Shown one piece after another: positions 1 to 37,900 of a stretch of DNA of 37,900 nucleotides; position 1 is the stretch's first letter; each line of letters opens with the position of its first letter. The translations under genes were made by a program, and so were the position numbers. This DNA is from a bacterium. GTDB lineage: Bacteria; BMS3Abin14. The notes below the pieces were generated by a model. It worked only from the letters and a program-made list of their open reading frames with translations. It was not told the origin of the DNA and did not search any database. The DNA lies in NCBI GenBank assembly GCA_029210965.1, contig JARGFZ010000005.1, positions 1 through 37,900 of the forward strand, in the 5' to 3' direction.

Positions 1-597
1 TCAATCCCCTCCCCTCAGCCGTCTTCACATAAAGCTTCGCCGTGCCTGGAGGGAGAGGAAGAATACGGAATGGACCTTATTGTGCGGCTCTGCCCGGAAT
101 GACGACCGTTTAACCCTCTTCCCAGGTTTACCCTGTGAAACCCTGCTTGTCAGCCGTAGCCTTGGCGAAGGTTGATGGAGCGGCCTTCAGCCGGCCGCGC
201 TGTGGTGAGTCAGCTTTTGAACTTCGGGATTGCTTCGGCCATGTCAATACACGGGCCTTCACCCGTCGCTAAAGCTATGGCGGACAAGCGCAATGACCAA
301 CCTTCGCCAAGGCTTCGGCTGGAAGGCAAAAGCGACCCATCTTCGTTCTTCGAACTACGCCTCGGCAAAAACGACTGCATTCCGGACAACCCCGCCCCTT
401 GCGTTGGTTTCCGGAATGACGGCATAAGGTAACGTTCTTTCCCCCAGGCTTGGCTCTTCTCAGTGCCCTCAGTGAGCTCAGTGGTAAAAAACATCGCTTT
501 AATAGCAACCGGCGCCTTAACCCAGGATTCAGCCTTTCTCCGTGTCCGATGCCTGTCACGCCAGCGGCGTGATGCCTCCGTGGTGAAAACACCGCCT
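1..597. other. Gene-free stretch with inverted and dispersed repeats
   Basis: No convincing gene is seen. The short open frames lack family resemblance and overlap one another on both strands. The stretch holds a 23-base inverted repeat (152-174 against 298-320, one mismatch) and a block at about 325-420 that resembles a second block at 1940-2075: both carry a CTTCG-TCTTCGA-CT-CG core followed by ATTCCGGA and then TTTCCGGAATGACGG. A shorter CCCGGAATGACG word occurs near 93-105. It lies downstream of the WYL regulator gene and may hold that gene's 3' end, but no clear terminator was seen. Confidence 0.6.
152..320. repeat. Inverted repeat, 23-base arms
   Basis: Arms at 152-174 and 298-320 are reverse complements in 22 of 23 positions and contain the core CCTTGGCGAAGG. 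The 123 bases between them hold no gene. It could be the ends of a small non-coding mobile element or a large hairpin. No target-site duplication was found by eye. Confidence 0.6.
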
Positions 598-1587
598 TTA
601 CAGGAACCGTTCCTCTCGCGACCGGTAGAGATCTCCCGCCTTTCCTAACTCGGCCGCCACAAGCTCCCGCAGCGATTCGGGTGCCTCGACGACGACTTCA
701 GCGCCGTGCCTGAGGATGTCCATGAGGATCTCGCGCTCATCGGAGTAGGGCAAGCTCAGGCGGCACCCGCCGTCGTCCAGATGTTCGCAGGTCTGCTCCG
801 GGTGCCACTGCTCGTACTCGACCCACCGGGCGCGCATCGGGGAGAACCGGAGTATGGCCCAGTTTTTAATCTCACCTGCAAAGATTCCATAAGAGGAGGC
901 GAAATGAGCGTCCAGATTTTCTTCTGAAATATCCAGGGCAGTACCGTCAACCACAATAGCGCTGCGGATGGTATCTACAGAGAAGCTTCGCAACCCTTCA
1001 CGCAAGTGACACCATGTGTCCAGGAACCAGTTGTCCCGGTAATAGGCGAGGCGCTGGGGCGAGACGATGCGTGTGATCACCTCGTCCCTTACTCGGCTGT
1101 ATGCCTCAACCTGTATCCTGCGACGCTTGAAAAGGGCACCGGCGATAGTGGCGAAGAACTTCGGCTCTACCTCCCGCTTCGTCATGGGAAGGAACCGCAC
1201 CCGCTGGATAATATCTGAGGAAGAGTGACCGGAAACCTCCAGGATCTTCCTGATGCGGTTTTTCAAGGGTCCAATGTGTGCAGCCAAAACACCAGCATCG
1301 ATTGCGGCAAAACATTCGTGGGCGGCGACCAGGGCATACAATTCGGAGGTAGAGAACCAGAGCCCCGGGAGTTCGTACACTGGGCCGTATTCCGGTACAG
1401 CCAAACGGTAGCCGCCGGCCTCCCGGTCCCAGATGATGGGGGCGTTGAGACGGTCGCGCATGTACTGGACGTCACGCTTGAAGGTAGCCAGCGACACCCC
1501 GAGATCATCAAGCAACACGCTCGCCGGGACGGCCCGCCTGGCCTGCAGCAGCCTTTCAATCCTGTAGAACCGTTCGGTCCTGTCCAT
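598..1587 (-). CDS. WYL-domain transcriptional regulator (YafY/DeoR-like)
   Basis: A predicted DNA-binding regulator of 329 residues. Residues 1-60 form the winged helix-turn-helix typical of the family, with the pattern R-x-x-R-I-x-x-L-L near the start and a recognition helix around S32-R43. Residues about 135-215 match a WYL domain, with W187-F188-L189 in place of the canonical Trp-Tyr-Leu. The C-terminal part (about 230-325) fits the WCX extension. Known members sense ligands, often nucleic acids or nucleotides, and control DNA repair, defence or metabolic genes; the target here is unknown. The gene is monocistronic: a minus-strand terminator ends just upstream of it (1619-1657) and no gene follows. 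Its promoter must lie in the roughly 30 bases after that terminator or overlap it; none is obvious. The family call is firm, the role is open. Confidence 0.88.
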   Translation of the reverse strand: MDRTERFYRIERLLQARRAVPASVLLDDLGVSLATFKRDVQYMRDRLNAPIIWDREAGGYRLAVPEYGPVYELPGLWFSTSELYALVAAHECFAAIDAGVLAAHIGPLKNRIRKILEVSGHSSSDIIQRVRFLPMTKREVEPKFFATIAGALFKRRRIQVEAYSRVRDEVITRIVSPQRLAYYRDNWFLDTWCHLREGLRSFSVDTIRSAIVVDGTALDISEENLDAHFASSYGIFAGEIKNWAILRFSPMRARWVEYEQWHPEQTCEHLDDGGCRLSLPYSDEREILMDILRHGAEVVVEAPESLRELVAAELGKAGDLYRSREERFL

Positions 1588-1618
1588 TCAGCCTCGCTTG
1601 ACTGGAAGTTCTACTTAC

Positions 1619-1657
1619 GGAAAAAAGAAACCGCCCTCCAGCGTTGGAAAGGGCGGT
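1619..1657 (-). terminator. Rho-independent terminator of the rpsB-ispG operon
   Basis: On the minus strand a stem CCGCCCT/AGGGCGG (1631-1656) is followed directly by TTTCTTTTTT (1630-1621). It lies 425 bases past the ispG stop and just before the WYL regulator start, so it probably ends the long operon or its read-through and isolates the regulator. Confidence 0.85.
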
Positions 1658-2081
1658 TATTACGACATTCTCAAGTTGGTTACCCGCCGAAAGTCGCCGG
1701 GGCGGATCAAGACAGCCGCGCGGCGGCTCTTTTCCCCAGATCTGATCATCTTACTACACGATGGGTACTCGTTTCAAGGTCCTGTTTTAAAAAGAAAATT
1801 GCACATGGGCGTGTGCAGCCCGGTTTTGCGTTTGATGATCCAGCGAAAAGTTTTTTCGAGCCGTTTCGCGAGATGATTTATGGAAACCCCCTCCCACGAG
1901 ACCGCCCTGCAGCGTCCTGGCAATAAATCCCGGGATCGCTTCCGACTTCGCTCTTCGAGCTGCGACGGACAAGTCGCCCGGGTATCAGCTTGCGATGACC
2001 CCTCGACCGGCTCGGGGCAGGCAACCCCTGGATTCCGGATAACCGCGCCCGGGCGTCGCTTTCCGGAATGACGGTCACCCT
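1658..2081. repeat. Gene-free gap with second copy of the dispersed TTCCGGAATGACGG element
   Basis: No gene is supported. About 1925-2075 resembles 325-420: CTTCGCTCTTCGAGCTGCG, then ATTCCGGATAACC, then CTTTCCGGAATGACGG. Inside it, 1998-2030 carries a CCCTCGACCGGCTCGGGGCAGG-type word, whose minus strand reads Pro-Glu-Pro-Val-Glu-Gly in one frame. From memory, this is a dispersed intergenic word that often yields spurious ORFs in several phyla. 1658-1920 shows nothing further. Confidence 0.55.
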
Positions 2082-3164
2082 TCACCCTTCACTTTCTTTA
2101 ACCAGTTTCTCCACCTCTTCCATAAGAGCCTCAACCGCCTCATCCGGGCTGACTTTTTTTATTACCTGTCCCTTAACGAACAGGATGGCGTTCCCCTTAC
2201 CCCCAGCCAACCCCACATCAGCCTCTCTCGCCTCTCCGGGACCGTTGACGGGACATCCCATAACCGCAATGCGCAGGGGGATCCGGATATCCCGGACCTT
2301 TTCTTCGATCTGGCCTGCCCACTCGGCCACGTCGATCTCGGCCCTGGCACAGGTGGGGCAGGCCACGACCCGGGCACCTGTCCTGAGCCCGAGGGATCGG
2401 AGAAGTTCGAACCCCGAGTGAACCTCAGGCAGCGGATCCCCTGAAAGGGAAACCCGTATGGTGTCCCCGATGCCGTCGGCCAGCAGGAGGCTGAGCGCCG
2501 CTGCGGTCCTTACGGATCCGGTCAGGGGAGTGCCTGCCTCGGTCACGCCGAGGTGGAGGGGGTAATCGATCTCCTCGGAGAGAAGGCGGTACGCTTGTAC
2601 GCTCTGAACCGGGTCTGATGCCTTGACCGATACCTTGATGGCGAAAAAGTTCATCCCTTCCAGCAGCTTGACGGAACGGATGGCGCTCTGGACCAGAGCT
2701 TCCGGCGTCGGATGCCCGTGGGCCCTGAGAATATCCCTCTCAAGAGAACCTGCGTTGACACCAACACGGATTGAAGCTCCACGGTCCGATGCAGCTTCGA
2801 CGATCTCCCGGACCTTCCAGGAGGCGCCGATGTTCCCCGGATTGATACGTACGGCATCGGCACCGGCAAGGAGGGACCCCACAGCAAGCTTGTGATCGAA
2901 GTGAATGTCCGCCACCAGAGGCAAACGAACATTTTTCCTCAAAGCATCGAACCCCGTAAGGGCATCCTCGTCGGGAACCGACACCCTCACGATCTCGCAC
3001 CCTGCCGAAGCAAGAGCCCTCACCTGATCGAGGGTTGCCTCCATATCAGCCGTGGGGGTATTGGTCATGGACTGAACCGATACGGGGGCACCACCCCCGA
3101 CGATCAACTGCCCCAGCTGGGTCGGCCTCGTAGGCCTCCTGACAATGGGAAAGTCGGCTGACAT
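2082..3164 (-). CDS. ispG: 4-hydroxy-3-methylbut-2-enyl-diphosphate synthase (GcpE/IspG)
   Basis: Cytosolic [4Fe-4S] enzyme of the MEP pathway that reductively converts methylerythritol cyclodiphosphate to HMBPP. The 360-residue protein is the short bacterial form: a TIM-barrel part (about 10-250, with SVQSMTNT near 29-36 and RINPGNIG near 106-113) and a C-terminal cluster domain. The expected cluster ligands are visible: C269 and C272 in ACPTCAR, C304 in MGCPVNGPGE, and E311. It is the last gene of the long minus-strand operon, starting 6 bases after the rseP stop. dxr is two genes upstream, and dxs and ispA lie elsewhere in the window, so the pathway is split over at least two loci. Identity is firm. 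Confidence 0.97.
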   Translation of the reverse strand: MSADFPIVRRPTRPTQLGQLIVGGGAPVSVQSMTNTPTADMEATLDQVRALASAGCEIVRVSVPDEDALTGFDALRKNVRLPLVADIHFDHKLAVGSLLAGADAVRINPGNIGASWKVREIVEAASDRGASIRVGVNAGSLERDILRAHGHPTPEALVQSAIRSVKLLEGMNFFAIKVSVKASDPVQSVQAYRLLSEEIDYPLHLGVTEAGTPLTGSVRTAAALSLLLADGIGDTIRVSLSGDPLPEVHSGFELLRSLGLRTGARVVACPTCARAEIDVAEWAGQIEEKVRDIRIPLRIAVMGCPVNGPGEAREADVGLAGGKGNAILFVKGQVIKKVSPDEAVEALMEEVEKLVKESEG

Positions 3165-3170
3165 TTATCA

Positions 3171-4469
3171 TTATCCCCCGAAGATCCGGAGGATATCGTT
3201 GTAGGAGATCACCACAATGAGAAGGATCAGGAGGAAAAAACCCACCTTCTGGGCCATTTCCCTGGTGCGCACATCCAGGGGCCTTTTCAGGATACCCTCG
3301 GCAGTGAGGAACACCAGGTGTCCTCCGTCGAGCACCGGTATCGGGAACAGGTTGAGAACTCCCAGCTGGAGGCTAAGGAAAGCCATGAAGCCGAGGAACT
3401 GTGCCAGGCCTGCTCTTGCAGCCTCACCGGTGACCTGGAAGATCATAATGGGCCCGCCCAGGTTTTTAATGGACGACTGACCGGTGAGCAGTTCCCAGAC
3501 AAAGGAAAAGGTCATTCCAAGAAGTTCCACGTTCCTCTCAAACCCTTTTGCCACAGCATCCACCGGGCCGAAACGTCGAACAACGGTTTCGCTCCTGGGA
3601 GAGATCCCCATGAGCCCCCTTCCCGATTTCTCGTCGAGAACAGGAGTCACCGAAAGGCTGAGTTCTTCCGTTCCCCTGAGGACCTTCAGAGTCAGCGATT
3701 TCCCGGCGCTGGCGTGGATGATCTGGGCCATCTCGCTCCAGTGGTTCACTGGAATCTGACCCATGGAAAGGATCCGATCCCCCTCTTCAACTCCCGCCTT
3801 CTGAGCAGGATACCCCATTGTCAGGGCCCCGATGGTAGGTGGCATGGGCGGCTGAACGCCGATCCGCCCATCTTCGGCATCCGTCAGATCCAGATTCACA
3901 GAGCGGATACCGGCCAGGCTTTTGACCTGGATCTCAAGTTTGTTGTCCCTGGCCAGGGAAGTTTTTTCAAGGAACTGCTCCCAGGTGGCTGTTTCTTCGC
4001 CGTTAACGTTCAGGATGAGATCCCCGGGGATGATCCCGACCTTGTCCACCGGAGATCCTGGTTCGACCCAACCGGCCACCGGGGGATCATCAAGATAGGA
4101 AGGAACTGCCATGCCCACCATGAAGACCAGAGGCATGACGATAAAAGCCAGGATGAGGTTCATCACCGGACCGGCCAGGATCACCCCCGCCCTCTGATAG
4201 GGCGGCCTGGACGAAAATAACGTGGGGTCATCGGGGTCTTCCACAACTTCATCGGGCCCTTCCCCCCTGAGTTTCACGTAGCCTCCCAGAGGGATCCATG
4301 AAATACAGTACTCTGTCTCCCCCCATTTAAAACCGAACATCCTGGGCGGGAAACCTATGGAAAAGGTTTCCACTCCAATCCCGAGAGCCTTGGCCACCAG
4401 GAAGTGTCCCAGCTCGTGGACTGTGACAAGAATGCCCAGGACTAAAATAAACGATATCGTGGTAGTCAT
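3171..4469 (-). CDS. rseP: RIP/site-2 zinc metalloprotease RseP
   Basis: Inner-membrane intramembrane protease of the M50B family, which cleaves anti-sigma factors and remnant signal peptides. The 432-residue protein has H18-E19-L-G-H22 in the first transmembrane segment, two PDZ-like domains (about 130-195 and 210-280) and the third-ligand motif NLFPIPVLDGGH with D381. The FPIPVLDG form and length suit a two-PDZ RseP. The ATG follows the dxr TAA with no gap, and ispG begins 6 bases after the stop, so it is translationally linked within the operon. The usual partner sigma factor and anti-sigma factor are not in this window. Confidence 0.96.
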   Translation of the reverse strand: MTTTISFILVLGILVTVHELGHFLVAKALGIGVETFSIGFPPRMFGFKWGETEYCISWIPLGGYVKLRGEGPDEVVEDPDDPTLFSSRPPYQRAGVILAGPVMNLILAFIVMPLVFMVGMAVPSYLDDPPVAGWVEPGSPVDKVGIIPGDLILNVNGEETATWEQFLEKTSLARDNKLEIQVKSLAGIRSVNLDLTDAEDGRIGVQPPMPPTIGALTMGYPAQKAGVEEGDRILSMGQIPVNHWSEMAQIIHASAGKSLTLKVLRGTEELSLSVTPVLDEKSGRGLMGISPRSETVVRRFGPVDAVAKGFERNVELLGMTFSFVWELLTGQSSIKNLGGPIMIFQVTGEAARAGLAQFLGFMAFLSLQLGVLNLFPIPVLDGGHLVFLTAEGILKRPLDVRTREMAQKVGFFLLILLIVVISYNDILRIFGG

Positions 4470-5642
4470 TTAATTTTCTCCATGTAATTCGATAACAGCC
4501 CGGGCGGCCTTACGGGTCAACTGATCACCCCGAAGGATCCCGGAAAGGGTCTGGTTGTCAAAATCCGGCGGATCGTCCATCACAGCCCGTACCACATCGG
4601 CGATCCCGGTGAAAGGCAGGTCCCCTGAAATAAAGGATTCAACAGCGATCTCGTTGGCGGCGTTCAAAACAGCCGGCATGCCGTTCCCTCTTTCAAGTGC
4701 CTCGTAGGCAAGACCCAGACATGGGAACATCTCCCTATCAGGCTTGTGAAAATCAAGCCTGCCCACAGCCGCCAGGTCAAGGGGATCGAGGGGGAGGTCC
4801 AGGCGATCCGGATAGCTCAAGGCAAAGGCTATGGGGACGCGCATGTCGGTGATCCCCATCTGGGCAAGAACGGAACCATCCACATATTCCACCATGCTGT
4901 GAACGATACTCTGGGGATGGATGAGGACCTCGATCTCTTCAGCCTGGAGATCAAAGATCCACCTCGCCTCAATGACCTCAAGACCCTTGTTCATCATGGT
5001 GGCCGAATCAACTGTGACCTTGGGTCCCATTTTCCACCGAGGGTGGTTAAGAGCCATTTCGGATGTGACCCCGATCAGGAAGTCCTTATCTTTTCCGAAG
5101 AACGGACCTCCGGAAGCGGTAAGGATCACCTTGCGTACGGCAGAACGATCCTGCCCCATAAGGGCCTGGAATACCGCGGAGTGCTCACTGTCCACGGGGA
5201 TGATTCTGGCACCGGTGCGTTTCGCCTCCTCGGTAATAAGCCTCCCGGCAGCGACGAGTGCCTCCTTGTTGGCCAGAGCAAGGATCTTCCCCGCCGCCAC
5301 AGCGGCATAGGTAGGCATGATCCCCGCTGCACCTACGATGGAAGAAACAACAATGTCGGCTCTGTCAGTGGAGGCGGCTTCCAGGATCCCATCTATTCCA
5401 GCGAGTACGCCGATATCCGAGCCCTTCAGCAAATCCCTGGCCCTGGAGGCGGCTTCTTCCTTATGTATGGCCACAAAAGCAGGTTTGAAAAGCTTTGCCT
5501 GGCTGACGATGGTCTCCCAATCCGAGCCCGAAGCAAGGGCTGCAACCTCGAAATCACCGGGATGCCCTGAAATGATATCAAGGGTATTGCGGCCGATAGA
5601 TCCGGTGGAACCCAGGATGCTTACCCTTCGGACCCCGGACAT
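4470..5642 (-). CDS. dxr: 1-deoxy-D-xylulose 5-phosphate reductoisomerase
   Basis: NADPH-dependent second step of the MEP pathway, converting DXP to 2-C-methylerythritol 4-phosphate. The N-terminus carries the Rossmann motif GSTGSIG (residues 11-17). NKEALVAAG, DSEHSAVFQAL, the flexible-loop region with NHPRWKMG, and the metal and substrate region DSATMMNKG-EVIEA all follow in the usual order. I chose the ATG at 5642, whose A is shared with the cdsA TGA stop (390 residues); a GTG one codon upstream is also open. The gene has zero gap to rseP. Function is firm. Confidence 0.96.
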   Translation of the reverse strand: MSGVRRVSILGSTGSIGRNTLDIISGHPGDFEVAALASGSDWETIVSQAKLFKPAFVAIHKEEAASRARDLLKGSDIGVLAGIDGILEAASTDRADIVVSSIVGAAGIMPTYAAVAAGKILALANKEALVAAGRLITEEAKRTGARIIPVDSEHSAVFQALMGQDRSAVRKVILTASGGPFFGKDKDFLIGVTSEMALNHPRWKMGPKVTVDSATMMNKGLEVIEARWIFDLQAEEIEVLIHPQSIVHSMVEYVDGSVLAQMGITDMRVPIAFALSYPDRLDLPLDPLDLAAVGRLDFHKPDREMFPCLGLAYEALERGNGMPAVLNAANEIAVESFISGDLPFTGIADVVRAVMDDPPDFDNQTLSGILRGDQLTRKAARAVIELHGEN

Positions 5643-6439
5643 CACACCAAACCGCCGGATAAAGACAGGATGTAATAGAAAACCGGAACTGTGAACAGAA
5701 GGGCGTCAACACGGTCCATCATCCCACCGTGACCGGGGATCAAAGAGCCTGAATCCTTCACACCGGCATCCCTCTTGAGCATCGATTCCGCCAGGTCTCC
5801 CATTTGGGCGAGTACGGCGATGCACAGGCCGGCACTCAGGGCAAACGGTATCGACCAGGGGACCAGACTGAGCATCTTTAACAGGACTGAAACCCCGGCG
5901 GCGCCCAATGTACCACCTACTGCCCCGGCTACCGTCTTGTTGGGGCTTATTTCCGGGGCCAGTTTACGGCGGCCCAGGGTAGATCCGACATAGTAGGCGG
6001 CTGAATCGCAGACCCAGACGCACAGGAGCAGGAACAACAGAGCGCGACGGCCGGACCCGGAATCCAGATAGAGGATCAGGTGCGCCAGGGACCACACCGG
6101 ATAAAAAAGCAAAAGAGTCCCCCCTGACAGCTGTAATGCAGAACCCTCCACCTTCCCAATGAGCACCACCCAGGCAAAGGTTAAAGTAAAACCTGCCGCC
6201 AATCCGGTGGCCAGGCCCTGGACCCCTCCACCCCAGGCACCTGCCAGCAGAAGAAAACTGGCCGTAACCGCCGGCACCCTGGCAACAGTACTGCCGGCGG
6301 CCTCCAGCAAGGCGGCCGTCTCGTGGGCGGCCGCAAGAACCGCTATGGAAATAGCCAGGACACCCAGTATCAGGGGAGCCGCTGTGATGAGGTAGATCAC
6401 CAGAGCTCCGAGCACAACCGCGGGAACGATTCTGATCAC
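5642..6439 (-). CDS. cdsA: Phosphatidate cytidylyltransferase
   Basis: Integral membrane enzyme that makes CDP-diacylglycerol from phosphatidate and CTP, feeding all phospholipids. The 265-residue protein is mostly hydrophobic, with about seven or eight membrane segments. It carries the family signature near the C-terminus: KRDAGVKDSGSLIPGHGG then MMDRVDAL. It starts at a GTG overlapping the uppS TGA by four bases, and its own TGA overlaps the dxr ATG, so the uppS-cdsA-dxr-rseP string is tightly coupled. This order is common across proteobacteria. Confidence 0.95.
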   Translation of the reverse strand: MIRIVPAVVLGALVIYLITAAPLILGVLAISIAVLAAAHETAALLEAAGSTVARVPAVTASFLLLAGAWGGGVQGLATGLAAGFTLTFAWVVLIGKVEGSALQLSGGTLLLFYPVWSLAHLILYLDSGSGRRALLFLLLCVWVCDSAAYYVGSTLGRRKLAPEISPNKTVAGAVGGTLGAAGVSVLLKMLSLVPWSIPFALSAGLCIAVLAQMGDLAESMLKRDAGVKDSGSLIPGHGGMMDRVDALLFTVPVFYYILSLSGGLV

Positions 6440-7167
6440 GCTTCTTCTCCCCTGATCTGTTCTGAGGTCTTCCCGAAGCGGCGTTCCCTTGAGTTAAACG
6501 TCTCGATAGCCTCAAGGAGATCAACACTTTCAAAATCGGGCCAAAGCTTGTCGGTTACGTAAAACTCCGTGTAGGCGACCTGCCACAGGAGAAAATTACT
6601 GATACGCTGTTCACCGCTGGTGCGGATAAGCAGGTCAGGGTCGGGCATACCGTCAGTGTCCAAAAAGGAGGAGAAGGTCCCCGGCTCGATGTCATCAGGA
6701 TTGAGATCACCTCTTTGGACCGCCGCCGCGACTTTGCGCACCGCCTCCAGGATATCGTCCCGCCCGCTATAGCTCAGGGCAAGGGTGAGGGTCAACCCGT
6801 CATTTCCAGCCGACTGCTCCACCACCTCACGAAGGGTCTGCCGAACGTTGGCGGGCAGATTATCAATCTGCCCGATGGTACTCAGGCGCACGTTGTTCTT
6901 CATGAGTGTACGCAGTTCTTTTTTCAGATACTGGCCCAGAAGAGCCATCAGCCCGCCAACCTCACTCTGGGGGCGGTTCCAGTTCTCTGTGGAAAAAGCA
7001 AACAGGGTGAGATAGGGGACCTTGAGACGGGCACAGTCCTCTACGACCCTGCGAACAGCATCAACACCGGCCCGATGACCGGCGATGCGCGGGAGGTTGC
7101 GATCGGCGGCCCACCGTCCGTTGCCGTCCATGATAATGGCAATGTGAGTGGGAAGGTTCTGATTCAT
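6436..7167 (-). CDS. uppS: Isoprenyl (undecaprenyl) diphosphate synthase
   Basis: Cis-prenyltransferase that adds isopentenyl units to farnesyl diphosphate to make the C55 carrier for peptidoglycan and glycan assembly. The 243-residue protein starts MNQNLPTHIA and has the catalytic MDGNGRWA motif (D14), TLFAFSTENWNRP, and the C-terminal DLLIRTSGEQRISNF and AYTEFY motifs. The open frame extends 90 codons further upstream, but that part overlaps frr and has no family resemblance, so I placed the start at the ATG at 7167. The ribosome binding site there is weak. There is a 109-base gap to frr, longer than any other in this operon, so a separate promoter is possible. Confidence 0.95.
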   Translation of the reverse strand: MNQNLPTHIAIIMDGNGRWAADRNLPRIAGHRAGVDAVRRVVEDCARLKVPYLTLFAFSTENWNRPQSEVGGLMALLGQYLKKELRTLMKNNVRLSTIGQIDNLPANVRQTLREVVEQSAGNDGLTLTLALSYSGRDDILEAVRKVAAAVQRGDLNPDDIEPGTFSSFLDTDGMPDPDLLIRTSGEQRISNFLLWQVAYTEFYVTDKLWPDFESVDLLEAIETFNSRERRFGKTSEQIRGEEA

Positions 7168-7276
7168 TTGATGGTTACTTCGTAAAACATCTCTTCGAGG
7201 CTTATTGGATATGGATGAACTCTGTGCAAGTCCATCAATCGATGAGTACTTATAACTGGGCGGGCGGGATTCGGGT

Positions 7277-7834
7277 TCAGACCTCGAGGACCTCTTTTTC
7301 CTTTTTCTCAATGAGCTCGTCCACCCTCTGGATGTACCTGTCGGTAATTTTCTGGATCTCATCCTGTGCCCGGTGCAGCTCATCTTCGGAAAGCACTTTT
7401 TCCTTTTCAAAATCCTTGGCTTCAGAAATGGCATCACGACGGATATTGCGAATGGCCACTTTTCCTTCTTCCCCGTTTTTTTTCACCACCTTGACGAGCT
7501 GGACCCTTCTTTCCTCAGTGAGAGCCGGGATAGGCAACCTGATGACCTTGCCATCGTTGTTGGGGGTGAGCCCCAGGTCCGAACGCATAAGCGCCTTTTC
7601 AATTTCCTTGATCGCGGTGGGATCCCACGGTTGGATGACTATAAGGCGGCTCTCCGGGATCGACAGGGTGGCAACCTGGTTCAGGGGTGACTGGGAACCG
7701 TAATATTCCAGGGTGATCCCCTCAAGGATGGCCAGGGAGGCTCTGCCGGTGCGGATGGTTGCCAGATCCCTTCCAAGGGACTCAATGGTTTTTTCCATCT
7801 TCTTTTCCATATCCTGGTAGAGTTCCTTGATCAC
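7277..7834 (-). CDS. frr: Ribosome recycling factor
   Basis: Cytosolic factor that, with EF-G, splits the post-termination ribosome. The usual 185-residue length is obtained only with the GTG at 7834, which is preceded by GGAGGAG at good spacing and lies 2 bases after the pyrH TAA; a longer frame to 7951 is a shadow of pyrH. Conserved features are the LATIRTGRAS motif near residues 25-35, IRLPIPALTEERR and the long C-terminal helix rich in E, K and D. It sits in the standard pyrH-frr order. Confidence 0.96.
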   Translation of the reverse strand: MIKELYQDMEKKMEKTIESLGRDLATIRTGRASLAILEGITLEYYGSQSPLNQVATLSIPESRLIVIQPWDPTAIKEIEKALMRSDLGLTPNNDGKVIRLPIPALTEERRVQLVKVVKKNGEEGKVAIRNIRRDAISEAKDFEKEKVLSEDELHRAQDEIQKITDRYIQRVDELIEKKEKEVLEV

Positions 7835-7836
7835 CT

Positions 7837-8577
7837 TTACTGGTCTCCTCCTGTCACTACTGTCCCCACCGTTTCGCCGGTGACAGCCCGCATCATATTG
7901 CCCCTGGTCTTCAGGTTGAATACCATGATGGACATGTCGTTGTCCATGCACAGGGCAATGGCAGTTGCATCCATCACCTTCAGGTCCCGCTCCAGAACAT
8001 CCTTGTAGGTGACCCGGTCCAGTTTTATGGCATCCGGGTCGACCATGGGATCAGCGGTGTAGACTCCGTCTACCTTGGTGGCCTTCATGAGGATACCAGC
8101 CCCGATCTCCATAGCTCTTAATGCAGCGGCTGTATCCGTTGTAAAAAAGGGGTTGCCTGTACCGGCAGCGAAAATAACGACCCGGCCTTTTTCAAGATGC
8201 CTGATAGCTTTTCGTCGGATGTAGGGCTCGGCGACCTGGCTTATGGAAATGGCTGACTGGACCCTTGTGGGAACGCCCTCCTTTTCCAGCACGCTCTGGA
8301 GAGCAAGGGCGTTGATGATCGTAGCCATCATGCCCATATAGTCGCCGGTGGTACGTTCGATGGTTGTTCCGCCATCTTTGGCGCCGCGAAAAATATTTCC
8401 GCCGCCGATGACCACCGCCAGCTCAACGCCGATGGCATGGACTTGAGCCAACTCGGAGGCGATGGAGCTTACAACGTCGAAATCCAGACCCAGGGGCTCG
8501 GACCCCAGCAGGGCCTCGCCGCTGATCTTGAGGAGGATACGGTTGTACTTGGGAGATTTTCCCTTTGTCAAAAACAC
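7837..8577 (-). CDS. pyrH: UMP kinase
   Basis: Phosphorylates UMP to UDP in pyrimidine nucleotide synthesis; it belongs to the amino-acid-kinase fold, unlike eukaryotic UMP kinases. The protein shows KISGEALLG near residue 17, the IGGGNIFRG loop near 57-65, a [16 protein letters not shown] stretch and [10 protein letters not shown] near the nucleotide site. The annotated start is a GTG at 8577 (246 residues). A GGGG run directly abuts it, so the TTG two codons further in (8571) has better spacing and may be the real start. It follows tsf after a 72-base repeat-bearing gap. Confidence 0.95.
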
Positions 8578-8591
8578 CCCCTGGAAATACA

Positions 8592-8638
8592 GGTTCTAGG
8601 ATCTAGGTTCCAGGGTCTAGACACAAGATCCTAGACCC
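8592..8638. repeat. CTAG-rich stutter repeat and hairpin between tsf and pyrH
   Basis: The gap carries near-repeats of the word (G/T)TCTAGG: TTCTAGG, ATCTAGG, GTCTAGA, CCTAGACC. GGGTCTAG (8613-8620) and CTAGACCC (8631-8638) form a perfect 8-bp stem. It has no T-run, so a terminator is unlikely. It is one of several intergenic stutter repeats in the window. Confidence 0.6.
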
Positions 8639-8649
8639 CAGGCCCTGAT

Positions 8650-9270
8650 TTATCCGCACGATTTGCTCTTCTCCTGCCCTTCACCGATCTCGAACCTGGC
8701 AAACCTGTTGATCTGAACGTTCTCACCCAGGGTGGCTGCCACAGCCTTGACGTGGTCGAGAACCTTGGTATTGCTCACCTTGACAAAATCCTGTTCTTCC
8801 AGGCAGACATCCTGGAAGAACTTCTCAACCTTGCCGTCAACAATCCGGTCCAGCACGTTCTCGGGCTTTCCGGATTCAAGGGCCTGGGCTTTGTATATCT
8901 CCTTCTCCTTTTCCAGGAGATCGGCCGGAACCTCTTCGCGCTTGACGTACAGGGGCCGGGCTGCGGCAATCTGCATGGCAAGATCGGTCACCAGTTCCTG
9001 AAAATTGTCGGTCCTCGCAACAAAATCCGTTTCGCAGTTCACCTCTACGATGACACCGATCTTACCGCCCATATGGATGTAGGAACCCACAACTCCTTCG
9101 CTGGCCTGTCGCCCGGAGCGCTTGGCTGCAGCTGAAAGGCCCTTTGTACGCAGGTAGTCCACCGCCTTTTCGGCATCGCCCTCACACTCTTTGAGGGCCT
9201 CTTTGCAATCCATAAAACCGGCACCGGTCTTTTCTCTGAGGTCCTTGACCGAAGATGCGCTTATGCTCAT
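8650..9270 (-). CDS. tsf: Elongation factor Ts
   Basis: Nucleotide-exchange factor that recycles EF-Tu-GDP. The 206-residue protein is the short form (E. coli has 283), with one core subdomain. The N-terminal UBA-like module holds VKDLREKTGAGFMDCKEAL, the TDFVAR motif that contacts EF-Tu is present (VNCETDFVART, about residues 78-88), and the tail ends with KSKSCG. The ATG shares one base with the rpsB TAA, giving direct coupling, the universal rpsB-tsf arrangement. Confidence 0.96.
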   Translation of the reverse strand: MSISASSVKDLREKTGAGFMDCKEALKECEGDAEKAVDYLRTKGLSAAAKRSGRQASEGVVGSYIHMGGKIGVIVEVNCETDFVARTDNFQELVTDLAMQIAAARPLYVKREEVPADLLEKEKEIYKAQALESGKPENVLDRIVDGKVEKFFQDVCLEEQDFVKVSNTKVLDHVKAVAATLGENVQINRFARFEIGEGQEKSKSCG

Positions 9271-10145
9271 TATTTATCCTCCTCGGCGTTGTTTTCGCCG
9301 CTTATTTCATTGGCTGCCTCTTCAGTTGCTACTTCCGCTGCTTCTTGGACAACTTCAGCTGGCTCTTGGGAGACAGTTTCCTCGGCTGCCTGCTCCTGGG
9401 CGGCAGGCGCCTCTTTCTTAACTGAAGCCGGAGCCTCCACAACGCCAACCTCAGCAGTCCCAACCAGCTGCTGTCCTTCGATAACCGCATCAGCTATCTT
9501 GGAGGTGAACAGGCGGATGGAGCGGATGGCATCGTCGTTACCAGGGATAACCATATCTATCAGGTCCGGATCGCAGTTCGTGTCCACGATAGCCAGAATG
9601 GGTATACCCAGTTTCCTGGCTTCCTTGATAGCGATCTCCTCACGTTTCGGGTCAACCACAAAGAGGGCATCGGGGAGCTTACCCATGTCTTTGATCCCAT
9701 CCAGAAACTGGCCCAGCTTCTCCCTCTCTTTGGTGATGTTCAGGATTTCCTTTTTGGTCAGGTTACCCCAGCTCTGTTCCTCTTCCATGATCTCGTATTT
9801 CTTCAGCCGACCTATGCTTTTCTTGATGGTGGCATAGTTGGTGAGCATACCGCCGAGCCACCTGTGGTTGACATAGGGCATCCCGCATCTCTGGGCTTCC
9901 TCAAAGATCGATTCGTGAGCCTGCTTCTTGGTACCCACGAAGAGGACGTTCCCTCCCCTGGCAGACAGTTCACGGACGAAACGGTAGGATTCCTTGAACT
10001 GGCGCAGGGTTTTCTGCAGGTCGATGATATAGATCCCGTTGCGAGCCCCGAAGATATACCTCTGCATCTTGGGGTTCCATCTGCGGGTCTGGTGACCGAA
10101 GTGAACACCGGCCTCCAATAGCTGTTTCATTGTAATGACTGCCAT
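9270..10145 (-). CDS. rpsB: 30S ribosomal protein S2
   Basis: Structural protein of the small ribosomal subunit. Residues 1-225 are a full S2 with [15 protein letters not shown] near the start, the coiled-coil insert around 105-160 and the [22 protein letters not shown] motif. Residues about 230-291 form an extra acidic tail rich in Ala, Glu and Val, seen in several deltaproteobacterial S2 proteins and probably disordered. AGGAGG lies 9 bases before the ATG. It is the first gene of the operon, preceded by a 361-base leader region. Confidence 0.97.
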
Positions 10146-10506
10146 TTTCCTAACCTCCTCGTACGGTTTTTGTTACCCTCCGCCCCTTCGATTCCCTCGG
10201 GAGCCCGCTTCCACCACATGGGGAGACGGGCACCACCCACCGGACCTGGGGCGTGCGTAATAGTTAAACAGTTTTGCTTAACAGAAATCGGCAATAGTGG
10301 CAAGGTTCTTTTGACAGTTTTGTTTTGCAGTTCTTTCTTTGCAGTTCTTTGCAGTTCTTTGCCGAGTTCTTTGCCGAGTTTGTTAAGCAGAACGCAGGAC
10401 GCAGCACACAGAACGCAGTAGAAGAGCGCAGTTCCTGTTTAGGCGTCGGATTTGAACGCAGAGTACGTCCTGAGCAAGCGTAGCGCGTCGAAGGACGTCC
10501 TCTGCG
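10146..10506. other. Leader of the rpsB operon and repeat-rich gap
   Basis: No gene. The part nearest rpsB (10160-10255) is GC-rich and can fold on the minus strand; for example GCCCG/CGGGC closes a 29-base hairpin and GCCCC/GGGGC could enclose it. This would suit an S2-type autoregulatory leader, but I cannot match a known motif. 10332-10384 is a stutter of (T)TTGCAGTTC/TTTGCCGAGTTC units, 10395-10418 is a 24-base word found again, reversed, at 17729-17752, and 10466-10503 carries a GTCCTTCGACGCGC...GCTCAGGAC-type dispersed word on the minus strand. No confident promoter was found. Confidence 0.5.
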
Positions 10507-13500
10507 TTAAATGTTTTTGCCGCTTCTACCTGCCTTTTCCTTTAGTTCCTTATTAAGTCGATGCGCCGACATCACAAAGCTGTCGAGCTTCGTTTCCACC
10601 ATCTGGGACAGGGGGTTCCCGTCAGTCTCAAGGGCAAGGAAGGGAAGGGGCAAGGTACCGCTGTGTTCACGCCAGAACTCACCGTTATTTCTGGAGAAGA
10701 GGTGCTTGTCCTGCACGAGGCGCTTGGTGATGATGGACTCCGCGATCCTGCCGGGCATGCAGCCGAAGGGGCTGACGCTGATCACACCGTGTACGCTGTC
10801 TCCCAGTTCGACGAGGGTTGAACTTATTGTGAGGATGGCCTCGCCGGTAAGTTTCGGGCTCATGAGCTGCCGTCCCTTCTCAATCAGGAACCCCATGTCC
10901 AGGTTGTGCCTGAGATAGAACCCGGAAAGCGCGAGAGCATCCTGGACCCTGCCGGCCATGCGCCTGCAGTAACGGTTTCTCAGTCGCAATTCGAACCGCT
11001 CCTTCCAGGACGCGCGGTCCAGCAGACCGGTGAGGACTACGTGGTCAATATAAAAGAGCCACTCCAAAACAGGGGATGTGGTCACCCAGACCCCCTCTCG
11101 TGCCAGCCGATCAGGAAGGTGGTAACTGGAAAAGACGTCCCTTCTGACGTAGATCTCTCCTGTGAGAAGGACTTTCGTTACCTCCTCAAGAGATTTTGTC
11201 CGTGTCAGGGAAGACAGCTCGGACATGCCCCTCCTCAGAACTTCCATGACCTTCTTTTCAGAGTCCACCGCCAGGCTCTCGATGATACGCCCCTCTACGT
11301 GGTCATAAAGTTCCATGGCCGCGGCTGTGTCCTGGGCCAGGGTCAGGATCGCGGTGCGAACGTCGGCAAGGCCGTCCGTCATAGCTATGGATAGAAGTCC
11401 CTGACGGTTGAAGGCCGGCGGAAGGCCGCTGTAGCTGTTGTTGGAAGTGGGGGACAAAATGGCAACGTTTTTTAACCTGTCTTTTTCAAGCATGTTCTGG
11501 AGGGCCTGCCCATAAAGCCCGAAACGGCAGGGCCCGTCCGCCTCAGGCATAAAGTACAGCAATACCTCGTTCTCATCGTCCCTGTTATTGGCATATCGTT
11601 TCAGAGAACCGGAGGACAGAAGGTACGGAAGACACTCCTTGCAGGAAGCGTTGTTTTTCCCCATTTCAAGCTCTTCACGACCAGGTGGCGGGGCAGGCGT
11701 GGCCCCGATGCCGGCGTAGCGGAGCGCTGCCGCCATACCCCTGGCGCCGATCTGACCCATGGATGGTATCAGGACTTTAACATCGGGATCAGTCAGGGAG
11801 AGCTGGTCACCAGCACTCGTATGGATCTGAAGGTGCCCATCTTCCATGGCCAGCCTGGCAGGGTTAAAGGAGCCCTTGAGCCCCGACGGCGTCCCCCCAT
11901 TTCTACCGCCCTGGATAACATCCAGAAAAGCCTCGATCCTGGTGTCCACTCCGGCATCAGCGGTGTGGGCGTCCAGCTCCAGGATGAGATACGGTTTGTC
12001 ACCCATAATGGACCGGAAGCTTTCCATGATGAAGGAATCCGGTCCGCAGCTGAAGCTTGTGATGAAGACCCCGAAAAGGCCGGGTGTGTTCCTGACTATC
12101 CTTGCCGCCCCCAGGATCCCCTTGCCCGAAGCCCAGTACATGCGCTCTGAGGTGGGTTGGTGATCTTTTTCGAGAGGGAGCATGTCGTAGGGGACGATCC
12201 TGTGTCCTCGGCTTGTGAATTTCCCCGGTATCCCCATGTTCCCTTTGCGCGTAAGAGCGTTGTAGGGTCGACCGAAAAGGACCAGGGCCGGCTCGTCATC
12301 TTTAAGTTCTGACAGAAAATTCCTGCCGGTATCGAGGAGCCTCTCTCCCGTTTCCCCAAAACCTTTCCAGGCATCTTCAAAGGCCCCCGCTGAGCGACGG
12401 CCTGTAAAACCCAGTTTTTCACCCAACCTGACGAAGGCCTCCCGGGCTTTACCGTGATCCCCCAGGTCCAGGACCTCCGTGATAAGCTTATGGGACAGTT
12501 CGTTTTTAAAGGCTGCGTTGAGGATATACGGCTCCCCCTGGACGAGGGGGCAGGTGCAGCTGGTTCCACCCTTCCCATCCGCAGCAGCCAGGTCCTTTAC
12601 GTGGGGGATAAAAATGTGATCCACCTTCTGTTTCAGGAGGCTCATCAGGTACCCGTGGGACTGGAGGACAGGTTGGCAAAGAACCGACCCGGCCTCCTCT
12701 ATCCCCTCGGGATCCTCCTCCTCACCCCTGACAACCTCAAACCCCAGACCGGTAAAGAACCCCTCGTACAGCATGTAATAGCTGTTGGTCATGAGTGAAA
12801 CCGGGATGCCCACCCGCCCGGATCTACCGGTAGAGTCGTCCCGCGCGACCTTCCCGGACAAAAGTTCTTCTCTTCTGGTCACAAGATCCAGGCTTCCCCT
12901 TGCCGCCTCCCTGTCCTGCCTCTGGTTGTAGTACCTGTCACAGGAACCGCCGAAGGGATAAATATCACCGTTGATACGGTAACGCGCGATAGTGCACTTC
13001 CTGTCACACTTTTCTCTGCCCCCTTTACACATAAAAGGCTCCAGGGAATGCACCTGGCGAAAAGCAAGTTCCTTTAGATCGTAGGATCTCTTTTGGATCC
13101 TCCCCTCTTCCATCCGGTTCAGGGACAGCAGCGCCGCGCCGAAAGCCCCCATGAGCCCAGGATCCGGAGGGACGATTATTTGCGTCCGGCAAAGGTTTGC
13201 CATGGCAAGTGGTACGGCCCGGTTGTAGCACACACCCCCCTGCATGAAGACCTTTTCGCCGGTGCGGCGGCTGCCCTGAACCCTGTTGAGGTAGTTACGG
13301 CACACCGAGTACACAAGCCCGGCTGTGATATCCGGGAGAGCCATCCCCTCGTGGATGGCCGTCTTGATATCGCTGCCGATAAAAGCCGCGCACTGGTCGC
13401 TGAAATCAGGGGGAGAAAGCCCTTGCAGGGCCGTGCCCGCGATGGACTCCACATCAAGGCCCAGAGATTCCGAGCAGGCTTCCTCCAGAAATGAGCCGGT

Positions 13501-14766
13501 CCCGGCACTGCACGCCTCGTTCATGGTGTAATCCACGGGAACCCCGCCCGCCAGAAAGGTGTACTTGGCGTCCTGCCCGCCGATCTCGAAAATGGTGTCC
13601 ACCTCCGGATCGTGATGAACAGCGGCGTGGGCGTGGGCCACGATCTCATTAAAGATCCCGTCGGTGAGCGCGTGCAGCCCTGCGATCTGCCTGCCGCTAC
13701 CGGTCACACCCAGACCAATGATGGATGGAGACAGGCCGCCCGGCACCTGATCCAACAGGCTCTGGTAACAGGATCTGCTGGCTCCAACTGGATCGCCGTC
13801 CGTGCGCAGGTAGACATCGGACACCACTGTCCGGTTGTCAACCCGAAGAAGCACCGCCTTGGTGGTGGTGCTCCCCACATCGAGTCCCAGAACATAATCT
13901 CTTTCGTAGTATCCCGTCCGGCTCCCCTTGAGGTAACTTACCTGTCCCCTGCCGGTTGAAAGGGGCGGAAGGGACGGAAAGGAGGCTGGAGAAATGCCAG
14001 CGTTTTCCCTTTGAGCAACAGTGCCGGCACCGTTGTTCCTGACCCAGAGGAGAGCTCCCAGGGCTTCGAAACTGCCCGCCTCCTCAGGCACAAAGGTCTC
14101 AGGATACGCAGTACGCACATGATCCATTACAAGGCCGTTCCGGCTGACGCCCCCTACGAGGAGGACCCTTCTCGCCCTGGCCGCCTTAAGTAGTTCGGTG
14201 ATCTTTCCGGAAAGCATCCGGCACAGGCCAGCACCGATGCGCCCTCTCCCGATTCCCTTGTTAAGGGCGTGGGTGCAGTCGCTTTTGCAGAACACCGAGC
14301 AGCGCGATGCCAGCTGATACGGTTCGGCCGCCGCGGCCATCGTCACAGCTTCCTCCACGGACAGCCCCATACGGCGTACCTGCTGGAGGAAAAATTCGCC
14401 TGTACCGGCAGCGCATTTATTGCCTGTGTGAACAGACCGCACCCGCCCGGAGGGGTCCAGGGAATAGGCCAGGAACGTTTCCCCTCCGGCTGATACGATA
14501 GTGTCGATATCGGGATACCTGTCACGAACGTGGCCGAAGGCAAGTTCCACAGCCTTCGGTTCTGCGATGGTAGGATATGGCACCGACTTGCGGTATTTCT
14601 GCCCCGTGATGCCCACCCTGACTCCAGGTCGGGTGTCAAGCAGAGCCTCCATGGCCTCGGCAACCTTTCCATCGTGGGGGACACTCTCGAAAGAGATGTG
14701 GCCGTCAACCCCTTCTGCTATGGAAAGGGTCACCGCTCCCACGCATATGCCGACGGCTCCGGACAT
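10507..14766 (-). CDS. Giant 2-hydroxyacyl-CoA dehydratase activase (BadF/BcrA-type ATPase, fused)
   Basis: A 1419-residue fusion of two activase-type ASKHA ATPase domains with a dehydratase-subunit-like (HgdB/DUF2229-type) region. Domain one (about 1-250) keeps GNKCAAGTG with C118 and SRCSVFCKSDC with C156, C160 and C164, but its first phosphate loop is degenerate. Domain two (about 290-555) has a canonical GLDVGSTTTK at 294-303, EIGGQDAKY, CSAGTG with C419 and SDQCAAF with C459, so its cluster and ATP site look complete. A Cys cluster follows at C580, C587, C591 and C609. The remaining 800 residues resemble HgdB-like proteins. Known activases use ATP to inject an electron into dehydratases or benzoyl-CoA reductases; the partner of this fused class is unsettled. 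A TATAAT box lies 90 bases upstream. Transcribed alone. Confidence 0.88.
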   Translation of the reverse strand: MSGAVGICVGAVTLSIAEGVDGHISFESVPHDGKVAEAMEALLDTRPGVRVGITGQKYRKSVPYPTIAEPKAVELAFGHVRDRYPDIDTIVSAGGETFLAYSLDPSGRVRSVHTGNKCAAGTGEFFLQQVRRMGLSVEEAVTMAAAAEPYQLASRCSVFCKSDCTHALNKGIGRGRIGAGLCRMLSGKITELLKAARARRVLLVGGVSRNGLVMDHVRTAYPETFVPEEAGSFEALGALLWVRNNGAGTVAQRENAGISPASFPSLPPLSTGRGQVSYLKGSRTGYYERDYVLGLDVGSTTTKAVLLRVDNRTVVSDVYLRTDGDPVGASRSCYQSLLDQVPGGLSPSIIGLGVTGSGRQIAGLHALTDGIFNEIVAHAHAAVHHDPEVDTIFEIGGQDAKYTFLAGGVPVDYTMNEACSAGTGSFLEEACSESLGLDVESIAGTALQGLSPPDFSDQCAAFIGSDIKTAIHEGMALPDITAGLVYSVCRNYLNRVQGSRRTGEKVFMQGGVCYNRAVPLAMANLCRTQIIVPPDPGLMGAFGAALLSLNRMEEGRIQKRSYDLKELAFRQVHSLEPFMCKGGREKCDRKCTIARYRINGDIYPFGGSCDRYYNQRQDREAARGSLDLVTRREELLSGKVARDDSTGRSGRVGIPVSLMTNSYYMLYEGFFTGLGFEVVRGEEEDPEGIEEAGSVLCQPVLQSHGYLMSLLKQKVDHIFIPHVKDLAAADGKGGTSCTCPLVQGEPYILNAAFKNELSHKLITEVLDLGDHGKAREAFVRLGEKLGFTGRRSAGAFEDAWKGFGETGERLLDTGRNFLSELKDDEPALVLFGRPYNALTRKGNMGIPGKFTSRGHRIVPYDMLPLEKDHQPTSERMYWASGKGILGAARIVRNTPGLFGVFITSFSCGPDSFIMESFRSIMGDKPYLILELDAHTADAGVDTRIEAFLDVIQGGRNGGTPSGLKGSFNPARLAMEDGHLQIHTSAGDQLSLTDPDVKVLIPSMGQIGARGMAAALRYAGIGATPAPPPGREELEMGKNNASCKECLPYLLSSGSLKRYANNRDDENEVLLYFMPEADGPCRFGLYGQALQNMLEKDRLKNVAILSPTSNNSYSGLPPAFNRQGLLSIAMTDGLADVRTAILTLAQDTAAAMELYDHVEGRIIESLAVDSEKKVMEVLRRGMSELSSLTRTKSLEEVTKVLLTGEIYVRRDVFSSYHLPDRLAREGVWVTTSPVLEWLFYIDHVVLTGLLDRASWKERFELRLRNRYCRRMAGRVQDALALSGFYLRHNLDMGFLIEKGRQLMSPKLTGEAILTISSTLVELGDSVHGVISVSPFGCMPGRIAESIITKRLVQDKHLFSRNNGEFWREHSGTLPLPFLALETDGNPLSQMVETKLDSFVMSAHRLNKELKEKAGRSGKNI

Positions 14767-14855
14767 GCATACTTCCTTTGTGTCTGTTATCAGAGTGATG
14801 GATTTTAGATGAAGAACCGATGGAAGTGTCTGGTCCCACCTGGTTCGTTATATGG

Positions 14856-14861
14856 ATTATA
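14856..14861 (-). promoter_or_regulatory. Possible -10 box for the activase gene
   Basis: The minus strand reads TATAAT here, about 90 bases before the activase ATG. No good -35 box is seen at 16-18 bases spacing, so the call is tentative. Confidence 0.3.
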
Positions 14862-14960
14862 GCGTCCCTGCACCAGAAGGGGAACCGAAGCTTTATACTC
14901 CAAGCCTTGCAGGAAATCCTGGACAGGGATGCACACCAGCGCTGCCAAAGATAATGCTCT

Positions 14961-15487
14961 TCACGATACCGTATTTATCAGAAGCATTGAAAGTAGGTTG
15001 GCGGACCCATGGGACAGGATGGGGGCGAGGAGCGTCCCTGTTTTAGCCCTCAGCCAGCCGAAGAGAAGGCCGGGGAAGAAGACTGCCAACCTTGCCGGAT
15101 CCAGGTCAACAGCCACATGGGCCAGGGAAAAAAGAAGCACTGTGACCACAATAGGGAGCCAGAAAGCTGTCCTGACACCGCTGTAAAGGGAAAAAATGAC
15201 GACTGAAGAAAGGATGAAGTATTTTAAACCTTTTATGAGCTGCGGTGGAGTCAACCCCAGGGACAGCAGGTCAGCATCTGCGGCACGTAACGGAAGAACC
15301 GCCCCCAAGCCCCATAAAGCCGGAATGAGGATGGAGCCGTAGGGGATTTCGAACCGACGGATCCAGGCACAGCCACGGTTAGGACAGCGAAAAGGAGCAG
15401 GCAGTAAAGGGGGGCCCTGGCGGACCCCCTGTTAATTATGATCTTTCCCATGTTCGACGGAATCAGGCTTTTCGCTTTCTCCTCCAT
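14961..15487 (-). pseudogene. CPBP-like (Abi) intramembrane protease, frameshifted and degenerate
   Basis: Two frames together read as one membrane protein. The first (from the ATG at 15487) gives MEEKAKSLIPSNMG and a membrane segment. The second takes over near 15365-15385, consistent with loss of one base, and gives the rest to 14961. The C-terminal part has CPBP motif 2 (FSLAHVA, pattern FxxxH) and motif 3 (APILSHGSANLL). Motif 1, normally EExxxR, is replaced at the equivalent place by VIFSLYSGV, so both catalytic glutamates are missing. The ATG overlaps the 3' end of the upstream sorting-tail gene by 25 bases, which fits a dedicated protease for that tail. It is called a pseudogene because of the frameshift and lost catalytic residues; sequencing error cannot be excluded. 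Confidence 0.6.
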
Positions 15488-17361
15488 AGGCAAAGACTAT
15501 ATATGAAAAGGATAAAAAGAGCTTCCGGCCCGATACCGCCTTCATCATCGAGGCTCGACAGGCTGCAACCGCCCCCGCCACCTCCACCCCCGCCGCCGGA
15601 GGGGGCGATGCCCTCCCCTTTCATATATCCGGGGGAGGTGTAGGTCAGACCCGCGCCGAAGTCGATGGCGATCCTGGTCCGGAAGGTGAGCTCCTCCTGG
15701 GGCATGAAGGTGACGTCGACAGTGCGCTCCCCGAACGCGGGCAGCAGGAAGGGCAAATAGGGAAAGTTTGCCAGGCTCCAGTTGTCCGGGGACCCTGTGG
15801 AATCAGTCGTGTAAATGTCCGTTACCGTGTAGGCAACGGCGCTCTGATTCCTTAAGGTAGCGGTCACGGTCTTGGTCTGGCCGATCTCGACCTGGCCGAA
15901 ACTGTAACTGTCTGGATCCAGGACAAAGATGCATGAACATACTGCCAAGGCAGTCGTTGTCCCAACAGTCGGTGCCCCCACCGAGTTCACCAGCGTCGCA
16001 GTCGTCGTCTTTGCCGTTGTAGCAAACCTCCGTGGCTGCCGGGTTGATGTCGGCGCTGTTGTCGTTGCAGTCGGACCCGTCCGTGGTATAGCCCGGTGAG
16101 GGGGAATCGTCGCAGAAAGATTGAGTATTGGAAGCCCCGTAGCCGTCTCCATCGGCATCGGGGTGGTAAGCGTAGTCCACGCCCTCGTCGATTCCACCAT
16201 CACAGTCGTTGTCCAGGCCATCGCAAATCTCCATGTTTCCGGGATATTTGGCCGAGTTGTTATCATCGCAGTCCGCCACTGTTGTGGAATTCGGACACCG
16301 CGAAAGTTCCGTCCCGGCAGCTCCGTATCCGTCATCGTCGTTATCGGTGCACGTCGTCCCGGTGCCAGCCGTCAGGGTGGTGTCAAAATAGGCCACGAAC
16401 CCGTTGATGGAACCACCATGGGTTTTCTGGGCGCCCCCCGAGGTTCCGGGCAGCCCGGCTCTCGCGTCCCCAACCAGGTAAAGGTCCCCGTTGGCCGGGT
16501 GCATCTGCAGTCCTGAACCGTTGTAGCCGCCCACGCAGACCTTCCTCTCGAGGGTGGTGAGGGAGGACGAGAAGAAGGTCAGGGCGGCATCCAACCGCGC
16601 GACATAGGCGTCACTATCCGCCTGACTCAGGTGCAAAGGCCCGAAACCGGTGGAACTGGTCGCACCGCAGATGTACACCTTCCCCGTTACCGGATGGATC
16701 TGCACTGCCTGGACGGAATCGCCTCCCATCCCCCCAACGCAGGTGGACTGAAGCAGGGGGTCAATGATCAGTTCAAAGTCGGGATCGTAATCACCCACCT
16801 TCATACCGTAGGAAGTGCCCTGAACCACGTAGGCGATCTTAACGGGCCTTCTCATCCCCCCAACCTCCTGAAAGGCCACCGGGGGAGAATAGGTGACAGG
16901 ACCGTAAGGAGTGTGAACGATCAGATCGCCCTTTTCTCCGGTTGTGAGCTTAACTGCACCCTCGACCTTGACCCGTACCGCGGAGACGTCGGCCCCGGGA
17001 TGGATACGGAATATACATTCACAATGGTTTCGGCCCTTTGCAGACCCTCAGGCCTGATCCTGGCAGTTCCCTCCAGCCGCTCGGTAAGTATGGCGCCTAG
17101 GGCGGGATCCTCCTTTCCAGGGATGAGCAGTACCATGGCCCCCTTTCCAGTCACATAGAAAAGCCCCCCGAAGGTCTGGGCGTAATAGGCCACCCCTTCG
17201 GGAGCCTGACCCCTGTTTTCGATGAAGGGGACCTGGATCTTCTCCATCGCTATCGCTTTAGGAAGATCCCCCGGCAGCCCCGCGAAGGCTCCGCTTCCTC
17301 CAAGGAAAATCAGAACGGCGGTAACCGTAAGCCACAATAAAGCTCTTCTTATCCCGTTCAT
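15463..17361 (-). pseudogene. Secreted metal-binding-motif protein with C-terminal sorting tail, frameshifted
   Basis: Three frames join into one protein. From the ATG at 17361: a signal peptide (NGIRRALLWLTVTAVLIFLGG), then IPFIENRGQ-type sequence (here VPFIENRGQ and YYAQTFGG) known from SBBP-repeat proteins. A break near 17010 leads to FRIHPGAD, PVAFQEV and DFELIIDPLLQST in a second frame; about 40 residues expected between them are missing. Then come two MopE-type motifs (DGLDNDCDGGIDEG and NGKDDDCDAG). A second break near 15925-15945 leads to a choice-of-anchor-D/ASH-like beta domain. The end is a Gly run, CSLSSLDDEGG, a hydrophobic segment and WRRKRKA. This tail resembles the MYXO/JDVT/Synergist-CTERM class of sorting signals. 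With two frame breaks it is probably inactive. Confidence 0.7.
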
Positions 17362-17407
17362 TGGCACACCCCTTTCCGAAAGCGAATTTTTCCGGTCAAA
17401 AACATGT

Positions 17408-17448
17408 GCAAAAAACACAAAGGTCCACTCCCCTTACGGGACCGGACC
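17408..17448 (-). terminator. Possible attenuator in the sorting-tail gene leader
   Basis: On the minus strand GGTCC and TCCC pair with GGGA and GGACC across a GTAAG loop, followed by TTTGTGTTTTTTG. It lies 47 bases before the ATG at 17361 and could stop transcription in the leader. I could not match the upstream part to a known riboswitch. Confidence 0.4.
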
Positions 17449-17682
17449 CCGCTCTGAAATGGATTAGGCGCCCTTTCCCCTGGACCACCCCTGATCCTCC
17501 CCTTCAAAACTACATTGTGAAAAATATGGCAAAGTTCGAATAAAAGGCAAAAGTCCCGTCATTTTCCGGTGATAAAATACTTTTCAGGCTAGGAAGGTAC
17601 TTCGTGTTTATGTGTGTCAAAGCACTTCGGGGACATGAACTCCCTAGTGTCAGAGCACTTTGTTGGTCTTTGCCCGGAATAA

Positions 17683-17706
17683 CAAAAAAAACCGCCCTTT
17701 GGGCGG
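17683..17706 (-). terminator. Rho-independent terminator after the 72-residue Cys-rich gene
   Basis: On the minus strand CCGCCC-AAA-GGGCGG is followed directly by TTTTTTTTGTT. It is a textbook terminator 71 bases past the stop at 17777. Confidence 0.9.
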
Positions 17707-17776
17707 CTTCATGATTTCATTTGGCGTCCTGCGTTCTGTGTGCTGCGTCCTGAACTTCAGCTGACAGCTGAAGTTC

Positions 17777-17995
17777 CTACTCCTTCAACTTCCGGATCAC
17801 TTCAACGACATCAACGATGTTCTCCGCGCATTGCCGGCACTTTTCCGGTTCGGCAGAACGTTTTTCATTTTCCAGGGCGTTCATACAACAGACGTTGATG
17901 AGAAGGTCCTCCAGAAAGGCGACCTGGGTCCTGGTGAAAACGGTCCGGTAGTCGCACAAAGGACAGGTTTCAAGATGTTCAGCGTGAGCGCACAT
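17777..17995 (-). CDS. Small Cys-rich protein, unknown function
   Basis: A 72-residue acidic protein with ten Cys or His residues in its first half, including CPLC (C11, C14), CC at about 36-37 and CRQC near the end, and a helical C-terminus (NIVDVVEVIRKLKE). The Cys pairs could bind zinc or a cluster. I chose the ATG at 17995 because a GGAG sits 9 bases before it; an ATG two codons upstream (18001) is also open. A strong terminator follows, supporting a real transcript. No family was recognised. The 62-residue Cys protein is 140 bases upstream on the same strand. Confidence 0.6.
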   Translation of the reverse strand: MCAHAEHLETCPLCDYRTVFTRTQVAFLEDLLINVCCMNALENEKRSAEPEKCRQCAENIVDVVEVIRKLKE

Positions 17996-18134
17996 TGTCA
18001 TTAACTCCAACTGTTTCTTCCCTGCTGTTGAAATGCGAAATTAACCTGGTAAGGCGGTAACCTTCCCAGATTCGGAAAGCATTAAATACCCCATGGGCAT
18101 CGTCAGCGCTCTGGATGGCGCTTATGGGCAAATG

Positions 18135-18323
18135 TCAGACTTGAACCGCTGCCTCTTCCTCACAGTCCCTGACTGTCTGGTAGAGAGACGGCCAATTTTT
18201 ACGCAGGCTTTCGTGAGAGAAAAACTGGGACTGGCACGTTTGGCAGAAGAACCAGTCCTGGTTTTCAAACCGTTTGCTTATGATCTCGGCCTTACAGTTG
18301 GGACAGTGGGTCGTCAGTTGCAT
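18135..18323 (-). CDS. Small zinc-ribbon-like protein
   Basis: A 62-residue protein with two CxxC knuckles, C7-P-N-C10 and C27-Q-T-C30, spaced as in a zinc ribbon, then a basic/aromatic stretch and an acidic end. AGGAG lies 8 bases before the ATG, supporting expression. Upstream there is a sequence fitting a sigma-54 promoter (18383-18398) and an 18-base palindrome (18463-18480). Function is unknown; such small ribbons are found as regulators or as subunits of nucleic-acid-binding complexes. Confidence 0.6.
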   Translation of the reverse strand: MQLTTHCPNCKAEIISKRFENQDWFFCQTCQSQFFSHESLRKNWPSLYQTVRDCEEEAAVQV

Positions 18324-18382
18324 GCGAAAACTCCTTTCACAGCTCTTTCTTGTGAATCGAAACTGCTAACGTATATATCTAT

Positions 18383-18398
18383 AGCAATTCCCTTGCCT
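18383..18398 (-). promoter_or_regulatory. Possible sigma-54 (RpoN) promoter
   Basis: The minus strand reads AGGCAA-GGGAA-TTGCT, matching the GG-N10-GC rule and most of TGGCAC-N5-TTGCW. It lies about 60 bases before the zinc-ribbon gene start. No enhancer-binding site was identified with confidence. Confidence 0.35.
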
Positions 18399-18462
18399 GA
18401 ACATGCAATCCCTTATATTTCAGTATGTTAGGTAAAAATTGATGACGGAGTGGAAACATTGT

Positions 18463-18480
18463 TGGGTAAATTTTTACCCA
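18463..18480. promoter_or_regulatory. Palindrome TGGGTAAA-TT-TTTACCCA
   Basis: Perfect 8-bp arms with a 2-base centre, 65 bases upstream of the possible sigma-54 promoter on the minus strand. Its size and position would suit an activator or repressor site; this is inference. Confidence 0.35.
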
Positions 18481-18507
18481 TTTTCTGGAGCTACCCCCTA
18501 TTTGTGG

Positions 18508-18527
18508 GTGCGCCCTGACGGGCGCAC
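18508..18527. repeat. GC hairpin next to the argJ terminator
   Basis: GTGCGCCC-TGAC-GGGCGCAC is a perfect 8-bp stem. On the minus strand it comes directly after the T-run of the argJ terminator. It shares the GGGCGC core with the hairpin cluster at 21750-21767. Confidence 0.6.
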
Positions 18528-18554
18528 AAAGAAAAAGCCGTCCAACGGACGGCT
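18528..18554 (-). terminator. Rho-independent terminator of argJ
   Basis: On the minus strand AGCCGTCC-GTT-GGACGGCT is followed by TTTTCTTTG. It lies about 50 bases past the argJ stop at 18604; a CTGGGTA/CTGACTA stutter (18573-18600) lies between. Confidence 0.88.
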
Positions 18555-18603
18555 AAGCGTGTCTTTTCTGGGTACTGGGTACTGACTACTGGCAACTGAA
18601 ATC

Positions 18604-19788
18604 TCACGTTCGATATTCACAGTTAATGCGAACGTATTCCTCCGTTAAATCGCACGTCTTCATGGTCGCTCGTCCCTCTCCGTCCCCGATACCAAGGGTG
18701 ATCTCATATCGGTCCAGCTTCATGACTTTCACCGCCTCGGCCTCATCGTAACCGGGGACGATCTCCCCCCCCTCGAGGACCTTCACCTCGCCGATGAAAA
18801 GGGATATCTTTGCCATGTCTACCGCCGCGCCAGAGTACCCGGCAGCAGCAGCGATCCTGCCCCAATTGGGATCAGCCGCGGCGAAGGCCGTTTTTACCAG
18901 GAGTGACTCGGCAATGGCCCTGGCAGCCATTTTCGCTTCCCCGTTGTCCGCCGCACCAGTCACTTTGATGTTCACCACCTTCGTGGCACCTTCCCCGTCC
19001 CCAACGATCATATCCGCCAGGGTTTCGCAAACCTTGTGAACAGCCTCACCGAACACCGCAAGGTCATCGGCCCTTTTAACCTCCTGACCCTTGCCCGAGG
19101 CCATAAGGATCACCGTGTCGTTGGTACTCATATCTCCATCAACAGTGATGGAGTTGAAAGTATCGGCCACCGCATCGGCCAGGACCTGGGAAAGATCGGA
19201 TTTGCCGACCCCAGCGTCAGTGAGGATGAACGCCAGCATGGTAGCCATGTCGGGGGCGATCATCCCGGACCCCTTGGCCATCCCCACAATGCGGGCCTTC
19301 CCGTTTTTAAGGGTAACTTCCTGAACCACGGTTTTCGTCACCGAGTCAGTGGTAAGGATGGCCTGGGAAACCAGCTCCAGGCCCTCCGGGGAAAGCTCCC
19401 GGACCAGCGGGTCCAGGGCCGCTTCCATCCTGTCCATGGGAAGCCTTTGTCCAATGACCCCGGTGGAACACGGAAGCACCGATTCTTCCGGAATATCCAG
19501 AAGTCTGGCCACCCTCTCCGAAAGCCTCAGCGCATCCGCCCGGCCGCCGGACAGGGTCATGCAGTTGGCGTTCCCGCTGTTGACCAGCACCGCCCGGGCA
19601 CTGCCCTTCCGGCCGACCCTCTCCCGGCAGATTTCCACAGGGGGAGCGACAACAGCGTTCCGGGTAAACACAGCGGCTGTCGTGGCGTCGCTATCGGCTA
19701 CGATAAGCCCCAGATCAAGGCGGCCGTTCCCCTTATTCCTGATATCCGCAGATACGGCCCCGGCTGAAAATCCATTAACCTTGAGCAT
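18604..19788 (-). CDS. argJ: Bifunctional ornithine acetyltransferase / N-acetylglutamate synthase
   Basis: Transfers the acetyl group from N-acetylornithine to glutamate, closing the cyclic arginine pathway, and in bifunctional forms also makes N-acetylglutamate from acetyl-CoA. The 394-residue precursor cleaves itself before the nucleophile Thr in KGSGMIAPDMATMLAF (T183), giving alpha and beta chains. Other conserved sites are STGVIG (108-113), SITVDGDMSTNDT and the ending CEYRT. The ATG lies 2 bases after the TAA of the histidine kinase gene, an unusual neighbour, so the two are likely co-transcribed. Whether this ArgJ is mono- or bifunctional cannot be read from sequence; an ArgA-like GNAT also lies in the window. 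Confidence 0.96.
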   Translation of the reverse strand: MLKVNGFSAGAVSADIRNKGNGRLDLGLIVADSDATTAAVFTRNAVVAPPVEICRERVGRKGSARAVLVNSGNANCMTLSGGRADALRLSERVARLLDIPEESVLPCSTGVIGQRLPMDRMEAALDPLVRELSPEGLELVSQAILTTDSVTKTVVQEVTLKNGKARIVGMAKGSGMIAPDMATMLAFILTDAGVGKSDLSQVLADAVADTFNSITVDGDMSTNDTVILMASGKGQEVKRADDLAVFGEAVHKVCETLADMIVGDGEGATKVVNIKVTGAADNGEAKMAARAIAESLLVKTAFAAADPNWGRIAAAAGYSGAAVDMAKISLFIGEVKVLEGGEIVPGYDEAEAVKVMKLDRYEITLGIGDGEGRATMKTCDLTEEYVRINCEYRT

Positions 19789-19790
19789 TT

Positions 19791-21557
19791 TTATTCATCC
19801 CCTCCACCCTCTTCAGCTTTCCTGCCTCCAAAGAGAAGGTGCAGCCTGGTCCCGCCACCTTCGGCCAGATCAGCCCAGATGGCACCGTGGTGCCTCTCCA
19901 TGATGGCTCTTGCGATGGACAACCCCAGCCCGATCCCCTCAGGCTTTTCGGTCAAGATATCGCCCAATTGCCTGAACTTCTCAAAGATCAGGGGAATATC
20001 CCTCTCCTTCATGCCTTTGCCATGGTCCCTGACCGTCAACTCCACCCACCCTCGCATCTCTCCCGTAAGTGCCAGGGATTCTCTGCCCACAGCGTAATCA
20101 GGAACATGGGGGAGACTGCCGTGCCAGAAAGCGTTGATCTCCACAGAAGAACCCTCCGGTGAAAACTTGACGGCGTTTTCCAGGATGAGTCCCATTGTTC
20201 GTTTAAACAACCTCACGTCGCAAATGAACTCGGCATCCTGAACCTCTTCCAGAACCATCGAAACGTTCCTGTCCTTCAACCTGCCGTCAAACTCCTGGAC
20301 CGTTCCTTCAACAAGGATCTTCGCGGGGTTAGGCTCAAGTTTCCATGGAACCCGCCCTGCCTCAAGACGAAAGAGCTCCAGGATCCTTTCCACAAGATAG
20401 TTCAGGTGGTTCGCTGAACCTTCCAGGCGGCCTATGAACTCGGCAAGGCTGTCGGTCTCTCCCTCAAGATCCAGGGTGGGAATAAGACTTGCGAAGCCAA
20501 TGATGGATGTGAGGGGTGTCTTGAGCTCATGGGACAGGTTGAGGATCAGCTCCGTCTTGTCCTTGTCCAGTCGCACCAGCTCTTCATGAGCATCTCTGAG
20601 CGCCTCGGCCTTTTGCTCCAGATCGAGGAAAAGTCTCGCGTTGTCCATGGACATGGCAACCTGGGAGGCCATGGTGTAGAGCAGATCGCGGTCCGATTCC
20701 GTGAAAGACTCTCCGTTTATCTTATTGTTGGCGTTGAGAACACCCAGAACGCGGTCACCCCTTACGAGAGGCACACACAGCGCCGATTGTGTCGTGTACT
20801 GAGCCTTGAAGGAGGAGGGCCTGAACCTTTCGTCCTTGCTGATGTCGTTGATAAGAAGAGGTTCACCGGTCTGGGCAACATGGCCGGAGATCCCTTTACC
20901 CAGGGGGACAGTGACCTTCCCGATAACCTCTTCCGGCAGCCCCATCGCCTCAACAAGCCTGAGGACCTCCCCCTCCATCACCATGAGGGAGGCTGTTTCC
21001 ACCTTAAGAGTATCCGAGATCGCCGCGATGGTTCTTTTGAACAGGCTCTGGAGAATTTCCTTGCTGGATGCCTCTCCGAGCATCCGGAGAGTGAGAAGTT
21101 CCCTGGCCCACCTGTCGGAACGGGCTACGATCTTCTCTTTTTCCGTGGAGATCTCATGGTCGATGACCGCGCTGCTGACCGCAGACAGCAACTGCACGGG
21201 TTTGAACGGTTTGGAAAGGAAATCGCTGGCTCCGTTACGGATCATCTCCACCACGTTATCAAAGGATCGCACGCCGCTGACACAGATCACAGGGGTCAGC
21301 CTGTCGTGCATGCGCACCTTCTGAAGCAGTTCAATACCTGACATTTCCCCCATCACAATATCGGTAACGATCACCTTAAACCTGTTACCTTTCAGCAGCT
21401 CAAGGGCCTGCTCGCCGCTGGTCACTCCCTGAGCCTCGAAACCGCCGTCGGACAGGATGTCAACCATCTGCCGCAGGAAGAACCGGTCGTCGTCCACGAC
21501 GAGAATGCTGGGTCTGTTGTTGTCGGTTGATTCGGTCATACTTGCTGGCTCACTCAC
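19791..21557 (-). CDS. Response regulator-GAF-histidine kinase hybrid
   Basis: A cytosolic signalling protein of 588 residues with no membrane segment. Residues 14-130 are a receiver domain with D66 as phospho-acceptor (VTDIVMGEMSG) and K116. Residues about 160-310 are a GAF sensor domain. Residues 333-400 are HisKA with H343 in LSHELKTPLTS. The end (about 440-580) is a HATPase with N-box ENAVKFSPEG, G-boxes DHGKGM and EGIGLGLSIA. The receiver at the N-terminus suggests it takes its signal from another kinase, and the GAF may bind a small ligand. It ends 2 bases before argJ. The start may be the GTG at 21557 or the ATG at 21539; neither has a strong ribosome binding site. The target is unknown. 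Confidence 0.9.
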   Translation of the reverse strand: MSEPASMTESTDNNRPSILVVDDDRFFLRQMVDILSDGGFEAQGVTSGEQALELLKGNRFKVIVTDIVMGEMSGIELLQKVRMHDRLTPVICVSGVRSFDNVVEMIRNGASDFLSKPFKPVQLLSAVSSAVIDHEISTEKEKIVARSDRWARELLTLRMLGEASSKEILQSLFKRTIAAISDTLKVETASLMVMEGEVLRLVEAMGLPEEVIGKVTVPLGKGISGHVAQTGEPLLINDISKDERFRPSSFKAQYTTQSALCVPLVRGDRVLGVLNANNKINGESFTESDRDLLYTMASQVAMSMDNARLFLDLEQKAEALRDAHEELVRLDKDKTELILNLSHELKTPLTSIIGFASLIPTLDLEGETDSLAEFIGRLEGSANHLNYLVERILELFRLEAGRVPWKLEPNPAKILVEGTVQEFDGRLKDRNVSMVLEEVQDAEFICDVRLFKRTMGLILENAVKFSPEGSSVEINAFWHGSLPHVPDYAVGRESLALTGEMRGWVELTVRDHGKGMKERDIPLIFEKFRQLGDILTEKPEGIGLGLSIARAIMERHHGAIWADLAEGGGTRLHLLFGGRKAEEGGGDE

Positions 21558-21582
21558 TCGCTTCGCTTGAGATCCATGTTAA

Positions 21583-21619
21583 TCTCAAATCTCAAATCTC
21601 AGATCTCAGATCTCAGATT
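21583..21619. repeat. TCTCA(A/G)A stutter repeat
   Basis: Five or more near-copies of the 7-base word ATCTCA(A/G) in the leader of the histidine kinase gene. A diverged form of the same word occurs before ileS (36225-36248). Confidence 0.7.
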
Positions 21620-21647
21620 CAACCCAAGGTTCAATATTGATAAAATC

Positions 21648-21795
21648 GCAAAAAGTCCAATCCGGGACTTTTCGCTCCACGGAAAGGGAAAAGCGTCGTT
21701 TTCCCTTTCCTTACAAATCAATGACTTACAGTGAGAGTCATTGATTTGGGCGCCCCGCGCGGGGCGCATTGATGACTTTTTGCAAAGTCATCAAT
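21648..21795. repeat. Cluster of five hairpins between secA and the kinase gene
   Basis: Five inverted repeats in 148 bases: AAAAGTCC/GGACTTTT (21651-21672, with extra pairs outward); a perfect 12-bp stem GGAAAGGGAAAA/TTTTCCCTTTCC (21681-21710); a perfect 12-bp stem AAATCAATGACT/AGTCATTGATTT (21715-21747); GCGCCCC-GCGC-GGGGCGC (21750-21767); and a perfect 12-bp stem ATTGATGACTTT/AAAGTCATCAAT (21768-21795). Neither strand shows a T-run after them, so they are not simple terminators. No gene fits the stretch. It is probably a dispersed intergenic palindromic element or a structured RNA. Confidence 0.85.
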
Positions 21796-21836
21796 ATTAA
21801 AAAAGCTATTGTCAGTTTATTACTTTTGATTTTCTC

Positions 21837-21900
21837 CTGCGTTCTGTGTTCTGCGTTCCAGCTCTCTCCTGGCTACTGACTCCTGGATTCCGGCTCCTGC
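21837..21900. repeat. Stutter repeats with words shared with other gaps
   Basis: 21837-21861 is a variant of the CTGCGTTCTG word also at 10395-10418 (reversed) and 17729-17752. 21864-21900 holds TCCTGG/TCCTGGATTCCGGCTCCTG, whose reverse complement resembles the block at 34465-34513. It lies directly after the secA stop. Confidence 0.6.
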
Positions 21901-21902
21901 TC

Positions 21903-24566
21903 TTAGGCATTTACTCCACAGCACTTCTTGTACTTCTTCCCCGAGCCGCAGGGACACGGTTCGTTCCTGCCCACCTTGCGGCCGTCCCTTTTTACCGTTT
22001 GTTGTACCGGTTGCCCCTGCCCCGGAGCCGGCGCCCTGGGCTGGCCCGGGGAGAAGGCATCCTCCACGGGGCCCCTCGTCATGGAGAAGTGCTGCTGTCG
22101 CCTCTGGGGGATATTCTCCTCCTCAGCCATCTGGATAAGGAAAAGGATACGGATCGTATCCTCCCTGACCCTGTCCATCATGGCCTCGAACATTGCGTAA
22201 CCTTCCATTTTGTACTCTGAAAGAGGGTCTTTCTGGCCATATCCCCTCAGCCCGATCCCCTCCCTGAGCTGATCCATGCCGTACAGATGATCCTTCCACT
22301 GCCCGTCCAGGACCTGCAGGAAGAAGTTTTTCTCCAGGATCCGCATCGTCTCGGGACCAAACTCAGCCTCCCTGGCCGCGTATTTCTCCCTGGTGAGGGC
22401 CAGGAGCCCCTCTTCAAAGGCATCCACATCAGCTTCGAAAGAGCTCATCGTGGGTTTGAAACCGAAAACGGCAAAGAAGCGATCACCCAGCCCATCCAGA
22501 TCCCATTCGTCGTAGTGAGCCTTGGGGTCGATATGGAACTGGACCATTTCCTCGATCGTCTCCTGGACCAGATCATCGATCCATTCAGACAGATTTTCCG
22601 TTCCCAGGATCTCCCTTCTCTGCCCGTAAACCGATTCGCGCTGCATATTCATGACATCGTCGTATTCGAGGATGTGTTTCCTGATGTCGAAGTTGTGGCC
22701 CTCGACCCTCTTTTGGGCGTTCTCAATGGCCTTGGAAACCATCCTGTTCTCGATCTCCTGCCCCTCAGTCATCCCCAGCCGCTCCATGAGTCCGGAGATC
22801 CGCTCGGAACCGAAAATGCGCATGAGATCGTCTTCCAGGCTCAGAAAAAACCTGGAACTGCCCGGGTCCCCCTGACGACCAGACCGTCCCCGCAGCTGGT
22901 TATCGATCCTCCTGCTCTCATGTCGTTCTGTCCCCAGGATATGCAGGCCTCCCGCTTCCAGGACGGAGATGCGCTCCTGGTCGCAAAGTTTCTGCATCTC
23001 TTCCAGGACCTTCACGTACTCCTCCGAATCGGTGTCCTTGACTTTGTGCTTTGCAAGAAAGCCCGGGTTGCCTCCCAACACGATATCCGTTCCCCGTCCC
23101 GCCATGTTGGTGGCCACGGTTACGGCACCCGCCCTTCCCGCCTGGGCCACAATATCAGCCTCTCGTTCATGGTGCTTGGCGTTGAGGACGTTGTGAGCGA
23201 TCCCCTCCCTTTTCATCATCCTGGAGAGAAGTTCGGAACTCTCGATGGAGGCGGTGCCCACCAGAACAGGTTGGCCCCGGTGCTGGCAGTCGGCTATCTC
23301 GTCAACAACCGCATTGTACTTCTCCTTCACGGTGCGATAAATGAGGTCCGGGTTATCCACGCGGATCATGGGCATGTTGGTAGGGATCACAGCCACATCC
23401 AGATTGTAGATGTTCTTGAACTCAGCCGCTTCCGTATCCGCTGTCCCAGTCATACCTGCCAGCTTGTCATACATGCGGAAGTAGTTCTGGAAGGTGATGG
23501 ACGCAAGGGTCTGGTTTTCGCTCTCGATCTTGACCCCCTCTTTAGCTTCCAAAGCCTGATGCAGCCCATCGCTGTAACGTCTTCCAGGCATGAGACGACC
23601 GGTAAATTCGTCCACGATGAGCACCTGGTTGTCCTTGACGACATAATCCACATCCCTTTTGAAAAGAGCGTGGGCCTTTAACGCCTGTTGAACGTGGTGA
23701 TTGATCTCGATAGTTGCCGGATCATAGAGGTTATCGACGCCCAGAAGCTTTTCTACGCGCTCAACACCTTCTTCGGTGAGAACAACGCTCCTGGCCTTCT
23801 CGTCCTTTGTAAAGTGAATCTCCTCCTTCAGGCGGGGCATGATGGTGTTAATATTGTAGTACTTGTCAGTGGAGTCCTCCGCCAGACCGGATATGATGAG
23901 AGGGGTACGGGCTTCATCCACCAGGATACTATCGACCTCGTCCACGATGGCATAGACCAGATCCCTCTGGACATAATCCTCCAGGGAGAATTTCATATTG
24001 TCCCTGAGATAATCGAAGCCGAACTCGTTGTTTGTCCCGTAGATCACATCGGCCCCGTAAGCCTTTTTTCTCTCCAGGTCTCCCATGTCGTGCTGAATAA
24101 CACCAACTTCCAGGCCGAGGAATCTATAGATAGTCCCCATCCATTCGGAATCCCTGCCAGCCAGATAGTCGTTCACTGTCACCACGTGAACACCGGCCCC
24201 TGTAAGGGCGTTGAGATATACCGGAAGAGTAGCAACAAGGGTCTTTCCCTCCCCGGTTTTCATCTCGGCGATCTTTCCCTGGTGAAGAATTACCCCGCCC
24301 ACGATCTGAACGTCGAAATGCCTCATACCCAGAAGCCTTACGGATGCCTCCCTTACCACAGCGAAAGCCTCCGGAAGCAGGTCGTCCAGCGTTTCTCCCT
24401 GCTTCAGGCGTTCCTTGAACTGACCTGTTTTTCCTTTCAGGGCAGCATCATCCAGGGCCTGCATGGAAGGTTCCAGGCTGTTTACACTCTCCACAATGGG
24501 AACGATCCGTTTAAGCTCCCTTTCGTTTGTAGTACCGAATATTTTTTGAGCGATAAGTTTGATCAT
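21903..24566 (-). CDS. secA: Protein translocase ATPase SecA
   Basis: Motor that drives unfolded preproteins through SecYEG. At 887 residues it has the normal length. Walker A is GEGKT (105-109), the DEAD box is [16 protein letters not shown], and the helicase motifs [10 protein letters not shown] and [12 protein letters not shown] follow. The end is the SEC-C zinc motif [13 protein letters not shown] (C871, C873, C882, C883), which binds SecB and phospholipids in known proteins. The ATG has AGGA upstream. It is preceded by a possible promoter at 24669-24696 and followed by the hairpin cluster. Identity is firm. Confidence 0.98.
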
Positions 24567-24668
24567 TGATGGGGTTCCTGCGAGTTTGAACTCAGCTTTG
24601 AGTTTCAGGTTTCGGGTTTCGGGTTAAGAACATTTCTTCAATACCGATCGACTTGGCGCCAATCGCGT

Positions 24669-24696
24669 AAGTTAACATCTGTTTCCTGTGTTGCAA
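24669..24696 (-). promoter_or_regulatory. Possible sigma70 promoter for secA
   Basis: On the minus strand TTGCAA, a 16-base spacer and TAACTT, about 105 bases before the secA ATG. A moderate match only. Confidence 0.35.
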
Positions 24697-24717
24697 ACAA
24701 AAACCGGGAGCAACCTC

Positions 24718-24756
24718 ATAGAAAACGGCCCCGGTGGCATCACCCCCGGGGCCGTT
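24718..24756 (-). terminator. Terminator after the M23 peptidase gene
   Basis: A perfect 11-bp stem AACGGCCCCGG/CCGGGGCCGTT with an 11-base loop, 30 bases past the stop. On the minus strand it is followed by TTCTATG, a short U-rich tail; on the plus strand by GGAAAAGTCTTTTTT. It may work in either direction. Confidence 0.7.
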
Positions 24757-24785
24757 GGAAAAGTCTTTTTTCAGCTTTGCCCGAC

Positions 24786-25697
24786 TCAGTTCAGTATGTA
24801 TCTGGACGGGTTGACTGACACTCCGTTTACAGCCACTTCATAGTGAACGTGGGGACCGGTGCTCCTCCCCGTACTGCCGATACGGGCGATCACATCACCC
24901 CTCTTGACCTTCTGTCCCAATTTGGCATCAAGAGAGGAACAGTGGCCGAACCTGGTGGTTATTCCATAACCGTGGTCGAGGATGACCATGTTGCCAAAAC
25001 CGCCCTCGCGGCCGGCAAATACGACGAGACCGTCAGCGGGTGCGATAATAGGCGTACCACTTCTTGTGGCAATATCGAGCCCCTTGTGCAATTCACGCCT
25101 GCCGGTAAAGGGAGAGGAACGGTAGCCGAAAATAGAGGTCAACCATCCTTTGACCGGCCAGATAGAGGGTGTTGAAGCGAGGAGTGACTTCTGATCTTCC
25201 AGATACTCCACAAGTTCCTGGAAGCTTCTCTCCTGGATACTGACCTCTGTCTTGAAACGGTCCATGCTCCTGTTCATGCTGCTGATGATGGTCTGGTCCT
25301 GGAAGGAAAGTTCTCCCTCCAGAGGGTTGAACGGTTCCGGGTTCTCACCGCCAATACCCATGATCTGCTCGGGGTAGACCACACCGTCCAGATCAGCCAT
25401 GACCCTCAGCTTCATATCGAACTGCCTGAGCCTGGTCATTTCTCCCTGGAGATCATCAAAGGATTTGGCGAAAGTGACCAGCTGCTGCTGCTGCTGGCGT
25501 GCCTCCAGGCGCAGCCTGTCAAGTTCAGCCACCATCTTCTTGACACCGTAATAGTCAGTAACCAGATATCCCAAGCCAAGGGAAAAGATAGCGAGGATCA
25601 CTATAAATCCCCTGACCATGGATCTGGGAACCCTGTATTTCCTTACCCGCGTAGTCTCATCGGGCAGGATCATGATCGTATATTTCTTTTTATTCAC
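24786..25697 (-). CDS. M23 family murein endopeptidase, membrane-anchored
   Basis: Probable cell-wall peptidase or septal/envelope regulator in the periplasm. Residues 28-50 form one N-terminal membrane anchor after a basic cytosolic end. Residues about 53-100 and 135-172 are coiled coil (with QQQQQ at 69-73). The peptidase domain (about 200-300) holds the metal ligands H204 and D208 (ELHKGLD), with H283-x-H285 (GPHVHYEV), so the LytM site looks complete and active. The start is a GTG at 25697 with GGGGAG upstream. A terminator follows. A promoter candidate lies at 25798-25825, so it may be transcribed alone. The type with coiled coil plus active LytM is common in deltaproteobacteria; the exact substrate is not known. 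Confidence 0.9.
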   Translation of the reverse strand: MNKKKYTIMILPDETTRVRKYRVPRSMVRGFIVILAIFSLGLGYLVTDYYGVKKMVAELDRLRLEARQQQQQLVTFAKSFDDLQGEMTRLRQFDMKLRVMADLDGVVYPEQIMGIGGENPEPFNPLEGELSFQDQTIISSMNRSMDRFKTEVSIQERSFQELVEYLEDQKSLLASTPSIWPVKGWLTSIFGYRSSPFTGRRELHKGLDIATRSGTPIIAPADGLVVFAGREGGFGNMVILDHGYGITTRFGHCSSLDAKLGQKVKRGDVIARIGSTGRSTGPHVHYEVAVNGVSVNPSRYILN

Positions 25698-25797
25698 GAT
25701 ACAAACTCTCCCCGTGGAAGCTGGTTCGCTCCCCTATTGTTGTCAATAAATTTTTGAAAAAACTAACATATCCGATTGGCAATTGCAAGATACCTTC

Positions 25798-25825
25798 ATT
25801 ATGCCGGAAACCGGGTAATTAACAA
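25798..25825 (-). promoter_or_regulatory. Possible sigma70 promoter for the M23 peptidase gene
   Basis: On the minus strand TTGTTA, a 16-base spacer and CATAAT, about 100 bases before the GTG start, in an AT-rich gap after pmbA. Confidence 0.4.
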
Positions 25826-25906
25826 TCCCATTTCCAGGGATCATAAAAAATCTTTTAAACATACAGGGACAGTGGCCTTGATCTGCAGCTCTTTTCTGCT
25901 TTCCAT

Positions 25907-27250
25907 TTAACTGCCCGAGACAATGACCGATTCGAACAGCAGAGTCGGTGAGCCCAGAGACCCGTAAAAGGAAAGGTCATCTCCGACACCTGCAAGGGAG
26001 GCCATCAGATCGAACAGATTCCCGCTCACCGTGCCGTTCCTGAAAGGCCGTACAGGTTCCCCATCATGAAGGATATAGCCAGCAGCGCCAAGGGAAAAAT
26101 CCCCGGAGACGCTGTCCATCGTGTGAGCACCCAGCAGGCTATTGAACTTCACCGAGAGGCCCGGAGGCACCATCGAATCAATAGAACGGGTTCCCTTCTG
26201 GATATAGAGGTTGGAAGGTCCCGGCACAGGAGCGCCGGTTAGGGCTCCTCTGGAAGCGTTTCCCGTGGGCTCTTCAGACCACCTTGCCGCCGTCTTGAGG
26301 GTGTGCATACAGCCAGTAACGACACCGCTGTCCACAAGTTTTCTCGGCACAGGAGGCACTCTCTCGTCGTCAAAGGGCACCGAACCTGTCCTCCAGGGTA
26401 TGGTTCCATCGTCAACAATGGTGAGAACTTCCGAAAAAAGCCTTTCCCCTCTTTTATCGACCAATCGGGACCGACCCTTTTGCATCTCCTCGGCAGAAAA
26501 AGAAGAGATCAGGGCCCCGAGGAGATCAAGAGCGACCTTGGGGGGGAACAGGGCCGGGTAGGTCCCCGTTTCTGGCGGCAACCCGCCCAACAGCTGTACC
26601 GCTTCGGCAGCAGCGTTCTGCCCCACTTGTCCGGGTGCCAGGTCGGCAAGCCTCCTGGACACCATGAAATCGTGCCCCGATTGGGATTCTTCCCCCTCCC
26701 TGGCCACCGCCTGCACGGACAGGGAAAAGATGGAATCCTCATAAAACCAGACACGCCCTCCCGAGGCGATGGCGGTGCCCTTGCGCTGCTCCTGGTAGGC
26801 AGGTTTGTGGGCCTGTTCGACGCGGTCATCGGTATCCATGACCGCCGCCTCTGCTTCCGAGGCGAGGAGGAGCTTGTCCTGGAAGGACATTTCAACCCCC
26901 CCGGCGTCGTAAAGGCCCTCTGTCGACCCTATTTCCCCTGAGCTGGAGAAGCGGTTCTCCTCCACTGGGGGCAAAAGACGGGCGGCGTCAATGGCATCCC
27001 GGGCCAGGTCAGCATAACCTGCCTCATCGGGAGCTGTAGTGAAGGCGAACCCCTGCCGCTTACCGTCAAGCAAAACCCTAAGGGCAGCTGAGGTCTCTTC
27101 GCTGCGCCTTACTCCCTCAGGTTTGCCTTCCTTTACCTCAATACGCAGGGAGTGGCTTCGGCGGACCATACACTCCGCTTCATCGGCGCCGTTCCTGCGG
27201 GCTGTTTCTTCTATTTGGGAGGCTATTTTTTCAATATCATGATTATACAT
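25907..27250 (-). CDS. pmbA: TldE/PmbA family metallopeptidase subunit
   Basis: Member of the U62 family; in E. coli TldD and TldE (PmbA) form a heterodimer that trims peptides and processes antibiotic precursors. The 447-residue protein has the N-terminal modulator domain (about 1-190, with EVKEGKPEGVRRSE) and the C-terminal domain with FNSLLGAHTMDSVSGDFSLGAAGY. No HExxxH zinc motif is seen, as expected for the TldE partner, whose zinc is carried by TldD. No tldD is in this window. The ATG directly follows the TGA of the acetyltransferase gene with no gap, so they are co-translated. Confidence 0.93.
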   Translation of the reverse strand: MYNHDIEKIASQIEETARRNGADEAECMVRRSHSLRIEVKEGKPEGVRRSEETSAALRVLLDGKRQGFAFTTAPDEAGYADLARDAIDAARLLPPVEENRFSSSGEIGSTEGLYDAGGVEMSFQDKLLLASEAEAAVMDTDDRVEQAHKPAYQEQRKGTAIASGGRVWFYEDSIFSLSVQAVAREGEESQSGHDFMVSRRLADLAPGQVGQNAAAEAVQLLGGLPPETGTYPALFPPKVALDLLGALISSFSAEEMQKGRSRLVDKRGERLFSEVLTIVDDGTIPWRTGSVPFDDERVPPVPRKLVDSGVVTGCMHTLKTAARWSEEPTGNASRGALTGAPVPGPSNLYIQKGTRSIDSMVPPGLSVKFNSLLGAHTMDSVSGDFSLGAAGYILHDGEPVRPFRNGTVSGNLFDLMASLAGVGDDLSFYGSLGSPTLLFESVIVSGS

Positions 27251-27715
27251 TCAGAAAAGCTCCATGATCATGGCATCCTCATCGCAATTGGGAAACTGTG
27301 GGCACTTAAGGCAGTCCCTCCAAACCTTTTGGGGGAGAGACTCCTTGGGAACCTTTGAGAAACCTACCCCTTCGAAGAACCCGGGTCTGTAAGTCAGGGC
27401 GTATATACGGGCGATGCCCAGGGACCTTGCTTCCTCAATGCATGCGTTAACAAGGGTCTTTCCTATACCCTTTCCCTGCAGTTCCGGTGCCACGGCAAGG
27501 GATCTCACCTCGGCAAGATCCTCCCAGTTGATGTGGAGGGCTGAGCATCCTACTACCCTACCGTCCCCACCGTCCTGTTCGACCACGAAGAAGTCCCGTA
27601 GCCCCTCGTAAAGTTCGCTGCGGGACCGGCCCAGCATCTCGCCCCGGGTAGCAAAGGAGTTCACCAGGGTGTGGATCACGGGGACATCCCCCATCCTCGC
27701 CTTCCTTAAATTCAT
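27251..27715 (-). CDS. GNAT N-acetyltransferase, probable short ArgA-type N-acetylglutamate synthase
   Basis: A 154-residue GNAT-fold enzyme. Acetyl-CoA motif A is visible as VRSLAVAPELQGKGIGKTLV with the Q80-GKGIG85 loop. The end CPQFPNCDEDAMIMEL with C135, C138 and C144 is typical of a short, stand-alone N-acetylglutamate synthase family known from deltaproteobacteria. It would acetylate glutamate with acetyl-CoA as the first step of arginine synthesis. I chose the ATG at 27715, 7 bases after the recN stop; a longer frame to 27790 overlaps recN. It lies between recN and pmbA in a coupled string. The ArgA assignment is by family resemblance, not proof. Confidence 0.8.
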   Translation of the reverse strand: MNLRKARMGDVPVIHTLVNSFATRGEMLGRSRSELYEGLRDFFVVEQDGGDGRVVGCSALHINWEDLAEVRSLAVAPELQGKGIGKTLVNACIEEARSLGIARIYALTYRPGFFEGVGFSKVPKESLPQKVWRDCLKCPQFPNCDEDAMIMELF

Positions 27716-27722
27716 CTTATTT

Positions 27723-29369
27723 TCAGCCACGAGCCCCCTCCAAAAGTTCCCTCGCCGATCTGACGATCCCCGAGGACACCTCAATTCCACCCATCATCCG
27801 GGCCAGTTCGTCCACCCGCTCATCATCGTCCAGATACCGCGTCCTGACCACCGTCCTGCCTCTTTCCTCGGATTTTTCTACCACGATGTGGTGATGGGCG
27901 CAGGCTGCCACAGGAGCCAGGTGCGTAATACAAAGGACCTGGTGGTGGCTGGCAATGTTCTGCAGCTTGCGGCCGAGAACAGCCGCCACTCTGCCCCCGA
28001 TGCCGGCATCAACCTCATCGAAGACCAGTGTCCCCACCCCGTCAGCTCCGGCGAGGATCTTTTTTAAGGCCAGCATCACCCTTGACAACTCCCCCCCTGA
28101 CGCGATCTTCCTCAGAGGCATCAGAGGTTCTCCAGGGTTGGGAGAAATGAGAAACTCGGCCTCATCGATCCCCGTTTCGCTCATATCATTTTCCTGAAAA
28201 GCGACCGAGAACCTTACCTTCTCCATGGCGAGATCCTGCAGCTCCGTCTTGACCGAGCTTTCCAGCAATAGAGCCTTTTTTTTCCTGTCCTGGCTCAGGC
28301 CAAAAGCCAGCTTCCCGGCACGGGCTGCCAGATCCAGCTCCCGGGATTGCAACGTCTCGAGATCAGTGTCTCCCTCCTCGATGAGAGCAAGCTCCTGTCT
28401 CGCCTCTTCCAGGGTCCCCAGGACCTCTTTCATGGAGGGACCGTATTTTTTCCTGAGGGTCGAGATAACAGCCAGGCGTTCATGGATCTCCTGGAGACGG
28501 TGAGGGTCGGCCTGGACCGCTCCCGTGTAGTCCCTCAGAAAATGCCCGGCCTCCTCCAGCTGTGCCCCTGCACCTTCGATCAATTCCACAACTTCACGCA
28601 GCCTGCCGTCTGTCTCCATCATCTGTTTCAGATTTCCGGCAGAACCGCGAACCGTTTCCACGACGGAACCCTCACCCTGATAAAGCTCCTCCAGAGCAGT
28701 AGAGGCTGTATGCAGCAATTTTTCAGCAGCCCCCAGGATGCCTTCCTCCTCACAAAGTCTCTCCTCTTCATCCGGATCCAGTTCCGCGGATTGGAGTTCT
28801 TTAGTAACGTAACGCAGGTAATCCAACCTGGCCAGACGGTCCTTTTTGTCCCTTTCTATGGTGTCGAGTCGTTCCCTGGTCTTCACAAGCTCCCGAAAAA
28901 CCAGGGAAAACTCCTGCTTCTTGTTTTCAAGGGAGGCAAAGGAATCCAGAGCCTGCAGATGAACAGCGGTTTTGAGCAAAGATTGGTGCTCATGCTGGCC
29001 GTGCAGGTCCACCATGTGATCCCCCATCTCTTTGAGATGAGGGATCGTGATCATCGTGCCGTTGACCGAAGCCCGTCCTCGCCCCTCCCTGCGGATCTCC
29101 CGGAGGATCATTATCTCGTCGTCCACGCAGCTGATCCCTTCAGGGAGGTTGGCTCCAGGGTCCCGGAAGACCGCCTGTACACTGGCAGAATCTTCCCCGG
29201 ACCTCACTACGGACCCATACACCTTTTCACCAAGGACGGCCTGAAGGGCATCGACGATGATCGACTTCCCGGCCCCGGTCTCACCCGTGAGTACGGTCAA
29301 CCCGGGATTGAAGGGCAAAGCCAGTTCGTCGATGATGGCGAAACCTTTTATTGAAAGAAATTCGAGCAA
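27723..29369 (-). CDS. recN: DNA repair protein RecN
   Basis: SMC-like ATPase acting in double-strand break repair. The 548-residue protein starts with the AAA-type head (MLEFLSIKGFAIIDELAL, Walker A GETGAGKS at 29-36), continues through two coiled-coil arms (about 155-210 and 290-370) and returns to the head with signature ASGGELSRVMLALKK and Walker B TLVFDEVDAGIGG. The start is a TTG preceded by GAGGA at good spacing; no better start exists close by. It lies upstream of the acetyltransferase and downstream of nadK, a neighbourhood common in proteobacteria (nadK-recN). Confidence 0.96.
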   Translation of the reverse strand: MLEFLSIKGFAIIDELALPFNPGLTVLTGETGAGKSIIVDALQAVLGEKVYGSVVRSGEDSASVQAVFRDPGANLPEGISCVDDEIMILREIRREGRGRASVNGTMITIPHLKEMGDHMVDLHGQHEHQSLLKTAVHLQALDSFASLENKKQEFSLVFRELVKTRERLDTIERDKKDRLARLDYLRYVTKELQSAELDPDEEERLCEEEGILGAAEKLLHTASTALEELYQGEGSVVETVRGSAGNLKQMMETDGRLREVVELIEGAGAQLEEAGHFLRDYTGAVQADPHRLQEIHERLAVISTLRKKYGPSMKEVLGTLEEARQELALIEEGDTDLETLQSRELDLAARAGKLAFGLSQDRKKKALLLESSVKTELQDLAMEKVRFSVAFQENDMSETGIDEAEFLISPNPGEPLMPLRKIASGGELSRVMLALKKILAGADGVGTLVFDEVDAGIGGRVAAVLGRKLQNIASHHQVLCITHLAPVAACAHHHIVVEKSEERGRTVVRTRYLDDDERVDELARMMGGIEVSSGIVRSARELLEGARG

Positions 29370-29404
29370 TGTGTTCCTCTTTACTCCAAATTCATTTAGT
29401 CCAC

Positions 29405-29515
29405 CAATGGTGAAAAGTGAACCGTGAACCGTGAATAGACAAAACCAACAGCTACAATGTTTTCACCCTTTTACCTTTTACCGTTCACTGTTCACCGTTC
29501 ACCGTTCACACATCG
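29405..29515. repeat. GTGAACC/TTCACCG stutter repeats, inverted, between nadK and recN
   Basis: 29415-29436 holds GTGAACC-GTGAACC-GTGAA units and 29482-29509 holds TTCAC-TGTTCACCG-TTCACCG units, so the two parts are inverted copies of the same 7-base word and could pair into a large stem. No gene is present. Confidence 0.7.
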
Positions 29516-29538
29516 ATACTTTTTCACTCGGACAAACA

Positions 29539-30405
29539 TCATCGATGTCCCCAATGCAGCTTCGCACCCAGAACATCATAGAAGTTTCTGACCCCGGTCC
29601 GGATAAGGTTGACCTTCTGGTCCGAAGCCCTGACTCGGACGCAATCCCCCTGCTTGAGTCTTGTCCCCTCCTGCCCGTCGAGGGTGAGAAACACCGCACC
29701 GGAATCGCTGAGCAGACACAACGCCACTCTGGATCGGCCAGAAATTACCAGAGGGCGGTTGGTCAGGGTGTGAGGACAAATGGGAGAGATCACGAACGCA
29801 TCCAGTGTGGGTTCTATGATCGGTCCTCCTGCCGCCAGAGAATAGGCTGTCGATCCGGTCGGAGTGCTGATAATGAGGCCGTCCGCCTGATAGTTCGTCA
29901 CCTTATGGCCGTCAACAAATGTCTCCAGATCGATGATCCTGGCTAACGCGCCTTTGTTGATGACCACATCGTTCAGGACCTGGTATTGGCCGATCTGCTC
30001 ACCTGCACGATGAAGGGATGCCTCGAGGCGGACCCTGGACTCAATGGTATACTCCCCCTCCAGAACTCTTTCGAGGGCCTCGAAAAGCTCATCCAGTCCA
30101 AGTTCAGTGAGAAAACCAAGGGACCCAAGGTTGATCCCGAGGATGGGCTCGTTCGTTCCTTCCAGTAGCCGGGCGGCGGAAAGAAGAGTGCCGTCTCCCC
30201 CGAGGACAAGAACCATATCAACCCCGTCCGAAACATGCTCTCTCGGGACAGCGATGGAATCTCCATCGGCCAACCCCCTGTAATCCTCCTGAATGCGAAC
30301 CTTCACCCCGCGGCCGGTGAGCCAAGGAACGAGCTTCCCCATGACTTCGTCAGCGTGGACACTGGTGGTTTTCGTTATGATCCCGATCTCCTTCATTTCA
30401 GGCAT
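29539..30405 (-). CDS. nadK: NAD kinase
   Basis: Phosphorylates NAD to NADP using ATP or polyphosphate. The 288-residue protein has the catalytic GGDGT (69-73, with D71), NLGSLGFLTEL, the NAD site TPTGSTAYSLAAGGP and SPICPHTLTNRPLV, all in the family order. GGGAG lies 6 bases before the ATG at 30405. It stands in the nadK-recN pair. Identity is firm. Confidence 0.97.
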   Translation of the reverse strand: MPEMKEIGIITKTTSVHADEVMGKLVPWLTGRGVKVRIQEDYRGLADGDSIAVPREHVSDGVDMVLVLGGDGTLLSAARLLEGTNEPILGINLGSLGFLTELGLDELFEALERVLEGEYTIESRVRLEASLHRAGEQIGQYQVLNDVVINKGALARIIDLETFVDGHKVTNYQADGLIISTPTGSTAYSLAAGGPIIEPTLDAFVISPICPHTLTNRPLVISGRSRVALCLLSDSGAVFLTLDGQEGTRLKQGDCVRVRASDQKVNLIRTGVRNFYDVLGAKLHWGHR

Positions 30406-30436
30406 GGGAAGCTCCCTTAACCAAAAAACAACAGTT

Positions 30437-30474
30437 TCGGAGTTTCGGAGTTTCGGTGTGTCGGAGTATCGATG
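30437..30474. repeat. GTTTCGGA stutter repeat between tlyA and nadK
   Basis: Successive units TTTCGGAG, TTTCGGAG, TTTCGGTG, TGTCGGAG and TATCGATG, an 8- to 9-base near-tandem. No gene is in the 196-base gap. Confidence 0.7.
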
Positions 30475-30601
30475 AAATAAATTTTAATACTAACATGTTT
30501 TCACCCCGTTGCCTCATACTCTCAAATCGCCCTTTACACCGTGTCCTCGCGTCTCCGTGTCCGGTTATTCCCCGTTACCCCCATACTCCCTTACTCCCCC
30601 G

Positions 30602-31345
30602 CTAACCCTCCCCTTGCCAGATCAGATAGGCAAGAAATTCCACATTCCCCTTGGGGCCCTTAATGGGTGACTCCATACTGCCCCTGGAGGTAAACCCCTC
30701 TCCGGCAGCCGCCTCGAGAACATCGTGAACAACTTCCTTGTGAACCATCGGATCTCTTACGACCCCCCCCTTCCCTACCTTCTCTCTGCCTGCCTCGAAC
30801 TGAGGTTTGATAAGCACCACGACCCGAGCCCCCGCCTTCAGGAAAATCCCCAGTCGGGGCAGGATAAGCCGGAGGGAAATAAATGAAACGTCCGCTACCG
30901 CCATGTCCAGGCCGTGGGGAAGCGCTTCATCGTCGATATTCCTGAAGTTTGTCCTTTCCAGGACAGTGACCCTGTCATCGTTTCTCAGCTTCCAGTCCAG
31001 CTGCCCATAGCCAACGTCAACAGCGAAAACCTCAGCTGCGCCGGCCTTCAGGAGACAGTCAGTAAATCCACCGGTGGACGCTCCCACATCGAGGCACCTG
31101 GCTCCGGTGGGGTCGATCCCGAAATGCGCAAGGGCAGCGTGAAGCTTCAGCCCTCCCCGGCTGACATAGGGAAGCGTCTCTCTGACGGTAAGGGAAACAT
31201 CGGGGTCCAGACGGGTACCCGCCTTTTCGATCCTTGATTCCTTCGAATAGACACGGCCGGAGAGAATGAGCGCCTGGGCCCGGGTTCTCGTTTCCGCCAG
31301 CCCCCTTTCAACCAGGAGGAGATCAGCTCTTTTGGATTTCGCCAC
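30602..31345 (-). CDS. tlyA: TlyA family rRNA (cytidine-2'-O)-methyltransferase
   Basis: Predicted 2'-O-methyltransferase of ribosomal RNA (TlyA/hemolysin-A type). Residues 5-65 are an S4 RNA-binding domain, followed by the YVSRGGLKL linker (60-68). The FtsJ-like methyltransferase part has the SAM motif CLDVGASTGGFTDCLL (84-99) and LIKPQFEAGR. The end region SPIKGPKGNVEFL is also conserved. It starts at a GTG inside the 3' end of dxs (23-base overlap), with AGGAAG upstream, so it is translationally coupled to dxs. The dxs-tlyA pair is common in deltaproteobacteria. The mycobacterial TlyA targets (16S C1409 and 23S C1920) are known for that protein; here they are inferred. Confidence 0.93.
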   Translation of the reverse strand: MAKSKRADLLLVERGLAETRTRAQALILSGRVYSKESRIEKAGTRLDPDVSLTVRETLPYVSRGGLKLHAALAHFGIDPTGARCLDVGASTGGFTDCLLKAGAAEVFAVDVGYGQLDWKLRNDDRVTVLERTNFRNIDDEALPHGLDMAVADVSFISLRLILPRLGIFLKAGARVVVLIKPQFEAGREKVGKGGVVRDPMVHKEVVHDVLEAAAGEGFTSRGSMESPIKGPKGNVEFLAYLIWQGEG

Positions 31346-33230
31346 CGGAAAGAACTTCCTTCACAGTTGCGCCGATCCCGTCGGCATCGATCTTAAGCTC
31401 CGATCTCAACTCCTTGAGAGTGGCCTGCTCCAGGAAAGAATCCGGCAAACCAAGGCGGTGGATAGTGAAAGTTTCACCATTGTCAGATGCCGCTTCAATA
31501 ACAGCAGACCCGAAACCGCCCTGGAGCACATTCTCCTCTACAGTCAGTGTTACACGGCATTCTCTGGCCCACTGGAATATCAGATCGGAATCCAGGGGTT
31601 TGATGAACCTGGCATCGATGACCGCAACCGATATTCTTTCGGCCTCCAGAGCCTCTGCAGCCGCCATGCATGGATGAACCGTTGACCCCACACCCACCAG
31701 AAGGACATCGGCTCCTTCACGGAGAAGTTCCCCCGTACCGACCTCCCACGGTGCAGGCTCGGGAATAGTCACCCCTTCGCCTGTTCCCCGCGGGTAGCGG
31801 AACGCTGATGGTCCGTCCAGGGACAGGGAGGTCGCAAGAGCCTGAACGAGAGCTGCCTCGTCTCGCGGAGCCATGAAGGTCAGGTTGGGTATGTGCCTCA
31901 GATAGGACAGGTCGAAGGTTCCGTGGTGAGTCGGTCCGTCCTCTCCCACCAATCCGCCCCGGTCCATGGCAAAAATAACAGGCAGATCCTGGAGACAGAC
32001 GTCGTGAACGATCTGATCGTAGGCTCTCTGGAGGAAGGTGCTGTAGATAGCCACTACAGGCCTGAAACCCCTCGTGGCAAGACCTGCGGCAAAGGTGACC
32101 CCGTGCTGTTCGGCGATACCTACGTCGTAGAACCGGTCGGGAAACTCTCTGGCGAAGAGGTCAAGGCCCGTGCCTTCCGGCATTGCCGCCGTAATGGCTA
32201 TTATCCTGTCGTCCCTTCCGGCTGCCTGGACGAGAGCCTTGGAGAACACACTGGTGTAGGACGGGGGGCCGTCATTCTTGAAGGCCAAACCTGTTTCGAG
32301 ATCGAAAGGCCCGATTCCGTGAAAGGCCATGGGGTTTTTTTCCGCCAGTTCATAACCCTTGCCCTTTTCCGTTTCCACATGGACCAACACTGGACCATCC
32401 ATCCGTCTTGCGTTTGTCAGCGCCTCGATGAGGCGGTCCAGCCTGTGCCCCTTTATGGGACCGATATATTCATACCCCAGCTCTTCGAATACCATGCCGG
32501 GATAAATGAGGGCCTTGAATGCATCCTCCGCCCTTTGAGCAATGTGGAGAAAATGCTCTCCCACCCTGGGGATGCTCTTCAGAAAGTTCTCTGTCACCTT
32601 TTTGACCCTGTTCACAGGATTTCCAGTGAGCATACGGGACAGGTAGGAGGACATAGCTCCCACGTTGGGGGCTATGGACATCTCATTGTCATTGAGGATC
32701 ACCACCAGTTTATTTCCCAGTTCCCCGCCCTGGTTGAGGCCCTCCAGAGCCAGACCGGCCGTCATGCTCCCGTCACCGATGACGGCCACTACTTTACCCT
32801 CCTCGCCCTGGTGTCTCATCGCCTCCGCTACACCGAGAGCTGCCGAAATGGAGGTGCCGCTGTGCCCGACATCGAAAACATCGTAAAGGCTTTCTTTCCT
32901 CTTGGGAAAACCGCTGATGCCGCCTTTTGTGCGCAGGGTGGTGAACCTGTCCCTTCGACCCGTGAGGAGCTTGTGGGTGTACGCCTGGTGCCCCACATCC
33001 CAGATGACCTTGTCCTGGGGCATCCGGAAGACGTGATGAAGAGCCAGGGTCAGTTCCACAGCCCCGAGGTTCGATGCCAGGTGACCGCCGTTGGTGGAGA
33101 CCACATCGAGGATAACTGTACGCACCTCGGCTGCCAGCTGTTCAAGCTGCTTGACATCCAGGCCCCATAGATCGGCAGGGGAGTTTATGGTGGGAAGAAT
33201 AGGGTTTATTTCCAAAACCTTGCCGCTCAA
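31323..33230 (-). CDS. dxs: 1-deoxy-D-xylulose-5-phosphate synthase
   Basis: Thiamin-diphosphate enzyme that joins pyruvate and glyceraldehyde 3-phosphate, the first and flux-controlling step of the MEP pathway. The 635-residue protein has the TPP/Mg motif GDGSMTAG (152-159) through LNDNEMSIAPNVG (179-191), the catalytic glutamate region VGIAEQHGVTFAAG and the DRGGLVGEDGPTHHG loop. The start is a TTG preceded by AGGAGG at 9 bases and lies 3 bases after the ispA stop, making an ispA-dxs-tlyA cluster. Confidence 0.97.
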   Translation of the reverse strand: MSGKVLEINPILPTINSPADLWGLDVKQLEQLAAEVRTVILDVVSTNGGHLASNLGAVELTLALHHVFRMPQDKVIWDVGHQAYTHKLLTGRRDRFTTLRTKGGISGFPKRKESLYDVFDVGHSGTSISAALGVAEAMRHQGEEGKVVAVIGDGSMTAGLALEGLNQGGELGNKLVVILNDNEMSIAPNVGAMSSYLSRMLTGNPVNRVKKVTENFLKSIPRVGEHFLHIAQRAEDAFKALIYPGMVFEELGYEYIGPIKGHRLDRLIEALTNARRMDGPVLVHVETEKGKGYELAEKNPMAFHGIGPFDLETGLAFKNDGPPSYTSVFSKALVQAAGRDDRIIAITAAMPEGTGLDLFAREFPDRFYDVGIAEQHGVTFAAGLATRGFRPVVAIYSTFLQRAYDQIVHDVCLQDLPVIFAMDRGGLVGEDGPTHHGTFDLSYLRHIPNLTFMAPRDEAALVQALATSLSLDGPSAFRYPRGTGEGVTIPEPAPWEVGTGELLREGADVLLVGVGSTVHPCMAAAEALEAERISVAVIDARFIKPLDSDLIFQWARECRVTLTVEENVLQGGFGSAVIEAASDNGETFTIHRLGLPDSFLEQATLKELRSELKIDADGIGATVKEVLSGGEIQKS

Positions 33231-33233
33231 ACC

Positions 33234-34127
33234 TTACAACCTCCTGAGAAGGACATAATCCGCGATCTCGGCCAACCGGCCCGTAGAGTCAACATCGTCC
33301 ATCACAGTCTTTGCATCATCCACCAGCTTAATAGCCCTTTCGCGGGCCCCCTCAAGCCCGAAGATGCCGGGGTAGGTGATCTTCCCCCTTTCGGCATCGC
33401 TTCCCTGATCCTTGCCCATCTCCTCAGTGGTGGCGGTCACGTCCAGGATGTCATCCACAACCTGAAAGGCCAATCCCACCTTTTCCCCGAAGCTTGCCAG
33501 GGCCCTTAACGTTCTCTCATCAGCATTGGCGGCAAGCCCGCCCAGGAGCAGGGAACACCGGATCAAGGCACCCGTTTTGTGGGTGTGAATGTACTCGAGG
33601 AGGGGAAGGTCGGGCTCTGTCCCCTCACTGTCCATGTCCACCTGCTGTCCGCCCACCATGCCTCTCCAGCCAGCGGCACGTGCGAGTTCCTGTACCATGC
33701 GCAGCCGCAGGTAAGCTTCTATCCCTTCACCTTCCCCCTTATTCTCAACTGACAGCAGGTCGAAAGCCATGGTAAGGAGAGCATCTCCGGCCAGTATGGC
33801 GGTCCCTTCATCGAAAGCCCTGTGACAGGTGGGGCGTCCCCGGCGGAAATCATCATCATCCATGGCCGGCAGGTCATCGTGGATCAAAGAATAAGTGTGC
33901 ACCAGCTCCACTGCGCAGGCCGGCTGCAAGGCGTCATCATCTTTCCCGCCCGCGGCCGCGGCTGCGGCAAGCACCAGGATGGGACGAATGCGTTTTCCCC
34001 CGGCAAAAAGGCTATGCCGCATGGCCGACACAAGACGTGCCGGATGGGACCCCTCCCGGGGCATCAGTGCATTGAGGGCCTGGTCCACCTTTTCCCTGGA
34101 TTCGTCCAGGTATCCGGCCGTACTCAC
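33234..34127 (-). CDS. ispA: Polyprenyl (farnesyl) diphosphate synthase
   Basis: Trans-prenyltransferase condensing IPP with allylic diphosphates; probably makes farnesyl or geranylgeranyl diphosphate, the substrate for UppS. The 297-residue protein has the first Asp-rich motif DDLPAMD (D84, D85, D90) followed by RRGRPTCH, and the second, DDILD (225-229). The spacing fits the short-chain type, but product length cannot be read surely from sequence. It starts at a GTG overlapping the xseB TGA by four bases, the widespread xseB-ispA-dxs order. Confidence 0.95.
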   Translation of the reverse strand: MSTAGYLDESREKVDQALNALMPREGSHPARLVSAMRHSLFAGGKRIRPILVLAAAAAAGGKDDDALQPACAVELVHTYSLIHDDLPAMDDDDFRRGRPTCHRAFDEGTAILAGDALLTMAFDLLSVENKGEGEGIEAYLRLRMVQELARAAGWRGMVGGQQVDMDSEGTEPDLPLLEYIHTHKTGALIRCSLLLGGLAANADERTLRALASFGEKVGLAFQVVDDILDVTATTEEMGKDQGSDAERGKITYPGIFGLEGARERAIKLVDDAKTVMDDVDSTGRLAEIADYVLLRRL

Positions 34128-34369
34128 TTGTCCTCTTCCTCCTCGAAGGGTTCGGTCACCAAACTGCCCGACATATCCCTGGTCAGAACTTCCACCTTGC
34201 GTTCTGCCTCCTCAAGGATATGGGTGAGTTTCTTGAGGATATTGGTACCCTCTTCAAAAAGTACGAGAGAATCTTCAAGAGGGGTTTCACCCGATTCGAG
34301 TTTCGCCACGATCTCTTCAAGATCTGTCAGCCTTTTTTCGAACTTTTTGTCATCCTTACCCGAACTCAC
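34124..34369 (-). CDS. xseB: Exodeoxyribonuclease VII small subunit
   Basis: Small subunit of ExoVII, which degrades single-stranded DNA. The 81-residue protein is helical and carries the family pattern FEKRLTDLEEIVAKLESGETPLEDSLVLFEEG. I chose the GTG at 34369, with GAGAGG 9 bases upstream; the open frame continues three codons to a TTG with no proper spacing. xseA is not in this window; the gene upstream is an M48 peptidase. Confidence 0.92.
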   Translation of the reverse strand: MSSGKDDKKFEKRLTDLEEIVAKLESGETPLEDSLVLFEEGTNILKKLTHILEEAERKVEVLTRDMSGSLVTEPFEEEEDK

Positions 34370-34464
34370 CAATATCAACCTCTCTGGAAATGGATTGTTG
34401 TCTGAAGATGAAGAACAGTAACGGTATCATGAAACAACGTCAACGGGGAAGCAGGACTGTGTCA

Positions 34465-34513
34465 AAATCAGGAGTCAGGAGCCAGGAGTCAGGAGCCGGA
34501 ATCTAGGAGCCAG
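34465..34513. repeat. CAGGAGT/CAGGAGC stutter repeat before xseB
   Basis: Near-tandem 7-base units: TCAGGAG, TCAGGAG, CCAGGAG, TCAGGAG, CCGGAATCTAGGAG. The reverse complement of 21864-21900 uses the same words, including AGGAGCCGGAATC. No gene is in this 218-base gap. Confidence 0.7.
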
Positions 34514-34587
34514 AATTGATTTCCTGCTCTGAAAAGTTCACCCTCCTGAACCTTCTACAAGCACCTGTACCTCAGAGTAGAGGGGAT

Positions 34588-35616
34588 TTATTCGCCTGAC
34601 TCTGCGGCAAGTTCGCGCAACCGGGCTATTCTGTTTTCCGGCGCCGGGTGGGTGGACAGGAATTCGGGTCCGCCCCCGTCCAGTCCTTTCTCCTCAACCC
34701 GTGACAGAAAGGCGATCATGGGCCTGACACCGTGTTCTGTATCAACCATCCATCGGAAAGCCGTGTCGTCCGCTTCCTGTTCAAACCCCCTGGAATAGGT
34801 GGATTTCAGAAGCAGGGCCGGGAGCGCTCCTGCCGCCGACGTGATTGAGATCACGTCCCCCACGGTCACTGAAATCAGCATAAACACCCCGGCACTTTGA
34901 AGAACGGTCCGCACAGCGTGGCGCTTCTGGAGATGTGCCAGTTCATGGGCAACAACACCCAGGATCTCTCCATCGCTCTGGACAAAAAAGACCAGTTCAT
35001 CGGTTAAAACCACGGTGTCCCCTGGCAGGGCGAAGGCGTTGGGACCGAAGGGGCTTTTCCTGAATTCAAAAGCACGGGGCTCGGGTGCGCCGGTTTGGTG
35101 AACGAACTCTTCCACCATGGCCCGGATATGTTCCTGTTTTTCTTCGGCAAGCTCCGTGGGCTTAAAAAAGTGACGGTCGGCGGTCTCCAGGACTCCTTTT
35201 CCCATTGCCTGGTTCGCATTTTCCGGCATGGAAAATGCCGCCACCCGGGCCAGGTAGGGGATCCCCCAGACTGAGAAACATACGACCATAACAATAGTGA
35301 CCCCCACCGCGACGGCAGCCAGCTTCCAGTGACTTTCCAGCCAATGGACGAACCTGAACCCCCCCGTGCCTCCCCGTAATTTTTCCAGGGCAGCGAACGC
35401 CTGCCGATCCTCCGTATCCAGGCGGCCTCCCCCTGGCGCATAGAGTGTACGACGGGTGTTTCCAAGTGCCGGTTCTATTGTGCAGTTTCCGAGGTCGATA
35501 TCCAGATGCAGGGTCTCACCCCGCACCCTCAACGACCCACCCGTCAGGCTCACTGTCACCTCGTGAGCCCTGGAACTCTTACCGTCAAAGTATGTGCCAG
35601 TAAAGGTGATCACCAT
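34588..35616 (-). CDS. M48 family metallopeptidase, membrane protein
   Basis: Integral membrane zinc peptidase, of the type that handles envelope protein quality. The 342-residue protein has an N-terminal domain (about 1-90) of the kind that precedes some M48 peptidases (TGTYFDGKSSRAHEV), a membrane segment at 97-117, and the catalytic HELAH motif (H224, E225, H228) with a third ligand at E281 in FEQEADDTA. The end is conserved STHPAPENRI. I chose the ATG at 35616; the frame opens 54 codons further, but that part is made of intergenic repeat. There is no strong ribosome binding site at either start. It does not match HtpX in length or layout, so I leave the symbol empty. Confidence 0.88.
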   Translation of the reverse strand: MVITFTGTYFDGKSSRAHEVTVSLTGGSLRVRGETLHLDIDLGNCTIEPALGNTRRTLYAPGGGRLDTEDRQAFAALEKLRGGTGGFRFVHWLESHWKLAAVAVGVTIVMVVCFSVWGIPYLARVAAFSMPENANQAMGKGVLETADRHFFKPTELAEEKQEHIRAMVEEFVHQTGAPEPRAFEFRKSPFGPNAFALPGDTVVLTDELVFFVQSDGEILGVVAHELAHLQKRHAVRTVLQSAGVFMLISVTVGDVISITSAAGALPALLLKSTYSRGFEQEADDTAFRWMVDTEHGVRPMIAFLSRVEEKGLDGGGPEFLSTHPAPENRIARLRELAAESGE

Positions 35617-35656
35617 CCGGGCAAGGTAACATGAAATATACCGGAGGTACAAAAAA

Positions 35657-35765
35657 CAGAATGCAGAATGTAGAATGTAGAAAGAGATCATTTCATCTCG
35701 TTTAGTTGTCAGGGTCAGTAGGCGATTTTCTTCTACGTTCTCGATTCTACGTTCTACATTCTGCC
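35657..35765. repeat. GAATGTA/TACATTC inverted stutter repeats
   Basis: 35657-35682 has GAATGCA-GAATGTA-GAATGTA-GAA and 35730-35762 has TTCTACG, TTCTCGA, TTCTACG, TTCTACA, TTCTG: inverted copies of one 7-base word, in the divergent region between the M48 gene and the ileS promoter. Confidence 0.7.
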
Positions 35766-35771
35766 CATCTC

Positions 35772-35800
35772 TTGACATCCACGTATCTTACGCATATTCT
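35772..35800 (+). promoter_or_regulatory. Sigma70 promoter of ileS
   Basis: TTGACA (35772-35777), an exact 17-base spacer and TATTCT (35795-35800). Transcription would begin near 35807, just before the T-box leader. This is the best promoter in the window. Confidence 0.8.
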
Positions 35801-35814
35801 TCCCCTTCAAATTG

Positions 35815-36060
35815 GATTTTGCGGCAATGAAGGGGACAGTACCTGTTCCGACCCAGGTTCCCAGCGATCCGGGGGCGGTGAAAGCCCGGAAACCGGTGGG
35901 ACAGAGAAGATCACCCCTGAGCCGTCACGCCGAAAGTTTGATGTAGGCGTGACCGGGTGCGCCCGTTACAGCGCCAGAGGGGTCCGGCCGCACTGACAGT
36001 GTGCCCGGGCAACCGGGGTGGTACCGCGGAATAATCCGTCCCTGGAGGGGCGGATTTTTA
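35815..36060 (+). promoter_or_regulatory. T-box riboswitch leader, isoleucine-type, upstream of ileS
   Basis: Binds uncharged tRNA and switches an antiterminator against a terminator. Stem I: CGGC (35822-35825) pairs with GCCG (35921-35924), AGGGG with CCCCT, and CTGTTCC (35843-35849) with GGGACAG (35898-35904). The internal loop has AGTA (35838-35841) on one side and GAAGATCACC on the other. The ATC at 35910-35912 is the specifier for isoleucine. The apical part AGCGATCCGGGGGCGGTG then AAAGCCCGG fits the AG bulge and distal loop. A perfect 8-bp stem (35924-35931 with 35946-35953) follows. The T-box sequence GGTGGTACCGCG is at 36017-36028, and the terminator stem ATCCGTCCC/GGGGCGGAT then TTTTTATTT at 36034-36063. 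It matches the gene that follows. Confidence 0.93.
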
Positions 36061-36063
36061 TTT
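36034..36063 (+). terminator. T-box-controlled terminator
   Basis: Stem ATCCGTCCC/GGGGCGGAT with one G-U pair and a TGGA loop, followed by TTTTTATTT. Formation of the antiterminator with GGTGGTACCGCG would block its 5' arm. Confidence 0.88.
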
Positions 36064-36065
36064 CT

Positions 36066-36142
36066 GGACGCAGGACGCAGGACGCAGGACGCAGGACGCA
36101 GGACGCAGGACGCAGGACGCAGGACGCAGGACGCAGGACGCA
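36066..36142 (+). repeat. Tandem array of eleven GGACGCA heptamers
   Basis: Exactly eleven uninterrupted copies of the 7-base unit (77 bases), directly after the T-run of the T-box terminator and before ileS. In some frames it stays open and yields an artefactual repetitive peptide. Confidence 0.95.
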
Positions 36143-36257
36143 GAAAAGACAAAACCATATACTGACAGCTGTCAACTGGACATTCTTGGATTTTGGACCC
36201 TGGATTTTAAATTCAATCTGAAATCTGGGATATGAGATCTGAGATTGTGAGTTAATA

Positions 36258-37900
36258 ATGACCGACGAGAAAAAGAGTTACAAAGACACCCTCAACCTGC
36301 CCAAGACGGAGTTTCCCATGCGGGGCAACCTTCAGGTCAAGGAACCTGAGAGGCTGGGCAGGTGGAAGGAACTGGACCTCTACAAAAAGATACTGGCCGA
36401 CAGAGTAAATTCTCCCGTCTATACCCTCCACGACGGACCACCCTACGCCAACGGCAACATCCACATGGGAACGGCCCTCAACAAGATCCTCAAGGATTTT
36501 GTGGTCAAATCCAAGTGGATGTCAGGCATGTATTCCCACTATGTTCCCGGCTGGGACTGCCACGGTCTGCCCATCGAGCACAAAGTGGATTCCGAGCTAA
36601 AAGCCAGGGAAAAGGGCCTCTCGGCCGTTGAGATAAGGCGTGCTTGCAGGGAATATGCCCATAAATACGTCGACATACAGCGGGAAGAGTTCAAACGTCT
36701 TGGTGTCTTCGGTGACTGGGAAAACCCCTACCTCACCATGGCCCACCACTACGAAGCCAGGATCACGAGGGAGTTTGGCAGCTTCATCGAAAAGGGCCTC
36801 GTTTACAAACGCAAGAAACCGGTGCACTGGTGCTCTACCTGTAGTACAGCCCTGGCTGAAGCGGAAGTGGAGCACCACGACCATACCTCTCCAAGCATCT
36901 ACGTTAAATTTCCTTTCATAGACGACCCATCCGGGCTGATCCCGGAACTTGCCGGTATACAGACAGAGGTTGTCATCTGGACGACAACGCCCTGGACCAT
37001 CCCGGCCAACCTCGCCATCGCTTTTCACCCTGATCTCACCTACGTAGCCATTTGTGTGAACGATAAAGCTCTCATCGTAGCCGAGGAGTTGGCGGCGAGC
37101 GTCGCCGAGGCCGCGGGGCTTGAGCACACTGAACCCATTGCCCGCTTCCAGGGCCGTATCCTGGAAGGGCTCAAGACCAGACACCCCCTGTATGACAGGG
37201 AGTCGATCATTGTTCTGGCGGACTATGTCACCCTCGAGGCGGGAACAGGTTGTGTCCATACGGCTCCCGGGCACGGACAGGACGACTACGAAACAGGGCT
37301 GAGATACGACCTGGAGGTATACGCTCCGGTTGACGATAATGGCCGGTTCACCCAGGAAGTGGAATTCTTCGCTGGCACACCGGTGTTCGATGCCAACAAG
37401 GATGTGATCCGGAAGCTCGAGGAGACAGGTGCCCTGCTGGCTGCATCGACCATCAAGCACACCTACCCTCACTGTTGGCGCTGTCAATCACCTATCATTT
37501 TCCGTGCGACGGAACAGTGGTTCATCTCTATGGATCAGGGGGATCTCAGAACAAAGGCTCTGGAGGAGATCAACAACGTTTCCTGGATCCCGGAGTGGGG
37601 ACAGCAGCGTCTTTACTTCATGATCGAGAACCGCCCGGATTGGTGTATTTCCAGGCAGCGGTCCTGGGGATCGCCTGTCACCATATTCTACTGCGAATCT
37701 TGCGAAGAGACCCTCATGAGCAAGGATATCTGCAACCATGTGGCCGACCTCATGGAAAAGAGCGGGGCCGACATCTGGTACTCCGGGGAAACTATCGACC
37801 TGCTGCCTCCCGGTACTCAATGCCCCTCTTGCCAGGGCACATCCTTCCGCAAGGATATGAACATTCTGGACGTGTGGTTTGACTCAGGAGTAAGCCACGC
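36258..37900 (+). CDS. ileS: Isoleucyl-tRNA synthetase (5' part, runs off the window)
   Basis: Class I aminoacyl-tRNA synthetase that charges tRNA-Ile, with an editing domain for valine. The frame starts at the ATG at 36258 and is open to the window end, giving 547 codons of an expected 930 or so. Visible are the HIGH-type motif in PPYANGNIHMG (61-71), the region GWDCHGLPIE, the zinc-like VHWCSTC, the CP1 editing domain with TTPWTIPANLAI and GTGCVHTAPGHGQDD, and LDVWFDSGVSH at the end. The KMSKS motif lies beyond the window. It is under a T-box leader and a good promoter, and is the only plus-strand gene. A weak GAGTTAAT precedes the ATG. Confidence 0.97.
   Translation, partial: MTDEKKSYKDTLNLPKTEFPMRGNLQVKEPERLGRWKELDLYKKILADRVNSPVYTLHDGPPYANGNIHMGTALNKILKDFVVKSKWMSGMYSHYVPGWDCHGLPIEHKVDSELKAREKGLSAVEIRRACREYAHKYVDIQREEFKRLGVFGDWENPYLTMAHHYEARITREFGSFIEKGLVYKRKKPVHWCSTCSTALAEAEVEHHDHTSPSIYVKFPFIDDPSGLIPELAGIQTEVVIWTTTPWTIPANLAIAFHPDLTYVAICVNDKALIVAEELAASVAEAAGLEHTEPIARFQGRILEGLKTRHPLYDRESIIVLADYVTLEAGTGCVHTAPGHGQDDYETGLRYDLEVYAPVDDNGRFTQEVEFFAGTPVFDANKDVIRKLEETGALLAASTIKHTYPHCWRCQSPIIFRATEQWFISMDQGDLRTKALEEINNVSWIPEWGQQRLYFMIENRPDWCISRQRSWGSPVTIFYCESCEETLMSKDICNHVADLMEKSGADIWYSGETIDLLPPGTQCPSCQGTSFRKDMNILDVWFDSGVSH

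Follow-up and report, generated by a model that had tools for sequence, protein, structure and literature searches.

A probable miniature transposon of five covarying hairpins, with ends like those of an IS1182-like insertion sequence, between secA and a histidine kinase gene

Many described bacterial MITEs are strongly folded, and bcr1 is a repeated element of ~150 bp with a conserved stem-loop structure and mobile behaviour. The element described here resembles bcr1 as a ~150-bp mobile stem-loop repeat, in a different host. For Bcr1 of the Bacillus cereus group, lengths of 147-167 bp are listed (PMC2267715). The pneumococcal RUP inserts at TA, presumably by means of the IS630-Spn1 transposase (PMC2229807). 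Our element is likewise small, gene-free and structured, with a target duplication and terminal repeats matching an insertion sequence (IS) (PMC2229807), but it has 6-7 bp AANNTT-like sites, an IS1182-like DUF772/DDE transposase as its counterpart and five separate hairpins. With Correia/NEMIS of Neisseria, whose transcripts are structured, it shares a length of ~155 bp alongside shorter forms, multiple copies and terminal inverted repeats (TIRs), whereas Correia/NEMIS has TA termini, a stem joining the 5' end to the 3' end instead of a string of local hairpins, and an unrelated sequence (PMC2229807). Caulobacter CIR and Yersinia YPAL are also small intergenic repeats with internal inverted repeats, but CIR has two arms and no TIR, and YPAL has duplications of 3-26 bp and inverted repeats that are internal (PMC2229807). 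The bacterial MITEs Correia/NEMIS, RUP, CIR and YPAL (PMC2229807) and bcr1 (PMC2267715) are the closest counterparts of the element, which has the features by which a MITE is recognised in sequence. It differs from them in its partner family, its target and its independent covarying hairpins, the plan of which recurs in unrelated sequence.

We analysed a window of 37,900 nucleotides, the whole stretch from position 1 of contig JARGFZ010000005.1 (assembly GCA_029210965.1). The element lies between secA (21903-24566, minus strand) and a response-regulator/GAF/histidine-kinase gene (19791-21557, minus strand). The initial annotation had described five back-to-back hairpins at 21648-21795 as far beyond chance, and this holds: the minimum free energy of that region is -87.4 kcal/mol compared with -45.3 +/- 3.8 for shuffles (z = -11, 0/200). 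The hairpins are consecutive, but alignment of the copies sets the boundaries of the 154-bp unit at 21639-21792, and the earlier extent had clipped nine bases on the left. We likewise recovered the reported 18-base GC palindrome (hairpin H4) and the TGACT words in H3 and H5. The element contains no long open reading frame and no terminator on the + strand, in keeping with the annotation, which had seen no ORF and no terminator tail; on the minus strand, H1 gave a weak terminator-like hit, roughly at shuffle level. Searching the window with Rfam covariance models left the element unmatched. The sole match was a T-box leader elsewhere in the window (35818-36046, + strand, 116.7 bits).

Table 1. 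Coordinates of the element, its parts and related repeats (window positions unless a locus is named).
Feature	Location	Strand	Remarks
MITE, full copy, 154 bp	21639..21792	+	CM R1 176.9 bits over 1-153; multi-copy
Left target-site duplication AATATT	21633..21638	+	Direct repeat just outside GAT
Right target-site duplication AATATT	21793..21798	+	Matches left copy
Left terminal inverted repeat GATAAAATCGCAAAAAGTC	21639..21657	+	Alignment A1; IS has like end
Right terminal inverted repeat, minus reading GATGACTTTGCAAAAAGTC	21774..21792	-	Alignment A1; G009 IS end GATGGCTTCGCAAAAAGTA
H1	21648..21675	.	8+2 bp; left TIR core pairs with inner inverted copy
H2	21681..21710	.	Perfect 12-bp stem plus loop-closing pair
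H3	21714..21748	.	13 bp plus one G-T; double-sided changes in 7 pairs
H4	21750..21767	.	7-bp stem, palindrome GCGCCCC-GCGC-GGGGCGC; 18-base self-complementary GCGCCCCGCGCGGGGCGC
H5	21771..21792	.	Right TIR self-folded; 9 bp, or 12 bp including flanking repeat
Second MITE type	L051 ~1300-1520 (G000:C1:211006-211105); L283 (G000:C1:194287-194389); L109 1320-1486		Similar ends, other stems; G370-related
Heptanucleotide arrays	21582-21618, 36066-36143, 29480-29509, 10387-10418, 34468-34513 and others

The element is repeated many times in its own genome (G000, 3.19 Mb in 157 contigs). Among 173 candidates we scored at least 40 full-length copies, those other than the window copy being 91-97% identical to it, and the right-end pattern occurred at least 78 times with up to one mismatch, compared with 0 for the reversed control. 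The phylum-level host lineage is represented by one family with 12 species genomes. A covariance model trained on 56 copies matched 11 of the 12, at 13 to about 150 places apiece; these counts (154 in G000) are capped by the number of candidates scored, and a palindromic copy may have been counted again on its reverse strand. The carriers include CP070698 (bin582), CSMAG_1715, SZUA-178 and PFL40, and the model found zero copies in the complete genome G003 of the same family. Searched at the DNA level, 87 genomes sampled from other families gave no match to the window element.

Copies sit in many unrelated gaps and in either orientation, which does not support the other suggestion of the initial annotation, a non-coding RNA, as one specific to the gap between secA and the kinase gene. 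That gap holds no copy in G001, the closest congener (secA 96% identical in DNA), though it is too divergent to give a clean empty-site alignment. In G007 the gap is occupied by an element whose flanks differ and which seems to have inserted independently. MITE copies from another genus (L022 and L033 in G006) reach 97% identity to the window copy. As the secA proteins are just 79% identical, this suggests that the element has been transferred horizontally.

Both termini are inverted repeats of the pattern GAT....TCGCAAAAAGTC, and the aligned copies are sharply bounded by GAT...ATC. Directly outside these ends, 28 of 82 copies carry an exact 6-bp direct repeat, compared with 2.7 expected from random pairing of left flanks with right flanks. 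The duplication consensus is AANNTT, with 7 or 8 bp in a minority of copies, and sites deviating from it deviate identically on both sides (AAACAA/AAACAA, ATTCTT/ATTCTT, AATTAT/AATTAT). Tandem copies in L050 have a single duplication-like spacer common to both. Element length is narrow, mostly 151-155 bp, and the five-hairpin form predominates, while some copies have gained or lost hairpins. Matching duplications also flank length variants of 46 bp (the ends only; L036), 102, 144 and 265-271 bp (with extra hairpins). The ends are thus what mobility requires. Long forms of about 240-271 bp with extra hairpins (L054 1250-1520, L173 6962-7226, L177 985-1260) resemble an element that is inserted within, or fused to, a second, diverged one.

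The candidate partner is an IS of ~1.9 kb with a DUF772/DDE transposase, found with matching ends in G006, G009, G010, G146 and G370. In G006, the transposase P0001 (DUF772 + DDE_Tnp_1) begins just inside an end reading aatatt followed by GACGGCATCGCAAAAAGTATC; among its relatives, the G010 copy starts GACGGACTCGCAAAAAGTATC and the G009 copy starts aaggtt followed by GATGGCTTCGCAAAAAGTATC. Ends from three genera of the phylum (GACGGCATCGCAAAAAGTA, GACGGACTCGCAAAAAGTA and GATGGCTTCGCAAAAAGTA) agree with the MITE ends at 15-17 of 19 positions in their best matches, and of 2000 shuffled stretches of 150 bp just one attained 15. Within the phylum, IS copies are few and broken: the G006 copy is without ~220 bp that are present in G009, the G009 copy is spread over contigs and that of G010 is a 5' fragment. 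Outside the phylum, one copy in G146 reads AAAGCT, GACGGGGCGGCAAAAAGTC ... GTC, AAAGCT, with a 6-bp duplication, and a second reads AAATCTA, GACGGG... ...GTC, AAATCTA, with a 7-bp duplication, which demonstrates directly for this transposase family that it duplicates 6-7 bp at sites like those of the MITE. The proteins match DUF772 and DDE_Tnp_1 in Pfam, that of G370 also DDE_Tnp_1_6 above its cut-off. We call the IS IS1182-like and not a member of IS1182, since scores against the NCBIfam IS1182 model (NF033551) were 116 and 159 bits, below the cut-off of 270. Beyond the ends, the interior of the MITE has nothing in common with the IS, so the MITE is not its plain deletion derivative.

A search of G000 for the IS gave no relative at E <= 1e-5, though the assembly consists of 157 contigs. 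Because the partner is missing from this assembly, mobilisation in trans is something that we infer. An IS1182 copy in the same genome (G000:C29, L177 1468-2925) has unrelated hairpin ends of its own and was rejected as the partner; it adjoins the long MITE variant in L177. Where TIR cores in G000 continue with atypical bases, they belonged to the long variant of L054 and a second element type, with no transposase, and solo TIRs in L171, L169, L049 and L109 had no adjacent transposase ORF. A TIR beside an IS1182 remnant in L025 is a fusion in a dead fragment, and we discounted it as evidence. Viral contigs contained no relative of the partner transposase, and plasmids only distant ones.

Taken together, the element is short, without coding capacity and multi-copy, has TIRs and a target duplication, and has an autonomous element with matching ends. 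It is very probably a non-autonomous MITE, which the partner IS transposase would move and whose hairpins would be kept as nucleic-acid structure. The mover would most likely be an enzyme from the matching larger transposon: the transposase of the ~1.9-kb IS1182-like IS (DUF772 + DDE_Tnp_1 / DDE_Tnp_1_6) would recognise the 19-bp ends GAYNNNNTCGYAAAAAGTC in trans and move or copy the element into AT-rich AANNTT-like sites; the stagger would be 6 bp, and 6 (sometimes 7-8) bp would be duplicated.

The initial annotation had called for a search for compensatory changes and for further copies; the element proved covarying as well as multi-copy, the opposite of the unique, non-covarying sequence that would have spoken against its reading. 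Among the 56 copies, 93.2% of paired cells are standard pairs, compared with 37-53% after the partners had been shifted by 1-3 columns. Sixteen pairs changed on both sides, compared with 7.3 +/- 1.6 in shuffles (0/500), a control that takes no account of relatedness among copies, and every one of the five stems contributes. For example, pair 11-36 of H1 goes from C-G to T-A in 18 sequences, and in H2 pair 49-66 occurs as GC, CG, UA and AU (six pair types by itself) and pair 56-60 as UA in 29 and CG in 25.

A second family has the same plan. In G370, from another phylum, a 1937-bp IS carries a 607-codon transposase open frame, 60% identical to P0001 (the genome-search alignment shows one TAA, and the frame as read has none). 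This genome gave 49 matches to the covariance model, and the copies that we read are 153-bp elements with five hairpins in a row, present in dozens. One of their ends is identical to the end of the 1937-bp IS at 19 of 19 positions, and most have exact 6-bp duplications (CTCTTT, AATCTT, AATAAT, AAGATA, ATGATT and others). BLASTN gave no match between the interior of the G370 element and the window element. The second type also has relatives in G000, G011 and G103; among them the letters of the H3 and H4 stems are replaced at many positions in both arms, and the unpaired spacer TTCCACCCCCACCCC is nearly constant. We tentatively propose, at somewhat less than even probability, that a MITE superfamily shares the five-hairpin string as a conserved, functional body plan, in which stems can be completely replaced from copy to copy and from phylum to phylum without a change in order, number, length or spacers, the hairpins being required for transposition or for harmless residence in transcribed regions.

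The covariation of such a MITE might instead be a mutational by-product, with template switching during replication copying one arm onto the other and the hairpins having no function. Perfect palindromes are known substrates for template switching, and the 46-bp copy, which has lost most hairpins and kept its duplications, indicates that not all hairpins are needed to move. Against template switching, loop length is conserved as well, and so are the order of the hairpins, the length of the element and its unpaired spacers (such as that of the second family); the plan also recurs in interiors of unrelated sequence. We consider this explanation unlikely, if the strongest of the alternatives.

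A dispersed structured RNA, transcribed from the copies and acting as a cis-regulatory or small RNA for neighbouring genes with mobility secondary, would fit the five stems covarying across genera, the strong fold and the intergenic position. Set against this are the missing Rfam match and two signs of symmetry. With loop-closing pairs set aside, stems contain 39 G-T and 83 A-C combinations, thus no G-T excess, and neither strand is clearly favoured; among 40 copies in the host genome, both neighbouring genes lie on the element's strand in 13 and on the opposite strand in 12, a tally based on crude ORF calls. We therefore regard the RNA as very improbable. The lack of a G-T preference and the unbiased gene orientation argue for a structure that matters on both strands and not for one functional RNA strand. 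In the MITE reading, the hairpins would be kept since they work as nucleic-acid structure on either strand: transcripts running through an insertion from either side may stay folded and harmless, or the hairpins may assist the transposition complex, and we favour the two about equally.

The initial annotation had left the class at 'REP/MITE-like'; copy number, TIRs, target duplications, absence from the G001 gap and the matching IS uphold the MITE half, while a REP/REPIN-like palindrome mobilised by a RAYT enzyme (a Y1 tyrosine transposase) is highly improbable, since, for all the numerous intergenic palindromes in both, REP/REPIN are 20-40 bp units, mostly GTAG- or CGTC-tagged and without a long TIR and target duplication (PMC3116915, PMC3733652), and here there are 6-7 bp duplications, 19-bp TIRs and a matching DDE-type IS.

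The MITE connects a repeat that is abundant between the genes of an uncultured phylum-level lineage with a specific transposase family that is present in other phyla too, and provides an example of miniature transposons with internal hairpins evolving by compensatory change, in which the role of internal structure becomes testable. It is also a warning for annotation: five-hairpin arrays of this kind are to be read as transposons, not as RNAs specific to a gene.

Many intergenic gaps of the window also contain heptanucleotide tandem repeats (ATCTCAG, GGACGCA x11, ACCGTTC, TCAGGAG and others), which resemble short tandem repeats known from cyanobacteria. The secA-kinase gap of G001 has different 7-base arrays.
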